Positions 1 to 64,000 of a DNA stretch of 64,000 bases are shown piece by piece. Origin of the DNA: Bacillus marasmi. Its GTDB lineage: Bacteria; Bacillota; Bacilli; Bacillales; Cytobacillaceae. Positions within the stretch are counted from its first letter, which is position 1, and every line of letters starts with the position of its first letter. The stretch is from assembly GCF_902168435.1 (NCBI RefSeq), contig NZ_LR656169.1, forward strand, positions 124,001 through 188,000, written 5' to 3'. A program made the translations under genes and the position numbers. Under the pieces are notes generated by a model, which did not search any database, was not told where the DNA came from, and saw nothing but the letters and a program-made list of their open reading frames with translations.

Positions 1-106
1 CTGCCATTCCAATTTCAACATCATCTGCATGGGCACCAAATGCTAATATATCTAGATGAATATTTTGTTGGTTTATGATCGGCTTTCGTTGACTATTTTT
101 CTCCAT
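1..106 (-). CDS. bshB1: Bacillithiol biosynthesis deacetylase BshB1, N-terminal fragment
   Basis: Only the first 35 codons are inside the window; the gene runs off the left edge. The reverse strand from ATG at 106 reads [18 protein letters not shown] and continues [18 protein letters not shown], the conserved start of the zinc-dependent GlcNAc-malate deacetylase family, in which the AHADD motif supplies metal ligands. In that family the enzyme removes the acetyl group during bacillithiol synthesis. No ATG, GTG or TTG lies closer to the conserved part, so the start must overlap the last 34 bases of mgsA. A G-rich stretch precedes it. The order mgsA-bshB1 is the one in B. subtilis (ypjF-ypjG). 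The family call is secure from the motif and synteny; the exact start is inferred. Confidence 0.85.
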
Positions 107-480
107 TCCATATCGCCCCGCTCTAATCCTTTAATTAGTACTTCTGCAGTCCCCATATTGGTAGCAAGTGGCACAGAGTATACATCACAAAGTCGAACAA
201 GCGCCTTTACATCAGGTTCATGTGGCTGCGCAGTGAGCGGGTCTCTGAAAAAGAAGACCATATCCATTTTGTTCTTTGCAATTAACGCTCCTACCTCTTG
301 ATCTCCACCGAATGGACCAGATTGAAATCTTTCTACATCAAGGCCTGTCGCCTCCATCACTCTCAATCCTGTAGTTCCTGTTCCAAATAAGGTATGCTTC
401 GCAAAAATGGCTTCATATGCTATTACAAATCTGACAAGATCATCTTTTTTCTTATCGTGTGCGATTAAGGCAATATTCAT
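73..480 (-). CDS. mgsA: Methylglyoxal synthase
   Basis: Converts dihydroxyacetone phosphate to methylglyoxal and phosphate, a bypass of lower glycolysis in the cytoplasm. The 135-residue product starts [12 protein letters not shown] and carries the family's phosphate and substrate elements [16 protein letters not shown] and the motif [13 protein letters not shown]. An upstream in-frame ATG at 495 would add five residues, but the ATG at 480 has a GGGGA Shine-Dalgarno eight bases upstream and matches the family N-terminus, so it is chosen. It lies 89 bp downstream of dapB with no terminator visible between them, and its end overlaps bshB1. A dapB-mgsA-bshB1 operon is likely, as in B. subtilis. 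Length and motifs are complete. Confidence 0.96.
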
Positions 481-569
481 TACCGGATTCCCCATTCTTT
501 ATTTATTGGCCGATAAAGAAGACATGTTGATTTCCACTGCAATCAACCATATTCTTTAGCTCAAAAAAA

Positions 570-1370
570 TTATTCAATTATGTTTTCTAAACCATAAACC
601 AGTGTTTCAAGGTTCATGACTGTGTCAACTGCAAGTTTTACTCCTGACATAAATGAAGCGCGATTGTAGGAATCATGACGAATCGTCAACGTTTGTCCCT
701 CTGAACCGAATAATACCTGTTGATGGGCAATTAGACCTGGTAAGCGCACGGAATGAATATGCATCCCGTCAAAATTAGCTCCTCTAGCACCTTGAATCGT
801 TTCCTTTTCATTATGATGACCCTGCTGCTTTTCTTCTCTTACTTCGCTAATCATTTGTGCAGTTTTTACTGCAGTACCTGATGGGGCATCTAATTTTTGA
901 TCATGATGAAGTTCAATAATTTCAACATCTTGGAAGTATTTTGCCGCTAGCTTCGAAAACTTCATCATTAACACTGCACCGACCGCGAAGTTTGGTGCGA
1001 TAATGCAGCCTAGTTCTTTTTCCTTACAAAGATCATCTAATTCTGCTAAATCATCCACTGAAAAACCAGTTGTCCCGACTACAGGCCGTACTCCATATTG
1101 AAGTGCTGTTTTTGTATGGTACATTCCAACCTCGGGTGTGGTTAGGTCAATTAAAACATCTGGTTTGTGCTCTTGGAAACATTGCTCGATATTATCGTAA
1201 ATGGGTGTTTCAAGTCCAGTAAATCCATCAAGTTCAGCTAATGTTTTTCCACTGTGCTTATGGTCAATAACAGCTACTAATTGATAATTCTCAGTGCGAG
1301 CAACAAGCTGCACTGCTTCTCTTCCCATTCGTCCACGCGGACCTGCAACAACAATCTTAATATTACTCAT
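570..1370 (-). CDS. dapB: 4-hydroxy-tetrahydrodipicolinate reductase
   Basis: Catalyses the NAD(P)H-dependent reduction step of the diaminopimelate/lysine pathway, needed for peptidoglycan and, in spore formers, for dipicolinate supply. The 266-residue protein begins with a Rossmann GPRGRMG loop (about residues 10-16) and has the signature [15 protein letters not shown] around residue 155, containing the catalytic histidine pair and the lysine that contacts substrate. GTTGF near residue 101 is also typical. Its ATG overlaps the stop of the preceding MazG-like gene by 8 bp, suggesting translational coupling. Synteny with B. subtilis dapB is exact. Confidence 0.97.
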
Positions 1371-1719
1371 TACCTTTGTTCTCCTCTTCCTTATGTATGG
1401 TTGTCCAACGATTTTTATCGCGGGTTTTAAACTTATTCATAACTATGTTATGTGCTTGTTCTAAATCAATATTTAGAGAATTAGCAAAACAAATTAATAC
1501 AAAGAGCATGTCCCCTAATTCTTCTTCAATTTCTTTTTCTTCTTCCGTAACTTTTTTAGGTTTTTCTCCATAGTAATGATTGACCTCTCTGGCTAGCTCT
1601 CCAAGCTCTTCCGATAGTCTAGCAAGCATCGCGAGCGGGCTGAAATAACCTTCTTTAAACTGAGTTATATAGGCATCGACCTCTGCCTGAAGCTCTCTCA
1701 CTGTTTTGTCGTTTTGCAT
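1363..1719 (-). CDS. ypjD: MazG-like nucleotide pyrophosphohydrolase YpjD
   Basis: A 118-residue all-alpha NTP pyrophosphohydrolase-like protein. The MazG metal-binding signature is visible as [11 protein letters not shown] (about residues 36-46) followed after a spacer by [10 protein letters not shown] (about residues 63-72), the ExxE...ExxD arrangement that binds magnesium. Family members hydrolyse non-canonical or surplus NTPs to NMP and PPi; the substrate here cannot be read from sequence. It is the first gene of the minus-strand run leading into dapB, overlaps dapB by 8 bp, and has a good vegetative promoter 48 bp upstream of its start. B. subtilis YpjD is of similar size and in the same place. 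Confidence 0.88.
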
Positions 1720-1766
1720 GCGTATAAATCCCCCTATATAAACAGAAAATTCTCATACCATTCTTA

Positions 1767-1795
1767 ATGTTAGCTAAAACTTATTCTATTTACAA
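1767..1795 (-). promoter_or_regulatory. SigA-type promoter for ypjD-dapB-mgsA
   Basis: On the minus strand TTGTAA (1795-1790) and TAACAT (1772-1767) are separated by exactly 17 bp and lie 48 bp upstream of the ypjD start. Both hexamers differ from consensus at one or two positions. The placement at the head of the operon supports the call; no transcript data are available. Confidence 0.55.
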
Positions 1796-1917
1796 ATCTT
1801 ATTTTCTCATAAAAAGTGAGGTTTATAAAATGAAATGGTAGTATAACTGTTAGAAGTTATATTTTTATAATGAAAATGCTTTTCTAAGATAAAAATAATA
1901 AGCGTGGAGGAATGAAG

Positions 1918-2790
1918 ATGTTTTTAGGACCTAAGTTAAGAAATATTATTTTTATTATGCTTGGCGCTGCTATATATTCTTTCGGGATCGTTCATTTTAA
2001 TATGCAAAACAATCTTGCTGAAGGCGGGTTTACCGGTATTACTTTAATGCTATACTTCATGCTGAAGTGGGATCCATCCTACACTAATTTAATCTTGAAT
2101 ATCCCGTTATTTTTCGTCGGCTGGAAACTGCTTGGTCGCTCAACGTTATTGTATACGATTATCGGAACGCTAGCTGTTTCTTTATTTTTATGGATTTTTC
2201 AACGCTATCAAATTCAAATGCCATTAAAGGATGATTTAACATTGGCTTCTCTTTTTGCTGGGGTATCAATTGGGGCAGGCTTAGGGATTATTTTCCGCTA
2301 TGGAGGAACAACTGGCGGAGTTGATATTATCGCTCGACTTGTTTATAAATTTGTTGGCTGGAGTATGGGAAAAACAATGTTTCTCTTTGATGCTTGCGTC
2401 ATTATCCTATCGCTGATTACATACTTAAATTATAAAGAAGCGATGTACACTTTAGTTGTCGTATTTGTCGGAGCAAAGGTCATTGATTTTATGCAAGAGG
2501 GTGCTTATTCAGCTAGAGGAGCAATGATTATTTCAGAATTAAACAGCCAAATTGCCGACAAAATCATGGCCGAAATGGAGCGTGGTGTCACAGTCCTACA
2601 CGGTCACGGATCTTTTACCAAAAGTGAACGCGAGGTCCTTTATTGCGTTGTTGGAAAGAACGAAATCGTTCGCTTAAAAAACTTAATTACCGCAATTGAT
2701 CCACATGCCTTCGTTTCAGTAGGTATTGTCCACGACGTATTAGGAGAGGGCTTCACATTAGATGAAAACAAAATGCCAATAGAACACTAA
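1918..2790 (+). CDS. YitT-family integral membrane protein
   Basis: A 291-residue membrane protein of the YitT/DUF161 plus DUF2179 family, with about five hydrophobic helices in the first 180 residues (including the conserved GGTTGGVDIIARL) and a soluble C-terminal domain containing GRGVT-like RGVTVLHGHG and CVVGKNEIVRLK. Function of the family is unknown. An ATG at 1912 is also in frame, but GGAGG ends only one base before it; the ATG at 1918 has the usual seven-base gap, so it is chosen. The gene sits where B. subtilis has ypjC, but on the opposite strand to its neighbours, facing ypjB with a shared terminator. A paralogous YitT-type gene cannot be excluded. Confidence 0.85.
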   Translation: MFLGPKLRNIIFIMLGAAIYSFGIVHFNMQNNLAEGGFTGITLMLYFMLKWDPSYTNLILNIPLFFVGWKLLGRSTLLYTIIGTLAVSLFLWIFQRYQIQMPLKDDLTLASLFAGVSIGAGLGIIFRYGGTTGGVDIIARLVYKFVGWSMGKTMFLFDACVIILSLITYLNYKEAMYTLVVVFVGAKVIDFMQEGAYSARGAMIISELNSQIADKIMAEMERGVTVLHGHGSFTKSEREVLYCVVGKNEIVRLKNLITAIDPHAFVSVGIVHDVLGEGFTLDENKMPIEH

Positions 2791-2814
2791 TCCAAGTAAA
2801 ATCATACTATTTAC

Positions 2815-2862
2815 AAAAAAACCTGCACGATACCACGTTCGGTAACTGAGCAGGTTTTTTTT
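2815..2862. terminator. Bidirectional terminator between the YitT-family gene and ypjB
   Basis: AACCTGC at 2820-2826 pairs with GCAGGTT at 2850-2856, with an inner TACC/GGTA stem. An A-run precedes and a T-run follows, so it can serve both converging genes. Confidence 0.85.
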
Positions 2863-2875
2863 GTACTTTAATCAT

Positions 2876-3670
2876 TCATTCTTTAAGCTTTGTTGGTCGA
2901 TTTTTCTCTTGCTCCCGGTCCCCTTGATATTTTCTCCATCCAACATAAGACAATGTAAGAATGATGATACTCCCCGTTGAAATAATCACCCACCACAGAC
3001 TCGGATCGGCTTCATCTTCTTGTCTATTATCAAAAATCGATTGCAAATCACTACCAACCTCATCTAATTCTTGCTGGTTATCTGAATGCGAAAGGACTTT
3101 TGGACGATAATGGTCTATATAACTAACCTTCGCATCCAAGCTTTGGATTTGCTGCTTAGGAATATCAATTTTTAGACTAGGATAAATCATATTATATAAG
3201 GTCAAAAACGAATTGAAGCTTTCATGAAAATTTTCATTGTCACCGCTATGCGCAGCTTCTTTTGCATTTTTAAAAACCGACATAATTGGCTCTTCCATTT
3301 CAGTCCATAACGGTTGTTGTCCGGAAGAAATAGCGTCAATGACTAGTCGAAATGTCGTTACCCGATTCATCTTTTCGGCATGTGGAATATCGTTATTTCT
3401 AGTGGCTTCAAGCGCATCCTGAAAGGCGACGGTAATAATTCGTAGGTCATCTTTGGAAAATAGAGCTTCCTTTTCTATATTTGCTAAATATTGGTGAGAA
3501 AAATATTGCAGTAACTTTTCAGCATCCTCGTAGCGGTGTAATTTTACCATTTCGAGTGCTTCATCTGAAATATTATCTAATGGCGCAATTGTCGAGGGTG
3601 GCTCTGCATTTGCTGTAATAGTACTCATTAGAAATACGGCTATATACACTATCAGTAATTTTACTTTCAT
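2876..3670 (-). CDS. ypjB: Sporulation protein YpjB
   Basis: A 264-residue exported or membrane-anchored protein. It has a signal peptide (residues 1-22, ending TITANA), a helical extracytoplasmic region, and one C-terminal membrane helix (about 226-246) followed by a basic tail. B. subtilis YpjB is a SigE-controlled protein of unknown biochemical role in sporulation; length, topology and gene position match. There are no catalytic motifs. It lies between a convergent YitT-family gene and ypjA, 61 bp from ypjA. The family call rests mainly on synteny and architecture. Confidence 0.8.
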   Translation of the reverse strand: MKVKLLIVYIAVFLMSTITANAEPPSTIAPLDNISDEALEMVKLHRYEDAEKLLQYFSHQYLANIEKEALFSKDDLRIITVAFQDALEATRNNDIPHAEKMNRVTTFRLVIDAISSGQQPLWTEMEEPIMSVFKNAKEAAHSGDNENFHESFNSFLTLYNMIYPSLKIDIPKQQIQSLDAKVSYIDHYRPKVLSHSDNQQELDEVGSDLQSIFDNRQEDEADPSLWWVIISTGSIIILTLSYVGWRKYQGDREQEKNRPTKLKE

Positions 3671-3731
3671 TATTGTCCCTCCTCAACTACTAATATAATG
3701 TATGTGAGGATGGACAAGGATAGACCACTTT

Positions 3732-4328
3732 TTATTTGGTGATGTCTAATTTAAAATGCCCTTTTCTTAAACATAAATAATAGGTGATTCCTAAAGAGAA
3801 AATACTTAACCAAAATGTGAAATATCCTATTTCAGCCATGTAATTGTCCAAGGTATGATATCGAGGCATCATTTTAAATACATAATCAATTATCTCATTG
3901 TGAACGACCCAAACTCCTGTGACAACTAAATGCCATGGTTTTAATCGGTAAAAAGGAGCGTACAGCACACCTTGGATTGCCATAGCAAAATGTGAAAGCA
4001 TTAGCATATATCCAACCGCATCTAATTGTCCGTTGATGATACCAACCAATAAATTCATTACTACTGCCCATACACCGTACTTTACTAAAGTAACAATGGC
4101 AAGTGCCTCAAATATAGGCCAATTTTTCTTAAGTAGTAATGCGATTAAAACAAATACAAAGAAAAGGCTTGCAGTTGGACTGTCTGGGACAAATGGCAAG
4201 AAGATTGTCGGTGTGTCCGCAAGCTGCCAGCCATACCATATGTATCCATAAATCGTACCAATGATATTAATAATTAAAAGTAACCAAAGTATTTTCCTAT
4301 TTGCCAATAACGCATAGATGTAACCCAT
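3732..4328 (-). CDS. ypjA: DUF1405 membrane protein YpjA
   Basis: A 198-residue integral membrane protein with about six hydrophobic helices spread over its length and very short loops, typical of the DUF1405/YpjA family. Features visible are a W-rich start (residues 13-40), PDSPTASLFF around residue 48, and a short basic C-terminus. No function is known for the family. It follows the qcrABC terminator and precedes ypjB, as in B. subtilis, so it probably has its own promoter. Confidence 0.8.
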   Translation of the reverse strand: MGYIYALLANRKILWLLLIINIIGTIYGYIWYGWQLADTPTIFLPFVPDSPTASLFFVFVLIALLLKKNWPIFEALAIVTLVKYGVWAVVMNLLVGIINGQLDAVGYMLMLSHFAMAIQGVLYAPFYRLKPWHLVVTGVWVVHNEIIDYVFKMMPRYHTLDNYMAEIGYFTFWLSIFSLGITYYLCLRKGHFKLDITK

Positions 4329-4372
4329 CTTACACCACCTTTCTTTCTACAATAATACCGTTTTTTTTATGC

Positions 4373-4406
4373 AAAAAAAAGCTGACGAATAACCGTCAGC
4401 TTTTTT
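4373..4406 (-). terminator. Terminator of the qcrABC operon
   Basis: GCTGACG (4381-4387) pairs with CGTCAGC (4394-4400); on the minus strand the stem is followed by eight T. It begins three bases after the qcrC stop. Confidence 0.9.
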
Positions 4407-4408
4407 AC

Positions 4409-5176
4409 TTATTTGCTTTTTAATTCAGAGATAAACTCTGAAAGCTGTTTAAGTTCTTCGTCAGTACCTTTGAACATACCAGCAGGCATAGTAGCTTGTC
4501 CATTTTTAGCGATATCTGCGATTTTTTCTGGATCTAAACCGGAATCAACCAGCGCTGGTGCTGCTGCACCACCTTGTAGGTTATCTCCGTGACAGTTAAC
4601 ACAGCCTTGATCCTGATAAACTTTATAGCCATCAGATTCTTTGTCAAACTCAGCTTCAGCAACGATTTGCCCTTGAGCTTTCGCAGCTTCCCAGTCATGA
4701 TTAACAACTGATTCCCAAGTAAGATAGAAAATTGATGAAATTGCTAGCAACATAAACGCTGTTGCTAATGGACGTTTTGATGGGCGGCGTTGTGGACCGC
4801 GGTCAATAAATGGAGCCAATAATAGGCCTCCGAATGCTAATCCAGGAATAACCATTGCACCAATAATGGTGTACGGACCTGATGCATAAGTGTATTTTAA
4901 TAATTGATACAAGAATAAGAAATACCAGTCTGGTAATGGAATATAACCTGTATCTGTTGGATCTGCAATCCGTTCAAGCGGTGAAGGATGAGCAATGGTT
5001 AAGCATAAATATCCAACTAAGAAAACAGCACCTACCATCCATTCCTTTAATAGAAAGTTTGGCCAAAACGCTTCCGTTTTACCAGGGTATTCCGAATAAT
5101 CCTTCGGAACATTAGGTTTACGTTCTGTAGAGACACGAGAGTCACCTACGAACTTCATACCTTTTCCACGATGCAT
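4409..5176 (-). CDS. qcrC: Menaquinol:cytochrome c reductase cytochrome b/c subunit
   Basis: Third subunit of the bacillus-type bc complex, which oxidises menaquinol and reduces cytochrome c at the cytoplasmic membrane. The 255-residue protein joins a subunit IV-like membrane part (three helices, conserved PDWYFLFLYQLLKY) to a C-terminal cytochrome c domain. The covalent haem site CVNCH is at residues 192-196, and candidate axial methionines lie in ATMPAGMFKG. This b-c fusion and the length are diagnostic for Gram-positive QcrC. It is last in qcrABC and ends at a strong terminator. Confidence 0.97.
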   Translation of the reverse strand: MHRGKGMKFVGDSRVSTERKPNVPKDYSEYPGKTEAFWPNFLLKEWMVGAVFLVGYLCLTIAHPSPLERIADPTDTGYIPLPDWYFLFLYQLLKYTYASGPYTIIGAMVIPGLAFGGLLLAPFIDRGPQRRPSKRPLATAFMLLAISSIFYLTWESVVNHDWEAAKAQGQIVAEAEFDKESDGYKVYQDQGCVNCHGDNLQGGAAAPALVDSGLDPEKIADIAKNGQATMPAGMFKGTDEELKQLSEFISELKSK

Positions 5177-5234
5177 TGTGCAATCCCCCTCCTTTAACCA
5201 TATGATTAAAGCCGTATAAATAACTAATTATTTT

Positions 5235-5909
5235 TTATAGTGGACCTGAGATACCTTGCTTACGAATCATCATAAAGTGAGCAGCCATTAAACCAAATAG
5301 GGCAGCTGGTAAGAAGAATACGTGAATCGCAAAGAAACGAGTTAATGTTTGAGCACCAACGATATCAGGGTGACCTGACATTAATGTTTTAATATAAGGC
5401 CCGATCAATGGAATTGAATCCATGATTTGAAGTGTTACTTTTGTCGCAAACAGCGCTTTCATATCCCATGGTAATAGGTATCCTGTTAAGCCTAGTCCAA
5501 GCATAACAAAGAAAATTAAAACCCCTACAACCCAGTTTAATTCACGCGGTTTTTTATAAGCTCCTTGGAAGAACACACGAAGAGTATGTAAGAACATCAT
5601 GACAATAACTAAGCTGGCGCCCCAGTGATGCATTCCACGGACGATTTGTCCAAAAGCAACCTCGTTTTGTAAATAATAAACTGATTCCCATGCATTTTTT
5701 ATATCTGGAACATAATACATGGTTAAAAACATACCTGACAGAATTTGAATAACAGTGATAAAGAACGTTAGACCACCGAAGCAGTAAACAAAGGCAGAAA
5801 AATGATGTGCCGGATTTACGTGTTCTGGAACTTCATGGTCAGCAATATCGCGCCATAAAGGCGTAATGTCTAAACGTTCATCTACCCAATCGTAAATTTT
5901 GTTTAACAA
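5235..5909 (-). CDS. qcrB: Menaquinol:cytochrome c reductase cytochrome b subunit
   Basis: A 224-residue cytochrome b6-type subunit with four transmembrane helices holding two b-type haems. Visible ligand-bearing segments are RGMHHWGASLVIVMMFLHTL in the second helix and FFAIHVFFLPAALFGLMAAH in the fourth. PWDMKALFATKVT is the conserved quinol-site loop. The protein also has the Cys in FVYCFGGLTF (residue 43) at the place used for haem c(i) attachment in b6-type proteins. The gene lies 15 bp after qcrA and 58 bp before qcrC. Confidence 0.97.
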   Translation of the reverse strand: MLNKIYDWVDERLDITPLWRDIADHEVPEHVNPAHHFSAFVYCFGGLTFFITVIQILSGMFLTMYYVPDIKNAWESVYYLQNEVAFGQIVRGMHHWGASLVIVMMFLHTLRVFFQGAYKKPRELNWVVGVLIFFVMLGLGLTGYLLPWDMKALFATKVTLQIMDSIPLIGPYIKTLMSGHPDIVGAQTLTRFFAIHVFFLPAALFGLMAAHFMMIRKQGISGPL

Positions 5910-5924
5910 TGGTTACGCCTCCTT

Positions 5925-6425
5925 TTAGGCTCTTGGTTTGGCTTTACCTAGTTGTAGGTAGCCGTCTTTTTCTTTATATGGGTATACATCAAGCGGTGCC
6001 ATTGGCGGAGTTCCCGGTATGTTCGTACCGTCCTTCTCATAGCGTCCGTTGTGACATGGACAGAAGAACTCATCCGGTCTTGCTTTGTCGCCTGCCCAAC
6101 CAACTGTACAGCCTAAATGCTTACAAACTGGTGAAAGTGCAACAATTTCCCCTTTGTCATCCTTATACACCCAAGCGGTATTTGTTACTTCAGATACGTA
6201 CCATGCATCCTTTTGTTCAAAACTAAAGTCAACACGGACTGGTTCTGATGTGATTTCAGAAACTTTTTGCTTTGTTGCAATAAAATCTCCTCCAGCGTTT
6301 GCTGCTAATACAGGATCAACGGCAAAGCGAACCATTGGCATTAACATCCCCGCTGCCATAAATCCTCCTACTCCTGTAAGAGTGTAGTTCAAGAATTGAC
6401 GTCTTGAAACTCGATTCTTGCTCAT
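5925..6425 (-). CDS. qcrA: Menaquinol:cytochrome c reductase Rieske iron-sulfur subunit
   Basis: A 166-residue Rieske protein. It begins MSKNRVSRRQFLNYTLTGVG, a twin-arginine signal with an uncleaved membrane anchor. The 2Fe-2S site is CKHLGC (101-106) plus CPCHNG (122-127), giving two Cys and two His ligands and the disulfide pair. An open frame extends 17 codons upstream, but the start at 6425 matches the family N-terminus and has a strong though unusual Shine-Dalgarno: AAGG runs into nine consecutive G, then ATAAGC before ATG. It is the first gene of qcrABC. Confidence 0.96.
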   Translation of the reverse strand: MSKNRVSRRQFLNYTLTGVGGFMAAGMLMPMVRFAVDPVLAANAGGDFIATKQKVSEITSEPVRVDFSFEQKDAWYVSEVTNTAWVYKDDKGEIVALSPVCKHLGCTVGWAGDKARPDEFFCPCHNGRYEKDGTNIPGTPPMAPLDVYPYKEKDGYLQLGKAKPRA

Positions 6426-6501
6426 GCTTATCCCCCCCCCTTGTAACAATGTAAGTTCACGAGACAAATAAACCAAAAATATAAAACTAGGACATAACCA
6501 T

Positions 6502-6531
6502 ATTATATCAATCTTGTGACAAAATCAACAA
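6502..6531 (-). promoter_or_regulatory. SigA-type promoter for qcrABC
   Basis: The minus strand shows TTGTTG (6531-6526), an 18-bp spacer and a perfect TATAAT (6507-6502), about 77 bp upstream of the qcrA start. The -35 match is partial (4 of 6). Confidence 0.5.
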
Positions 6532-6566
6532 CAAGCTTGGCGGAATCTGTCTAACTTTCAAAATAT

Positions 6567-7034
6567 TTATTCATTTTTGTTCCACTTCTCAGTAAACATC
6601 ATAAGCAACTGTTTTACCTGACTTTCAACAACCGACACCTTTTGCGCTTCTTGCATCGTTTCCATCGGGATGGCTGGCAACCAAATCACCGAACCGCTCA
6701 AACGAGATTCCACCGATTTCCATAAATAATCTGAAGTTAAGTAAAAAACATGACTGAATCCGTTTTCTAATAGTTTAGATTCCCATTTTAACAAATCCTC
6801 AAGCAACTTCTCCTCTACCTCTTCCTTTAAATAAGCATGGCCAGGAAATAAAAAAATCCTCCCTTTAAATTGCCTTTCCAACTGACCAGAAAGCAAAGTG
6901 ATAAATTCGCTCATACCTGCTGCTTGTCCCATCTCTCCACTGTTAAACGTTACTGGTAATAGCGGAATAACTGCCGTATCAACATATTCCTTCGCTTTCT
7001 GAAAGATTTCGACATCTTCTGGGTTCCATTTCAC
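6567..7034 (-). CDS. ypiF: YpiF family protein (DUF2487)
   Basis: A 155-residue soluble protein of unknown function; the family is DUF2487/YpiF, found next to qcrABC in bacilli. The frame opens 19 codons upstream, but GTG at 7034 has AGGAGGGG five bases before it and gives the family start (M)KWNPEDVEIF, so this GTG is chosen. The protein has no signal peptide, no membrane helix and no recognisable catalytic motif. It is separated from ypiB by a terminator and from qcrA by the qcr promoter region, so it seems to be transcribed on its own. Confidence 0.8.
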   Translation of the reverse strand: MKWNPEDVEIFQKAKEYVDTAVIPLLPVTFNSGEMGQAAGMSEFITLLSGQLERQFKGRIFLFPGHAYLKEEVEEKLLEDLLKWESKLLENGFSHVFYLTSDYLWKSVESRLSGSVIWLPAIPMETMQEAQKVSVVESQVKQLLMMFTEKWNKNE

Positions 7035-7140
7035 AAATACCCCTCCTGTTCCTTTACTAAAAAAACTTTTTGAATAAAAAACACACAACATAAATTAACC
7101 ATACCTTAATTGGCATGATTTCATATACCATTTATACGGT

Positions 7141-7174
7141 AAACAAAACAGCTTGCTTTTGCAAGCAAGCTGTT
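7141..7174 (-). terminator. Terminator of the ypiB unit
   Basis: A 12-bp perfect stem, AACAGCTTGCTT (7147-7158) with AAGCAAGCTGTT (7163-7174), and a four-base loop. On the minus strand it is followed by TTGTTT. Confidence 0.85.
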
Positions 7175-7178
7175 CCCA

Positions 7179-7724
7179 TTAACTCTTATTTAAATTCTTT
7201 AATTCTTCTGTTAAGACAAGAAACGCTCCTGAATCATGGTGATCTAAAGCAGAATCAATTTGCTTGAGAAGCTTTTCTTCCCGAAAACGTTTGATGCTTT
7301 CCTCCAAAAAACGCTCAGCAAGAAGACGGTCTGTCTCACTAATCTGGGTATTCTTTGGCATAAACGGATTATCTTCTTGCACAGCTGCATATTGATGTAC
7401 TTGGTTGGATGCATGAAAATTTAATTGAATATAGATTTCTTCTTCCCGATTTAAGCGAATGTCATGAAAAGACTTTTCTGCGTCAGTAGTCATGACGTTT
7501 TCTTTGTAAAATCGGAAAGGGACCTCGTCAACACAATGTGTTGACATAATGAGCCCTCTTGGACAAAACTGTGCTTGATCAACAAAATGGACTTTTTCCA
7601 TTAATTGATCATGGCTCATTAAATAATTCAATATCCACACACATTCTCTTCTTTTAAGCTGGTAATGGTTTAAAAACCAACGAATAAAATCCTTTTTCTC
7701 GTTGACAGATACAGGGGTCGTCAT
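7179..7724 (-). CDS. ypiB: UPF0302 family protein YpiB
   Basis: A 181-residue soluble protein matching the UPF0302/YpiB family in length and position (B. subtilis YpiB is near 179 residues). Conserved-looking elements are [20 protein letters not shown] near the N-terminus (about 13-32) and a C-terminal helical region with [19 protein letters not shown]. Biochemical function is not known. It follows ypiA by 52 bp and ends at a strong terminator, so it is probably co-transcribed with ypiA. Confidence 0.82.
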
Positions 7725-7776
7725 GGTTGCTTCCCTCCTCTGTTAATACACCATATTTTTTACTGCTAATAACTTA

Positions 7777-9036
7777 TTAGTCCGTAAAACGCTCAACTAG
7801 CTCAAGGTACTCTGTATTTGTTGGATCATATTTAAGTAATTGATTAAAAATTTCGACAGCGTCAGCACTTTTTCCTTCTTCTATCAAAAAATAACCAAAA
7901 TCCTTCAAAAATTCTTCGTGATCCTTAAAATAAGTATATGCAAGTTGATATTTGTTTAATGCTTCAGAATACAGCTCCAAGTGCTGGTAAGAAACTGCAG
8001 TATCCCAAAGGAGCTGCGGCTCCACCTCGTGATTTAATTCAACCTGACTAGCTAGCTCTATGACTTCCTCATAACGCTCTTGTAACAGAAGAAGCTTGTT
8101 CAAGGTTAGCACAGCTTCTGTAAAGCCTGGATCTAGGGCAATTGCTTCACGAATAAGATTTTCTGCCTCTTCCTCATTCCCAAGCTTCAGTGCGAGTTTA
8201 CCCCCATAATAAAATAAATCCTTATTATACTCGTCCATTCTGATTCCATTCTTAATTGTCTCAAAGCTCTTATTCAGTTCCTCTTCTCGTTCGTACGCTT
8301 TTGCTAGCATTAAATACAACGAATGATACTCTGGGTCGAGTTCCTTTAACTGTTCAAATTTCTCAATCGCCGTTTTATTTGCATCTGCTTGATAAGCTGT
8401 TAAAGCATAACCAAACAAAGTATTTATTTCGAGCTTTTCGTTCAATGCCCGTTCATAATGTGGCAGGGCTTCCTCAAATAAACCACTTGCACTAAGCATT
8501 TCAGCCAAACGCTGATGCATTTGTACTCCAGCAATCTCCTTCGTCCCATTGGCGAGGACACGTTCGTAACTATCAATTGCTTCAGAAAACTTCCCGAGTT
8601 CCCCGTATAATTCCGCTAATGCAAAATCAATTACTTCTTCATTTGGTAATAAATTTTTAGCTATTATTAATTTTTGCTCACTTACCTCAAATAATCCGTT
8701 CATTTGATATAAATCTGCTAACAATAACAGAGATTGAGGATACGCCTCATCATCAACATCAATCTTTTCCAGGAGGAGCATTGCCTCTTCTTCTTGTCCA
8801 ATTTCCATGTGAATCTCTGCCAGTTGAATCATTAATTCTCCTTCATCTGGAAAACTTTCTAGTAAATCCTGATAAAGCTCCGCTGCTTCTTCTAAAAAGC
8901 CTAACCGATTTAACTCTTCAGCAAGGTCAAACTTTTCCTCTGGAGTTCCATTTTCCAGTAGTCTTTTGAAATGTTGAATAGCTTCATTTTGATGACCGTT
9001 TTCTAATAGAGAGACGATTTTATTAACTGTATCCAT
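7777..9036 (-). CDS. ypiA: Tetratricopeptide repeat protein YpiA
   Basis: A 419-residue cytoplasmic protein made of TPR units from end to end, with about ten 34-residue repeats. Examples are FDLAEELNRLGFLEEAAELY (about 34-53), IDFALAELYGELGKFSEAID (about 135-154) and LFYYGGKLALKLGNEEEAEN (about 274-293). TPR proteins are protein-protein scaffolds; the partner is unknown. It is acidic and has no signal or membrane segment. Length is close to B. subtilis YpiA. It sits downstream of the aromatic cluster and an unrecognised gene, and upstream of ypiB. Confidence 0.9.
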   Translation of the reverse strand: MDTVNKIVSLLENGHQNEAIQHFKRLLENGTPEEKFDLAEELNRLGFLEEAAELYQDLLESFPDEGELMIQLAEIHMEIGQEEEAMLLLEKIDVDDEAYPQSLLLLADLYQMNGLFEVSEQKLIIAKNLLPNEEVIDFALAELYGELGKFSEAIDSYERVLANGTKEIAGVQMHQRLAEMLSASGLFEEALPHYERALNEKLEINTLFGYALTAYQADANKTAIEKFEQLKELDPEYHSLYLMLAKAYEREEELNKSFETIKNGIRMDEYNKDLFYYGGKLALKLGNEEEAENLIREAIALDPGFTEAVLTLNKLLLLQERYEEVIELASQVELNHEVEPQLLWDTAVSYQHLELYSEALNKYQLAYTYFKDHEEFLKDFGYFLIEEGKSADAVEIFNQLLKYDPTNTEYLELVERFTD

Positions 9037-9053
9037 GAAATAATCCTTTCAAA

Positions 9054-9950
9054 CTAAAATGAATAAAACGACGGCTTGGTGACTTTTACTTGCTCTCCAA
9101 AACCAGAGCGAAAGTGAGTTTTGTCGGCAGCACGTATAATACTACCCTTATGCACCGTTATTACCAATCTATGACTATGATAATGAAACATATCCAATTC
9201 TTCAACCTGTACGCTTTCTGGCTCCATCATATACATATTATAGCTCAATTCCGCACCATGAAGCAGGTTTGCTTTCACTGGGAAAATACCGATTTTCGCC
9301 AAATCAGTTCTAGGAATTGGCTGTCGAGCTTTTATTTCATCAGAAAATGAGGGGAGCTTCTCACTCACAGTGATTTTTTTCCAAGCTTCACTTACAGCTA
9401 ATCGTTCTTTTTGTTCGACTTCAAAAACCGGTATTATGGGACAATTGTAAGGAAATAAGGCCTCACGAATCCAGCCCCAGGGAATCGTTCCTAGCTCCTC
9501 GCGATTTTTGATTCTCACGAAGATTGCCGGAATCTTCTCTTTTTTACATATTCGTATAAACGATGGGGTTAATAATCGCACCGGAATTTTTACTGCGACA
9601 AAAAAGTCAATTGGACTAGTGTTTAAATGTGCAAGCTTCCGCTTCATTTGCTGATAAAAATCTGATTCATATTCAATTGAAGCAGTTGTTAAAATGGTCG
9701 TACAGCCCTTCAAGATGAACCGATTAAGAAAATACTGTTTTACTTCCTGAAATGGTTTATTTTCCGGAAGCTGCTGATCAAAAAAAACATACGTGGGTGT
9801 CATGATAAATGAACTTGCATCCATTCTCATGTAGGTGAGCTTTTTAACCGAAGTAAGACGTGAGGCGATTTTATCCTGTTTAATTAAAAAAGCTGCCTTT
9901 GTAAACGTTTTATTATCCAACACATGGACATTTTCAATAATATAGGTCAT
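9054..9950 (-). CDS. Uncharacterised protein, possible degenerate amidohydrolase fold
   Basis: I do not recognise this 298-residue protein. Its N-terminus, IIENVHVLDNKTFTKAAFLI, resembles the small beta domain that opens metal-dependent amidohydrolases. GCTTILTT (about residues 82-89) resembles the GVTTV segment of N-acetylglucosamine-6-phosphate deacetylase and dihydroorotase relatives. The place where HxH metal ligands would fall reads YVFFDQQL, so metal catalysis looks lost. There is no signal peptide or transmembrane helix. The gene ends 17 bp before ypiA. The amidohydrolase resemblance is inference from motif shape only; it could equally be an unrelated lineage-specific family. Confidence 0.55.
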   Translation of the reverse strand: MTYIIENVHVLDNKTFTKAAFLIKQDKIASRLTSVKKLTYMRMDASSFIMTPTYVFFDQQLPENKPFQEVKQYFLNRFILKGCTTILTTASIEYESDFYQQMKRKLAHLNTSPIDFFVAVKIPVRLLTPSFIRICKKEKIPAIFVRIKNREELGTIPWGWIREALFPYNCPIIPVFEVEQKERLAVSEAWKKITVSEKLPSFSDEIKARQPIPRTDLAKIGIFPVKANLLHGAELSYNMYMMEPESVQVEELDMFHYHSHRLVITVHKGSIIRAADKTHFRSGFGEQVKVTKPSFYSF

Positions 9951-10050
9951 AAAACCACCCTCTTTTAAAAACGGTCTTATGACAAGCTATGAACAAAAAC
10001 AAAAAATATGTATTTATCTTTTCAAAAAGACTCTATTGGAAACCATTTTT

Positions 10051-10232
10051 AGCGGACATCCTAGCCGTTATTTGTGTCAAAAACAGGATTCTCAAGGTGG
10101 AAGCGGACACTGAGTCCTCTATTTGCCTAAATAACTGTTTAACTTTCACGATTTTGGCCAAATTAGGTATCTGGTGTCCGCAAAAGGTTGTATTCGATTG
10201 TTTTTTCTACAAATAAGGTCATCTGTGTCCGC
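10051..10232. repeat. 180-bp imperfect inverted repeat with four GCGGACA motifs
   Basis: Within the gene-free stretch 9951-10332, AGCGGACA occurs at 10051 and 10102 on the plus strand, and its complement TGTCCGC ends at 10181 and 10232. Spacing inside each arm is the same (51 bp). Reading the right arm on the minus strand, the two arms share AGCGGACA, TTATTTGT, AAAACA and GCGGACAC at matching offsets. The arrangement is that of a large mobile palindrome or REP-like element; no ORF of note is inside. Confidence 0.6.
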
Positions 10233-10282
10233 TCGAAATTATTCCAAATCCTCCGCGGATCATAACCTAAAAGCTAAGAAGC

Positions 10283-10322
10283 AAAAAAGAGGTGCCCCTA
10301 AAGTTATAGTTTTGGGACACCC
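10283..10322 (-). terminator. Terminator of the aroC-aroA operon
   Basis: On the minus strand GGTGTCCC pairs with GGGGCACC (one G-T pair), followed by TCTTTTTTGC. It starts 11 bp after the aroA stop and closes the aromatic operon. Confidence 0.8.
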
Positions 10323-10332
10323 TTCGTGAAGA

Positions 10333-11622
10333 TTACTTTAATAGCTTATTTAAGTCATCAAAAAACTGCGGATACGATACAGAAATGGCTTCTGCATCCT
10401 CTAGTGTTACTTCACCGTTGGATATTAGTGCTGCAACAGCTAACATCATTCCAATTCGATGATCTCCGTGACTTGAAACTTGGCCTGAGCCGAGTGGAGT
10501 TCCGCCATAAATAATCATTCCATCCTCAGTTGCTTCAATTGAAGCGCCAAGCTTAGTCAATTCTGCAACAACAGTATCAATCCGGTTCGTTTCTTTGACC
10601 TTCAGCTCGTGAGCATCTTTAATAACAGTTGTGCCCTTTGCTTGAGTTGCAAGTAATGCAAGGATTGGTATTTCATCAATAAGGCGTGGAATCATCTCGC
10701 CTTCAATCGTTGTTCCGACCAAGTCAGATGTCTTAATCGTTAAATCCCCGGTAGGTTCAAATTGCTCATTTTCATTCATTTGTATCGTTAAATCAGCACC
10801 CATTTGCTTCATCACGTCTACAATACCTGTCCGAGTCGGATTTAAACCAACATTTTTTAAAAGGATTTCACTATTTTGCACAATCGCTCCTGCCACCATA
10901 AAAAATGCTGCAGACGAAATATCTCCTGGTACATTCACATGGCTTGCCGTTAACTCCTGTCCTCCATTAATAGAAACAGTGAGACCATCATTTTCTACCT
11001 TCCCACCAAATTGGCGAATCATTCGTTCCGTATGATCTCTCGATTTAGCAGGCTCATGAATAACTGTAGTTCCAGTTGCCTGCATGCCTGCAAATAATAT
11101 CGATGATTTAACTTGAGCGCTAGCCACTGGTAAAGTGTATTCAATACCAGTTAATTCACCACCACGAATGGAAATAGGAGTATACTCTCCTGCTTTTTTC
11201 CCATCAATCTTTGCGCCCATTAATGTTAGGGGCTTTACTACCCTTGTCATTGGACGTTTGCCAATTGAATGGTCACCAATTAAAACATTATGAAATGGAC
11301 GACCAGAGAGAATGCCCATTAATAGTCGGATGGTTGTGCCAGAATTACCGACATCTAAAACCTCGGATGGTTCAATTAGGCCCTCAAGACCATTTCCATA
11401 AATCGTAACTTTATCCACTTCTTGTTCAATCGAAACGCCTAATTTACGAAAGCATGAAATTGTACTTAAGCAATCATCGCCCAACAAAAAGTTGGTCACT
11501 GTCGTTTTTCCCTTAGCAATTGATCCAAACATAACTGCACGGTGTGAAATGGACTTATCTCCAGGGATTTGGATTTCTCCTGATAAACCAGTTGCTTTAG
11601 TTTGTAATTGAATTTTTCCCAT
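10333..11622 (-). CDS. aroA: 3-phosphoshikimate 1-carboxyvinyltransferase (EPSP synthase)
   Basis: Transfers enolpyruvate from PEP to shikimate-3-phosphate, the sixth step of the shikimate pathway. The 429-residue protein has the two-domain fold signatures: GDKSISHR (about 21-28), [13 protein letters not shown] (about 91-103), RPMTRV, the catalytic Asp region [12 protein letters not shown] (about 315-326), [10 protein letters not shown] and [10 protein letters not shown]. Gram-positive enzymes are called AroE in B. subtilis nomenclature. It is the last gene of the aroC-aroB-aroH-hisC-tyrA-aroA run, 31 bp after tyrA, and ends at a terminator. Confidence 0.98.
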
Positions 11623-11653
11623 CTTATCACCCCTATATCAAGAAAGTTTTTCA

Positions 11654-12760
11654 TTAAGGTCCTACAGAAGTATCAAAAATTGTATACTTTTTTATACAAT
11701 CGTCTGCTCGCTCTCGATCTTCCTCAGTTTGAAAGCTGATTACTAAAATTCCATAAACCTCTTCGCGAGTCTCACGAATTCGAATATTAGTAATACTGAT
11801 ATTTTCCTTGGCCAAATAACCTGTAATTTCCGAAATAACCCCTGGATAATCAGGAATATCAACAAACAGATCGTAGAAGGCTGGGATTGCCCCCTTATCT
11901 TTAATTGGCATTTCATCTCGGAATTGTTTAGCACTTAAAAAATATTGATAGATAGCTTCGCCATTTTCACTTTCTAGCATTGTTGTAACTTTCTGCATTT
12001 CTTCAATCCAGTCATGAAAAATATCAATAAGGACAAGTTTATTATGTAAAAGGATATCTCGCCACATTTCAGGACTGCTAGAGGCGATTCTTGTAATATC
12101 ACGAAAACCTCCGGCCGCAAGTCTAGTAACAAGCTGCTGCTCTTGGCTTGATCGCTCAGCCTGATGGACCAAAGATGCAGCAATGATATGTGGAAAATGA
12201 CTAATGACACCTGTCATATAGTCGTGTTCCTCTGGTGATACGATTAAAAACTTAGCTTTTGTTCCTGACAACCAGGCTTTTAAAGTAGCAATCTCCCTTT
12301 GACCAACATCAGAATCTGGAGTTAACAAATAAAACGCGTTTTCAAAGAGAATTTCCTTCGCCGCAGTTACACCACTCTTATGTGACCCAGCCATTGGATG
12401 ACCACCAATAAAGGTTATACCCTTCTCAGTCAAACACTTGGCCGCTTGGACCACTTTCGCTTTTGTACTTCCTGCATCAGTAATAATCACATTGTTTTTT
12501 AATGACATCTCTGCAAACGACTTAATAATATTTTCTGCTTCCTTTACAGGAGTCGCAATAACGATTAAATCAGCTTGCTCCGCTTCATGTCTGATATCCT
12601 CAGTCGTCTCATCGACAACCCCGAGCATTTTTGCTAATTTTTTTTGATGCTCACAAACATCAAATCCAATTATAGTTGATTCCCCATGTGTACGTTTAAT
12701 AGAAAGAGCCAGGGATCCACCGATCAACCCCAGCCCAATAACAAATACACGGCCTCTCAA
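11654..12760 (-). CDS. tyrA: Prephenate dehydrogenase with C-terminal ACT domain
   Basis: Oxidatively decarboxylates prephenate to 4-hydroxyphenylpyruvate for tyrosine. It has an NAD-binding GLGLIGGSLAL near the N-terminus, the conserved GGHPMAGSHKSGV (about 120-132 from this start), and a C-terminal ACT domain (about 295-365) expected to sense tyrosine. A GTG three codons upstream (12769) is also possible, but AAGGCGG lies directly against it; the TTG at 12760 has that sequence eight bases upstream, so TTG is preferred (368 residues). The gene sits between hisC and aroA as in B. subtilis. Confidence 0.95.
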   Translation of the reverse strand: MRGRVFVIGLGLIGGSLALSIKRTHGESTIIGFDVCEHQKKLAKMLGVVDETTEDIRHEAEQADLIVIATPVKEAENIIKSFAEMSLKNNVIITDAGSTKAKVVQAAKCLTEKGITFIGGHPMAGSHKSGVTAAKEILFENAFYLLTPDSDVGQREIATLKAWLSGTKAKFLIVSPEEHDYMTGVISHFPHIIAASLVHQAERSSQEQQLVTRLAAGGFRDITRIASSSPEMWRDILLHNKLVLIDIFHDWIEEMQKVTTMLESENGEAIYQYFLSAKQFRDEMPIKDKGAIPAFYDLFVDIPDYPGVISEITGYLAKENISITNIRIRETREEVYGILVISFQTEEDRERADDCIKKYTIFDTSVGP

Positions 12761-12794
12761 ACAGACCACCGCCTTATAATCCCTTTTCCTTTTC

Positions 12795-13898
12795 CTATCT
12801 AACCTGTTGAGATTTTAGTTCCAACAGCTTTTTCATTTCTGCCATAACGCCCTCATTTTGCTCTTTAGAACCTACGGTTACCCTTACCGCTGTTGGAAAT
12901 CCAAGTGCTTTACCAGAACGAACAATATAGCCATGTTCCATCAAGTACTGGAATACTTCATTTCCGTCTAAGTTAAAATCAATTAAAATAAAGTTTCCTT
13001 GTGAAGGAAAGTAATTTAAGCCTTGTTCTTGGCAAAATTGATAAAACTGCTCAAGGCCTGCTTGATTCTTCTGCTTACATTCTTCGATAAATTCTTGGTC
13101 TTCAATCGCACTAACAGCAGCAATCTGCGCTAAAGTATTAACGTTAAAAGGTTCCCTTACCGGTTCAAGCGCAGAAATCACCTCTGGATTTGCCACACCG
13201 TAGCCCACACGTAAAGATGCCAAGCCATATATTTTCGAGAAGGTTCTTAACACAATCAAATTCTTAAATTTATCCAATAACGTAATTGAATTAATATAAT
13301 CATCTGCTGTCACATATTCAAAATAAGCCTCGTCTAATACAACTAACACATTTTCAGGAACTTGCTCAATAAAGCTCACTAAGCGATTCCCTGGAATATA
13401 GACACCAGATGGATTGTTTGGAGTACACACCCATACCACTTTTGTTTGAGAATCTATCGCTTTAAGCATATTGTCTAAATCGTGTTCTCCATTCACTAAA
13501 GGAATCTCACGGGATTCTGCACCTTCAATTACAGCATTATGCTTATACTGAGAGAATGAAGGAGTCGCCATTACAGTGTTCGTCCCTGGTGTTAATAGTG
13601 AGCGGGAAATGATTTGGATAATATTATCGGAGCCATTTCCAAAAATCAATTGATTTTCATTAACCCGCAAATGCTTTGCCATTGCTGCTCGTAAATATGT
13701 GGCATGGCCATCTGGATAAATTTCTAATGCTTGCACTGATTTTTGAAGGGCTTCTACCACTTTTTTTGAACAGCCATATGGATTTTCGTTTGAAGCTAGC
13801 TTGACAATATTATCTAAGCCATATTCTCGTTTTACTGCATCCGTTGATTTTCCTGGCTGATATGGCGGTAGGTCCAATATTTGTTCCTTCCATTGCAT
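12795..13898 (-). CDS. hisC: Histidinol-phosphate aminotransferase
   Basis: A PLP enzyme of aminotransferase class I/II that acts in histidine synthesis. In B. subtilis the copy in this cluster also transaminates aromatic keto acids, completing tyrosine and phenylalanine synthesis, and the location here implies the same double role. Visible features are ASNENPYGCS near the N-terminus, NNPSGVY, DEAYFEYV and the PLP lysine in RTFSKIYGLASLRVGYG. ATG at 13898 is preferred over GTG at 13907 because GGGGTG stands six bases before it. Product 367 residues. Confidence 0.95.
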   Translation of the reverse strand: MQWKEQILDLPPYQPGKSTDAVKREYGLDNIVKLASNENPYGCSKKVVEALQKSVQALEIYPDGHATYLRAAMAKHLRVNENQLIFGNGSDNIIQIISRSLLTPGTNTVMATPSFSQYKHNAVIEGAESREIPLVNGEHDLDNMLKAIDSQTKVVWVCTPNNPSGVYIPGNRLVSFIEQVPENVLVVLDEAYFEYVTADDYINSITLLDKFKNLIVLRTFSKIYGLASLRVGYGVANPEVISALEPVREPFNVNTLAQIAAVSAIEDQEFIEECKQKNQAGLEQFYQFCQEQGLNYFPSQGNFILIDFNLDGNEVFQYLMEHGYIVRSGKALGFPTAVRVTVGSKEQNEGVMAEMKKLLELKSQQVR

Positions 13899-13952
13899 TT
13901 CTTTCACCCCAATTAATAATTCAAAATCATTCTTTTCAAATACCGTTGAATT

Positions 13953-14327
13953 CTAAGCTTGATTTGATGTACTCAAATCAGGACGCAATACTTCAGCGCC
14001 TTCTAAGTAAACATGCATAATATCTTCCTGAGCAGTATTTGTATTCACGTGCATCATAACCCGAATGCACTTCTTTAAGGAATCTGGCACAGGAATTTCT
14101 TGCATACACATAACCGGAACGTATCTCCAGCCTTCGATTAATCGAACCGCTTTGGCTGGAAATGCAGCTTTAAGGTCATTTGTAACAGTAAAGAGAATTG
14201 AAGCAACCTGGTCTGCCGTAATCTGGTTCTCTTCAATCATTTGTCTAATTAACTTTTCAGTAGCTGAGACTAACTCCGCTTCATTGTCCTCTTTAACCGT
14301 GATGGCCCCTCTCACCCCGCGGATCAT
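13953..14327 (-). CDS. aroH: Chorismate mutase, AroH class
   Basis: Converts chorismate to prephenate. The 124-residue protein is the monofunctional trimeric AroH type: it starts MIRGVRGAITV, where Arg7 belongs to the active site, and has DLKAAFPAKAVR (about 51-62) and the C-terminal part of the active site with VPVMCMQEIPVPDSL. RBS AAAGGGGG stands seven bases upstream. Next downstream is hisC at a distance of 54 bp. In B. subtilis six trp genes lie between aroH and hisC; they are absent here. Confidence 0.96.
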   Translation of the reverse strand: MIRGVRGAITVKEDNEAELVSATEKLIRQMIEENQITADQVASILFTVTNDLKAAFPAKAVRLIEGWRYVPVMCMQEIPVPDSLKKCIRVMMHVNTNTAQEDIMHVYLEGAEVLRPDLSTSNQA

Positions 14328-14347
14328 CTAAATTTCCCCCTTTATTT

Positions 14348-15418
14348 CTAGAACTCAGATAAACTCTTTAATAATTGTTCATCTGAAATTTCGTGTAAAC
14401 ATGGTACCCCTAATTGTTCTAATAATACAAAACGAGCTTTTTGTCCGACTGATTTTTTATCTTGCTTCATTCTTGTTAGAAGTTTTTCTGGGATTAACCC
14501 TTCGGGCAAGGTCACTTGATATCCTATTCTCTCGAGCCATAACTTGAACTCTTCTTCATTGAACTTCAATCCAGTGAATTGTTTACTCAGCTTTAACGCA
14601 AAGACCATCCCGATTACAACCGCTTCACCATGACTCATTTCGCCGTATCCACATTCCGCTTCAATCGCGTGACCAAGTGTGTGACCAAAATTTAAAAAGG
14701 CCCTAACCCCTGTTTCCTTTTCGTCCTGTGATACGATGTCGCCTTTTATTTCAATTCCGCGAACAAGCGAATATTGAAGAATCTCGCCACTTATATGACT
14801 TAATTCACTTACATTGTCTCGCAGCCAGTCATAAAACTTAGCATCTTGGATTAATGCGTGCTTAATTACCTCTGCAAATCCCGAACGAATTTCACGATTA
14901 GGTAAACTTCCTAAATAGTCTAAATCATAAAACACAGCTTCCGGTTGGTGAAATGCACCTATCATATTTTTTCCCAATGGGTGATTGATGGCCACTTTTC
15001 CGCCAACCGCGCTATCATGAGCTAAAATCGTGGTAGGGACTTGGATAAAAGCTATGCCACGCATATAGCTAGCTGCCACAAATCCAGATAAATCACCCAC
15101 TACCCCTCCCCCAAAGGAGACGATTAATGATTTACGATCTAACTTTTGTTCAAGTGCATAAGTTAAACAATCATAGAAATGATTAAAAGACTTAGCACTT
15201 TCACCACTTGGAACTATAAAGGAGGCCGTTTCAAAACTAGTGAGTTGGGATTTTAGCGAATTCAAATAAAGCTCCCCAACTGTTTGGTCCGAAATAATTA
15301 ATATAGAAGAAAGCTTTGGAAAGCTTTCTTCAATAAAGGCTTTAAGACCAGAGATTACACCCGAACCAATGTAAACAGGATATTGTTTCGAGTTGGTTTG
15401 GATTATCACTGTTTCCAT
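14348..15418 (-). CDS. aroB: 3-dehydroquinate synthase
   Basis: Second enzyme of the shikimate pathway: cyclises DAHP to 3-dehydroquinate using NAD and a divalent metal. The 356-residue protein shows GGGVVGDLSGFVAASYMRG (about 103-121), VPTTILAHDSAVGGK (about 126-140), KNMIGAFHQP, and metal histidines in NFGHTLGHAIE and MSHGEAVVIGM. Its ATG overlaps the aroC stop codon (TAATG), implying translational coupling. Confidence 0.98.
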   Translation of the reverse strand: METVIIQTNSKQYPVYIGSGVISGLKAFIEESFPKLSSILIISDQTVGELYLNSLKSQLTSFETASFIVPSGESAKSFNHFYDCLTYALEQKLDRKSLIVSFGGGVVGDLSGFVAASYMRGIAFIQVPTTILAHDSAVGGKVAINHPLGKNMIGAFHQPEAVFYDLDYLGSLPNREIRSGFAEVIKHALIQDAKFYDWLRDNVSELSHISGEILQYSLVRGIEIKGDIVSQDEKETGVRAFLNFGHTLGHAIEAECGYGEMSHGEAVVIGMVFALKLSKQFTGLKFNEEEFKLWLERIGYQVTLPEGLIPEKLLTRMKQDKKSVGQKARFVLLEQLGVPCLHEISDEQLLKSLSEF

Positions 15419-16590
15419 TAAAATTCCCTCGCATATTCTCGATACTCTCGAACCTGCTCAGCTAATTTATCAAAACGATCAGCGTAGAATTGTTCAATAA
15501 TTGCGGATGCCAATTCCCAAGCAACAGCGCTCTCAGCTACTACTGCTGCGGCTGGTACTGCACAGCTGTCAGATCGTTCAATACTCGCAGAGAACGGTTC
15601 TTTTGTTTCTATATCAACACTTTGTAACGGCTTGTAAAGCGTTGGAATTGGCTTCATAACCCCACGAACAACGATCGGTTGTCCAGTTGTCATTCCGCCT
15701 TCAAAACCACCTAAGCGATTCGTTCTCCTAGAATATCCTTCTTCTTGATTCCAGATAATTTCGTCATGAACTTCACTGCCTGGTTTTCTCGCTGCTTCAA
15801 AACCGATACCGAATTCAACACCTTTAAATGCATTAATACTAACGATTGCTGAGGCAACCTTAGCATCCAATTTACGGTCATAATGGACATAGCTTCCTAC
15901 ACCTGAAGGCATTCCTTCAACAACAACTTCTACAATTCCACCAATGGAATCTCCATTTTGTTTTGCATCATCAATTGCTTGCATCATTTCTTTTTCAGCA
16001 ACAGGATCAACGCAACGAACAGGTGATAGTTCGGTTTTCTCTTGAAGCTCGGCAATTGATTGATAGTTAATATTAGTTGCTTTTACTCCTCCAATTTCAA
16101 TTACATGAGAAGCAATTTCAATCCCGAGTAGAGCAAGTAATTTTTTAGCAACAGCGCCTGCAGCAACACGAACCGTTGTTTCACGCGCTGAAGATCGTTC
16201 TAATACATTTCTCATATCCCGATGACCGTATTTTAATGCACCGTTTAAATCAGCATGTCCAGGTCTTGGTCTTGAGATTTGTCTTTTTACTTCTTGTTCA
16301 TCTTCTGGTTCTAACGGTGCTTGTCCCATAATTTTCGTCCAATGCTTCCAATCATTATTTTCCACAACTAAAGCAATTGGTGAACCAAGCGTTGCACCGT
16401 GTCGAACACCAGACATAATTTCGACAGTATCCTTCTCAATTTGCATTCTGCGGCCACGACCGTGACCTTTTTGCCTACGTTGCAGTTCAACATTAATATC
16501 TTCTGCAACAAGTGGCATTCCGGCTGGAACACCCTCAATAATCGTGGTTAATTGGGGGCCATGTGACTCCCCGGCTGTTAAATATCTCAT
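15418..16590 (-). CDS. aroC: Chorismate synthase
   Basis: Last step of the shared aromatic pathway: makes chorismate from EPSP with reduced FMN. The 390-residue protein starts [15 protein letters not shown] and contains the three family signatures [23 protein letters not shown] (about 125-141) and [17 protein letters not shown] (about 147-163). The frame is open six codons upstream, but ATG at 16590 has AAGGAGG with a normal gap and gives the usual length. It is the first gene of the aromatic operon. The gap to ndk has no cheR gene, unlike B. subtilis. Confidence 0.98.
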
Positions 16591-16772
16591 TACACTTTCC
16601 TCCTTCAACTCATTAAAGGATTATGTCTCAATATAACATACGACATAAAAAATAAAAATACAAAAATTTAAAAATTATGAAATTTGATTTTACAATAGTA
16701 TTTATTGTAGCACGAACAAGTTCATCCTGTAAAAGAACAACATAACAATTCACATTTAGCTGTAAACGTATA

Positions 16773-16804
16773 CAAAAAAAGCACTTGTATTGACTACAAG
16801 TGCT
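16773..16804 (-). terminator. Terminator of ndk
   Basis: Perfect 10-bp stem AGCACTTGTA/TACAAGTGCT with a five-base loop. Seven T follow on the minus strand. It starts 11 bp after the ndk stop. Confidence 0.9.
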
Positions 16805-16814
16805 AAGATGCGGA

Positions 16815-17261
16815 TTAATAAATCCAATCGTTCATTAGTTTACCGTACTCTACTAATTCAGCCTCATTAAAGAACAAGCCGATTTCACGTACTGCACTTT
16901 CAGGTGAATCAGAGCCATGAATAATATTTTTCCCAACCGTTACACCGAAATCACCGCGAATTGTTCCAGGTAGAGCATCTTTCGGATTTGTTGAACCCAT
17001 CATTTGACGAGCTGTCGCAATGACATTTTCACCTTGCCAAACCATTGCAAAAACTGGTCCTGAAGTAATGAAATCTACTAGTTCGCCAAAGAACGGGCGC
17101 TCCTTATGCTCACCATAGTGCTCTTCAGCAAGCTCAACAGGTATACTCATTAGCTTTGCACCCGCTAATTGAAATCCTTTTTTTTCAAAACGTGAAACAA
17201 TTTCACCAATTAAGTTACGTTGAACCCCATCAGGTTTAACCATTAAAAAAGTCTTTTCCAT
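16815..17261 (-). CDS. ndk: Nucleoside diphosphate kinase
   Basis: Exchanges gamma-phosphates among NTPs through a phosphohistidine. The 148-residue protein begins [20 protein letters not shown] and has the catalytic histidine motif [12 protein letters not shown] (His about residue 115). The frame opens 17 codons upstream, but ATG at 17261 has AGGAGTG seven bases before it and is the conserved start. The gene stands between the hepS-menG-hepT genes and aroC, with its own terminator. Confidence 0.98.
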
Positions 17262-17352
17262 TAAATTCACTCCTAGACACTTATGTATAGTGGATTGCAG
17301 AACATCAAGCAATCCATGAAAATAGTAACATTGTTTGAAAAAATTCGCAATA

Positions 17353-18318
17353 TTAGAATTTTCGCTTACCTATGTTCAAGGCAATTTCTCTTAAAACTTT
17401 TTTAGCTTTATTTCTAGGAAGTTCCTCTAAAATCATCAGTGCTTTATCCAAATATCGATCACTAAGAGCAAGTGAGCGGGAGATAGCATCTGAACTTTTT
17501 ACCAATTCAATGATTCGTTCGATATCCTTCTGCTCAGTGTTTTCGTGTACTTTAATAATTTCTTGCCTTGTTTCCCAATTCTCCATTGCATAGAGAACAG
17601 GTAGGGTAATATTACCTTGATGAAGGTCCCCCCCAGCAGGCTTACCAAGTTCTTTTTCCGTAGAGGTAAAGTCAAGCACATCATCAATAATTTGAAATGA
17701 CATTCCTACATAATAGCCAAATTGGAATAGCTTTTTATGGAGTTTTTCCTCTACATTTGCTGCTACTGCACCAAGTTGACAGCTTGCAGCAATTAGCAAG
17801 GCTGTTTTACGCTTAATTCTTCGTAAATAATCTCGCAAATTTTGCTCATAGCGGTATTTGTCTTTTATTTGCTCAATTTCACCAAGACAAAGCTCCACCA
17901 TAGTGTTAGACAATATTTTATGGGCAACCGGGTTATTAATATCTGTCATTAACTCCAAGGCACGCGCAAAAATATAATCACCTGTGTACATAGCAATCCG
18001 ATTGTCCCACTTAGCCTTAATCGTTTGCTTTCCACGGCGCAGCTCAGCATTATCGATGACATCATCGTGTACTAAGCTTGCGGTATGAATTAGTTCTAAG
18101 GTCACTGCAACATTTTTGATTACGTTAATGTCATAGTCACCAAACCTCCCGGCAAGTAAAACGAATACAGGTCTGATTCGTTTTCCTCCCGCTTTTAACA
18201 AATGCAGGGATGCTTGGCGCAATAAAGGTGCTTGAGCGTTAATTGTCTCCTCAAGCTCTTTTTCAATAACATTCAAATCCGAGCTCAAAAATGAATACAT
18301 TAATTTATATTTCATCAT
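17353..18318 (-). CDS. hepT: Heptaprenyl diphosphate synthase component II
   Basis: Catalytic subunit of the two-part synthase that makes the C35 side chain of menaquinone-7. The trans-prenyltransferase signatures are visible: [15 protein letters not shown] (about 44-58), first aspartate motif DDVID (about 84-88), [12 protein letters not shown] and second aspartate motif IIDDVLDFT (about 213-221). The product of 321 residues ends with the family tail IGKRKF. It works with HepS, encoded two genes upstream; menG lies between. Start ATG at 18318 or the adjacent ATG at 18315. Confidence 0.96.
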
Positions 18319-18390
18319 TTTGTATTCACCAGCTTTGAATCTATCTATTTTAATATCGCTTTACTAAACATTATTTAAAAACACTAATGC

Positions 18391-19092
18391 CTATTTCTCG
18401 CCAATATGTACGGCCGCAACTCCACCGCTGTATGGCTTGAAACGAACATTTTTAAAGCCTGCATCCTCAAACATTTTTTTCAATTCAACCATACCAGGGA
18501 AATCTCGGGCTGATTCCTGTAGCCAGGAATACTCTTTATAGCTTTTTGCGAAGATTCTTCCAAATAACGGCATAATGAAGCGGAAATAGAAAAAGTATAG
18601 CTGTTTAAATCCAAACATAGTTGGTTGTGAGGTTTCTAAACAAACGGCAATTCCACCAGGTTTAAGCACACGACGCATTTCTTTCAACACCTGTAAGTAA
18701 TCCGGAACATTTCTAAGCCCAAAGCCTATCGTAACGTAATCAAAGCGATTGTCTTCAAACGGAAGCTCCATCGCATTTCCATGAATAAGTGTAACATGAG
18801 TCAAATTGAGGTTTTTAACTTTCTCCTCGCCTATTTTTAGCATGTTTTTACTAAAATCTAGGCCGACAACTTCACCTGTCGATCCGACAGCGTCAGCCAT
18901 CGCAATAGTCCAATCAGCAGTACCACAACAAACATCTAGTGCTGCTTTTCCTTTTTGGACATTCATTCGTTTCATTGTATCTTTACGCCAGCGTTTATGC
19001 TGCTGAAAGCTAATAACTGAATTCATCTTGTCGTAGTTTCCATAAATTTTTTCGAATACCTTATGGACACGTTCTTCCTTTGATTGCTGCAT
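18391..19092 (-). CDS. menG: Demethylmenaquinone methyltransferase
   Basis: SAM-dependent C-methylation of demethylmenaquinone, the last step of menaquinone synthesis. The 233-residue protein has the class I methyltransferase glycine loop [10 protein letters not shown] (about 52-61) and the UbiE/MenG signatures [17 protein letters not shown] near the N-terminus and [17 protein letters not shown] (about 141-157). It starts three bases after hepS ends. The hepS-menG-hepT order is conserved in bacilli. Confidence 0.97.
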
Positions 19093-19095
19093 TTA

Positions 19096-19914
19096 TTACC
19101 CTTCTTCCACAAAAGTTTTTACCACGGCTTGATGCTCGTCCTTCAACGCTTGAATCCGCATAAGAAGCAGTTTATTTATATTTGGTAGCTTCTTCGCGAG
19201 CTTATTCACCAACTCAATGCTTTGGCTAATAGACTGATCGAAAAACTGGACGATATTATTGTGCAATTCATCCGATAATTCTTTTCCACGTTGTTCTTGA
19301 TACAGAAACGTTTTCTTTACTGCTTCTGAACTAACTGACGTTCCAGTTGTCAAAAATCGTTCTCTCTCAAGCAACAATCTCTTCGCCAATAAAAAGACCT
19401 CAGTAAATTCATTCCAATTGGAAATTTGGAAAAAGTCAGCAAGCTTCACATAGAGAGATCCTTCAATCTTCCTCAGGTTATCTAGAATTTGTTTAGTACT
19501 ATTTTGGTAATTGTGTTCATGGAGAAATATTTTTTGTTCATTTATTTCTTTAATACTGTTAGACAATTCCCGGATTAACTGAATATTGTTTACGCTTGCA
19601 AGATGCTTATAATATAACCCGCTAAAATAATCCCCAGCCAATACAGTTAACTGTTGGCCTTTTAAGTCATCCTCAATAGAATCTATTTGAACTTGGTCAT
19701 GAGTATCAAGGGCTAATTGGATTAACAAGGTTGCCGTTATGTATGTTTGTTTTTCATAATCAGGTAAATTTAGCTGATCAAACATTGAAAGGAGCAATAA
19801 GATTTTATCCTCATCAAAGAAAGGCGTCTGAATATTTTTTATTAAAAAAGGATGGAAGGCTCTTTGTCCGACAAGCTCTTTCATCTCAGCTAATCTTGAT
19901 TGAATATCATGCAA
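19096..19914 (-). CDS. hepS: Heptaprenyl diphosphate synthase component I
   Basis: Non-catalytic partner of HepT that sets product length to C35. The 272-residue protein shows family segments TATLLIQLALDTHDQV (about 60-75) and QQLTVLAGDYFSGLYY (about 87-102). The open frame begins at GTG 19923, but TTG at 19914 has AAGGGTG six bases upstream and gives MHDIQSRLAEM, aligning with the MQDI start of B. subtilis HepS. Slightly longer than the B. subtilis protein (251 residues). Confidence 0.92.
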   Translation of the reverse strand: MHDIQSRLAEMKELVGQRAFHPFLIKNIQTPFFDEDKILLLLSMFDQLNLPDYEKQTYITATLLIQLALDTHDQVQIDSIEDDLKGQQLTVLAGDYFSGLYYKHLASVNNIQLIRELSNSIKEINEQKIFLHEHNYQNSTKQILDNLRKIEGSLYVKLADFFQISNWNEFTEVFLLAKRLLLERERFLTTGTSVSSEAVKKTFLYQEQRGKELSDELHNNIVQFFDQSISQSIELVNKLAKKLPNINKLLLMRIQALKDEHQAVVKTFVEEG

Positions 19915-20128
19915 AATAATCACCCTTGTTTCCCCAAAAGTATATAAATTAAACTCCTTAGCATAGGAGGTACAGTCAAAATAAATAGATAATTGCCTAA
20001 ATGAATATCAATTCGTTATTATGAAACTCAAATCAAAGCAGTCACAATTATAACATAAAAGCAATACCGTTGGGCATACATATTATATAAAAAAACCTTC
20101 TCCACAGTACCCCTATTGAAAAAACTTC

Positions 20129-20365
20129 TTACTTTTTTGTTTCGCTTTCAACTTCACCATAACACGTCATTATTTTAGCATTCCCTCTAATTTTGATTGC
20201 TGAAGTATGCTCGGTAAATTGGGCAATTAATACTTCTCCACGATCCAGTTTTTCAGAATGATGAAATCTTGTATCTGTTCCACGAGTTAAACCAATCACA
20301 TTAACTCCATCCTCATTTGCTTTTATCACGATATATTCCCCATTAAGCGAATTTTTTCTTTCCAA
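20129..20365 (-). CDS. mtrB: Tryptophan RNA-binding attenuation protein (TRAP)
   Basis: An 11-mer ring protein that, when loaded with tryptophan, binds (G/U)AG triplets in trp leader RNAs. The 78-residue sequence is very close to B. subtilis [18 protein letters not shown] carries the tryptophan pocket, and the RNA-contact residues are Lys39 (in SEKL), Lys58 and Arg60 (in AIKIRG). It is therefore expected to be functional. It is on its own here: folE (mtrA), which precedes it in B. subtilis, is missing, as are the trp genes downstream. No (G/U)AG repeat array was noticed in this window. Confidence 0.95.
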
Positions 20366-20539
20366 TTCGCATCACCCCCTGCATATTGTCATGACGACCA
20401 AACACACAACCATACAAATCTTTATTTCATTTATCGACAAGATTGTAATTAGTTACATATTAGCATATCCATTTTATCACAAGCAAAGGCGACAAGTTTC
20501 GAGTTTTGCGCAATTTTTTATTACACTTTAGGCTTCTAC

Positions 20540-20571
20540 GAAAAAAGACCGCGGGATTTCCAGCGGTCTTT
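20540..20571 (-). terminator. Terminator of hbs
   Basis: AAAGACCGC (20544-20552) pairs with GCGGTCTTT (20563-20571); the minus strand continues with a T-run. It lies 37 bp after the hbs stop. Confidence 0.88.
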
Positions 20572-20607
20572 CCAGCTTAAGCATTCGCTCAAGGCAAGTT
20601 TATGTAA

Positions 20608-20880
20608 TTATTTAACTGCATCTTTAAGCGCTTTGCCTGGTTTGAAAGCAGGAACTTTACTTGCAGCGATTTCGATTTCATCCCCAGTTTGCGGGTTACG
20701 TCCTTTACGAGCAGCGCGTTCACGAACTTCAAAGTTTCCAAAACCGATTAATTGTACTTTATCACCGTTTTTTAGTGCTTCAAGAATAGTATCAAAAACA
20801 GCATCAACTGCTTTTGTTGCATCTTTCTTAGAAAGTTCACTAGCCTCAGCCACTGCACTGATTAGTTCTGTTTTGTTCAT
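20608..20880 (-). CDS. hbs: DNA-binding protein HU
   Basis: Histone-like nucleoid protein that forms dimers and bends DNA. The 90-residue sequence [19 protein letters not shown] is the standard HU start. [20 protein letters not shown] (about 46-65) is the signature leading into the beta-ribbon arm with its proline at the tip. The start at 20880 is preceded by GGAGGAGGTG, a very strong Shine-Dalgarno, in keeping with an abundant protein; three upstream codons in frame are ignored. Monocistronic, with terminator. Confidence 0.98.
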
Positions 20881-21268
20881 GCTTTTCACCTCCTCCCGAA
20901 AGTGGTTGATTCAGTAAAAATAGGATACTACCTACATTTCTAAACAATATTGCAGAATTTTATACGTCATGATGAATATTTATTTGTCTATGTTCTTTAT
21001 ATTAAGAAAATAGATAAAAAACAATAAAAAGCGTCAAGAACCCTTTACTGATAAGGTTTTACGCTACCATAACGCTAATTCTGTTAAAAGATTATCACAA
21101 TCAATACCGCTAATCAAGCAGAATCCGCGAAATAATGGGAATCTTTTCATGTTCTGAAACATAATTGTAATAACTTTTTCTACTTTTTCCTATTTACAAG
21201 TCAATTTCGATGTTTTTTTGAAATAAAGGCTTAAAAAATCCTTAGTTGATTTTCACTCTTAGCAAAGC
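20881..21268. other. Gene-free leader between hbs and the tandem array
   Basis: No convincing gene is present. A weak candidate hbs promoter on the minus strand is TTGACG (21037-21032), 17 bp, TCTATT (21014-21009). The rest is AT-rich and without obvious repeats. B. subtilis also has a long hbs upstream region. Confidence 0.4.
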
Positions 21269-21674
21269 GGGCACGTAGAGATTGTCTACGTGCCCAAATC
21301 CGAGGTTGAAACACCAAATTGGGCACGTAGAGCTTGTCTACGCCCAAATCCGAGGTTGAAACACCAAATTGGGCACGTAGAGACTGTCTTCGTGTCCGAA
21401 TCCGAGACCAAAACACAAATCCGGGCACGTAGAGACTGTCTTCGTGTCCGAATCCGAGACCAAAACACAAATCCGGGCACATAGAGACTGTCTTCGTGTC
21501 CGAATCCGAGACCAAAACACAAATCCGGGCACGTAGAGACTGTCTTCGTGTCCGAATCCGAGACCAAAACACAAATCCGGGCACATAGAGACTGTCTTCG
21601 TGCCCGAATCCGGGGTTGAAACACAAAATTGGGCACGTAAAACCTGTCTACGTGCCCGAATCCGAGGTTGAAAA
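21269..21674. repeat. Tandem array of eight 52-bp hairpin units
   Basis: Units start at 21269, 21321, 21371, 21423, 21475, 21527, 21579 and 21631. Seven are 52 bp or nearly so (the second is 50 bp) and the last is partial. Each starts GGGCACRTA and has an inverted half: in the first unit GGGCACGTAGA and TCTACGTGCCC form a perfect 11-bp stem around GATTG. Units 3-6 are almost identical to each other (recent amplification), while units 1, 2, 7 and 8 carry the intact stem and a GGTTGAAACA variant. There are no unique spacers, so it is not CRISPR. Because 52 is not a multiple of three, all frames stay open and create spurious ORFs. Confidence 0.93.
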
Positions 21675-21720
21675 TCGAGTAGAGGGAAAATAAGTGATTA
21701 TTTTCTCCCCTCTCTCTCAC

Positions 21721-22094
21721 ACCACCGTACGTACGGGTTCCGTATACGGCGGTTCAATTTATATTACAGTGTGTACTTTTAGATAATGGTCTAAAGCAGA
21801 AGGGAGCCACCTCTGCTTTGGTCTTTTGTTTGAGATTGCTCTTTGGACAACTTTTGATAATCCAATGTACCTTAGCCCTCTTCCACAAAAAGGTAATACT
21901 TTTGCTTCTTCCTCTAGAATACCTAGCTGAATTAACGATTTGATTTGATTTGTTCTTCGGTACCTTCCATTGCTTCCGTATGATGACTCTAATTCTAGAG
22001 CGAAGCTTCTTATCTATCTCATTCATTGCTGTTTTCATATTTGAGTTTCCAAAGTAGTTAACCCACCCAAATATGACTATGCCTGGCACACCCA
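21721..22094 (-). mobile_element. Remnant of the 3' end of a group II intron
   Basis: The minus strand carries the C-terminal part of an intron-encoded reverse transcriptase/maturase, followed at 21753-21721 by ACCGCCGTA...TACGGTGGT, a folded hairpin of the type found after such ORFs near the 3' end of group II introns. The 5' side is lost: the remnant begins directly at the spoIVA terminator. Some group II introns insert next to terminator stems, which would explain the position. Not functional. Confidence 0.75.
21759..22094 (-). pseudogene. Group II intron maturase, C-terminal fragment with frameshift
   Basis: One minus-strand frame reads GWVNYFGNSNMKTAMNEIDK, then LRSRIRVIIRKQWKVPKNK, the X/maturase domain. 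The match then moves to another frame: SLIQLGILEEEAK, then VQRAISNKRPKQRWLPSALD and HYLKVHTVI before TAA at 21759. The switch falls on three copies of a 5-bp repeat (GATTT on the plus strand, 21937-21951). Four copies would restore one continuous frame, so loss of a repeat unit explains the break. The reverse transcriptase domains are absent. Confidence 0.78.
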
Positions 22095-22123
22095 CAAAAA
22101 AGACTGACACGAAGTCAGTCTTT
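22095..22123 (-). terminator. Terminator of spoIVA
   Basis: AAAGACTGAC (22099-22108) pairs with GTCAGTCTTT (22114-22123). The minus strand continues TTT. It lies 16 bp after the spoIVA stop and abuts the group II remnant. Confidence 0.88.
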
Positions 22124-22139
22124 GTATATTTTCACTTAT

Positions 22140-23618
22140 TTATAAAATAATCGCGATGAGCCCACCTGAGCCTTCGTTGATGATTCTTTCAAGCGTTTCC
22201 TTAAGCTTGTATCTTGCATTCTCTGGCATCAAGGATAATTTGGCTTGAATTCCCTCACGAACGATAGAACTTAAGCTTCTTCCGAAAATATCAGAATTCC
22301 AAATGGATAGCGGATCATCTTCGAAATCCTGCATTAAATAACGAACTAATTCTTCACTCTGTTTTTCTGTACCGATTATTGGGGCAAACTCCGATTCCAC
22401 ATCGACCTTAATCATATGAATCGATGGAGCGACAGCCTTAAGACGCACACCGAACCTTGAGCCTTGGCGAATAATTTCTGGTTCATCAAGACTCATATCA
22501 GCTAGCGACGGTGCTGCTATACCATAGCCCGTTTGCTTCACCATTTTTAACGCCTCGGAAACCTGATCATATTCCGTTTTCGCATGGGCAAAGTCCTGCA
22601 TTAGTTCAAGTAGGTGGTCCTTTCCGCGTATTTCTACTCCGACAATTTCCTTTAAGACCTCATCATACAAATCATCTGGTGCATAAAGGTCAATTTCTGC
22701 TACCCCTTGCCCCATTTCGATTCCCGCTAGACCAGCTTTATCGATAAACTCAAAATCACTAAATTGGTTTACGACTCGATCAACATCTCTTAATCTCTTA
22801 ATATCTTTTACCGTTTCCTTTACAGCTTCTTGATAGCTTTCGCGAAGCCAGTGGCTTTCCTTGAGGACCATTACCCAGCTCGGTAAATTCACATTCACCT
22901 CTAAAACAGGGAACTCATATAATGCTTCACGTAATACGTTTAACACATCTGATTCCCGCATGCTCTCTACACTCATAGCCAGCACTGGGATATCATATTT
23001 TTCAGCTAATTCCGCTCGCAATGCCTCTGTATTTGGATGATGTGGTTGTGCACTGTTCACCACAATAATAAATGGCTTTCCAACTTCCTTCAGCTCATCA
23101 ATTACACGTTCTTCAGCTTCAATGTAATTAGCACGCGGTATTTCACCGATTGTTCCATCAGTTGTAATGACCACACCGATAGTGGAATGTTCCTGAATTA
23201 CCTTTCTCGTCCCAATTTCCGCTGCTTCATGGAACGGAATAGGCTCTTCGTACCAAGGTGTCGTAATCATGCGTGGACCATTTTCATCCTCATATCCCTT
23301 TGCACCTGGTACAGTATATCCAACGCAATCAACGAGACGGATATTGACTTCAAGACCTTCGTCAACATGAACGGAGGAGGCTTGATTAGGGACAAATTTT
23401 GGTTCAGTTGTCATAATCGTTTTTCCGGCAGCACTTTGAGGGAGTTCGTCTTGGGTACGGGCACGTTCAGCTTCGCTTCTAATATTCGGCAGCACGACTA
23501 GTTCCATAAATTTTTTGATAAAGGTTGATTTTCCCGTACGCACAGCTCCTACTACGCCTAGGTAAATGTCGCCGCCAGTCCGCTCGGCGATATCTTTAAA
23601 AATATCTATCTTTTCCAA
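22140..23618 (-). CDS. spoIVA: Stage IV sporulation protein A, spore coat ATPase
   Basis: Structural ATPase that polymerises on the outer forespore membrane to form the basement layer of the spore coat. The 492-residue protein has a Walker A loop GAVRTGKST (about residues 24-32), a GTPase-like N-terminal domain with VDCVGYTVPG and NSAQPHHP, and the conserved C-terminus GGLIAIIL needed in B. subtilis for membrane targeting through SpoVM. The start is TTG at 23618 with AGGAGGGG seven bases upstream. Upstream, CATAAATA preceded at about 15 bp by TCATAAG is a possible SigE-type promoter. A terminator follows. Confidence 0.98.
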   Translation of the reverse strand: MEKIDIFKDIAERTGGDIYLGVVGAVRTGKSTFIKKFMELVVLPNIRSEAERARTQDELPQSAAGKTIMTTEPKFVPNQASSVHVDEGLEVNIRLVDCVGYTVPGAKGYEDENGPRMITTPWYEEPIPFHEAAEIGTRKVIQEHSTIGVVITTDGTIGEIPRANYIEAEERVIDELKEVGKPFIIVVNSAQPHHPNTEALRAELAEKYDIPVLAMSVESMRESDVLNVLREALYEFPVLEVNVNLPSWVMVLKESHWLRESYQEAVKETVKDIKRLRDVDRVVNQFSDFEFIDKAGLAGIEMGQGVAEIDLYAPDDLYDEVLKEIVGVEIRGKDHLLELMQDFAHAKTEYDQVSEALKMVKQTGYGIAAPSLADMSLDEPEIIRQGSRFGVRLKAVAPSIHMIKVDVESEFAPIIGTEKQSEELVRYLMQDFEDDPLSIWNSDIFGRSLSSIVREGIQAKLSLMPENARYKLKETLERIINEGSGGLIAIIL

Positions 23619-23819
23619 GTGATCCCCTCCTGAATCTTGAGTTAGTGGGATAAGACTATCCTGTTCGTTTCCTGTTAGGTATTATAAGACAATATATATT
23701 TATGATGTTGTCCTACCATCTTATGACTGTTTTGTTTATTTTTTTACCTCCTTGCCTTAAAACTTATCAATAGTAGTCATTTTTTACGTCTGTAATTTTT
23801 AAAGCACAGGATTTCAAAA

Positions 23820-23863
23820 ATAAAAAACCCTTCTCCTACAATATATTTTGTAGAAAAAGGGTT
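23820..23863 (-). terminator. Terminator of yphF
   Basis: Long imperfect stem with AACCCTT at one end and AAGGGTT at the other, with TTCTACAA/TTGTAGGA-type pairing inside. On the minus strand it is followed by a T-run. It lies 37 bp after the yphF stop. Confidence 0.75.
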
Positions 23864-23899
23864 ATGACTATTTTATCTAGTTAAAGGCTTTTGCTTGTC

Positions 23900-24613
23900 C
23901 TATTTTTTTTCAAGGAAAATGGGATCTTTGGTTTTCTCATCAATGGTGTACGGTACCGAATAAGCTGGTACAAAATGAGAGTTCTTTACAAGCAAGTCCC
24001 TAATATCATCGCCCTGTTTGTATGAGTGCTCACTCTTTTGAAGGAGCTCGTACAAATCGGTCCGATAATCCACAAAAATTTCTGCGTTTCCATCCACAAT
24101 TAACGGTAGATTTTTCTGAGTAAACGGACTAACTACGAATGGTTCTTCCTTATAACCAAGCTTTTTATAATCCATAGTAAACAGATTATCAGCTATTTTT
24201 TCCTTAAATGGCGGGTAGCCTTGTGATTGTATTCTAATTTTCACTTCACGAATTGTTTCCGCCATTCTAACATCCAAAAGTTTAACCGTTGGATCATTTT
24301 CAACATCCACTAGAACATATTGAAAAACTCCACCGCTTTCAAAGGCATTCCCAGGTGGTTCAGCGATATATTGTGGTGCAATTTTCTTAAAATCAATCGG
24401 ATATTTTTGATAAATAGGCGTGTCCGCTTCTTTCGTTTTAATAGGTAAAATCCCATTATTCGCTTCACGGAATTGATTGATTGCCGATTGCACGGCTTTA
24501 ATTTGATCCTCATACGGTATTTTATTTTGTGCCAGTTCTTCCTCAGGATACATACATGCAGATAATAGAATGCTAACAAACATGATAAGGAAAAAAGGGA
24601 TGATCTTTTTCAT
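23900..24613 (-). CDS. yphF: Lipoprotein YphF
   Basis: A 237-residue predicted lipoprotein. A hydrophobic signal sequence (residues 1-19) ends in the lipobox LLSAC with Cys20 as lipidation site. The mature part is soluble and hydrophilic, without motifs I recognise. Members of the YphF family are encoded between spoIVA and yphE in bacilli; in B. subtilis the gene is linked to sporulation by regulation, but its function is not known. It is 29 bp downstream of yphE and likely in the same transcript. Confidence 0.8.
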   Translation of the reverse strand: MKKIIPFFLIMFVSILLSACMYPEEELAQNKIPYEDQIKAVQSAINQFREANNGILPIKTKEADTPIYQKYPIDFKKIAPQYIAEPPGNAFESGGVFQYVLVDVENDPTVKLLDVRMAETIREVKIRIQSQGYPPFKEKIADNLFTMDYKKLGYKEEPFVVSPFTQKNLPLIVDGNAEIFVDYRTDLYELLQKSEHSYKQGDDIRDLLVKNSHFVPAYSVPYTIDEKTKDPIFLEKK

Positions 24614-24642
24614 TTTCTCATTCCTTACAAATATGTATTTTT

Positions 24643-24840
24643 TTATTCAGTTGGTCCACTTAATACAACAAACAAGATAATTAGTCCAGATAAAATCATT
24701 AATCCATAGGCAAGCACAGCTGTGATAAATTTAAAAGCCCCTTTAAGCTTAAAACGACTAAGATAAATAAACCCCAGTGACAAAAACATAAAACCCATTC
24801 CGGCTAACGAAATCCACATTTTTATTAACGACTGTGACAT
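24643..24840 (-). CDS. yphE: DUF2768 small membrane protein YphE
   Basis: A 65-residue protein with two membrane helices (about 7-26 and 37-60) separated by a short basic loop RFKLKG. It belongs to the DUF2768/YphE family, encoded next to yphF. The frame is open from GTG 24849, but ATG at 24840 has GAAGGAG with an eight-base gap, so it is preferred. Function unknown; position next to spoIVA and yphF suggests a spore-related role (inference). Confidence 0.75.
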   Translation of the reverse strand: MSQSLIKMWISLAGMGFMFLSLGFIYLSRFKLKGAFKFITAVLAYGLMILSGLIILFVVLSGPTE

Positions 24841-24989
24841 TTTCCACACTCCTTCATTCGAAATGTATTATATCACACGAATTTAATAAAAAAATAATAT
24901 TTCGACTTTTTTTGATATTGAAATACACGTTTTCGATATTTCCCACCAATAAACCAAGCGAAAATAAGAGAAATTTAGTGATTATAGTC

Positions 24990-25033
24990 AAAAAAATACT
25001 GAAGTAAAGATGGGGCATTATCTTTACTTCAGT
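24990..25033 (-). terminator. Terminator of the der-gpsA unit
   Basis: A 14-bp perfect stem, ACTGAAGTAAAGAT/ATCTTTACTTCAGT, with an eight-base loop. On the minus strand it is followed by ATTTTTTTG. It is about 100 bp after the gpsA stop. Confidence 0.9.
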
Positions 25034-25135
25034 TTATTTGACTAAAACACCCAAACACCGGTTCAAATTACCAGTTGCTTCGTTGCATTGTATGCAAAGA
25101 AGGCTAATAAGTATCGTCGAAATGCCTATAAATCA

Positions 25136-26197
25136 TTAATTAATTGTATCTGTTGTTCTTTCACCTAAAATATTGACCAGATCTTCCATTTCATTAGTTT
25201 TCATTCGACCCATTAAAGATTCAACCCCGGCTTTAGGATTAACGCCATTAAACAGTACATCATATAAAATATTCGTTATCGGCATACTTACATCATATTT
25301 TTTTGAAAGCTGATAAGCCGCTTTTGTCGTACGTACACCTTCGACCACCATGCCCATATTATCCAATACTTCTTCTAAGCTTTGGCCTTTACCCAGCATA
25401 TTGCCGGCGCGCCAATTTCGTGAATGGACGCTTGTACAAGTTACAATTAAATCACCAATCCCAGCTAAACCAGAAAAAGTTAATGGATTGGCGCCCATTT
25501 TTGTACCGAGCCTAGCTATTTCTGCTAGCCCCCTTGTCATTAATGCCGCTTTTGCATTATCACCAAAACCAAGCCCATCAGAAATACCTGCAGCAAGAGC
25601 GATAATATTTTTTAACGCACCACCAATTTCAACACCAACAATGTCAGGATTAGTATAAACGCGAAAATTGTGATTGATAAACAAATCTTGGATGGCTTCG
25701 GCTGCAACCATATTTTTTGATGTTACAGCGACAGTTGTTGGGTGTCGTAAACTAACCTCTTCAGCATGACTTGGCCCGGATAATACCACAACATCCATTA
25801 AGAGTGATTCAGGCATTTCCTGTTCGATAATTTCTGAGATTCTTAACAGCGAATCAGGTTCAATTCCTTTACTTACATGAACAATCGTAAATGGTTCAGG
25901 ATTACATGCAACCATTTTTCTAATTACTTCTCTGATCGCTTTTGTTGGAACAGCTAGAACGATAATTTCCAGACCCGTTAATGCTTCCGCAAGTGATGAG
26001 TATCCCTTAATCGCAACGGGAAGTTCGATGTCAGGAAGATATTTTTTATTGGAATGGGTTTGATTGATTTCGTCTATTTGGTCTGCGTTATGGCCCCAAA
26101 GACGTACCTCATGACCATTATCGGCGAGCACAATTGCCAGGGCCGTTCCCCAGCTTCCAGCCCCAATAACCGCAACCTTTTCTTGTTTTCGGTTCAT
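25136..26197 (-). CDS. gpsA: Glycerol-3-phosphate dehydrogenase [NAD(P)+]
   Basis: Reduces dihydroxyacetone phosphate to sn-glycerol-3-phosphate, the entry to phospholipid synthesis. The 353-residue protein starts with a Rossmann loop [10 protein letters not shown] (about 12-21) and contains [11 protein letters not shown] (about 138-148), [20 protein letters not shown] with the catalytic lysine, and [12 protein letters not shown] (about 249-260). The start ATG has GGAGGG seven bases upstream. It follows der by 13 bp, as in B. subtilis. Confidence 0.98.
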
Positions 26198-26210
26198 TCA
26201 TATCCCTCCG

Positions 26211-27521
26211 TTACTTTCTTTCTCTCGGATAGATTTTAATAGGTGTTCCTTCAAAACCAAACGCGTCGCGAATGCGGTTTTCAAGAAAACGCTCATATGA
26301 AAAATGCATTAATTCAGGTTCATTTACAAAAACCACAAAGGTTGGCGGCTTAACCGATACCTGTGTTGTGTAATATATTTTAAGTCGTCTTCCTTTGTCC
26401 GTCGGTGTAGGATTCATTGCTACGGCATCCATGATGACATCATTTAATACGGTAGTTGGTACACGCTTGGAGTGATTTTCACTTGCGACATCAATCATCG
26501 GAATAAGTGTATGAATTCGCTTTTTCGTTTTTGCGGAAAGGAAAACGATTGGTGCATAATCTAAAAATAGAAAATGCTCACGAATTTTTTGCTCAAATTC
26601 CTTCATCGTTTTCTCATCTTTTTCAACCGCATCCCACTTATTCACTACAATAACTACTGCACGACCCGCTTCATGAGCATATCCTGCAATCTTCTTATCT
26701 TGATCAATGATTCCTTCTTCTGCATTAATGACAACAAGAACTACATCTGAGCGTTCAATCGCACGCAATGCTCTAAGTACACTATATTTTTCTGTTGTCT
26801 CATACACTTTACCTTTTTTACGCATTCCTGCTGTGTCAATAATGATGTACCGTTGACCGTTAACAGTCACATCGGAGTCAATCGCGTCTCTTGTCGTTCC
26901 AGCAATGTCACTGACAATGACCCGCTCTTCACCTAACATCGCATTTACAAGTGAGGATTTCCCGACATTTGGACGACCAATTAAGCTAAACTTAATGACA
27001 TCATCACCATATTCCTTGTCCTTTGTGTTTGGAAAATGCCTTGCTGCTTCATCGAGCAAATCGCCAAGACCTAAACCGTGTGAACCGGAAATCGGAATCG
27101 GCTCCCCGAAACCTAATGCATAGAAATCATAGATTTGGTCTCTCATTTCCGGGTTGTCCACTTTATTAACAGCGAGCACCACAGGTTTTTTTGACTTATA
27201 GAGGATTTTAGCAACCTCTTCATCAGCAGCAGTGACACCTTCTCTACCATTAGTGATAAAAATAATGACGTCAGCTTCATCAATCGCGATTTCAGCCTGC
27301 TGGCGAATTTGCTCAAGAAACGGCTCATCACCAAGATCAATTCCACCTGTATCAATAATATTAAAATCATGAGTTAACCATTCTGCTGAGCTATAAATAC
27401 GGTCACGCGTAACACCTGGAATATCTTCAACAATTGAAATTCGTTCACCAACAATACGATTAAATATCGTTGATTTGCCAACATTCGGGCGCCCAACAAT
27501 GGCTACAACTGGTTTTACCAA
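26211..27521 (-). CDS. der: Ribosome biogenesis GTPase Der
   Basis: Essential tandem GTPase needed for 50S subunit maturation. The 436-residue protein has two G domains, each with the full motif set: [13 protein letters not shown] and NKVD in the first; [13 protein letters not shown] and NKWD in the second. A C-terminal KH-like domain follows. The frame is open from GTG 27530, but TTG at 27521 follows AAAGGGTGG by five bases and gives (M)[14 protein letters not shown], the family N-terminus and length. Confidence 0.98.
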
Positions 27522-27619
27522 AAAAACCACCCTTTCTTTTCCTTGCCTAAAAACATTATGACAAATTATAAAATAGTTTCCAAATTTATTGTAGTTAAGA
27601 TTAACTTCTCTAATAAGAT

Positions 27620-27652
27620 AAGAAAAGAACCCTTCTACATGAGAAGGGTCTA
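27620..27652 (-). terminator. Terminator of the yphA-yphB-ypzH unit
   Basis: On the minus strand AGACCCTTCT pairs with AGAAGGGTTCT around a CATGT loop, followed by TTTCTT. It is located 60 bp after the ypzH stop. Confidence 0.75.
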
Positions 27653-27709
27653 ACTATAATAGTTTATCAAAGGAAAAACTTCCTAGCAATCATAATCTTG
27701 GATTCACCG

Positions 27710-27895
27710 TTAATGTTTAACAATGATAATTAATTCCTCAGAGAGCGCATGAGCAATTCCATCTAGAATTGCCTCAAGATTTGCGCCGATATTCTCCATC
27801 TCTTCTTTCGTTTCACACTGAAATACATTCGTACCAATCGGAATTTTATTTATATTGGTTGTCACTACAGCTAATATGTATTTATCTATTGTCAT
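27710..27895 (-). CDS. ypzH: Small capping-complex subunit for YIEGIA
   Basis: A 61-residue acidic protein, MTIDKYILAVVTTNINKIPI at the start. It has the size and position of the small partner protein annotated as the capping complex subunit for YIEGIA in spore formers. It overlaps the end of the YIEGIA gene by 14 bp, so the two are translationally coupled. It has no membrane segment and probably acts on the cytoplasmic face with the YIEGIA protein. The naming rests on context and a short sequence, so the symbol is tentative. Confidence 0.75.
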   Translation of the reverse strand: MTIDKYILAVVTTNINKIPIGTNVFQCETKEEMENIGANLEAILDGIAHALSEELIIIVKH

Positions 27896-28790
27896 GTTCC
27901 GAACCCCCTGGTGATTTCACCTTTTTCCTTTCAGTTGGCATTCGAATGGCATTCTCGAGTGTTGGCACTGCACCAATAATTTTTATAGCTTTATCGATAT
28001 CCTTTTCCTGAGGCAGAACAAATACTCCGATTCTACCGTCATCCAGGTCTCTTTTAGCTAACGGAACTAATGCAGGAGTACCTGAGTCACGGTAAACTCC
28101 AAGAGCTGTTGAAACATCATGCAGGATGGCCTGTCGTTGACCTAAATTCGCAATCGTTGCTCGGGCATCAAAGGTTTTTGGTGTTAAAATAAAGCCCATT
28201 CCGTATCTTAATACTTCCTCCTGACGTTTCGGCAAGCCAATATTCATGATATAAATATTATCCACATACAATCCAGCACCATCAAACCTCGGTTTTTTGT
28301 ATTCAATTTCGACGATGTCTCTGATTTTTCCACCTGACATTAATGAGCGAGATAGAAACAATGCGGCAATACCAGCTAGCAATCCAACCCATACATTCAT
28401 AAACAAATAACCCATGGTTGAGACTAACGAAGTGAAAATCACAAGATAATTTCTACTTTCAAATGCAATCGCAATACCTTCAATATAGGTAGCACCACGC
28501 GGAACCATTTCATAACGGTCTAATTCTGTTAATGTATTGCGCTCCATATTACGAACTTCACGAAATTGACTTGCGGCAATTGTTAAGAAGGTAATTGCCG
28601 TAAACTCCTCTTCGAGAATAGATGGAATTGCAACAGTTCCTAGCCCCGCCGCAATAAACCCAAGCGCAACGTGAATTATTTTCCCATGTAAGTAAGTTGG
28701 ATATTGTCGGTAATCCGTCCTCAGCATATAAATTCTAGTTAAGGTGCCAATCATAACACCAAAAGCTACCGGTAAGGTGTATTCATTCAT
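27882..28790 (-). CDS. yphB: YIEGIA-domain membrane protein
   Basis: A 302-residue membrane protein carrying the name-giving motif in GATYIEGIAIAFESRNYLV (about residues 98-116). It has several hydrophobic helices in the first 160 residues and a soluble C-terminal part ending in a basic tail. YIEGIA proteins are restricted to endospore formers, and the B. subtilis relative in this location is sporulation-linked. Biochemical activity is not known. The start codon overlaps the end of yphA (ATGA) and the end overlaps ypzH, giving a compact three-gene unit. Confidence 0.85.
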   Translation of the reverse strand: MNEYTLPVAFGVMIGTLTRIYMLRTDYRQYPTYLHGKIIHVALGFIAAGLGTVAIPSILEEEFTAITFLTIAASQFREVRNMERNTLTELDRYEMVPRGATYIEGIAIAFESRNYLVIFTSLVSTMGYLFMNVWVGLLAGIAALFLSRSLMSGGKIRDIVEIEYKKPRFDGAGLYVDNIYIMNIGLPKRQEEVLRYGMGFILTPKTFDARATIANLGQRQAILHDVSTALGVYRDSGTPALVPLAKRDLDDGRIGVFVLPQEKDIDKAIKIIGAVPTLENAIRMPTERKKVKSPGGSEHDNR

Positions 28791-29402
28791 GTTGATTTAT
28801 GTTTCCCCCTTGTTTGCGAGTCTAAATACTGATCGAGATTCATCATAATCGCTTCAGCAAAACTCCAAATAAATAAAACCATGAAACATGCAGCTAACAC
28901 ATCAAAAAATCGTTCTGTACCGACTGAATAACCAATTCCAATATTTCGTAAAACTAACGAGTACATAAAGTCACCTTGAATCAAACCAATAACGAGTATG
29001 TAAACTCGGTTCCAATTTTTCTGGTGTAGCAGCACACACACATAGCTTAGGATTACTCCAAGTAACCAAGTCCGGTCCAGCAACACCCAAACTGGATCAT
29101 ATAGCTCAAATAATAAAAAACTGGCGTAAGACATCATGATGATATATGAACAAATAAGCGTGTATAATAACGATAATTTTTTTAGTTTTACGATATGTAT
29201 GATGGCAAAAAAATACAGAAAAACAAGCGCTATACTTGCTTGAAATCCTAATACAGTCAATTTGTATGGCTCGAGTATAATCGTTACCAATATACAAAAC
29301 GAAAGGCTTAAACGGTATTTTTCCGTTTTTTTTACGAAAAACGTTGTGAAAATCAAAAAAAAACCAAGCTACCCAATAAAAAAGCAATCCTTCGATTGAC
29401 AC
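28787..29402 (-). pseudogene. yphA: YphA membrane protein, split by a homopolymer frameshift
   Basis: Two overlapping frames together make a YphA-like membrane protein of about 204 residues. The upstream frame (start GTG 29402) reads MSIEGLLFYWVAWFF, then meets nine T on the minus strand (plus A-run 29355-29363). The continuation LIFTTFFVKKTEKYRLSL is in the next frame and runs to the stop at 28787 with about six helices. Eight T instead of nine restores one frame. As written, a 189-residue piece could start from an internal codon near 29353. Sequencing error, true mutation and slippage are all possible. Downstream overlap with yphB is intact. Confidence 0.75.
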
Positions 29403-29503
29403 TCCCTCCTAACATTTCCATTATTGGTCATGTTTATGTACTTCATTCACAAATGCATGAAACTTTTAAGATTGATTCATGTTAAGAGAAGGAGGTGGAT
29501 TAA

Positions 29504-29659
29504 ATGGGTAAGGACCGCCAAGAAAAAAAGATGAGGGCAAGAAACCGGTCGGGGCCAGATCGTGATCAAGCGCTTCATTATCCTGGGTCAACCAAGCTAT
29601 CTAGCCCAGAAGAGGCTAGAAAATTGAATGATTCCAAATATAGTTTGGAAAATGAATGA
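29504..29659 (+). CDS. ypzI: YpzI family small protein
   Basis: A 51-residue hydrophilic protein, MGKDRQEKKMRARNRSGPDR followed by DQALHYPGSTKLSSPEEARK, matching the YpzI family found at this position (between yphA and fni) in bacilli. The start has a strong GGAGGTG Shine-Dalgarno. Very basic first half, acidic second half, no hydrophobic segment. Function unknown; a spore-related role is commonly suspected from distribution (inference). It is transcribed away from its minus-strand neighbours and ends before a bidirectional terminator. Confidence 0.85.
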   Translation: MGKDRQEKKMRARNRSGPDRDQALHYPGSTKLSSPEEARKLNDSKYSLENE

Positions 29660-29722
29660 AGGCGAAAAGCGGATGTGACTCGAGCTCTCCTAGCCACTTA
29701 GGCTAGACAAATTCTAAACACG

Positions 29723-29756
29723 AAAAAAAGCTCGTCGATATCTCGACGAGCTTTCT
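29723..29756. terminator. Bidirectional terminator between ypzI and fni
   Basis: GCTCGTCGA (29730-29738) pairs with TCGACGAGC (29743-29751), with an A-run before and a T-rich tail after. Confidence 0.88.
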
Positions 29757-29788
29757 TCTTCATCAATAAATGTAAGGTCAGCCGACTC

Positions 29789-30844
29789 TTAACCGCGTTG
29801 GCTGTATTGCTTTGTGTCCATTCCACGTTCGGTAAGCCAATGATGAGTTTCACCACGCATCACAAGTGGTACTGCTTGCAGCTCCGCGACTGTTTTTGCA
29901 CCAAGCGCAGTCATAATTACCGCAAGTTCCTGATGGAAATGGGTCACCTCATCAATTAATGGCTCAACTCCCTGTTCTAACAATATTTTGAGAAAACGCC
30001 CTGCTATACCTACCGCATTTGCTCCCAATGCAATCGCTTTAGCTACATCAAGACTCGTCCGTATACCTCCCGAGCCAATAATAGCCGTATTCTCCCGACC
30101 GCATTTTGCTTCAACAATGGACGCCGCAGTGGGAATTCCCCATTCATTAAAAAATGAAAGAGGTTGTTGATTGCGTCGTTCATTTTCGATTTTTGCAAAA
30201 TTAGTCCCACCAAAACCTCCAACATCTACAGCAGATACACCGATTGATGCCAAGGCTTTCACGGTTTCACGACTCATGCCAAAGCCAACTTCTTTCACAA
30301 TTACTGGGATGCCGATTGAATTTATTATTGCTTCGATTCTTGATAGTGCACCACTAAAATTCCTATCACCTTCAGGCATAGTTAATTCTTGAATAGCATT
30401 CACATGAATTTGCAGGGCATTAGCTTCAATTAAATCGACAGCTTGTTTCGCCTGCTCAACCGTAGCTTCCCAACCTAGGTTCCCAAAAATAATCCCTTTT
30501 GGATTAACTTTTCTAACCACGCGAAAGCTCTCCTGCTCCCGTTTATCCTTTAATGCTGCCATCTGTGAGCCAACCGCCATCGCTAGATTCATTTCATTTG
30601 CCACATGTGCTAAATGCTGATTGATATCGTAAGTTCGAGGACCCCCGCCACCCGTCATTGCATTTATAAAAATTGGTGAACTTAGCAAAAGTTCACCAAT
30701 TTTTGTGGAAATATTAATTTGATCTAGACTTGTGTTAGGAAGACTACGATGAACAAAAGCGATATCCTCAAAACTATTTTGTCTTTTGTTAGCTGTTGTT
30801 AACGCCAAACGGATATGATCCCATTTTCGTTCAGATCTAGTCAC
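29789..30844 (-). CDS. fni: Type 2 isopentenyl-diphosphate delta-isomerase
   Basis: FMN- and NADPH-dependent interconversion of isopentenyl and dimethylallyl diphosphate. The 351-residue TIM-barrel protein shows NAMTGGGG (about 61-68), [11 protein letters not shown] (about 142-152), [11 protein letters not shown] (about 177-187), [19 protein letters not shown] (about 198-216) and [19 protein letters not shown] (about 261-279). The start is GTG at 30844 with GGTGAT five bases upstream. It follows the S1 protein gene by 12 bp. Confidence 0.97.
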
Positions 30845-30856
30845 GTATTATCACCA

Positions 30857-31996
30857 TTAGTTTTTAAGATTCTTTAACTTATCGCCGATCATTTCGCCAA
30901 GCTGGAAGCCCTTTGATTCTTCAGGTAATTCATAATCAACAATTTCTTCAACTTCTTTTTCAAGTAACTCTTTAATACTTAAAGAAAGACGTTGATCTTG
31001 CTCATTAACTTCAAGAACCTTCACATTAACCTCTTGACCCTCTTTCAATACTTCATGCGGAGTGCCAATATGTTTATGAGCAATTTGCGAAATGTGAACT
31101 AAGCCTTCCACTCCTGGGAATACTTCAACAAATGCACCATAACTTACGAGTCTTTTGACGATACCTGTTAACGTACTACCTTTAGGCGCACGGCCAGCAA
31201 TATCCGCCCATGGTCCAGGTAATGTGTCCTTAATCGATAATGAAATTCGATCATGGTCACGATCAACGCTTAATACTTTAACTTGGACCTTTTGTCCTTC
31301 TTCCACTACATCAGTTGGTTTATCTACATGTTGGTGTGATAATTGCGAAATATGCACCAATCCGTCTACGCCACCAATATCAACAAATGCACCGAAATCA
31401 GTGATTCTTTGTACAGTACCTTCTAGAATTTGACCAGCTTCAAGTGATTCCACTAAGCTTTGCTTTTGTTTTACCTTTTGCTCCTCAACAACTGCACGAT
31501 GAGAAAGAATTAGGCGATTTTTTTCTTTATCAAGCTCAACGATTTTAAAGGATAAGGTTTTACCCTTGTAATCAGAAAAATCTTCTACGAAGAATGATTC
31601 TACTAATGATGCAGGAACAAAGCCGCGTACACCTAAGTCAACGACTAGTCCGCCCTTTACCACGTCTTTTATTTCAGCTTCGAACACTTCTCCGCTATTA
31701 AATTTTGCTTCTAATTCATCCCATGCTTTTTCAGCATCTACTTTACGTTTAGATAAAATTAAGGCGTCTTCTTCAACCTTAGTAACTACTAATTCTAATT
31801 CATCGCCTTCTGCCACAGCATCAGACGCTTTTTCTACATGGAGGCTGGAAAGTTCACTAATTGGAATGATTCCATCCAATTTACTGTTTTGGATATTTAC
31901 AATAACCTGTTTTTCTTCCACTTTTGTTACTTGGCCTGTTACCTTGTCTCCAACTTCAAAATTTGAAACTTCGACTTGATTCATATCTTCTACCAT
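30857..31996 (-). CDS. ypfD: S1 RNA-binding domain protein YpfD (ribosomal S1 homologue)
   Basis: A 379-residue protein with four S1 domains. Recognisable domain cores are [20 protein letters not shown] (about 17-36), [20 protein letters not shown] (about 105-124), [20 protein letters not shown] (about 190-209) and [20 protein letters not shown] (about 275-294). It corresponds to B. subtilis YpfD, often annotated rpsA although the bacillus protein lacks the six-domain layout of enterobacterial S1. Start ATG at 31996 has AAGGAGG seven bases before it. Transcribed just upstream of fni. Confidence 0.95.
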
Positions 31997-32142
31997 ATGT
32001 ACTCCTCCTTAATCCAATGACTGCTTGAAAGTAGTATAGAATGTGACTAAAGTCATCACCATAAATACAGGCTAAAATTATCTGAAAAAAAGCCCTTTTA
32101 TCTAACTTCTTATAAATAGGTTTATTTGTCAAGCAAAGAAGC

Positions 32143-32724
32143 CTACTTATAGGTAATAATCAAGTTTTGAATTGCCTTCATAATAAGCTCAGTTGTTTCA
32201 TCTGCCGAAATTTTATTTCTTCGTGCTTGTGATAAATCAAGCGGATCACCAAACACCACTTTAATCCTTTTAAATGGCTTATAAGGACCAATAATAGCGC
32301 ATGGAACAACAACTGCACTTGTCCTTAATGCAAAAAAGCCAGCACCTGCCAAGCCCTTACCAAGCTCTCCAGTTTTACTGCGGGTTCCTTCTGGAAAGAG
32401 GCCTAATACATGGCCTTCTTTTAGGATAGAAAGCCCTTTACGTAATGCCTCTCGATCGCTTAATCCACGTTTAACTGGAAACGCATAAACCTTCCTTACA
32501 ATTTTTCCAAGTATCGGAACAGAAAACAATTCTTCCTTTGCCATATAATGAACAGGACGCGGAGCATTTATTCCAACAATAATCGGATCAAAGGCATGAA
32601 TATGATTAGCACATAACAATACCCCACCTTGTGTTGGAAAGTTCTCTCTGCCAATAACTTTGTATCGATAAATCGGCGCAAGTGCCAAATTACAGACAGA
32701 TCGAGCAAATGCGTAAAAGGTCAA
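32143..32724 (-). CDS. plsC: 1-acyl-sn-glycerol-3-phosphate acyltransferase
   Basis: Transfers an acyl chain to lysophosphatidic acid, giving phosphatidic acid at the membrane. The 193-residue protein has the acyltransferase blocks NHIHAFDP (HX4D, about 39-46), block II FPVKRGLSDREAL (about 77-89) and FPEGTRSKTGELG (about 103-115). The start is TTG at 32724, two bases after the cmk stop, with AAAGGATACG upstream. Tight coupling to cmk is typical of many bacilli. Substrate is inferred from family. Confidence 0.92.
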   Translation of the reverse strand: MTFYAFARSVCNLALAPIYRYKVIGRENFPTQGGVLLCANHIHAFDPIIVGINAPRPVHYMAKEELFSVPILGKIVRKVYAFPVKRGLSDREALRKGLSILKEGHVLGLFPEGTRSKTGELGKGLAGAGFFALRTSAVVVPCAIIGPYKPFKRIKVVFGDPLDLSQARRNKISADETTELIMKAIQNLIITYK

Positions 32725-32726
32725 GT

Positions 32727-33401
32727 TTATCGTATCCTTTCATTGGCTAAAGCCAAAATCTCTTCCACTACCTGTTCAATTGACAAGGATGTTGTATCCA
32801 GTTCAAAAGCATCGTCCGCTTTTTTTAGCGGTGCGGCTTCCCGCTCAGAGTCGAGCTTATCTCTAAGTTGAATTTCATCCTTTAACTGATTCAAATCAGA
32901 AGGGAAACCTTTGGAAAGATTTTCGTTGTGGCGACGCAATGCTCTTTCTTCAACACTAGCTAATAAAAAAACTTTAACCTCTGCGTGAGGAAGCACATGA
33001 GTCCCAATATCTCTTCCATCCATTACCACTCCACCTTCAGTTGCAAACTGCTGTTGGCGAGCGACCATTTCTTTACGCACAAGCGGATGCTTGGCAACAA
33101 TTGATACTGAATTGGTTACTTCTGAAGTTCGAATGTCAGACGTAACATCTTGATCATCCAGATAGACGAGTTGACCAGATTCGCCTGGCAACAAGTTTAT
33201 ATTCGTGTCCATTAAAATCGTCAATAAAGCATCTTCATTTTGAAGGTCTGCCTGTTCTTTAATCGATTTTAAGGTTAAGGCGCGATACATTGCACCTGTG
33301 TCAATATAGATATAAGAAAGTTTTTCTGCTACTATTTTTGCAACTGTGCTTTTACCCGCTGCTGCAGGTCCATCAATTGCAATTGAAATCTTTTTAGTCA
33401 T
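32727..33401 (-). CDS. cmk: Cytidylate kinase
   Basis: Phosphorylates CMP and dCMP. The 224-residue P-loop kinase starts [19 protein letters not shown]; the Walker A motif is GPAAAGKST (about 11-19). [13 protein letters not shown] (about 32-44) and [18 protein letters not shown] (about 126-143) are CMP kinase signatures. Start ATG has TGGAGG four bases upstream. Likely co-transcribed with plsC and perhaps ypfD. Confidence 0.97.
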
Positions 33402-33504
33402 AATGCCTCCATAAGCTGTACCATATTAAATATACACCTATATATTTTACCACAATTCATATTAAATCTAAGAAATAATTATTTTATTTTCAGAATGATT
33501 ATGC

Positions 33505-33530
33505 AAAAAAAAACAGGGTTTCCCCGCTGT
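33505..33530 (-). terminator. Weak terminator of ypfB
   Basis: On the minus strand ACAG-C-GG and CC-CTGT form a short bulged stem, followed by nine T. It begins 12 bp after the ypfB stop. Confidence 0.55.
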
Positions 33531-33541
33531 AAAACGAGAAG

Positions 33542-33721
33542 TTAACGCCCGTTAAACGTCTCGAGTATTTCTGAAAAATTATCTTCAGATACCCCTTCAT
33601 AGCGCGCAAGCTGATGGAGCTCGGGCAAAACCTCAAATTTATGAAAAATAAATTGGCTTAATAGTAAAAATACAAATTGGATTACAATTAGCTTAATCAG
33701 AATTCTTTCAACTGTTTTCAT
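33542..33721 (-). CDS. ypfB: YpfB family small protein
   Basis: A 59-residue protein with one N-terminal membrane helix (about 7-27, LIKLIVIQFVFLLLSQFIF) and a short acidic cytoplasmic or external tail. It fits the YpfB family located between cmk and ypeB. The frame opens at GTG 33730 with ATG at 33727, but ATG at 33721 has GGGTGAT at a suitable distance and gives the family start MKTVERILIK. Function unknown. Confidence 0.7.
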   Translation of the reverse strand: MKTVERILIKLIVIQFVFLLLSQFIFHKFEVLPELHQLARYEGVSEDNFSEILETFNGR

Positions 33722-33793
33722 ATTCATCACCCATTTCGATTTATATGGCTATTACTATTGTTAATGGTTTGAACAATTTTATTCTGACATACG

Positions 33794-33825
33794 TAAAAAA
33801 AGGAAAAGCATAATCGCTTTTCCTT
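33794..33825 (-). terminator. Terminator of sleB-ypeB
   Basis: Perfect stem AAGGAAAAGC/GCTTTTCCTT with a six-base loop, followed on the minus strand by T-residues. It overlaps the ypeB stop codon. Confidence 0.88.
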
Positions 33826-35173
33826 ATACAACATCCTCATAGATTGGTTCTGCATTTTTTAACTTCTCGACCTTTTCTTCCATACCACTCTCGGAATTAA
33901 TATAAATTCGGTAAGTATCCTCACCTAAAGTACCAAGAAATTCGTAGCATAATACTTCCTGTTTAACATCATTTAACACGATTGCTAAGCGATCTTCCAT
34001 CACTTTTAAGTTTGGATTTATTTTATCTCTAGCGTCCTCTACTGTTAGCTTTGGCTTAGGAATTTCTCTGGTATGATGTGATTTTAAATAATCATTTGCT
34101 GAGAAACCTATCAACTGACCATTGTCCAATGCAACCTTGACTCTTATTGAATCAGGGTAAATTCGGACGTCATCTTGTTTACTTACAAAAGTAAAAGCTC
34201 CAATATTATCATATTGAGCACTTTCAAATAAATCCAAGTCCTCAAAACCATTTTGCTTTAAAAATTCGATTGCTTTATTGGTTGCATCATTTAAACTAAT
34301 TTTTTGGGCATCAACATCTCTAGATGTAATAAACCAAATTGGGTATCCACCTTTTTTGGTTACATCCATATTAGCTTCTTGACGGCTCTTCTTATCTAAA
34401 AGAGATATGCTATAAAAACCATAATCTGAATCCTTTCCACTGCTTTCAACTTTCACCTGAACATCATTGGTAAAACCAGCATATTTCTTTGCTGTTGCAA
34501 TTGCATCCTGTTTTGAAACTGTTTTTCCTTTCAAACGCTTAAAGTTTTCATCTTTTTTCTGCATGTTAATAAACGCTGGTCCAAAGTCTGTTTCGGAATA
34601 ACCATCAACAGTGTTTTCAACTGTTTTAAATCCATCAATAATGGTGTTATCAGCACTTTCTTTACCGGTTGCAAGAGCCATTTCGACATCCATCCAACGC
34701 AAGTTGTTCTTTAAAACGAGGTGCTGGACCTCCCTCAACTCATCTTGAATTTCCGCTGATTGCTTATATAAACCTTGCAGGGCTGCATACTCTTTATCAT
34801 TTAAAGGTTCTTTTTCTAAGTCTCTAATTGCAGTTTGATAGCTAAAATCTCCGATTTGAGCTAAAAATTCTTCTGTTTTATTAAAGGGCAAAAGCGTTAA
34901 CGGTAGCTGCCCAACATCGCTATGCGCCTGTGAGGTAAGACGCCAAACCTCCGCTAGCGCAGGCGATAGAGATTGCCTTGAATTCATCGCTAACGTTGTA
35001 CCGATTTTGTCATGCAATAAATCGACGTTATAGACCAGTTCATGGAAGGCTCTTTGGTAATTATTTTCTGCGTTTAACAAAATTGCATTTTTTTCGCGAT
35101 GCTCCTGATATCCCCAATAAGCTGTTCCGGCAATTCCTAATGATAATACAGCAATAAATATTCCTCTAAGCAA
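33824..35173 (-). CDS. ypeB: Germination protein YpeB
   Basis: Partner of the spore cortex-lytic enzyme SleB; in Bacillus spores each protein stabilises the other. The 449-residue protein has one N-terminal membrane helix (about 4-21) and a long external part ending in PepSY-like repeats, visible as KTVSKQDAIATAKKYAGF (about 218-235), KISLNDATNKAIEFLKQNGF (about 292-311) and KLTVEDARDKINP (about 377-389). The start is TTG at 35173 with GAGGTGA six bases before it, 14 bp after sleB. Confidence 0.95.
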   Translation of the reverse strand: MLRGIFIAVLSLGIAGTAYWGYQEHREKNAILLNAENNYQRAFHELVYNVDLLHDKIGTTLAMNSRQSLSPALAEVWRLTSQAHSDVGQLPLTLLPFNKTEEFLAQIGDFSYQTAIRDLEKEPLNDKEYAALQGLYKQSAEIQDELREVQHLVLKNNLRWMDVEMALATGKESADNTIIDGFKTVENTVDGYSETDFGPAFINMQKKDENFKRLKGKTVSKQDAIATAKKYAGFTNDVQVKVESSGKDSDYGFYSISLLDKKSRQEANMDVTKKGGYPIWFITSRDVDAQKISLNDATNKAIEFLKQNGFEDLDLFESAQYDNIGAFTFVSKQDDVRIYPDSIRVKVALDNGQLIGFSANDYLKSHHTREIPKPKLTVEDARDKINPNLKVMEDRLAIVLNDVKQEVLCYEFLGTLGEDTYRIYINSESGMEEKVEKLKNAEPIYEDVV

Positions 35174-35187
35174 CTCGATTCACCTCA

Positions 35188-36429
35188 CTATTTACAAAAT
35201 ATGTGTTTTCCAATTTTTTTAATTTGCGGTCGCGACCAAATCCATCCATTTGTTGCTGTATCTGGATTAAAATAATAAATCGCTTCACCAGTAGGGTCAT
35301 AACCATTGATCGCATCCAATACCGCCTTTTTGGCCTGTTCATTTGGCGTTAACCAAATCTGTCCATCCGCTACTGCAGTAAAAGCACCTGGTTCAAAGAT
35401 TACTCCTGAAACAGTGTTTGGGAAATTAGCACTATTAATTCGATTTAATATAACGGCAGCTACAGCAACCTGACCGACATATGGTTCCCCGCGAGATTCT
35501 CCGTAAACAGCATTGGCAAGAAGATTAATATCATTTTGCGAGAAGCCATTTGGCGTGTTTGCTGCAGTTGGTTTCGTCGGCTGTTGTTTTTGCTGCGCAG
35601 GTGCCTGCGCATTTTGCTGTGGTGTTGCCTGTGTTTTTGGCTGTGCTGGTGCAGCCTGCTTTTGCTGTGCTGGCGTTTGAGCCTTTGGTTGTGCTGGTGC
35701 AGCCTGCTTTTGCTGCGGTGTTGCCTGCTTTTGCTGCGGTGTTGCCTGTGTTCTTGGTTTTGTTGGTGCCTGTGTTTTTGGTTGCGCTGGTGCAGCTTGC
35801 TTTTGTTGTGCTGGTATCTGTGCATTTTGCTGCGGTGTTGCTTGTGTTCTCGGCTGAGTTGGTGCCTGTGTTTTTGGTTGCGCTGGTGCAGCTTGCTTTT
35901 GCTGCGCTGGCGCTTGAGCTTTTGGTTGTGCTTGTGGGGCTTGCTTTTGCTGTACTGGTGCTTGAGCCTTCGGTTGTGCTGGTGCTTGAGCCTTCGGTTG
36001 TGCTGGCGCTTGAGTCTTTGGTTTGGCTGGTGCAGATTGTTTGCTTAAATCCACCCCACCATAATGGCTAAATTTATTACCTTTATCGATATTGCTGTTA
36101 ACAAACTTTTTATCATATTTTGTTTTACTAACAAGCTTTGCTTTCGTTTCTTTTCCTGCTAAACCGTCAATCGGTAAACCAAATTCATATTGGAAATTTC
36201 GTAATGCCCAGTATGTTTTCCAGTCAAATACCCCATCAATACGCCCATTATAAAAGCCGATATATTGCAATCTTGATTGTAGTTCAACAACATCCTCTCC
36301 TGTAGCACCTCGTTGAATGACCTGCTCAGTAAATGCCTTAACTTCATTGTCTTTCCCTTGAAAAAGAACAATTTGCAATAAAACCAGTGCAAAAATGAGT
36401 GATTTTATCAAAACCAAGTTTATTCTCAT
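35188..36429 (-). CDS. sleB: Spore cortex-lytic enzyme SleB
   Basis: Lytic transglycosylase that degrades cortex peptidoglycan during germination. With ATG at 36429 (GGGGGT eight bases upstream) the product has 413 residues: signal peptide (about 1-33), peptidoglycan-binding repeat (VIQRGATGEDVVELQSRL to TKAKLV, about 38-102), a very long Gln/Pro/Ala-rich linker (about 130-290), and the hydrolase_2 catalytic domain. The catalytic Glu is in NAVYGESRGEPYVGQVAVAA. The B. subtilis protein has about 305 residues; the excess is in the linker. It is followed by its partner ypeB. Confidence 0.95.
   Translation of the reverse strand: MRINLVLIKSLIFALVLLQIVLFQGKDNEVKAFTEQVIQRGATGEDVVELQSRLQYIGFYNGRIDGVFDWKTYWALRNFQYEFGLPIDGLAGKETKAKLVSKTKYDKKFVNSNIDKGNKFSHYGGVDLSKQSAPAKPKTQAPAQPKAQAPAQPKAQAPVQQKQAPQAQPKAQAPAQQKQAAPAQPKTQAPTQPRTQATPQQNAQIPAQQKQAAPAQPKTQAPTKPRTQATPQQKQATPQQKQAAPAQPKAQTPAQQKQAAPAQPKTQATPQQNAQAPAQQKQQPTKPTAANTPNGFSQNDINLLANAVYGESRGEPYVGQVAVAAVILNRINSANFPNTVSGVIFEPGAFTAVADGQIWLTPNEQAKKAVLDAINGYDPTGEAIYYFNPDTATNGWIWSRPQIKKIGKHIFCK
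35550..36036 (-). repeat. Low-complexity coding repeat in the sleB linker
   Basis: Degenerate tandem copies of codons for APAQPK(T/A)Q, APAQQKQA and ATPQQ(N/K)(A/Q) fill the region between the peptidoglycan-binding and catalytic domains. The repeat is imperfect at DNA level. It also keeps the opposite strand free of stops, which produces long spurious Leu/Cys/Trp-rich frames there. Confidence 0.9.
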
Positions 36430-36530
36430 TGAAGTTACCCCCAGATGAAATCTTTTCTTAACCCTATTTTTCGTAGAGACTGGGTTTTTATGCAAAAAAC
36501 TAAATAAGAAGTTATGAAACAACGACAACA

Positions 36531-36562
36531 AAAAAAGGATTAATCGTGGTGATCAATCCTTT
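36531..36562 (-). terminator. Terminator of prsW
   Basis: On the minus strand AAAGGATT and AATCCTTT form a stem with a loop of about 14 bases, followed by a T-run. The stem includes the prsW stop codon. Confidence 0.7.
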
Positions 36563-37268
36563 GAAATATATTATTATTTGTTGAAAACTCGGTGTTAGTG
36601 ATTTGAACTTCACTTTGATAGTGAATTGTGCTTAATAGATGAGCCTTTTTTACTTTTCTTAAGCCTAGCCACCATAAGAAAATCATAAATGGAACCATCA
36701 CCATAAGCCACTTTTGCTGAATCAGTAGAATATAATCATAAATTCCGTGCAGAAGAAACGGAATAATTAATGACAATCCTAACCATTTACGCTTTGACTG
36801 TAACGTAAATTTCCCTTTGCCAATATAAAATCCCATAATAACCCCAAATAAAGCGTGACTTGATACCGGTAAAAACGCACGACCAAGTGCATGCTCTAAG
36901 CCATTAGCTAATAAGAAAACGATATTTTCTGCGGTTGCAAATCCCAGTGAAACAGATGCTCCATATACAATTCCATCATACGGCTCATCAAATGCTACAT
37001 GCTGATACACAGTATAAATTAAGATAAACCATTTAAAAAATTCTTCTAAAAAACCTGTCAGCACAAACGCATTAATAAACTCTGATTGGCCGATATTTTC
37101 CGCGGCAAATATATATTGGATAAAGGCGAGAGGAAACACTAAAATTGCGCCAAACAAAAAAGTTTTTAGCACAACTGAAAAGGGCTCTGACCCATATTGA
37201 TCTTTTAAATAAAAATAGCTTAATAACGCTGCACCAGGAGCGATTCCAGCAGATAGTATTCCAAGCAT
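36540..37268 (-). CDS. prsW: Site-1 anti-sigma factor protease PrsW
   Basis: A multi-spanning membrane metalloprotease; in B. subtilis PrsW starts degradation of the anti-sigma factor RsiW under envelope stress. The 242-residue protein has about eight hydrophobic helices. The conserved motifs are GFLEEFFKW (about 69-77), [14 protein letters not shown] (about 110-123), [10 protein letters not shown] (about 139-148) and [12 protein letters not shown] (about 172-183), which together supply the Glu, His and Asp residues of the family. It is longer than the B. subtilis protein by a C-terminal hydrophilic tail. Confidence 0.93.
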
Positions 37269-37385
37269 GAGGTGCCCTCATTTCTACCCATTTCCTCCAT
37301 CGTAACATGGATGAATAAGAATGAAAAATACTTCTTTATGGAATTACGGACATTCTGTTTGTCGCAAATAATGATTTTACAAGAA

Positions 37386-38357
37386 TCAGTCTTCATTTCG
37401 CTTTGCTAATATAGCATCAGCGATTTGTCCACCATGGAAGCGTCCATTTTCGATAAATATTTCATTTGCATTATTTCCAGCAGCAATTACACCAGCAATA
37501 AACACGCCGGGAACATTGGTTTCCATTGTTTCAGCATTAAAAGTTGGACGACCGGTTTCATGTTCAATGGTAATTCCGATTTTTTCCAAGAAATGATGAT
37601 CTGGATGATAGCCTGTCATCGCAAAAACAAAATCATTGCTTACCGCTTTTTCTTCCCCAGCTTTTGTGTAAATGACTTTATCTTGTGTAATTTCTTTAAT
37701 ATGAGAATTGAATTCCATTGTAATTTTCCCATGTCTGATTAAAGAATCAAATTCGGGTAAAATCCACGGTTTTATGCTAGAAGAATACTCCCGCCCTCGA
37801 TATATTACTGTAACTCTTGCTCCAGCTTTCACTAGCTCAATCGCAGCATCAACACTTGAGTTTTTCCCTCCAACCACAATAACATCCTTATCAAAGTATG
37901 GATGTGCTTCTTTAAAATAATGAAATACCTTAGGTAAGTCCTCTCCAGGTACATTCATATAATTTGGATGGTCATAATATCCAGTTGCAACTACAACATA
38001 AGATGCTAAATATTCCCGTTTATCGGTCACAACCACGAAATGATTTTCGTCTTTTGCAATCGTTTGAACCCTTTCATAAGCATTAATGCGCAATTGTTTA
38101 CGGTTCACTACTTCACGATAATAGACGAGGGCCTGATTCCTTCTCGGTTTGTAGTCTTCTGTAATAAATGGTACATCTCCAACTTCTAGCTTTTCACTTG
38201 TGCTAAAGAAAGTTTGATGAGTAGGATAGTGATAAATTGAATTAACCACATTCCCTTTCTCAATGATAAGTGGATTCATTCCGATTTCCTTTAATGAAAT
38301 TGCTGTGGCTAACCCACATGGTCCTGCCCCAATAATAATGACGTCTTCCTGTTGCAT
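37386..38357 (-). CDS. ypdA: YpdA-type bacillithiol disulfide reductase
   Basis: A 323-residue FAD/NADPH pyridine nucleotide oxidoreductase. It has an FAD loop GAGPCGLATAISL (about 9-21), an NADPH loop VVGGKNSSVDAAIEL (about 162-176) and ATGYYD and AMTGYHPD near the flavin. In Staphylococcus and Bacillus, YpdA recycles oxidised bacillithiol; Cys14 in GPCG is the residue implicated there and is present. The bacillithiol gene bshB1 is at the other end of this window. It is preceded by the gudB terminator. Confidence 0.93.
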   Translation of the reverse strand: MQQEDVIIIGAGPCGLATAISLKEIGMNPLIIEKGNVVNSIYHYPTHQTFFSTSEKLEVGDVPFITEDYKPRRNQALVYYREVVNRKQLRINAYERVQTIAKDENHFVVVTDKREYLASYVVVATGYYDHPNYMNVPGEDLPKVFHYFKEAHPYFDKDVIVVGGKNSSVDAAIELVKAGARVTVIYRGREYSSSIKPWILPEFDSLIRHGKITMEFNSHIKEITQDKVIYTKAGEEKAVSNDFVFAMTGYHPDHHFLEKIGITIEHETGRPTFNAETMETNVPGVFIAGVIAAGNNANEIFIENGRFHGGQIADAILAKRNED

Positions 38358-38376
38358 AACTGCAACTCACTCCCCT

Positions 38377-38410
38377 TAAAAAAAGAATCTCCTATTTTCG
38401 ATAGGAGATT
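38377..38410 (-). terminator. Terminator of gudB
   Basis: Perfect stem AATCTCCTAT/ATAGGAGATT with a five-base loop, followed on the minus strand by CTTTTTTT. Confidence 0.9.
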
Positions 38411-38508
38411 GCTTATTATTATTCAACGAGAACGATAAATGAATTTAACTTGTCCGGTTAAAAAGCATTCATCACTCGGAACTACCTAATAAACAGCAAG
38501 CAAATAAG

Positions 38509-39786
38509 CTAGATCCAGCCTCTGAACCTGCTTGCTTCAGCCATTTTTCTAACTCCTACCATGTAAGCTGCTAATCTCATATCAACACGCCGAGTTTGGG
38601 CGGTTTCGTAAATATTGTTAAAAGATTTCACCATAACCTTTTCGAGTTTTTCTCCTACTTCCTCTTCACTCCAGTAATAGCCCTGATTATTTTGAACCCA
38701 TTCAAAATATGAAACCGTTACGCCTCCAGCAGATGCTAGTACATCGGGAACGAGTAAAATGTCGCGATCAGATAAGATTTGTGTTGCCTCAAGTGTCGTA
38801 GGTCCATTTGCTGCCTCAACGACAATCCTCGCTTTTATATTATGGGCATTTTCTTCAGTGATTTGATTTTCGATTGCTGCCGGAACTAGAATATCGCAAT
38901 CTAGCTCAAGTAATTCTTTATTTGTAATCGTATTGCTGAATAATTTTGTCACCGTACCAAAACTGTCACGTCGATCCAGTAAGTAGTCGATATCTAAACC
39001 ATCTGGGTCATGAAGTGCACCGTAAGCATCCGAAATACCAATTATCTTAGCTCCCGCATCATGCATAAATTTAGATAAGTAACTACCGGCATTACCAAAG
39101 CCTTGAACCACGACACGTGCCCCATCAAGATTAATACCTTTCCGTTTAGCAGCTTCACGAATACAAATCGTTACACCTTTTGCCGTCGCGGACTCTCTTC
39201 CGTGTGAACCACCTAAAACAAGCGGTTTACCGGTAATAAAGCCAGGTGAATTAAACCCATCAATTCGACTATATTCATCCATCATCCAAGCCATAATTTG
39301 TGAATTGGTAAACACATCTGGAGCAGGGATATCTTTTGTAGGTCCAACAATCTGACTAATCGCTCGAACATAGCCACGGCTTAACCGCTCAAGCTCACGG
39401 AAGGACATATCTCGTGGGTCACATACAATACCACCTTTTCCGCCTCCATATGGTAAATCGACAATTCCACACTTTAAGCTCATCCAAATAGACAATGCTT
39501 TTACTTCTCGCTCCGTAACGTGGGGGTGAAAGCGAATCCCCCCCTTTGTAGGTCCGACTGAGTCATTATGTTGTGCACGATATCCGGTAAATATTTTAAC
39601 AGAACCATCATCCATACGAATTGGAATTTTAACCGTCATCATCCGCAATGGTTCCTTTAATAGCTCATAAACCTCACTTGGATAACCTAATTTCTCTAAT
39701 GCTTTATGAATGACTGTTTGTGTAGATGTTAATACATCATGTTTCTCGCCTGTTTCTCTACTACCAGGACCTTTCTCGGCTACCAT
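38509..39786 (-). CDS. gudB: NAD-specific glutamate dehydrogenase
   Basis: Catabolic deamination of glutamate to 2-oxoglutarate. The 425-residue protein has PIRMDDGSVKIFTGYRAQHN (about 55-74), the catalytic lysine region LPYGGGKGGIV (about 109-119), a Rossmann segment VVQGFGNAGSYLSKF and the conserved tail MAEASRFRGWI. B. subtilis 168 carries an inactive gudB with a 9-bp duplication adding VKA; here TEREVKALSIWM shows a single VKA, so the enzyme should be active. RBS AGGAGG is seven bases upstream. A terminator follows. Confidence 0.96.
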   Translation of the reverse strand: MVAEKGPGSRETGEKHDVLTSTQTVIHKALEKLGYPSEVYELLKEPLRMMTVKIPIRMDDGSVKIFTGYRAQHNDSVGPTKGGIRFHPHVTEREVKALSIWMSLKCGIVDLPYGGGKGGIVCDPRDMSFRELERLSRGYVRAISQIVGPTKDIPAPDVFTNSQIMAWMMDEYSRIDGFNSPGFITGKPLVLGGSHGRESATAKGVTICIREAAKRKGINLDGARVVVQGFGNAGSYLSKFMHDAGAKIIGISDAYGALHDPDGLDIDYLLDRRDSFGTVTKLFSNTITNKELLELDCDILVPAAIENQITEENAHNIKARIVVEAANGPTTLEATQILSDRDILLVPDVLASAGGVTVSYFEWVQNNQGYYWSEEEVGEKLEKVMVKSFNNIYETAQTRRVDMRLAAYMVGVRKMAEASRFRGWI

Positions 39787-39965
39787 TAATAAACCTCCTA
39801 AATATCACTTTAGCGTAGGTATCCGCTCAATATACAAGAGTATACACCTAAAAATGATTTATGCAAGAATGAATCCTTTTAGTTTTTACCCTATGCACAA
39901 CTGTTTTTTTAACGTTAATATTCTACTGAGAATTTATCATTTTCTTTATGTTTGCCCACAATCAT

Positions 39966-39990
39966 AAACAAAAAAGAGGCAAACTGCCCC
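39966..39990 (-). terminator. Terminator of mecB
   Basis: On the minus strand GGGGCA and TGCCTC form a short stem with a GTT loop, followed by TTTTTTG. It begins five bases after the mecB stop. Confidence 0.75.
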
Positions 39991-39994
39991 ATAA

Positions 39995-40573
39995 TTAGAA
40001 ATAATCCACTATTGTTTCAATTGTCTTGTCTTGGATGATCAATTTACCATACTCAATTAATCGATGAATACTAAGGAGAGACGGGTCTCCATACTCCGCT
40101 AATACAGAAATAAGTCTATTTTTACTTTCTGCTTCAATTTCTTCAAACAAAAGGTAATATTTTTCATTCATTGAATAAAGGCTTCCGCCGAATATTTCCA
40201 TCGTGGTGAATCGTTTCGATAATTGAATCACTTCTTCAATCGAAGTAAATTCAAATAGTACTTCATTACTGTCTTCAATTGTTACCTGCATTTCAATAAA
40301 AACATCCTCAAGCGATTCTTCATCCTGGTTAGATTCCTCCATTGTCAAAATCATAACCATTCCTTGTGCTTGAAGCGAATAGATTTCTACAGCAATCGTT
40401 CCTTGAAACTCCATCCCGAATTCCTCGTTTGCTTCTGCAAGCATATCATGGAATAGTTGATTCCATTTTAAGGAATCAATCCATATATCATCCTTCGATA
40501 AGCCTCGATCATACAAATCATCGGTAGTTAGAAAAAATTTTATTTTATTGTACGTTAATCTTTCCAAACGCAT
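39995..40573 (-). CDS. mecB: MecA-family adaptor protein (YpbH/MecB)
   Basis: Adaptor that delivers substrates to the ClpCP protease; the paralogue of MecA in B. subtilis is YpbH/MecB. The 192-residue protein starts MRLERLTYNKIKFFLTTDDL, the family N-terminal recognition domain. An acidic middle (about 86-100) leads to a C-terminal domain with FGGSLYSMNEKYYLLFEE (about 145-162). ATG at 40573 is chosen because AGGGGG stands seven bases upstream and the family N-terminus begins there. Position upstream of gudB on the chromosome fits ypbH rather than mecA. Confidence 0.9.
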   Translation of the reverse strand: MRLERLTYNKIKFFLTTDDLYDRGLSKDDIWIDSLKWNQLFHDMLAEANEEFGMEFQGTIAVEIYSLQAQGMVMILTMEESNQDEESLEDVFIEMQVTIEDSNEVLFEFTSIEEVIQLSKRFTTMEIFGGSLYSMNEKYYLLFEEIEAESKNRLISVLAEYGDPSLLSIHRLIEYGKLIIQDKTIETIVDYF

Positions 40574-40673
40574 GACGCAGCCCCCTGCCGTGAACAAAAG
40601 CTCTTATGTTAATGTATGTAATATTTTATAGAAGGTGATTTGTTTTAGTGAGGCACTTAGATGTCTATTATTA

Positions 40674-41432
40674 TTAATAATAAAGGGAAAATAGATGCGT
40701 TTGCGCCTTGGCGCCGAGTCTAAGCGGAAGAGCTGTCGTGCCATACCCGTTGCTGACAAAAAGCAGTGTTTTTCCGAATTTTTTCATTCCACCTTTTTCA
40801 TATAGTCCAAAACCTAGAAATCTAATTTGTCCACCATGCGTATGACCAGATAAAACTAAATCAATCTGATGATCATCTCTAATGGACTCAATAATCTTAG
40901 GATTATGGCTAATCAAAAGGCGAATTCCCGAATTACCAGCCGTACTTACTGCACTTTCTAAATCCGGGCTTCCCTCGGCAAGATCGTCTATGCCAATTAA
41001 ATGAATGCTTGCTCCATCCAAAGTCTTATACAACACTGATGTGTTATTTAATATCGTGACTCCAAACTCCGTTAACAATGTTTCAAGCTTACCAATATTT
41101 GCCTCGTAGTCATTGTTCCCCCTGACAAAATAAACTGGACCAAGACTCGAAAGCTTTTCAAGATTCCTTCGTATTCTTGAAAAGGGGACTTTTCCTTCGG
41201 TTAAATCACCTCCTATAATCACAATATCTGTATTTCCAGATAGTTCATCAATAATTTTTTCTGCAATCATTCTACGATGAATATCTGAAATAAAAAAAAT
41301 ACGTGTTTTTCGTGAATTTGCTGGTTTATCGAAATGTAAATGATGCTCTAGTATCCGATTCGAGAAAGCTTCTTTTACCATATATAAAAGGAAAAGAATT
41401 GCAACACCGAACAAACTGCAAACAATAATCAT
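40674..41432 (-). CDS. ypbG: Membrane-anchored metallophosphoesterase YpbG
   Basis: A 252-residue calcineurin-like phosphoesterase. The N-terminal membrane helix (about 2-20) is followed by the five metal-binding motifs FISDIHRR (about 47-54), GGDLTEG (about 74-80), RGNNDYE, LISHNPKII and SGHTHGGQIR (about 195-204). These place a two-metal centre on one face. Substrate is unknown. It overlaps nothing; the preceding membrane-protein gene ends 8 bp upstream, suggesting co-transcription. Confidence 0.92.
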   Translation of the reverse strand: MIIVCSLFGVAILFLLYMVKEAFSNRILEHHLHFDKPANSRKTRIFFISDIHRRMIAEKIIDELSGNTDIVIIGGDLTEGKVPFSRIRRNLEKLSSLGPVYFVRGNNDYEANIGKLETLLTEFGVTILNNTSVLYKTLDGASIHLIGIDDLAEGSPDLESAVSTAGNSGIRLLISHNPKIIESIRDDHQIDLVLSGHTHGGQIRFLGFGLYEKGGMKKFGKTLLFVSNGYGTTALPLRLGAKAQTHLFSLYY

Positions 41433-41440
41433 AAATCCTC

Positions 41441-41821
41441 CTACAGCGTCTTTTCCTTCCGAAAGTCAAATGAAATCATCCCATAAACAACTGAAAAACA
41501 AATAAGCGCTAGTGTCTGCCAAAACCCTTCTTTTAATAAAAATAAATAAATGAAAACTACGGAAACACTTAAGCATTGTTGGAAACTGGGTACATTTCTT
41601 CGTTTAAGCGCTTCAATAAATGTTGTCATAAGCCCCTTAATAATATTTCCATTCACAATTATTCCTAATATAAACATAATGCATGCTGCAAAAAATTCAA
41701 GCGGATTAAAAACAAATGAAACAAAAAGCTCAGATGCATCAATTGGAAAAGTTAACGGCAACCATTTAATCATGAGGAGTCCACAAAAATAACCAACCAA
41801 AAGTTGAAATATCATCTTCAT
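41441..41821 (-). CDS. Uncharacterised four-helix membrane protein
   Basis: I do not recognise this 126-residue protein. It has hydrophobic segments around residues 3-22, 40-58, 80-96 and 103-117, with basic residues between the second and third (IEALKRRN), so a small four-helix membrane protein is likely. No catalytic motif is seen. The ATG at 41821 follows AGGAGGG by nine bases. It stands between ypbG and a CBS-domain gene, where B. subtilis has nothing equivalent. Confidence 0.65.
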   Translation of the reverse strand: MKMIFQLLVGYFCGLLMIKWLPLTFPIDASELFVSFVFNPLEFFAACIMFILGIIVNGNIIKGLMTTFIEALKRRNVPSFQQCLSVSVVFIYLFLLKEGFWQTLALICFSVVYGMISFDFRKEKTL

Positions 41822-41877
41822 TGAAAAAATCCCTCCTATAAATTATATGAAGGGATATAAATTATAACTATTCTTTT

Positions 41878-42510
41878 TTAATCCTCATGAATGGACAGGA
41901 CCCTGAACCCTGAATCCTCAAGTTTCTTAATAAATTTATCCAGATTAGTTGTTTTTTCAATCTTCATGACAATTCTACGGACTAGTTGATCATTTTCATC
42001 AAAAGTAACCACAGAAATGATCCTTTCATGATACGCATGGGCAATTTCTGCTAAGCGGGCAAGCCTACCTTCTGATTCAGCTGATGTAAACGCTATTCGT
42101 ATCCCTGGACGCCTCATCCCAAATGCACTTTGAAATTGGTCTAGGACATCCGCCCTTGTAACAATTCCCATAAAGCGCTTTTTATCATTGAGGACCACGA
42201 TTAATGGGAAGTCTTTCAATTCCAATAGCGTAGATTCAAACCGCTCTGTTCCGGTTAAATATTTTTCCTGAAAAGACACTCTTTCACAAGCCTTCGTTTG
42301 TTGCAAATAGTTTTCTTTTTCAAGCTCAGAATTAAAAAACCCTTGGTAAATATTAAATCTGGTTACCACTCCGATATATTCGTCGCCTTTTAAAACAGGA
42401 ATGCCATCTATTTGATGACTTTCCATCTTTTCTAATGTGCATTGTAAAGAATCATCGCTGTTAACAGTAATGCATTTATGCTTTGGAATCATAATACTTT
42501 TTACGAACAT
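41878..42510 (-). CDS. CBS-pair plus ACT-like domain protein (AcuB-like)
   Basis: A 210-residue soluble protein with two CBS motifs: SIMIPKHKCITVNSDDSLQC to GVVTRFNIY (about 5-55), and a second ending FMGIVTRADVLDQF (about 110-123). A C-terminal domain with RIISVVTFDENDQLVRRIVM looks like an ACT domain. This is the architecture of B. subtilis AcuB, but the sequence is divergent and the acuAC genes are not adjacent, so only AcuB-like is claimed. ATG at 42510 follows AAAGGAAGGTG. It is divergent from cotJA. Confidence 0.75.
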   Translation of the reverse strand: MFVKSIMIPKHKCITVNSDDSLQCTLEKMESHQIDGIPVLKGDEYIGVVTRFNIYQGFFNSELEKENYLQQTKACERVSFQEKYLTGTERFESTLLELKDFPLIVVLNDKKRFMGIVTRADVLDQFQSAFGMRRPGIRIAFTSAESEGRLARLAEIAHAYHERIISVVTFDENDQLVRRIVMKIEKTTNLDKFIKKLEDSGFRVLSIHED

Positions 42511-42635
42511 TCTAAACACCTTCCTTTATACAGTATCAGAAGTGCCAATTACTATTATAATTATCAAACCAGATTTTATCATCCAAGGATGTGTTAAAAA
42601 TCATAATTGGACAAAAATGAATCAAATTATCCTGT

Positions 42636-42664
42636 TCATGATTAGCTATCTTGACGCATACAAT
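42636..42664 (+). promoter_or_regulatory. SigE-type promoter for cotJABC
   Basis: TCATGATT (42636-42643), a 13-bp spacer and CATACAAT (42657-42664) match the SigE pattern; the -10 element is a perfect fit to CATACAHT. It lies 72 bp upstream of cotJA. B. subtilis cotJ is SigE-controlled, which agrees. Confidence 0.7.
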
Positions 42665-42736
42665 TAATTGTCGCGATTACTACCATATTTTTTCAAACCT
42701 ACTTTGCGAAACTACTTTTTCAAGGAGGTCTAGAAG

Positions 42737-42982
42737 ATGTCTACACCAATGAAAAAATGGCACCCATATGTCAGTCCATTTGACCCTTGCCCTCCAATAA
42801 AAGTGAAATCATATTCTACACCACCCAATCTCTACATGGGATTTCAGCCACCCAATTTACCACAATTCTCGGCTATGGAGGCATTGAGAGCAGGAACACT
42901 TTGGAAAGCATTTTATGACCCATGGTACGGCCCATATGAACGACCAAAGGGGGTGCACCGCGATGAAACAGCTACCTCCTGA
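42737..42982 (+). CDS. cotJA: Spore coat-associated protein CotJA
   Basis: An 81-residue, proline-, tyrosine- and tryptophan-rich spore protein: MKKWHPYVSPFDPCPPIKVK near the start and a conserved end AGTLWKAFYDPWYGPYERPK. In B. subtilis CotJA is needed for assembly of CotJC into the spore coat. RBS AAGGAGG lies nine bases upstream and a SigE-type promoter precedes it. It overlaps cotJB by 20 bp. The locus lies in the ypb region here, unlike its place in B. subtilis. Confidence 0.95.
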   Translation: MSTPMKKWHPYVSPFDPCPPIKVKSYSTPPNLYMGFQPPNLPQFSAMEALRAGTLWKAFYDPWYGPYERPKGVHRDETATS

Positions 42983-43223
42983 ATATTACCAATTATTAGA
43001 GCAGCTTCAGGCAGTTGATTTCGTTCTTGTGGAATTAACTCTGTATTTAGACACTCATCCACAAGATGCAGAAGCGATTAATCAATTTAACCAATGCGCC
43101 AAGGAGCGAAAACGTTTAAAGAAGGTTTTTGAAGGACAGTTCGGTCCACTTCAACAATTCGGAAACAGCTTTTCTGGCTACCCATGGAACTGGAACGACC
43201 CACCATGGCCTTGGCAGGTTTAA
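42963..43223 (+). CDS. cotJB: Spore coat protein CotJB
   Basis: An 86-residue coat protein: MKQLPPEYYQLLEQLQAVDF at the start, a helical middle and a tail rich in Trp and Pro (WNWNDPPWPWQV). The frame is open 16 codons further upstream inside cotJA, but ATG at 42963 has AAAGGGGGTG with a seven-base gap and matches CotJB length. The last codon and stop (GTT TAA) are shared with the first copy of a repeat array that separates it from cotJC. Confidence 0.94.
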   Translation: MKQLPPEYYQLLEQLQAVDFVLVELTLYLDTHPQDAEAINQFNQCAKERKRLKKVFEGQFGPLQQFGNSFSGYPWNWNDPPWPWQV

Positions 43224-43625
43224 AAGCGGAAGCGGCTCGCTCAGCCCCGACAAGCGCTGGAGGGCAAGCCGATGAAGTCGTCTTTTTGACTTCAACGGTT
43301 TGACCGAAGCGACTCGAGGGGCTAGCCGCTGCAGCTGGATAGGTTTAAAAGCGGAAGGCGCTCGGTTATCGGGCGACAGGCTTAAGACGAGCCGGCCTGA
43401 AGGTCGCATTTTACCTTCTGGACGGATTGGCTTAAGACCCCGAGCCGATGGCGCCTGCAGCTAGATAGGTTTAAAAGCGGAAGGCGCCCGGTTATCGGCG
43501 ACAGGCTTAAGACGAGCCGGCCTGAAGGTCGCATTTTACCTTCTGGACGGATTGGCTTAAGACCCCGAGCCGATGGCGCCTGCAGCTAGATAGGTTTAAA
43601 AGCGGAAGCGGATCGGTCAGGGTAA
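43216..43625. repeat. Array of a 125-bp structured repeat inside the cotJ operon
   Basis: Copies begin with AGGTTTAAAAGCGGA at 43216, 43341, 43467 and 43592 (last one partial, ending near 43625). Copies 2 and 3 differ by one substitution and one missing G. Copy 1 is diverged. Each full copy can fold: the centre is GAAGGT-CGCATTTT-ACCTTC in copies 2 and 3, but GAAGTC-GTCTTTTT-GACTTC in copy 1, a compensatory change. CGGC and GGCGC segments pair outside it. It fills the whole gap between cotJB and cotJC and contains no gene. Confidence 0.92.
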
Positions 43626-43653
43626 CAGGATTTTGAATGGGGAGGTAAGTGCG

Positions 43654-44223
43654 ATGTGGATATATGAAAAAAAGCTGCAATATCCAGTTCGTGTTAGTAC
43701 TTGTAATCCAAAGCTAGCCAAGTTTTTAATCGAACAGTATGGCGGTGCGGATGGAGAATTAGCGGCAGCACTACGTTATTTAAATCAGCGCTACACCATC
43801 CCAGATAAAGTAATCGGTCTATTAACTGACATAGGAACCGAAGAGTTCGCGCATTTGGAAATGATTGCCACGATGGTGTATAAGCTCACCAAGGATGCCA
43901 CTCCAGCTCAGATGATTGCTGCAGGGTTAGACGGCCACTATGCTAATCATGACAAGGCATTGTTTTATCACAATGCAGCAGGGGTTCCATGGACTGCAAC
44001 TTATATCCAAGCAAAAGGAGACCCAATAGCTGATTTATACGAAGATATCGCAGCCGAAGAAAAGGCTCGTGCAACCTATCAATGGATCATCAATATGAGC
44101 GATGATCCTGATTTAAATGATGGCTTACGATTCCTACGCGAAAGAGAAATCATTCACTCCCAAAGATTCCGTGAAGCTGTGGAAATACTTAAAGAAGAAC
44201 AAGGTAAAAAGCAGTTCTTTTAA
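43654..44223 (+). CDS. cotJC: Spore coat protein CotJC, manganese catalase family
   Basis: A 189-residue protein of the manganese-catalase family: MWIYEKKLQYPVRVSTCNPK at the start, DGELAAALRYLNQRY (about 33-47), EEFAHLEMIATMVYKL (about 64-79) and EEKARATYQWII (about 142-153) with the Glu and His residues expected to bind two metals. In bacilli it is an inner coat component. The frame begins seven codons earlier, but ATG at 43654 has GGGGAGG eight bases upstream and gives the family length. It ends before a bidirectional terminator. Confidence 0.96.
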   Translation: MWIYEKKLQYPVRVSTCNPKLAKFLIEQYGGADGELAAALRYLNQRYTIPDKVIGLLTDIGTEEFAHLEMIATMVYKLTKDATPAQMIAAGLDGHYANHDKALFYHNAAGVPWTATYIQAKGDPIADLYEDIAAEEKARATYQWIINMSDDPDLNDGLRFLREREIIHSQRFREAVEILKEEQGKKQFF

Positions 44224-44231
44224 GCTGTATC

Positions 44232-44270
44232 GAGGCTGGAAAAAACAAACTATCCAGCCTCACTTTTTTT
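44232..44270. terminator. Terminator of cotJABC, shared with ypbF end
   Basis: GAGGCTGGA (44232-44240) pairs with TCCAGCCTC (44253-44261), followed by ACTTTTTTT. The right arm overlaps the ypbF stop codon, so the two convergent units share it. Confidence 0.88.
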
Positions 44271-44718
44271 CATGAAATAAATTGATATCATAGTTTTTCT
44301 TCATCATTTCAAAAACTAGATGGCGGTTGCTCCATGCCTCTTCTTTTCTCCATAAATCCTTACTTTTATCAATAATTTCACATCTTAATGCGTGAAATTC
44401 CTTCTCTGCCTTGTCCCGTTTATTCCTAAATAAATTCATCAAGCCATATGAACCTACAGTCAAAATTAAGAACAGTAAATTTAACTTATGATCAACAAAT
44501 GCGGAAAACATCCTTGCAAACGAATAGGAGTATGGACCTACAACGACATAGTATAAATATACCATATAACAAAAAAGCAAAAACAATGTGATTGACATAA
44601 CGAACAGATGCTTTTGTTTTAATTGGTCATATTTTTGCTTCCGCTTAATTACATTCTGTAATATTTGTCTGGTTGCCGGATCTGTACGTTCATCCAGATT
44701 TAGAACTGACTCTCCCAT
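44260..44718 (-). CDS. ypbF: DUF2663 membrane protein YpbF
   Basis: A 152-residue protein with two central membrane helices (about 38-60 and 80-96) between a charged N-terminus (NVIKRKQKYDQLKQKH) and a helical basic C-terminus. It corresponds to YpbF/DUF2663 in architecture and place. The frame opens at 44739, but ATG at 44718 has GGAGGG six bases upstream and is preferred. Function unknown. Convergent with cotJC. Confidence 0.78.
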   Translation of the reverse strand: MGESVLNLDERTDPATRQILQNVIKRKQKYDQLKQKHLFVMSITLFLLFCYMVYLYYVVVGPYSYSFARMFSAFVDHKLNLLFLILTVGSYGLMNLFRNKRDKAEKEFHALRCEIIDKSKDLWRKEEAWSNRHLVFEMMKKNYDINLFHEKK

Positions 44719-44799
44719 TGCCATCCCTCCATCTTCCATACATTGTATGAACTTGTCCGGAAATTATGAGCAATATTATCAGCACATAGACTTTCTTAA

Positions 44800-44842
44800 A
44801 AATAAAAATACTCCAACAGGTTCTATCCTTGTTGGAGTATTT
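44800..44842 (-). terminator. Terminator of ypbE
   Basis: Perfect 13-bp stem AAATACTCCAACA/TGTTGGAGTATTT with an 11-base loop; on the minus strand TTATTTTT follows. It lies 6 bp after the ypbE stop. Confidence 0.9.
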
Positions 44843-44848
44843 GATATG

Positions 44849-45532
44849 TTATTGAGGAATGATTAACTTTTGGCCTACACGAATATTTTCATTCGGGAGG
44901 TTATTAGCTTGTTTAATTTTTTGGATACCTGATTTAGCATTCGGAGCACCGTAGTATTTCTTCGCAATACTATAGAGTGTATCTTTTGCTTGTACCGTAT
45001 GCTCACGTATTGTCTGCTCGACTGGTTGCTCAATTGGTTGTTCAACTGGTTGTTCAACTGGTTGTTCAACTTGCTGTTCTACTGGTTGATTTACTATAGG
45101 TTCACTTGGTGGTGTCTCCTCTTCTTTCTGTTCAGTCTCTGGCTGGTTTTCGACAATATTAGAATCTTGATCCTTTGAAGCTGCCTCGGCAGCCTTTTCC
45201 TTCGCCTTAGATTTCTTATTCTCATCATTATCGATCGATATCGTTTCATAACCACCTTTATCTTCAATGACCGTTGTTTTCGTTGTTTTAGGAAAAATAT
45301 CTTCTCTATTTGTATAAATCACAAAAATGGCAATAGGCAATAATATAAAAAAGGCAACTTGTACTCGAATCCATGGAATATTAATCTTTTTTTTCTTTTT
45401 AGCCCGTCGTTCGCGATGTAATTCACTCCGAGGCGGTAAGTTCTCAGGTTTTACTTGCTCCTGAACGGTAGCGCGGCCAACTCTTCTTCTGGTGCTCTCT
45501 GTTTTTTGTCGGTATGGATCTTCTCTATTCAT
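44849..45532 (-). CDS. ypbE: LysM-domain membrane protein YpbE
   Basis: A 227-residue type II membrane protein. It has a basic cytoplasmic N-terminus (RRAKKKKKINIP), one membrane helix (about 57-76), an acidic Lys/Glu-rich stretch, a linker of VEQP repeats (about 150-177) and a C-terminal LysM domain (HTVQAKDTLYSIAKKYYG to VGQKLIIPQ, about 182-227) that should bind peptidoglycan. ATG at 45532 is preferred over 45538 because of GGAAGAG spacing. It overlaps the end of ypbD. Confidence 0.88.
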   Translation of the reverse strand: MNREDPYRQKTESTRRRVGRATVQEQVKPENLPPRSELHRERRAKKKKKINIPWIRVQVAFFILLPIAIFVIYTNREDIFPKTTKTTVIEDKGGYETISIDNDENKKSKAKEKAAEAASKDQDSNIVENQPETEQKEEETPPSEPIVNQPVEQQVEQPVEQPVEQPIEQPVEQTIREHTVQAKDTLYSIAKKYYGAPNAKSGIQKIKQANNLPNENIRVGQKLIIPQ

Positions 45533-46133
45533 GAACATCTCTTCCTGTTCTCTCTAATTTATCATGTTTGATGCGAATCATTAATCCTAAAAGAAAATCA
45601 ATAAGAAAATGCATTAAAATGGTTACTGATAAATTATTTGTTACTTCATAGATATAACCAATAAAAAAACTTAGGATGATAATATTTAACAATAGAAACC
45701 AATTAAATAAATAACGATAATGAATTGCGGCAAAAATAATACTTGAGAAAATTAGTCCAAAATGAGTTTGAATAACTCCTCGGAACAAAATTTCTTCACT
45801 AAAGGAGACAATTCCAGCAATAATTGCAATGTGGATGAACGAACGATTCTGGAATATTCGTTCATTTAACCCACCATCGAAATAAAGATGTTCCGGCAAT
45901 ACTTTAGTCAAAATCGTATCAATAACGACGACAATCACACCAGCGATACCACCGAGTAATAGAACATTAGCATCATTCCAATTGAATAGCTGGTAAAACT
46001 CTTGAAAATTATCAAATAAAATGGTGCCAAGAATAATAGCTACAACCAATAATAGCAATTGGGTTAAATATAAATGAAATAATAATTCTCGCTCAGAGAG
46101 CTCCTTTATCAAATCAGTATAACGATTTTTCAT
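45525..46133 (-). CDS. ypbD: CPBP-family intramembrane protease YpbD
   Basis: A 202-residue multi-spanning membrane protein of the CPBP (CAAX prenyl protease 2-like, Rce1) family. The active-site motifs are present: EEILFRGVIQTHFG (EExxxR, about 113-126), AAIHYRYLF (His, about 135-143) and ILMHFLIDFLLG (about 171-182). Family members act as intramembrane Glu proteases or bacteriocin self-immunity proteins; the substrate is unknown. It lies 9 bp downstream of recQ. Confidence 0.9.
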   Translation of the reverse strand: MKNRYTDLIKELSERELLFHLYLTQLLLLVVAIILGTILFDNFQEFYQLFNWNDANVLLLGGIAGVIVVVIDTILTKVLPEHLYFDGGLNERIFQNRSFIHIAIIAGIVSFSEEILFRGVIQTHFGLIFSSIIFAAIHYRYLFNWFLLLNIIILSFFIGYIYEVTNNLSVTILMHFLIDFLLGLMIRIKHDKLERTGRDVHE

Positions 46134-46142
46134 TATTTTGTC

Positions 46143-47642
46143 TCACTCATTTAACAAAAAATTTGACAAATATTGCTTCCAATCAAAACTTTCGATTGGT
46201 AAGTTTCGATTACCTTCAGAAAGTCCATCTTCAGTGCGGAAATCCTCAAGATTAAGCCCACAAATATCACAGCAATTCTTCCGTGTTCCAACCATGTGTG
46301 TATCTTCTTTAAAATAAGAAAGGATCTCGTTTCTTCGGCAGGTTTCTGAATGAATAAACCTTGTCATTGAAATAATATTTGCTCTTTTTACCATAATACG
46401 ATTGTCAACATAGTCGCATAAAGCCTTAAATGGGGCATTGATATGATTTGTCGAAGCCATTTGTAGGAATTCAGCTATAATTCTCCATTGTGTTTCAGTG
46501 AATCCAGCGTAGGTTTTCCAGTTTTCACTATCTTGAAAAACCGACTCGATATGACCATTTGTAACAGAAGCTAAATAGTCAATTTGCTCCATTGAAGGTA
46601 ACTCTGTCTCAGCTAAATTAAACGCCATCGCTTCATCACCCGGTGAATACAGCAAAATCGCAACACTTCTATCGCCATCACGTCCGGCTCGTCCTATTTC
46701 CTGTATATATGCTTCAAGCTGTAATGGCATATGATAATGAATAACAAAACGAATATTTTCCTTATTAACACCCATTCCAAACGCACTAGTCGCACAAATA
46801 ACATCGAGTTGACCATGCAAAAATTGCTGCTGAATTAAAATCCGCTGCTCCTGTTCCATCCCACCATGATAGGCCATTACATTAACACCACTATTTGTAT
46901 GTAAATATGACGCTACCTGTTCAGCTAGCCGTTTACTTGAAAAATAAATAATTCCCGGTCCCGTTAATCTCTCAACTAATTGTTGAACTCGCTCAAGTTT
47001 TTCAACCTGATCGCTTACCTTTTCAATTGATATTGAAATATTAGGTCGATCTACGGAATAAACAATTTCGTAACATTGATCGAGTTCTAGCGATTTCTTT
47101 ATATCTTGTCTAACCTCGGCAGTTGCTGTAGCGGTTAGCGCCAAAGTTACAGGCTTTCCCAACCTTGACCTTATCTCGCCTAGTTTTAAATAGTCGGGAC
47201 GAAAATCATAACCCCATTGTGAGATACAGTGGGCCTCATCAATAACAAATAGCGATATCTTTTGTTGGACTAAAACATACATAATTGGCTCATACCGCAG
47301 CATTTCTGGTGAAATAAACAAGTATTTATAATAACCGATATTTTTTAAGACTGTTTTCCGTTGCTGTGGAGATAAAAAGGAATTAATCGCAATCACCCTT
47401 TTTTCTCCCTTCATTTTCATTTGCTCGACTTGGTCCTGCATGAGTGACAGTAATGGCGAAACAACAAGGATTAGACCATCAAGTATATAGCCGGGCAATT
47501 GATAACATAATGACTTCCCGGTGCCAGTTGGTAGCATCGCAAGTGTATTTTGACCTGATAAGACCGAGGAAATTACTTCTTCCTGACCTACACGAAACGA
47601 ATCATAGTGAAATTGTTTTTTTAATATATTGGTTAATATCAT
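46143..47642 (-). CDS. recQ: RecQ-family ATP-dependent DNA helicase (RecS type)
   Basis: A 499-residue 3'-5' DNA helicase. Motifs in order are LPTGTGKSLCYQLP (Walker A, about 37-50), DEAHCISQWGYDFRP (motif II, about 135-149), ALTATAT (motif III), and IGRAGRDGDRSVAILLYSP (motif VI, about 313-331). A zinc-binding cluster follows with CCDICGL near the C-terminus. It lacks the HRDC domain, like B. subtilis RecS (ypbC). The start overlaps the ypbB stop by 4 bp (ATGA), so the two are coupled. Confidence 0.96.
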   Translation of the reverse strand: MILTNILKKQFHYDSFRVGQEEVISSVLSGQNTLAMLPTGTGKSLCYQLPGYILDGLILVVSPLLSLMQDQVEQMKMKGEKRVIAINSFLSPQQRKTVLKNIGYYKYLFISPEMLRYEPIMYVLVQQKISLFVIDEAHCISQWGYDFRPDYLKLGEIRSRLGKPVTLALTATATAEVRQDIKKSLELDQCYEIVYSVDRPNISISIEKVSDQVEKLERVQQLVERLTGPGIIYFSSKRLAEQVASYLHTNSGVNVMAYHGGMEQEQRILIQQQFLHGQLDVICATSAFGMGVNKENIRFVIHYHMPLQLEAYIQEIGRAGRDGDRSVAILLYSPGDEAMAFNLAETELPSMEQIDYLASVTNGHIESVFQDSENWKTYAGFTETQWRIIAEFLQMASTNHINAPFKALCDYVDNRIMVKRANIISMTRFIHSETCRRNEILSYFKEDTHMVGTRKNCCDICGLNLEDFRTEDGLSEGNRNLPIESFDWKQYLSNFLLNE

Positions 47643-48697
47643 TTTGCATCACCAAATTTAGCCAAAACCAATCTAATTTCAAAATAATTAATACCATTTG
47701 TAAGTTCCCTTATTCGCTTTAACTGTTTTGAATTTGATTGTTCAGCCGCAAGCATGATCATTTTTTGTTTTTCAACTGGAACTATTTCAGTTATATCGAA
47801 CATTTTATCAATGAGTGCAATTTCAACGATATGGTCTTCAATCGTACTCAACTTTAGATTTCTTGCTGAAGCAATTTCTCCGATAGTGTATCCCCTTTTT
47901 AGGAATGAGTATGTTTTACTAGTTGACAGTGTAAATGAAGCTGGCTGACTCAAATCCACCAAAATATTGTTTAATAAAGGAAATTCATCTGGGAACTCCT
48001 TAATCTTTTTAATCATAAAATGAAGCAAATTCAAAAATTGTATGTGATAATGAGTGTCCTCCATATGAAAAAAATCTGCTGCTTGCTTACTTGTGAGTCC
48101 ATATGTTTGATAACCTGACAACCGAATGATGAATATCTCAGGTGATAGCTTGGAATCTTTTTCGAAACAGCGGCAGATTTCACCATATAGCTGTCTGGAT
48201 AGTTCAAGCTTGCTAGCAGTTGATTGTTGGATTGTTTTTTTAAGCCAGGCTTGCGTTTCCGGCTTGCGTTGAACCGGTATATATTCTGTTTGGCAGTGGA
48301 TTAAGTTTGAACATACTTGGACGAATAGGGATAGTCTTTCCCAAAAAACGGAGGTCAAAGAATGGTAGGTCCATCCATTTAAATAGGCTGGAAAAGGTTT
48401 TTCTTCCAATTCCTTTGCTAATACCCATTCTCCTTCATCTGTCAAAAGATAAACATGTTCATTAGTTTGCTGTACCAGTCCTGCTTTTTCAGCTGCTTTT
48501 AGTCTGTCAAGAAAATCATTGCGCGTTAATGAAGAAAAGGTTTGAAATAGCTTTGTTAATTGAAACAAATGTGCGTCTTGAATCGTTTGCGATGATTTTT
48601 TTCCGTTAAGCAGATGAAATACTGAAAATACAGTTCGATCCTTATTAATTTGTTTTAAGCAGTAAAATATAACCGTTTCAAGGTACGTGACGGACAT
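47639..48697 (-). CDS. ypbB: Helix-turn-helix protein YpbB
   Basis: A 352-residue soluble protein with a helix-turn-helix near the C-terminus: KRGYTIGEIASARNLKLSTI (about 267-286) followed by EDHIVEIALI, the HTH_40 type found fused to or next to RecQ helicases. The N-terminal 250 residues are helical without known motifs. The frame opens nine codons upstream, but ATG at 48697 has GAAGGAG close by and gives 352 residues, as in B. subtilis. The coupling to recQ suggests a shared role in DNA repair (inference). Confidence 0.85.
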   Translation of the reverse strand: MSVTYLETVIFYCLKQINKDRTVFSVFHLLNGKKSSQTIQDAHLFQLTKLFQTFSSLTRNDFLDRLKAAEKAGLVQQTNEHVYLLTDEGEWVLAKELEEKPFPAYLNGWTYHSLTSVFWERLSLFVQVCSNLIHCQTEYIPVQRKPETQAWLKKTIQQSTASKLELSRQLYGEICRCFEKDSKLSPEIFIIRLSGYQTYGLTSKQAADFFHMEDTHYHIQFLNLLHFMIKKIKEFPDEFPLLNNILVDLSQPASFTLSTSKTYSFLKRGYTIGEIASARNLKLSTIEDHIVEIALIDKMFDITEIVPVEKQKMIMLAAEQSNSKQLKRIRELTNGINYFEIRLVLAKFGDAK

Positions 48698-48963
48698 TTC
48701 TTCTCCTTCCAATGGCAGCTTCATTACACAGGAACGAAATTAGTATTTTAATAAAACAAAAACGAGTTTTATTCTCTATTTATTTTAACATGAATAATCT
48801 CGCTCCGTTACAGCAATTTAATATCAAAGACGTTCTACGTTTTTTTCTTTACAGATTCAGAATTCAATTTTAATTTACTATTGAAAAGTTGCCTTCACAC
48901 CTTTAAAATAAAGAAGGGAACGCTTTCCATTCTTGGAATGGAAAAAATATTAATTTTCGTTGA

Positions 48964-49233
<270 letters not shown>

Positions 49234-49254
49234 GAAGCAATAACTCACTTACAA

Positions 49255-49287
49255 GAAAAACCTCTTCGCTAACAGAAGAGGTTTTTC
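49255..49287 (+). terminator. Terminator of fer
   Basis: A perfect stem, AAAAACCTCTTC with GAAGAGGTTTTT, and a seven-base loop. T-residues are part of the 3' arm. Confidence 0.92.
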
Positions 49288-49434
49288 TGTATTAAACCTC
49301 TATTTTATGCAAACAGAGCATTTCAAGAAACGCCTCTTTATCATCTCGACCTGCCTTCAATCGCTAAACAAAGTGATAACTCCAAACCTAACGTTTTATC
49401 ACTTTACTGCATTAAAATTTTTTGCCGTTTTAAA

Positions 49435-49463
49435 TTGACACCAAATCATTATTCTAGTAAAAT
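49435..49463 (+). promoter_or_regulatory. SigA promoter of serA
   Basis: TTGACA (49435-49440), a perfect -35, 17-bp spacer and TAAAAT (49458-49463), one mismatch. It lies 36 bp upstream of the serA start, so the leader is short and there is no room for a T-box or riboswitch after it. Confidence 0.85.
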
Positions 49464-49499
49464 AATCAGAAAATTGCTCATATATTAAATGGAAGGTAG

Positions 49500-51083
49500 T
49501 TGAAAAAAATGTACCAAATATTAGTAGCAGATTCTATTAATGAAGTAGGCCTACAACCACTATTGGAAATGACCGATGCAAACATCATCCAAAAGAAAGT
49601 AACCGAGCCTGATGTTCAACTGGATCAAATCGATGCATTATTAGTACGAAGTGCAACAAAGGTTACTGAAGATTTAATGGAAAAAATGCCAAACTTAAAA
49701 ATCGTTGGTCGTGCGGGTGTTGGTGTCGACAAAATTGATATTCAAGCTGCAACAAGACGGGGGATTATGGTCATTAATGCCCCGGATGGAAATACAATTT
49801 CAACTGCTGAACATACATTTGCAATGATGGCATCTCTCATGAGAAAAATCCCACAAGCATATGAATCTGTTAAAAAAGCAGAGTGGCGCCGAAATGATTT
49901 TGTTGGTACTGAATTAAATGGAAAAACACTAGGAATTATTGGTATGGGGAGAATAGGAACAGAACTTGCAAAACGCGCTAGAGTTTTCGGTATGTCGGTT
50001 AATGTATTCGATCCATTTTTAACAAAAGAACGCGCTGGTCAGCTAGGGGTAACATCATGCACCTTGGAAGAGGTATTAGAAAGTGCAGATATCATCACTG
50101 TTCATACACCACTAACACCTGAAACAAAAGGGCTATTAAATGAAAAAACATTGGCTAAAACGAAAAAAGGCGTTTACCTACTTAATTGTGCCCGTGGTGG
50201 AATCATTGACGAGGAAGCATTGGCTATATATTTAGGTAACGGCCATGTGGCTGGCGCAGCTTTAGATGTTTTCGTAACAGAACCACCAGGTGAACATCCA
50301 TTATTTAAATTCGACAATATCATTTTCACACCACATTTAGGTGCATCCACTAAGGAAGCTCAGTTAAATGTTGCTATTCAGGTTGCGAAGGAAGTCCGCC
50401 TCTTCCTTGAGGATAAACCAGTGGCTAACGCGATTAATCTTCCGTCAATGTCTAAGGATATTTTCCAAAAAATCCAACCATATCATCACTTGTGCAAACA
50501 GTTGGGTTCTACTGTTTCACAATGCGTAAAAGAAGGAGTAAATGAAATTTCTGTAACATTCGCAGGAACGGTAAATGAGCTTGAAACTTCGTACTTAACT
50601 AAAGCCATTCTTTCTGGCTTCTTTACAAATCGTGTCGACGTGGCTGTAAATGAAATTAACGCTTTATTGATTGCCAAGGAACGCGGAATTACAATTGGAG
50701 AAAAAATTGGTACAAATACATTTGGGTACGCAAATAGCATCACTGTTTCTGTAAAAGGAGACCATCAAGATTTTATCGTAAGAGGAACTTACATCGATCA
50801 CTACGGTCCACGAATTGTTTTCTTAAATGGCTTTAATATTGACTTCTTACCAGAAGGCGATTTACTCATAGTCAAACATATGGACCGTCCTGGTGTTATT
50901 GGCCGCGTTGGAAAAATTCTTGGAGACCATGAGGTCAATATTGCAACTATGCAAGTCGGTCGTAAAGAAGCTGGCGGGGAAGCTATCATGGTGCTATCAT
51001 CCGATAAACCTCTAACTGATGAATTGGTTAATAATCTTCTAGAAAGCGGAGACATCGTCAACGCTAGAAGAGTCATTTTATAA
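49500..51083 (+). CDS. serA: D-3-phosphoglycerate dehydrogenase
   Basis: First step of serine synthesis: oxidises 3-phosphoglycerate with NAD. The 527-residue protein is the long form: catalytic domain with [20 protein letters not shown] (NAD site, about 144-163), [13 protein letters not shown] (about 228-240), the catalytic His in [15 protein letters not shown] (about 276-290), an intervening domain, and a C-terminal ACT domain (about 455-527) that binds serine in related enzymes. The start may be TTG 49500 or ATG 49509: GGAAGG is three bases before the former and 12 before the latter. Confidence 0.96.
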
Positions 51084-51130
51084 AAAAAACAGTCCTTATC
51101 TCTATTTTTGAGTATAAGGACTGTTTTTTG
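51083..51130. terminator. Bidirectional terminator between serA and the M23 peptidase gene
   Basis: AACAGTCCTTAT pairs with ATAAGGACTGTT, with an A-run before and a T-run after. It overlaps the last base of serA. Confidence 0.9.
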
Positions 51131-52042
51131 TTATCTTACTATTAGAACCTGTTTAGGTATTATTTTATCTGAGGCAAGGTGATTCCAGCTTTTTAATTCT
51201 GCGAGGGGTGTCCTAGTTCTATAGGCAATCGCAGATAATGTATCACCCTCCCTAACAACATAACGATTACTTTGGGCAGGTTTTATCGTTATTTTTTGAT
51301 TAATAAATATCTTATGTTCATTCATTAAACCATTGATAGATAATAGGTTTCGCACTGATGTCCCATATCTTTGCGCGATAGTGGACAGAGTGTCGCCCTG
51401 CTTGACGATATGTACCATAGCCTGGGTTTGCGTCGGTACTGTACTTTGACTATTCTCTTGACCATTGTGTGCCTCGATTTGCGTTCTTCCTGATACCTCC
51501 ACTACTCTGTTAGTATTGGCAAACACTTTAGCACCTACACCTATGTCTCCAAGTGCTAGAACAGGATTAATAGCATTATGTTTATCATAGGTCCACTCAC
51601 TTTGATGAACCTCAAAATGCAAATGAACGCCTGAAGAATCTCCCGTATTGCCCATTCGTCCAATGATTTCTCCCTGTTTGACACTTTTACCTTCTGCCAC
51701 TTCACGAGATTTCAAATGAGCATAGACCGTTTCAAAGTTATTATTGTGCTTAATAAACACAACATTTCCGTACGATTTTGAATAATAGGATTTACTTACA
51801 ATCCCTTCGTCAACTGCATAAATAGGTGATCCAAAATCTGATGCAATATCAATACCTTTATGTACCCCTCTTCTCGTTCCGAATAAATCGGTAATGACTC
51901 CGCTTGATGGCCATATCCAATTTACGGTTTGATCCCGAATTGATGGACCCTGTGCTAATATCGATTTGGTATCGTAGCATATCAAGGCTATCAGTAGTCC
52001 TGCAATCCAAGGTATCAAAATCCACTGCTTATCATGTTGCAT
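51131..52042 (-). CDS. Exported M23 endopeptidase-like protein with two LysM domains
   Basis: A 303-residue cell-wall protein. An N-terminal membrane or signal segment (about 6-27) precedes an M23 domain with metal motifs HKGIDIA (HxxxD, about 61-67) and HLHFEVH (HxH, about 142-148), so metal-dependent peptidoglycan peptidase activity is expected. Two LysM domains follow (about 212-256 and 261-303). ATG at 52042 follows GGAGG by six bases; a frame open from 52069 is ignored. The nearest parallels are spore or sporulation-associated M23-LysM proteins, but I assign no symbol. Confidence 0.88.
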   Translation of the reverse strand: MQHDKQWILIPWIAGLLIALICYDTKSILAQGPSIRDQTVNWIWPSSGVITDLFGTRRGVHKGIDIASDFGSPIYAVDEGIVSKSYYSKSYGNVVFIKHNNNFETVYAHLKSREVAEGKSVKQGEIIGRMGNTGDSSGVHLHFEVHQSEWTYDKHNAINPVLALGDIGVGAKVFANTNRVVEVSGRTQIEAHNGQENSQSTVPTQTQAMVHIVKQGDTLSTIAQRYGTSVRNLLSINGLMNEHKIFINQKITIKPAQSNRYVVREGDTLSAIAYRTRTPLAELKSWNHLASDKIIPKQVLIVR

Positions 52043-52160
52043 TTCGTGCCTCCTAACCATTTTCCCCATTGCCTAAAACCATAGTGTTTTGACTATAGTA
52101 ATCTAGAACACCTTGTTATTATTTGGTGAAATTTCACTTTTTTATGCACCTATTTTTTTA

Positions 52161-52193
52161 TAAAAAAATAGACTGGTCAATGTGACCAGTCTT
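52161..52193 (-). terminator. Terminator of sigX-rsiX
   Basis: AGACTGGTCA pairs with TGACCAGTCT around a three-base loop; on the minus strand ATTTTTTT follows. Confidence 0.9.
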
Positions 52194-52202
52194 GGAAATT
52201 CT

Positions 52203-53372
52203 TTAGTTTAGCACAAATTTATTTGGTGCAATTGGAACTTCAATGGGTTGGTTGGTCGGGAATTGCCCGATTGTAGACGTTTTATCATGCTTAAATTCTA
52301 CAGTTGTATAACCGAATTCCTTTGCAGATAAGAGGATTGCTTCAACGGCAAAGTTAATTATCTCAGTTTGTGGAATCTCGGTTGGATTGCCTAGTTCAAC
52401 CGTGACATGTTCTTTCATAATGGATACCTTTTCAATAACCAGTTCATTCGGAATAGAAGCCGTAAGACCCAGTTTTGGTTCGTCATCTTTCATAAGGGTT
52501 AAGGCATCATCGAACGTCGCAACGATCTCCTGTACTTGTACAAGCATTGGCTGAGATCTATTTTCCACATAGAGCAGCAAATAGGGCTTTCGAACTGCTC
52601 TTTTCTCGTTTACGTTAATTTGGTCTATGGTGTTGTTTCCTACCACGATTCCGGGCTTATTGTCGGTTGAAAATGTTATTGTATTCACATCGTCTCGTTG
52701 ACGAAATGAGGTTATGATAGCATTTTGGAAAATTAACTCAGCAGTTAAGTCCTTTCCATATGAGTGATTGGGCAAAAGATTAATATGAACCTTTTTTTCG
52801 ACACTATCAAAAGAGAGATTTCCATTTAAAGGATAATATTCACTTAATCCCCAGGCTTCCTCTGTTAATTTTGGCATATTGTCAACAAATTGTTCAAACC
52901 ATCTATTTGAATCATCTTTATCCACAAGAATACTAATTGGAACAACATTTAATCCATGTCTATCTGGAATCCCGTATGTTAACAATTCTTTACCATTTAA
53001 TTCTTCCTTATAAACAGATATTCTGGTCGGCTCTGTTTGCATCATTGTATCGAACTGTTCTTGAGAACTGTTTTCATCGACCAATTTATTATTTGCTTGT
53101 TCTTCAGTGTTCATATCTTCTCTTTTTGTCTCTTGAAATGAGTCTTGTTTCACCTGATCTTCATATTGGAAAAGATTTGGTATTAAAGAGATAAATAAAA
53201 TAATTGCAGCTGCACTGGCGAGCGCTGGTATAAATTTACCCACTCGTTTCTTCTTATTTAGCTTCAGAGAAATAGCTTGATAAAGATCCTCGGGATTCTG
53301 ATTATCGTTGATTTTTGGCATTTCTCGAAGCAAGTCTTCGAGCTGCTTGTCCTTCCAATCCATCTTACTCAC
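52203..53372 (-). CDS. rsiX: Anti-sigma factor RsiX
   Basis: Membrane-bound inhibitor of SigX. The 389-residue protein has a cytoplasmic N-terminus (about 1-45) that would hold the sigma factor, one membrane helix (about 47-66) and a large external domain; the region DNTIDQINVNEKRAVRKPYL and the C-terminal half resemble sporulation GerMN-type folds only loosely. The start is GTG at 53372 with GGAGGG eight bases upstream, overlapping the sigX end by 8 bp. Length and order match B. subtilis sigX-rsiX (rsiX 368 residues). Confidence 0.88.
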   Translation of the reverse strand: MSKMDWKDKQLEDLLREMPKINDNQNPEDLYQAISLKLNKKKRVGKFIPALASAAAIILFISLIPNLFQYEDQVKQDSFQETKREDMNTEEQANNKLVDENSSQEQFDTMMQTEPTRISVYKEELNGKELLTYGIPDRHGLNVVPISILVDKDDSNRWFEQFVDNMPKLTEEAWGLSEYYPLNGNLSFDSVEKKVHINLLPNHSYGKDLTAELIFQNAIITSFRQRDDVNTITFSTDNKPGIVVGNNTIDQINVNEKRAVRKPYLLLYVENRSQPMLVQVQEIVATFDDALTLMKDDEPKLGLTASIPNELVIEKVSIMKEHVTVELGNPTEIPQTEIINFAVEAILLSAKEFGYTTVEFKHDKTSTIGQFPTNQPIEVPIAPNKFVLN

Positions 53373-53898
53373 GAACGAATCCCTCCTTTTCAGCTACATC
53401 AACCATATATTTCTTCAAGGCTTTTAGGGCTCGATGCTGGGTCGTTTTCACTTTACTTTCAGTCCACTGAAGGATCGCTGCTGTTTCAGCAATAGATAAA
53501 TCTTGAAGGTAACGCATCACTAAAACCAGTCTTTGATCAATTGTGCAATGTTTTAGACACCGATACATTAGCTGAAGCTCTTCCCTATGTAAAGCTATTT
53601 CTTCAGGGAGTGGCTCATAATCCTTCACTTGGATGGCTGCACCATCAAAGGATGATAGAATCCATTGCTTCCAGCCTTTTTGTTTTCTGAAATGGTCAAT
53701 TGCAACATTTTTAGCGATTGAAAACAACCATGTCTTTTCACTGCTCTTTCCTTCAAACCGATGGTAGGATCTTAATACTCTAATATAAACCTCTTGGACG
53801 AGGTCCTCTGCTTGCTCTCGATTTCTAACCATATAAAATAAAAATTGGAATACGTCGTGATGGTATTTTGAATATAAATTTTCGAAAACGGAGTCCAA
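53365..53898 (-). CDS. sigX: ECF RNA polymerase sigma factor SigX
   Basis: A 177-residue ECF sigma factor. Region 2 is YHHDVFQFLFYMVRNREQAE followed by DLVQEVYIRVLRSY (about 13-46), and region 4 is LSIAETAAILQWTESKVKTT (about 133-152), a helix-turn-helix. The sequence tracks B. subtilis SigX closely, including FEGKSSEKTWLFSIAKNVAI. In B. subtilis SigX controls cell-surface charge genes and resists cationic peptides. The start is TTG at 53898 with GGGGAGGGG eight bases upstream. A SigX-type promoter lies 31 bp upstream. Confidence 0.94.
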   Translation of the reverse strand: MDSVFENLYSKYHHDVFQFLFYMVRNREQAEDLVQEVYIRVLRSYHRFEGKSSEKTWLFSIAKNVAIDHFRKQKGWKQWILSSFDGAAIQVKDYEPLPEEIALHREELQLMYRCLKHCTIDQRLVLVMRYLQDLSIAETAAILQWTESKVKTTQHRALKALKKYMVDVAEKEGFVRE

Positions 53899-53928
53899 TC
53901 CATAATCCCCTCCCCGTTTAAATAATTA

Positions 53929-53955
53929 GTCGCCATAATAAGATAAAAAGTTACA
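53929..53955 (-). promoter_or_regulatory. SigX-type autoregulatory promoter
   Basis: On the minus strand TGTAAC (53955-53950), a 17-bp spacer and CGAC (53932-53929), as in the SigX consensus TGTAAC-N17-CGWC. It sits 30 bp before the sigX start, so SigX probably drives its own operon. Confidence 0.8.
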
Positions 53956-54021
53956 CCATTAACTATAGGTTGATTCAAAAAAAAAGGGAAGGTTTTTTGA
54001 TACATTGTCACTTTTCAAAAA

Positions 54022-54080
54022 CAAAGCGCAAGCGCCTTGCTCAGGGGCGACAGGCACAAGGCGAGCCCCTAGGCGCTGGA
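54022..54080. repeat. Short structured repeat related to the cotJ array
   Basis: In the gene-free stretch 53899-54231, AAAGCGCAAGCGCC opens an element sharing the GCGACAGGC core and flanking AAGCG with the cotJ repeats. AGCGCC (54031-54036) can pair with GGCGCT (54072-54077) and AGGGGC (54043-54048) with GCCCCT (54065-54070). Alternatively CGCCTTG (54033-54039) pairs with CAAGGCG (54057-54063). The two folds exclude each other. Confidence 0.7.
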
Positions 54081-54142
54081 GATGGACAAATTTAACGTTG
54101 CAAGAGTTATCAACAACGCAAAATTGTATAATTACTTAAACA

Positions 54143-54172
54143 TGAAAAAACCTATCCAAATATGAATAGGTT
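54143..54172 (-). terminator. Terminator of the resABCDE operon
   Basis: On the minus strand AACCTAT pairs with ATAGGTT, followed by TTTT. It lies 60 bp after the resE stop. Confidence 0.75.
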
Positions 54173-54231
54173 CTTCAAAAAGCTATAGATTGTTTCCCGT
54201 GTATCAAGAACAATCGGCATATTATCACATA

Positions 54232-56022
54232 TTAATCGATATTTCGAGGCAGAAAAATCGAAAACATCGTTCCGTATCCATGTTTGCTTTGCACGGAAAT
54301 TTGACCCTTATGAGCGCTAATAATATTCTTAGCAATCGCCAAACCTAAGCCCGTTCCAGAACGTCCTCTTGTTCTTGCTTTATCTGCTTTATAAAACCGC
54401 TCAAAAACAAATGGTAGGTCTTCGTCAGGTATTCCTGAACCAGTATCACGAACTTCAGCAAAGAAACCTCGCTCATCGCTTTTTTCGATTACCGTAACAG
54501 AGCCTCCACTAGGAGTATGTCGAATGGCATTGTCAATTAAATTGGTCAATACTTGTTCGAAACGATCTGCATCAATCTCAACTATTACATCTTCATTTTT
54601 CACTTCAACAGTAATGGCAACGTCTTTTTCTTTCGCCAGGCCTTGGAATTTCCGAATAATTCTATCAATATACGGTTTAAATTCAATCGGCTCTACATTG
54701 AGTTGTATATGACCGGCTTCCATTCGCGCTAAGTCTAACAATTCATTAACCAGACGCCCCATCCTTAAGGACTCATCATATATAACCTTTGCAAATTCCT
54801 TCTTTTCCTCGTCAGAACCCGCAATATCATCTACAATCGCTTCACTATAGCCCTGCATCATTGATATTGGCGTTCGAAGCTCATGTGATACATTGGCAAT
54901 AAAGTCTTGACGAAGCTTATCGAGACGGCGCTCCTCGGTCATATCTCGAATGACTGCAACTGCACCGCGAATGAATTTATTATTATATAACGGACTGACG
55001 ATAATTACCCATGATAAGTCTTGAACAGTAACCTCGCCAATTTGTTCTTTCTCCGTATTAACGGCGAGCTGGAACAACTCCATGACTTCTGAAGGTACAG
55101 CTTCGATGTTTGAATTTGATTCATTTTGATCATAATACCAATTTTGCAAAAACAGCTCTGCTGGCGGATTCGTGATAAGGATCGTTCCATCACGGTTAAA
55201 TGTAATTACCCCATCAGCCATAGAGCTTAGAATGCTTGCTAACTGTTCCTTTTCCTGACTGAGGGCATTCATATTGAATTTTAATTGCCTTCCCATTTGG
55301 TTAAAGGCTGTTGCCAATTCACCAATTTCATCATGGGATAGGATTGGGATCTTTGTATCAAACTTGCCTCTAGCAACCTCAAAAGCTGCCTCCCGCATTT
55401 TTCGTAATTGTGCAGTAATACGTGTTGAAAGGAAAAAGGCAAAAATGGTTGTTAAAATGATTGCTACACCCGCAGCTAGTAGAATAAATTTAGTTGTAGT
55501 TTGGGTGGTATCCTGCATAACTTTTAACGGTTGATAAATGAATACGGCTCCATTTTCTCCAGATTGCGTTAAAAATGGTACACCTATTACGAGAATTTGC
55601 GATTCATCCTCGGTGCGATCTGGATTTTTTTGTTTTGCGGATATTTGTTTAACAACTTCTTCGTTTTGAAAAACCTTTGAGAAATCTTTATCAGTCATCA
55701 GAAAGGATACAGATAGCCGCTCATTCTTCTCCGTATTAGGAGAGAAGTAATAATGATTAGAGTCAAGAATCACCACTGCGCTTGACACCTTATCTACTAA
55801 CTCCAATGCAATATCCAGTCCGACATCCTGATTAATTTCATCATGATTTTCTAAAATTCTTGCCATTTGTGTTGCGGTGTTCGTCAATCCTTTTTCAGTC
55901 TCATTTGTATGATAAAAATCAAAGTACTCAAGTAACATAACTGTTAGTATGAATAGTACAAAGGAAACAAGAAAAAGAATAGTAAACCAAAGTTTTCCTA
56001 CGACACTACGCCAGAACATCAT
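54232..56022 (-). CDS. resE: Sensor histidine kinase ResE
   Basis: Membrane histidine kinase that phosphorylates ResD under oxygen limitation and nitric oxide. The 596-residue protein has two membrane helices (about 10-30 and 175-200) around an external sensor domain, a HAMP linker (RITAQLRKMREAAFEVARGK), a PAS domain (about 260-360), the HisKA box FIANVSHELRTPISMMQGYS with the phosphorylated His, and an ATPase domain with NLIDNAIRHTP, DTGSGIP and GRSGTGLGLAI. It overlaps resD by 4 bp. Confidence 0.97.
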   Translation of the reverse strand: MMFWRSVVGKLWFTILFLVSFVLFILTVMLLEYFDFYHTNETEKGLTNTATQMARILENHDEINQDVGLDIALELVDKVSSAVVILDSNHYYFSPNTEKNERLSVSFLMTDKDFSKVFQNEEVVKQISAKQKNPDRTEDESQILVIGVPFLTQSGENGAVFIYQPLKVMQDTTQTTTKFILLAAGVAIILTTIFAFFLSTRITAQLRKMREAAFEVARGKFDTKIPILSHDEIGELATAFNQMGRQLKFNMNALSQEKEQLASILSSMADGVITFNRDGTILITNPPAELFLQNWYYDQNESNSNIEAVPSEVMELFQLAVNTEKEQIGEVTVQDLSWVIIVSPLYNNKFIRGAVAVIRDMTEERRLDKLRQDFIANVSHELRTPISMMQGYSEAIVDDIAGSDEEKKEFAKVIYDESLRMGRLVNELLDLARMEAGHIQLNVEPIEFKPYIDRIIRKFQGLAKEKDVAITVEVKNEDVIVEIDADRFEQVLTNLIDNAIRHTPSGGSVTVIEKSDERGFFAEVRDTGSGIPDEDLPFVFERFYKADKARTRGRSGTGLGLAIAKNIISAHKGQISVQSKHGYGTMFSIFLPRNID

Positions 56023-56735
56023 TCATTGATAACCTCGAATTTGTAGCCGACTCCCCATACTGTTACAATCATTCTTGCTGCCTGTTCAGATACTTTATTT
56101 AATTTTTCACGTAAACGCTTTACATGAGTATCAACAGTTCGTAGGTCACCGAAGAACTCATAGTGCCAAACTTCTTTAAGTAATTGTTCACGATCAAATA
56201 CCTTATCAGGAGATTTTGCAAGGAAATACAGTAATTCATATTCTTTTGGAGTTAAGCTGACTTCCTTTCCATCCGCAGTTACACGATGGGCATCATTATC
56301 AATGGTTAAATGAGGAAAAACGATAACATCCTTCGTTGTTGTCTCAGTTTGTAAATAACTAGTCTGAGAAGAACGGCGCAATAACGCTTTTACACGTAAT
56401 ACGACTTCACGAGGGCTAAATGGTTTCACGATGTAATCATCGGTGCCAACTTCGAACCCTTGGACGCGGTTTACCTCTTCACCTTTTGCTGTCAACATAA
56501 TAACTGGAGTAGATTTTTTGTCTCGTAATTCGCGACATACTTCAATTCCGTCCTTGCCAGGCATCATTAAATCAAGCAAAATGACATCATAGTCATTGGC
56601 GATTGCTTTTGCAAGGGCTTCATTTCCGTCCTCTGCTTCATCAATTATGTATTCTTCCCGCTCAAGATACATTTTTAATAAGCGGCGGATTCTTTCTTCA
56701 TCATCTACTACTAAAATTTTAACGTCTTTGTCCAT
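56019..56735 (-). CDS. resD: Response regulator ResD
   Basis: An OmpR-family transcription factor of 238 residues for respiratory and anaerobic genes. The receiver domain has VVDDEERIRRLL (about 9-20), the phospho-acceptor Asp in VILLDLMMPGKDG (about 53-65) and conserved Lys in GTDDYIVKPFSPRE. The C-terminal winged helix has LTPKEYELLYFLAKSPDKVF and the tail VDTHVKRLREKL...VWGVGYKFE. In B. subtilis resDE is transcribed both from the resA promoter and its own; the 271-bp gap before it allows this. Confidence 0.98.
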   Translation of the reverse strand: MDKDVKILVVDDEERIRRLLKMYLEREEYIIDEAEDGNEALAKAIANDYDVILLDLMMPGKDGIEVCRELRDKKSTPVIMLTAKGEEVNRVQGFEVGTDDYIVKPFSPREVVLRVKALLRRSSQTSYLQTETTTKDVIVFPHLTIDNDAHRVTADGKEVSLTPKEYELLYFLAKSPDKVFDREQLLKEVWHYEFFGDLRTVDTHVKRLREKLNKVSEQAARMIVTVWGVGYKFEVINE

Positions 56736-56904
56736 GTATTAAGTCCCCCTCGCAGATATTTTACAGAATAGGTGTTTAACTTTACTGTGAACTTTCTAAC
56801 ATTATTGTGAACACGGAAATTTCCAGAATATTTAGCATGTAGGTAACACACAATGAATAATATATTTTTTATTGTTTGTCATTCTGGTGAATATTAAACA
56901 CATT

Positions 56905-56986
56905 GAAAAAGGTCAGAATCTGCGGACAATATCTCATGATGGACTATTCATTGTTGTCGATATTGTTTATATGCAGGATCTGACCT
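56905..56986 (-). terminator. Long stem-loop terminator after resC
   Basis: AGGTCAGA..CTGC pairs with GCAG..TCTGACCT (two mismatches), with an inner stem ACAATATC/GATATTGT and T5 after it on the minus strand. It lies 20 bp after resC and probably limits read-through from resABC into resDE. Confidence 0.75.
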
Positions 56987-57006
56987 ATAATATTATTCTT
57001 TTTTGC

Positions 57007-58191
57007 TTATTGTGCGTATGAATGTAAACCAGCAATAACAAGATTAACAACAACTAGATTGAACATGATAATGATAAAACCTACTACCGAAAGCCATGCA
57101 GATTTTTCACCATGCCACCCTTTTGATAATCGCAAATGTAAAAATGCTGCATAAAATAACCAAGTAATAAGCGCCCAAACCTCTTTAGGGTCCCAGCCCC
57201 AAAATCTTGTCCAGGCAATTTGCGCCCAAATCATTGCAAATATTAGCGCACCAAGTGTAAAGACTGGAAATCCGATTAGTACTGAACGGTAGCCAATTTC
57301 ATCAACCAAATCTAAATTAATATTCTTTGTTAACGGCTGTAATACAGCGGAAATTCTTTTTCTTAAAATCACTCGTAGTACCCCGTATAATACCAGGCCA
57401 ATTCCAAGTGACCAAATGATGGTGTTTAATTTTTTTGCATTAATAATCGCTGGCACTTCAACGATTGGTTCAAAAACGTCCTTAGTTACTAGTTCTCCTT
57501 GGTGAGGACCTATAATTGCTGGAACTCCATAGGTGATTTCAGCTGGATTATCACTTTTGTCAACATAAGTAAAGTTTGCTTCGTAATCCAGAGTAACAAA
57601 AGTTGAAGTTACAAGTACGAACGCAAGTGTACTTACCACACCAAACATTACCATTTCTAACCAAAATGTACTTTTACTACTTTTTGTCTGGTCAACTGCC
57701 TTGAGTAAATAAATAATCCCCGCGACGAAGCTTATCGCTAATATAGCTTGTCCCATAGCAGCAGTTGTAACATGGATATGAAGCCAATAGCTTTGTAATG
57801 AAGGAATTAACGGTGTAATTTCTCGATTAAACATTGCAGCATATGCAATCAATAAAACTGCTACAGGCATCGCGAATAATCCTAATACTGGCGTTTTATA
57901 AACAAAATAAATGACGATAAACGCTCCTACTAGTGACATACCAAAGAATGTCGTAAACTCGAATAAGTTACTGACAGGCGCATGTCCTGCTGCTATCCAT
58001 CGTAAAATAAAATATCCTAGTTGAGCAATAAAACCGGCAATAGTAACAGCAATCCCAATTTTAGCCCAATTATTGATATTCCCTTCGTGGTTTAACCCCT
58101 TTTTTTGCTTAATTGAACCGCCAAAAAAAACAATGGCAATAATATAAAGAATAAATGCTGCAAACAGCAAATTTCCACTTGCATTTACCAC
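57007..58191 (-). CDS. resC: Cytochrome c biogenesis protein ResC (CcsA type)
   Basis: Haem handling subunit of the system II cytochrome c synthase. The 394-residue membrane protein has about eight helices and the CcsA signature [15 protein letters not shown] near residues 325-340 (tryptophan-rich motif), with histidines at [11 protein letters not shown]-adjacent YWLHIHV and at [14 protein letters not shown]. The start is GTG at 58191 with GGGGG six bases upstream. Works with ResB. Confidence 0.97.
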
Positions 58192-58223
58192 TTTCGTTCC
58201 CCCTTATTCGTTGCTTCCCATCC

Positions 58224-59852
58224 TTATTTTGCTTGATCTTTTTCAGCCTGATCAAGCGGTTCACGAATTTCTGTATCTTTTATTACATGTTGGATATCTC
58301 GCTTTAATCCGAACCAATTTTTATTTGTATGGGCTGCAACCCAAACTTCTCCATTGTTTCGTCGGACCCAGATTCGACGATGTTGCCAATAGGCTCCTTG
58401 AGCAACACCTACCATAAAGATGATCCCACCTAAAATAATGATAGGTATAGTTAAATCCTTACGAACCGTTAATGCCGACACATTTTTAGTCTCTATCCCC
58501 AAAAATTGCATTTTATATTGATTCTCACCTAATGGTTCAATCGTTTGTCTTATTGCAACAAAACTCGTTTCTCCTTCTGGATTTTCAGGAGTTTTCATTG
58601 TAAAAACAAATGCTGGATTGTTTGGTATTCTAGATTTTGTTGATGGTTCACCATTTTCATCAAACTGAAAATCTGGGAAATAGCTAAGAATCTCAACAGA
58701 ATATCCATTTCCAAGCTCATAGGCTTCCTTTGGATTGTATAAATCGATTGCAACAGTACCAAATTCCTCATTTGAGTCTTTTTTCGTTAGCTGAAAGGTC
58801 ATTTTATTTAATTCATCTAACTTATAATCCACTTGATATAGAGCAAATGAATCAAACTTTAAAGGATGATTTACGCGAATCTCGTAATCTTTCACCTTTT
58901 TTAAGTTATGGCTTTCACCGGCGACACTATCGCCTTCCTTTTGGTAAAGAGTAACGTTTGATTGATAATTTTTTGCCATACCGCCGCCTGTCATATCAAT
59001 CGCGTTATCAAAGACTTCCTTCTCTTTCCCCTTCTCGTATGTTTCTAATTTGAATTGATTATTTTTGATATAGTACTCACCATTCGTTTCTGGAATTACC
59101 TTTGTTTCTCCTTCACGAACCCATAGTACTTTATCAATATACATCCCAGGGACAAATCTCAGCATTCCACCTATTAAGAAAATGATTAGGCCAACATGAT
59201 TTACATATGGACCCCATCTTGAAAAACGCCCCTTTTCAGCAAGGATATTTCCATTTTCCTCACGTACTTTATAGCGCTTCGCTTTTAGATTTTCCTTGAC
59301 CTTATCGAGTGCTAAAGCTTCATTTTCAACGATGCTTGTACCAAAAAGACGCTGACGCTTAATAAAGCCCTCATTTCTAGTTACGCGCTGTGCCTTTAAT
59401 GCACGATACAATGGCACGACACGGTCTAAGCTACAAATGACTAACGATACCCCAATTGAGGCGATTAATATTAAATACCACCACGAGCTATACAAATTAT
59501 GAAAACCTAATAAATAATACCATTTACCAAGTGTGCCATATTGATCTTGATAATACTCTTCAGCAGGCATCACTGGAGGAATATACATTTCCTGTGGAAA
59601 AATAGTTCCTACACCTGAAGCAATCAAAGTGATGACAATAAGCCAAACCCCTACTTTAACTGATGAAAAAAAGTTCCAAATTTTATCAATTATCGTTTTA
59701 TTATAGGTTTGTGACCGGCGCGCACTACCTTCATAGCGCATATCAACTAAACCTTGTATGTTCTCCTCTTCCACAAGTACCTTCCCACATGCTTCACATA
59801 GAACTGTACCGTGCGGATTGACGTGACCACATTCGCACTTTACATCAATCAT
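58224..59852 (-). CDS. resB: Cytochrome c biogenesis protein ResB
   Basis: Membrane partner of ResC in haem attachment to apocytochrome c. The 542-residue protein opens with a zinc-ribbon-like segment (CECGHVNPHGTVLCEACGK), has three membrane helices before residue 230, a large external domain (about 240-470) with HPLKFDSFALYQVDYKL, a fourth helix (about 475-495) and a cytoplasmic tail. All of this matches B. subtilis ResB, including the zinc ribbon. It lies 20 bp after resA and 32 bp before resC. Confidence 0.97.
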   Translation of the reverse strand: MIDVKCECGHVNPHGTVLCEACGKVLVEEENIQGLVDMRYEGSARRSQTYNKTIIDKIWNFFSSVKVGVWLIVITLIASGVGTIFPQEMYIPPVMPAEEYYQDQYGTLGKWYYLLGFHNLYSSWWYLILIASIGVSLVICSLDRVVPLYRALKAQRVTRNEGFIKRQRLFGTSIVENEALALDKVKENLKAKRYKVREENGNILAEKGRFSRWGPYVNHVGLIIFLIGGMLRFVPGMYIDKVLWVREGETKVIPETNGEYYIKNNQFKLETYEKGKEKEVFDNAIDMTGGGMAKNYQSNVTLYQKEGDSVAGESHNLKKVKDYEIRVNHPLKFDSFALYQVDYKLDELNKMTFQLTKKDSNEEFGTVAIDLYNPKEAYELGNGYSVEILSYFPDFQFDENGEPSTKSRIPNNPAFVFTMKTPENPEGETSFVAIRQTIEPLGENQYKMQFLGIETKNVSALTVRKDLTIPIIILGGIIFMVGVAQGAYWQHRRIWVRRNNGEVWVAAHTNKNWFGLKRDIQHVIKDTEIREPLDQAEKDQAK

Positions 59853-59872
59853 GTTTCCATACTCCCCGCAAT

Positions 59873-60397
59873 TTATGGCTTAATTTTTTCCATAAAGCTT
59901 TTAATCTTTGCCTCCGTTAATTCTCCCGTATACGAATCGATAACATTTCCATTCTTATCTATTAGAAATGTCACCGGCAGTGGATTAACACTATATGCTT
60001 GCATAACTTGACTATCTTTATCAATGACTATTGGAAATTCGAGCTTATGACGCTGTGCAAATTTTTGAACAGCTAAATCAGATTCACCAACATTAACAGC
60101 AATAACCTGAACACCTTGGTCCTTATATTGCATGAACTGATTATTGATAAACGGCATCTCCTTCTCACATGGCTTACACCAAGTACCCCAGAAATTCAAA
60201 AACACCCCTTGACCTTTATAATCGGAAAGTTGATGCTTTTCCCCATTTAAGTCAACAAGCGAAAAATCAGGTGCTTCTTTGCCTTTTTCCACTGTCTTAT
60301 TTTCGTCTTTCGTAAAGTTTGCATATAATGTATAAGCAATCGCCGCTCCCAAGATGAGCAAGATTACTGTACGCATGACCAACCGCTGCTTTTTCAT
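59873..60397 (-). CDS. resA: Thiol-disulfide oxidoreductase ResA
   Basis: Extracytoplasmic thioredoxin-like protein that reduces the haem-binding cysteines of apocytochrome c. The 174-residue protein has an N-terminal membrane anchor (about 7-25), then NFWGTWCKPCEKEMPFIN with the CxxC active site (about 73-76) and the conserved Glu downstream (EKEM), and a cis-Pro loop NPLPVTFLID (about 138-147). Start ATG has TGGAGGGG upstream. It heads resABCDE. Confidence 0.97.
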   Translation of the reverse strand: MKKQRLVMRTVILLILGAAIAYTLYANFTKDENKTVEKGKEAPDFSLVDLNGEKHQLSDYKGQGVFLNFWGTWCKPCEKEMPFINNQFMQYKDQGVQVIAVNVGESDLAVQKFAQRHKLEFPIVIDKDSQVMQAYSVNPLPVTFLIDKNGNVIDSYTGELTEAKIKSFMEKIKP

Positions 60398-60441
60398 TCG
60401 TACTCCCCTCCATTGTACTAAATTAAAGCAATTTTCATTAA

Positions 60442-60487
60442 ATTATAACACTTTCCAACATTAAGATATTGTTAACACAATGTTCAA
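60442..60487 (-). promoter_or_regulatory. resA promoter with PhoP-box-like repeats
   Basis: An extended -10, TGTTATAAT, has its TATAAT at 60447-60442. Upstream stand three TTAACA-like hexamers, TTGAAC (60487-60482), TTAACA (60475-60470) and TTAATG (60464-60459), spaced 12 and 11 bp apart on one face of the helix. In B. subtilis the resA promoter is activated by PhoP, whose boxes have this layout. Binding is inferred. Confidence 0.45.
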
Positions 60488-60498
60488 CTATGACACTT

Positions 60499-61227
60499 TT
60501 ATGAACTTTTACTTGTCGCCATCACCCTAATTTGTTTTACTTCATGAGGTGTTAATTCCCTCATATCCCCAGCTGAAAGTCCAGCTAATGTTAAAAAGCC
60601 ATAACGTTCACGTTTAAGCTTTATGACCGGGCATCCAATCGCCTCAAGCATCCTCCTGACTTGGCGATTTCTGCCTTCATGAATCGAAATTTCAATGACT
60701 GCTGTTTGTTTCCGTTTATCAAAAGAAAGCATCTTCACTTTTGCTGGTGCAGTTTTACCATCTTCTAGTTGAATTCCTCTCTGTAACGCCTTAATATTCT
60801 CACGCGTTGGAATTCCCTTGGTTTTGGCAACATAAACTTTGTCTATTTCATTACTTGGATGCATAAGCAAATTTGCAAATTCACCATCATTCGTAAGCAA
60901 TAGCAGACCTGAAGTATCATAATCTAATCTTCCAACAGGGTAGACCCTTTGTTTAATGACTGGGAGAAAATCGGTAACCACCTTTCTGCCCTTTTCATCC
61001 TGGACACTCGAGATGACTCCCCGTGGTTTATAAAAAAGAAAGTAAACCGGCTCTTCGCGTTCAAGCGGTATCCCTTCAACTTCTACCCGATCTGAAGGAG
61101 ATACTTTAATTCCAAGCTCTTTCACGACTTTTCCATTTACGGTCACTTTTCCATCTAGAATGATTTGTTCAGCCTTTCTTCGTGATGCAATTCCTGCATG
61201 GGCAATAACTTTTTGCAAGCGTTCCAT
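60499..61227 (-). CDS. rluB: 23S rRNA pseudouridine synthase RluB
   Basis: Makes pseudouridine in helix 89-93 of 23S rRNA. The 242-residue protein has an N-terminal S4 RNA-binding domain (MERLQKVIAHAGIASRRKAE, about 1-60) and the RsuA-family catalytic domain with YPVGRLDYDTSGLLLLTNDG (catalytic Asp about residue 101) and GRNRQVRRMLEAIGCPV (about 198-214). ATG at 61227 follows GAGGTGG. It lies just upstream of the res operon as in B. subtilis. Confidence 0.96.
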   Translation of the reverse strand: MERLQKVIAHAGIASRRKAEQIILDGKVTVNGKVVKELGIKVSPSDRVEVEGIPLEREEPVYFLFYKPRGVISSVQDEKGRKVVTDFLPVIKQRVYPVGRLDYDTSGLLLLTNDGEFANLLMHPSNEIDKVYVAKTKGIPTRENIKALQRGIQLEDGKTAPAKVKMLSFDKRKQTAVIEISIHEGRNRQVRRMLEAIGCPVIKLKRERYGFLTLAGLSAGDMRELTPHEVKQIRVMATSKSS

Positions 61228-61382
61228 AAAATGCCACCTCAAATTCTAAGTAAATCGAAGCATAAAAACTCCAATTCTATCCCTTGAATTATGACATAAA
61301 ATCGTCAAATTTCAAAGTAACCTAGCTTTATTTGTAGAAGAAATACAAAAAAAGAATAATGCTGTCGAATTTTTAAAAGGAA

Positions 61383-61415
61383 ACAAAAATAACCCAGCCT
61401 TCATCCAGCTGGGTC
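61383..61415 (-). terminator. Terminator of dacB-spmA-spmB
   Basis: AACCCAGC (61391-61398) pairs with GCTGGGT(61408-61414); on the minus strand the stem continues into TATTTTTGTTT. Confidence 0.8.
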
Positions 61416-61428
61416 ATACGATAGAATA

Positions 61429-61965
61429 TTATTTTGTACCAAAAACAAAAGCAACAACGACAATGGAGATAATGATTCCCACTACATCTGCCAACAGTCC
61501 GACTTTTAGGGCATCTCCCATTTTCTTTATGCCGACCGCACCAAAGTAAACGGTCAATACATAAAACGTTGTGTCTGTACTTCCCTGCAGGACTGAGGCT
61601 AAGCGGCCAACAAACGAATCCGGACCATAGGTAGCTATTAAATCGCTCGTCATTCCTAGTGCTGCTGTACCTGATATCGGTCGTATGATGGATAAAGGAA
61701 TGATTTCTGATGGTATTCCAAGTGCATTTACCCATGGTCCCATTAGTTTCATAAAATAATCAAGGGCACCTGATGCCCGAAAGACTGTAATAGCCACAAG
61801 CATTCCCACTAAATAAGGGATAATTGAAACAGCAATCTTAATTCCTTCCTTTCCACCCTCAACAAAGCTTTCATAGGTTGGAACTTTTTTAATTGTCCCA
61901 TAAATTAGTATTGAGCCAATTAATATTGGTATTAGCCATAGCGAAATCATCGAAATCATTGCCAT
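61429..61965 (-). CDS. spmB: Spore maturation protein SpmB
   Basis: A 178-residue membrane protein of the nucleoside-recognition (Gate) family with about five helices; conserved segment GTAALGMTSDLIATYGPDSF (about 93-112). In B. subtilis SpmA and SpmB are needed for full core dehydration and heat resistance. ATG at 61965 has AAAGGAAGAG upstream, gives the B. subtilis length, and lies one base past the spmA stop; a longer open frame to 62049 is ignored. Confidence 0.96.
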   Translation of the reverse strand: MAMISMISLWLIPILIGSILIYGTIKKVPTYESFVEGGKEGIKIAVSIIPYLVGMLVAITVFRASGALDYFMKLMGPWVNALGIPSEIIPLSIIRPISGTAALGMTSDLIATYGPDSFVGRLASVLQGSTDTTFYVLTVYFGAVGIKKMGDALKVGLLADVVGIIISIVVVAFVFGTK

Positions 61966-61966
61966 A

Positions 61967-62560
61967 TTAGTCTCTTCCTTTACGACTTCTTCGAGAGTGA
62001 AAATATCGATCGATGATAATAGCGGCAATTGCCGATAATGTAGTAACAATCAACGTAGGTCCGACTATTTCAGTGGGTGAATCAGAATGGTAATTCATTC
62101 TAATCGCAATGACCGTCGTCGGAATAATCGTAATGCTGGCTGTATTAATTGCTAAAAAAGTAATCATCGAACGGCTGGCATAATCTTTATCGCCATTAAG
62201 TTTCTTCAACTGTTCCATTGCCTTTATACCTAACGGAGTTGCAGCATTTCCCAATCCAAACATATTCGCTATCATATTGGATAAAATATAGCCCATTGCC
62301 GGATGGTTTGCCGGCACTTCAGGAAACAGTCTAACGATTAACGGACGAAATAATCCTGTCAATTTTGCGAGAAGCCCTGAATCATCAGCTATTCGCATTA
62401 TACCTAACCAAAATACTAGGATGCTGATTAACCCAATACATAACGTTACAGCTTCTTTTGCACCATTAAAAATAGCTTCATTCACTTCTTTTATCGTCCC
62501 GTTCACCATTGCAAAAACAAGTCCAATTATGGTCATTCCGACCCAAATATAATTAACCAT
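61967..62560 (-). CDS. spmA: Spore maturation protein SpmA
   Basis: A 197-residue membrane protein related to SpmB (nucleoside-recognition domain) with about five helices. Family features are VNEAIFNGAKEAVTLCIGLI (about 24-43), MANMFGLGNAATPLGIKAME (about 92-112) and a basic C-terminus. Works with SpmB in forespore dehydration. Its ATG lies inside the end of dacB (8-bp overlap) and its stop is directly before spmB, so the three genes form one operon. Confidence 0.96.
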   Translation of the reverse strand: MVNYIWVGMTIIGLVFAMVNGTIKEVNEAIFNGAKEAVTLCIGLISILVFWLGIMRIADDSGLLAKLTGLFRPLIVRLFPEVPANHPAMGYILSNMIANMFGLGNAATPLGIKAMEQLKKLNGDKDYASRSMITFLAINTASITIIPTTVIAIRMNYHSDSPTEIVGPTLIVTTLSAIAAIIIDRYFHSRRSRKGRD

Positions 62561-63701
62561 CTGAGTTCACGCCTGTTATAAGCTGTAAAGCATTTTTGAA
62601 ATAGTCCCAAACTGATGTTTTTTTCTTTTCAATATGCTTATAATATATCGATACTTGTTCAATTTTCTCATCACCAAAATATACAATGGCTTTCCCAACT
62701 ACATTGGGGACTTTTTCTTGATCTTTCCAGTCCCGTTTAGGCTTGACCAGTTTATACTCAACCCTAAATTTGTCTTGCTCCTCACTCGTTACTGGATATA
62801 CTACTCCGGATTTAATATAAATCCGCTTACGATAAAAATCATCCTTGACATCCTTAACGGAACCTGGAGTAATGACCTCAGCCAAATCATATTTATTAAA
62901 CGCAGATTCATACATAAAAATGTGATCATTCCAATCATCACCGGCATTTAAAGTTACAGCAATTAAATCCAAATCACCTTTTGTAGCCGTCGTCACCAGT
63001 GTTCTTTTTGCTAATTTCGTATACCCCGTTTTCCCACCAGTGGTGTATTTATATTTTTCTGTTAGTAGTCTATTTTTGTTCTTCCAAACTCTGTCCCATT
63101 TTTCAGTCGGATTTGGCGCTCGGTGGACCTTTGTTCCAGCAATTTTTTGATATGTAGAATTCATCATTGCGTATTTTGTTAAAATCGCCATATCATAGGC
63201 TGTTGAATAATGTTCCTTTGAATCATCCAAACCATGCGGATTGGCAAAATGTGATTTTGTCATGCCAATTTCTTCTGCTTTTTGGTTCATTAAATAAACA
63301 AACCCTTCCAAGCTTCCGCCAACATGCTCAGCTATCGCCACTGCAGCGTCATTGCCTGAACGTAGCATTAGGCCGTAAACGAGATCCTCTAATTTTACTT
63401 TTTCTCCTAATTTCAAATAAATAGATGAACCTTCCGCTCGCACTGCTCGGTTACTTACAGTAACTGTTTCATCTAATTTTCCTGATTCAATGGCTAGTAT
63501 CGCAGTCATAATTTTTGTAATGCTGGCAATTCTCCGCACTTCAAAGGCATTTTTTTGAAACAATATTCTACCTGAGTTCTGTTCAATTAAAACTGCATTT
63601 CTCGCGCTTATTGAACCTTTTGCATGTACAATAGGAGCAATATTTATGACAATGAAGGAAATGATGAAAATTAAGAGCAAAAGCTTAGAAATCTTTTTCA
63701 T
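62553..63701 (-). CDS. dacB: Sporulation D-alanyl-D-alanine carboxypeptidase DacB
   Basis: Penicillin-binding protein 5*, which controls cortex cross-linking in the forespore. The 382-residue protein has a signal peptide (about 1-27, ending IVHA), an S11 catalytic domain with SITKIMTAI (SxxK, about 61-64), SGNDAA (SxN, about 115) and GKTGYTKLA (KTG, about 220), and a C-terminal beta-rich domain with PKRDWKDQEKVP. RBS AAAGGAG. It heads the dacB-spmA-spmB operon and has a SigE-type promoter upstream. Confidence 0.96.
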   Translation of the reverse strand: MKKISKLLLLIFIISFIVINIAPIVHAKGSISARNAVLIEQNSGRILFQKNAFEVRRIASITKIMTAILAIESGKLDETVTVSNRAVRAEGSSIYLKLGEKVKLEDLVYGLMLRSGNDAAVAIAEHVGGSLEGFVYLMNQKAEEIGMTKSHFANPHGLDDSKEHYSTAYDMAILTKYAMMNSTYQKIAGTKVHRAPNPTEKWDRVWKNKNRLLTEKYKYTTGGKTGYTKLAKRTLVTTATKGDLDLIAVTLNAGDDWNDHIFMYESAFNKYDLAEVITPGSVKDVKDDFYRKRIYIKSGVVYPVTSEEQDKFRVEYKLVKPKRDWKDQEKVPNVVGKAIVYFGDEKIEQVSIYYKHIEKKKTSVWDYFKNALQLITGVNSDG

Positions 63702-63735
63702 TTAATAAACCTCGTCTCCTTTTGGGGTTTGTACA

Positions 63736-63764
63736 AGTTTATGCGAGTAAAAAGCCATTATGAC
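63736..63764 (-). promoter_or_regulatory. Candidate SigE promoter for dacB-spmA-spmB
   Basis: The minus strand has GTCATAAT (63764-63757), a 13-bp spacer and CATAAACT (63743-63736), close to the SigE -10 CATACAHT with one mismatch. It is 35 bp upstream of dacB. B. subtilis dacB is transcribed by SigE. Confidence 0.55.
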
Positions 63765-63852
63765 AAGAACTGGATGGATGTTACAGGTTGATTTTCGCTT
63801 GGAACGCATTAACAATAATAAAAAGAAAGAGGCTTGGACATAAGTATTCAGT

Positions 63853-63916
63853 TAAAAAAAATCGAACTATGATGCGAAATTCAAACTCTGAATTTCCCAA
63901 TAGTTCGATTTTTTTA
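63853..63916. terminator. Long palindromic terminator upstream of dacB
   Basis: AAAAATCGAACTAT (63857-63870) pairs with ATAGTTCGATTTTT (63900-63913), and an inner GAAATTC/GAATTTC stem forms the top. The A- and T-runs at the ends make it usable from both directions. The gene it serves on the right lies outside the window; nothing else is seen to 64000. Confidence 0.75.
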
Positions 63917-64000
63917 TTTTAATTCCTTTTTACAAAAACTCTACCCTGAAATAACTGTGAATTACATTGATGTGCAAATTTTGGCATGTGGGTCTGTTAA

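Follow-up and report, generated by a model that had tools for sequence, protein, structure and literature searches.

REP/BIME repeats are RAYT-associated and best known from the gamma-proteobacteria, and MITEs are short non-autonomous dispersed repeats. REPs are defined by a size of 20-40 bp (PMC3733652), and those of E. coli are reported to stall ribosomes when they lie within 15 nt of a stop codon (PMC12306157). Short stem-loop repeat families are listed for B. halodurans in PMC2267715. A search of the open-licence PubMed Central literature found no description of the hairpin family reported here.

The locus that led to this family is the cotJ operon of Bacillus marasmi, within a window of 64 kb (the whole stretch of DNA analysed). 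The 430-nt gap between cotJB and cotJC was filled by three full hairpin units of about 118-119 nt and one 5' fragment. The features of the operon and two further copies in the window are given below; scores refer to R1, a covariance model made from a sequence alignment of 82 copies, chosen from 128 full ones to be 108-124 in length and less than 95.5% identical to each other.

42737..42982, + strand: cotJA (Pfam PF11007, E 2.5e-9)
42963..43223, + strand: cotJB (Pfam PF12652, E 2.7e-30), stop codon TAA at 43221-43223; 42963 is the chosen start codon, and the longest ORF begins at 42915
43222..43339, + strand: element copy 1, class A interior (GCGCTGGAGGGC..GACCGAAGCG); R1 88.2 bits, predicted fold -61.1 kcal/mol
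43340..43346, + strand: spacer TAGGTTT, a repeat of the cotJB end (sequence)
43347..43465, + strand: element copy 2, class B interior; R1 124.1 bits
43466..43472, + strand: spacer TAGGTTT (sequence)
43473..43590, + strand: element copy 3, class B interior; R1 134.5 bits, 98.3% identity with copy 2
43591..43597, + strand: spacer TAGGTTT (sequence)
43598..43622, + strand: 5' fragment of a fourth copy, 3' limit approximate (direct repeat family)
43639..43646, + strand: likely Shine-Dalgarno sequence of cotJC (GGGGAGGT; sequence)
43654..44223, + strand: cotJC, Mn-catalase-like (Pfam name Mn_catalase, PF05067, E 7.3e-77)
54022..54086, + strand: collapsed family copy (R1 49.1 bits, E 2.4e-11)
29665..29707, + strand: strongly collapsed family copy (R1 20.6 bits, E 0.0018)

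The copies in the gap recurred with a period of 125/126/125, and all four (three full and the fragment) started with the 15-mer AGGTTTAAAAGCGGA. Both the period and the R1 scores matched the original prediction, made from the letters of the window, that three full copies and one partial copy of a structured repeat lie between cotJB and cotJC. Its reading of GGTTTAA, in every copy, as the end of cotJB was upheld by the translated ORF, which ended ...PWPWQV* at 43223 with GGTTTAA as last codon plus stop, and by the presence of the 15-mer in all four copies. Copies 2 and 3 were 98.3% identical, and copy 1 was 67% identical to either. Each copy was predicted to fold on the + strand as a single long hairpin (-52 to -61 kcal/mol); with shuffled + strand sequences, z was -4.8, -3.1 and -3.7 for copies 1, 2 and 3, and 0, 1 and 0 of 200 shuffles were as good. 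The central stem was GAAGGT/ACCTTC in copies 2 and 3 and GAAGTC/GACTTC in copy 1, the swap being as originally described, and it was paired in the predicted fold. No Rfam match at gathering was found anywhere in the 64-kb window, the cotJ array included. In the copy at 54022-54086, both ends and the outer stem were retained and the hairpin top was gone. The ends were also retained and the hairpin top gone in the copy at 29665-29707, which by eye had a stop triplet just 5' and a terminator-like hairpin 3'.

The cotJ repeat is a member of a dispersed element family, beyond chance. With blast, 49 matches to it were found in its own genome, and element matches were found in 5/5 genomes of the genus (its own included) and in 100/151 of the family. 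With R1, 140 matches were obtained in the own genome (E 1e-4 or better; 150 of 1089 candidates scored), and these formed 94 clusters, 65 single and 29 arrays of 2 to 4 copies. Copies in arrays were head to tail, and none of the 29 arrays mixed orientation. Across the order, at least 211 of 299 sampled genomes, in at least 81 of 117 genera, had a match at 1e-6; as scoring was restricted by strict filters and to no more than 12 candidates in any genome, this count is a lower bound that does not prove absence in the others. The original prediction had the repeat multiply within the cotJ operon, and the order-wide spread of the family places its origin elsewhere; its alternative of a mobile non-coding repeat fits the behaviour of the element, with 140 R1 matches in 94 clusters and a copy at the cotJB stop codon.

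An exact 15-mer scan returned at least 120 stretches, 80 of them listed with titles. Among these titles were Cytobacillus, Neobacillus, Mesobacillus, Metabacillus, Evansella, Pontibacillus, Oceanobacillus, Peribacillus, Lysinibacillus, Lederbergia and others, and a few from beyond the order (Aeromonas, a planctomycete, Novosphingobium, Microbacterium, Chryseobacterium). Of the 80 listed loci, 54 had R1 matches, 74 in total. Among the outside-order titles listed, R1 matched in L202 only (Chryseobacterium sp. ISL-80, 89.4 bits), a record that is possibly mislabelled or from a mixed assembly. With a 251-bp blastn query, no element match was found in the plasmid and phage collections. A pattern scan of viral contigs gave 14-mer hits only, which were taken as chance. 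At L218:1-4904, an element frame shared its locus with a gene for large-subunit rRNA and with clustered tRNA genes. Some congeners (L042, L045, L046, L051, L052) carried a 3' extension, typically CACTAAACTTTGTTCAAATATTATACTTTCTTA, that ended near a terminator-like A-tract.

The pairing of the hairpin is conserved while its bases change. RNAalifold, applied to the 82-copy alignment, gave 32 pairs in a single unbranched hairpin; 96.3% of 2601 cells were paired, and 26 of the 32 pairs had double changes. The covariation score was 0.412, vs. 0.152 with shuffled and at most 0.107 with slid controls. With all five covariation measures, the observed value was reached by 0 of 500 shuffles and by no slid control; these shuffles do not correct for relatedness, and the tested structure was derived from the same alignment. 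The originally predicted covarying stems were thus recovered in the genomic copies, and because the covariation was beyond all shuffles, the outcome that would have refuted the original prediction, a lack of significant covariation, is not borne out. On the + strand, wobble pairs were G-U in 132 cases vs. A-C in 27, or 58 vs. 27 without the fixed pair 43/85; counted per pair, the asymmetry was 13 vs. 8 with 3 ties, which is no clear excess. Since it was carried by few pairs, the wobble asymmetry no more than hints at folding in the form of + strand RNA.

The 5' end of the element lies at the stop codon of a same-direction gene far more often than by chance, and this relation is one-sided. ORFs of 60 codons or more were called around the 94 clusters of the own genome. 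The gene on the 5' side was on the same strand in 52 clusters, on the opposite strand in 37 and absent in 2, and 3 clusters lay inside an ORF call. The 5' end of the element was -2 to 6 nt from the same-strand upstream stop codon in 29/52 (0 to 6 nt in 28), and uniform placement in the element-free gap predicts 3.9/52 at 0-6 nt; the 3' end was equally close to an opposite stop in 1/51. With the 24 clusters marked as nested by a sequence pattern removed, stop adjacency was 25/35, the pattern having also dropped some non-nested clusters (e.g. L109, L474). The upstream ORF was 100 codons or more in 24 of the 29 stop-adjacent cases. In other named Bacillales loci (56 entries selected or merged from 74 R1 matches, 54 usable), 13/21 same-strand cases were stop-adjacent and 0/34 were so at the 3' end; in the family loci (25, first copies only), the respective fractions were 5/8 and 0/14. 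The main stem (model position 10) began 7-15 nt past the stop in stop-adjacent copies. A terminator scan 3' of the 29 stop-adjacent copies was positive in 2/29, but its settings were too strict (loops above 8 were missed) and its outcome was given no weight. This adjacency of the 5' end to stop codons is new in the present analysis.

A comparison of cotJB-cotJC gaps in relatives, as suggested with the original prediction, covered 50 gaps, the own gap included (30 loci and 20 stretches). CotJB ended in PWPWQ(V/I/L)* across the 50 cotJ loci, and the native cotJB stop was therefore kept. R1 matched within the gap at E 2e-4 or better in 7/50, in three genera, and did not match at that level in 43. 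The seven gaps were those of G000 (the own genome), G002, G003 and G004 in the own genus, G069 (g6), and G109 and G113 (g24); two further R1 matches (L395, L402) were outside the cotJ gap. By eye, element remnants beginning at the cotJB stop were seen in G001, G033, G049, G119, G122 and G150. The cotJ copy was degenerate in G001 and collapsed in G004, and most of the remaining gaps were 12-81 nt long, many relatives having a gap of 12-69 nt in which no copy was recognised. Because copies are degenerate or collapsed and many short gaps are free of them, no function of the element is required at cotJ. The element turns over at this locus. G000, G002 and G003 all had a 5' fragment preceded by a spacer of GTTTAA or ATTAA type, and for that reason the layout is probably older than these species; the full copies, classed by eye, were A in G002, B in G003, and A then B, B in G000. 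In many species of g18, the cotJ gap was occupied by another short hairpin, of which CAGGCGCCTTC..GAAGGCGCT is the type (L381, L382, L385-L389, L391-L393, L396, L400, L404).

The predicted fold of the cotJC start varied with the stretch folded. With 43200-43700 or 43150-43720, the three hairpins were separate and part of the cotJC ribosome-binding site paired with cotJB sequence; with 43224-43700, which leaves out the cotJB end, copy 2 was opened and 43640-43655 paired with 43403-43419. In one of the predicted folds, the likely Shine-Dalgarno sequence at 43639-43646 could pair with copy 2 at 43413-43419. In a post hoc test, made after this fold had been seen, copies 2 and 3 ranked 2 and 3 of 135 (tied) in strength of the duplex with the cotJC start, and copy 1 ranked 108. 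Pairing with copy 3 was at least as strong in 5 of 106 SD-ATG-like sites and in 36 of 2000 shuffles of the start region. The class B arms carry ACCTTCT, which is able to pair with ribosome-binding sites generally. These predictions are suggestive, and are offered as a lead only, of pairing between the ribosome-binding site and start of cotJC and the apical arm and loop of copy 2 or of the nearly identical copy 3.

The chances are judged to be even that the repeat is a REP/BIME-like, apparently mobile, non-autonomous, non-coding hairpin element of Bacillales with a cis effect on translation or mRNA decay. The element would insert, or survive, directly past stop codons, and from its position right after the stop, it would so form the beginning of the transcribed 3' untranslated or intercistronic RNA. 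Arrays would grow through unequal exchange, and interiors would be replaced by ectopic gene conversion or re-insertion, with the ends and the spacer remaining local. By analogy with E. coli REP/BIME, the hairpin may slow or stall terminating ribosomes, block 3'-5' RNases, or both, and the rates of expression or decay could as a consequence differ between cotJB (upstream) and cotJC (downstream). At cotJ, the ribosome-binding site of cotJC might in addition be masked by copies 2 and 3. At many places, the element may have no useful effect, and at the 37/94 places where the left gene is on the opposite strand, a 3'-UTR role for that gene is inapplicable.

It is quite possible, if somewhat less than probable, that the element is purely selfish, with a hairpin that serves a mobilising enzyme alone, as single-strand or cruciform DNA, with a stop adjacency that reflects target choice or the purging of harmful insertions, and with no effect on genes. 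Matches in at least 211/299 genomes, nesting in itself and in another repeat, decay of the cotJ copies in some lineages and the occurrence of copies in all gene orientations speak for this reading. Purging of harmful insertions alone, however, would not place 29/52 within 6 nt of the stop against about 4 expected, nor would it make the effect one-sided (1/51 at the 3' end), and the R1 matches at cotJ in three genera also argue against pure selfishness.

Interiors were compared in the 135 of 140 copies that were long enough. In 64 within-array pairs, the 20 end positions were 94.1% identical, vs. 83.2% between clusters; interiors had a mean identity of 76.7% within arrays (range 46 to 100%) vs. 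65.5% between clusters. Among the 74 array copies with a mate, the best interior match was inside the array for 28 and outside it or tied for 46, 6 of which were equal to two decimals. The interior of window copy 1 was 92% identical to L022_0, a copy on another contig, and 54% identical to its own neighbours, so that the ends and spacer appear to be local and the interiors exchanged or separately acquired. The original prediction had the first copy insert at the stop codon and the others arise by tandem duplication, and tandem duplication fits copies 2 and 3 (98.3%), which look like recent duplicates, and does not fit copy 1 (67%). Replication slippage, as a simple tandem duplication of a single inserted copy, is consistent with the near identity of copies 2 and 3, with the identical spacers bearing the cotJB end, with the absence of arrays of mixed orientation and with interiors that are on average closer within arrays than between clusters; as the sole explanation it is unlikely, given the divergence of copy 1 and its match to L022_0, the 46/74 array copies with a best or tied interior match outside the array, and the class B and class A copies seen by eye in the orthologous gaps of G003 and G002. 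For copy 1, tandem duplication is refuted unless later conversion replaced its interior. Arrays are thus mosaics: some are plain tandem duplicates, and others call for either ectopic conversion or the acquisition of interiors, more than once, in a frame that stays fixed.

Signs of mobility were found where copies lay inside other repeats. Another dispersed Bacillus repeat had copies lying inside it, at GCGCCGAGGAG^GCTCCC, and was present without interruption in L125. By eye, these junctions had 3-4 extra nt ahead of AAAAGCGG (or AAAGGCGG) and 0-2 extra nt past CTAGACA, the host repeats with nested copies were otherwise intact except for a few nt, and no long target-site duplication was seen at the nested sites compared. 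Also by eye, the element was nested in itself at GGATTG^GCTTATG (L197, L224) and GACCGAA^GCGACTC (L200). The 11 host-site clusters, like the nested composites that recur, may have multiplied in composite form and were not counted as independent. The second dispersed repeat (ACTCCTATGGGAGTAGCTGG..GCGCCGAGGAGGCTCCC) was a recurrent host site for the element (L407, L410, L022, L426, L433, L437, L442, L460, L461, L463, L469; empty in L125).

As candidate mobilisers, Y1_Tnp (PF01797) had 2 matches in the own genome and was positive in 222/299 genomes of the order, and a group II reverse transcriptase was present in the own genome and in 161/299. One genome, G162, had at least 12 R1 matches and neither enzyme. 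Neither candidate was consistently present. A retro-type insertion, in which a reverse-strand RNA (TGTCTAGC..CGCTTTTC) would be copied behind terminators by a group II intron-like reverse transcriptase and fragments retaining the AAAAGCGG end would be truncated retro-copies, is held to be very doubtful: the array-end fragments do retain the AAAAGCGG side and the 3' extension does stop near terminator-like A-tracts in several congeners (both by eye), and the own genome has the enzyme, but the enzyme was matched in 161/299 genomes only, G162 had at least 12 R1 matches without it or a Y1 transposase, and the wobble asymmetry, if anything, leans to the + strand. A role at the DNA level only (gyrase or nucleoid binding, recombination hot spot), for which the long palindromes and the symmetric loss of the hairpin top at 54022-54086 speak, would hardly explain the one-sided relation to stop codons and is the least credible of the alternatives, with a very slim chance of being correct.

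In other Bacillales, the outer frame of the element enclosed other interiors, Bacillaceae-1 RNA among them. The loci L136-L255 number 120, and 80 of them yielded 105 frames whose outer stems pair; these loci were picked by one exact 15-mer, and the counts are descriptive. Single-linkage clustering of interiors fused 86/105 frames through composites, and module counts were therefore taken from motif patterns. Module B was found in 30 of the 105 frames, A in 11, a GAGATAAAGGAAA/GATGTTGACTTATCG module (D) in 25, Bacillaceae-1-like loop pairs (E) in 12, a TCGTGCGAT module (G) in 4 and F in 0; 37/105 had no listed module, and 10 had two or more. RF01690 had 9 matches at or above gathering in the scanned loci, 5 of them inside element frames (Bacillaceae-1 RNA at L171:4085-4152, L197:4801-4867, L231:5935-6001, and L240:1912-1979 and 2045-2109). 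Of the others, that in L185 overlapped an R1 match, and those in L186 and L194 (two) were not shown to be within a frame. Frames of about 240-390 nt in L157, L171, L172, L174, L200 and L211 each contained several different structured modules, one nested inside the other, and two nested modules, CTTCCTCTACTAGC... and ..TCGTGCGATG..TTCCTTG, had no known name. A tentative and rather improbable extension is a Bacillales-wide superfamily of modular mobile RNAs in which a fixed outer frame, AAAAGCGNAAGCG...CGCTGGAGCTAGACA, would carry exchangeable and in many cases nested structured modules (Bacillaceae-1 RNA among them), be placed just behind stop codons and swap its interior at a constant site in the course of evolution, and so provide genes with interchangeable 3'-end RNA devices.

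If the reading as a REP/BIME-like element with a cis effect is true, structured elements would stand at the ends of genes in a large fraction of the genomes of Bacillales, with 140 matches in the present one, and the Rfam search of the window did not recognise them; Bacillaceae-1 RNA, filed in Rfam as an sRNA, would be tied to a mobile frame. Control by REP/BIME at stop codons would also have its counterpart in Gram-positive species, and sporulating bacteria would offer a test of what hairpins close to a stop codon do.

Like MITEs, the element is short, non-autonomous and dispersed; its ends (GAAAAGCGGAAG vs. TGTCTAGCTGC), however, were dissimilar by eye and formed no terminal inverted repeat, and filled sites compared with the empty GAGGAG^GCTCCC in L125 had at most about 1 nt duplicated, which is no fixed-length target-site duplication. 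A group II intron derivative is not indicated, as the window had no Rfam match at gathering and the element is a single unbranched hairpin. By description, it resembles bcr1, a structured Bacillus repeat of similar size (147-167 bp), and Bhal-1, a stem-loop repeat family in a Bacillales genome, that of B. halodurans, both listed in PMC2267715. The title of the bcr1 paper calls that repeat specific to the B. cereus group, whereas the present family is order-wide, and Bhal-1 is 74 bp long. Bacillaceae-1 RNA (RF01690) lay inside the same outer frame in L171, L197, L231 and twice in L240, but the window had no RF01690 match and its copies have other interiors. From REPs, the element differs in its unit of about 118-119 nt vs. 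20-40 nt, in belonging to another phylum and in arrays that are head to tail in one orientation; within 15 nt of an end, a GTAG tag was found in 0 (+) or 1 (-) and a CGTC tag in 1 (+) or 1 (-) of 82 copies. With REP/BIME repeats it shares the nature of a dispersed extragenic palindrome, in some cases just past a stop codon, and the high copy number, with 140 matches in 94 clusters of which 3/94 were inside an ORF call.
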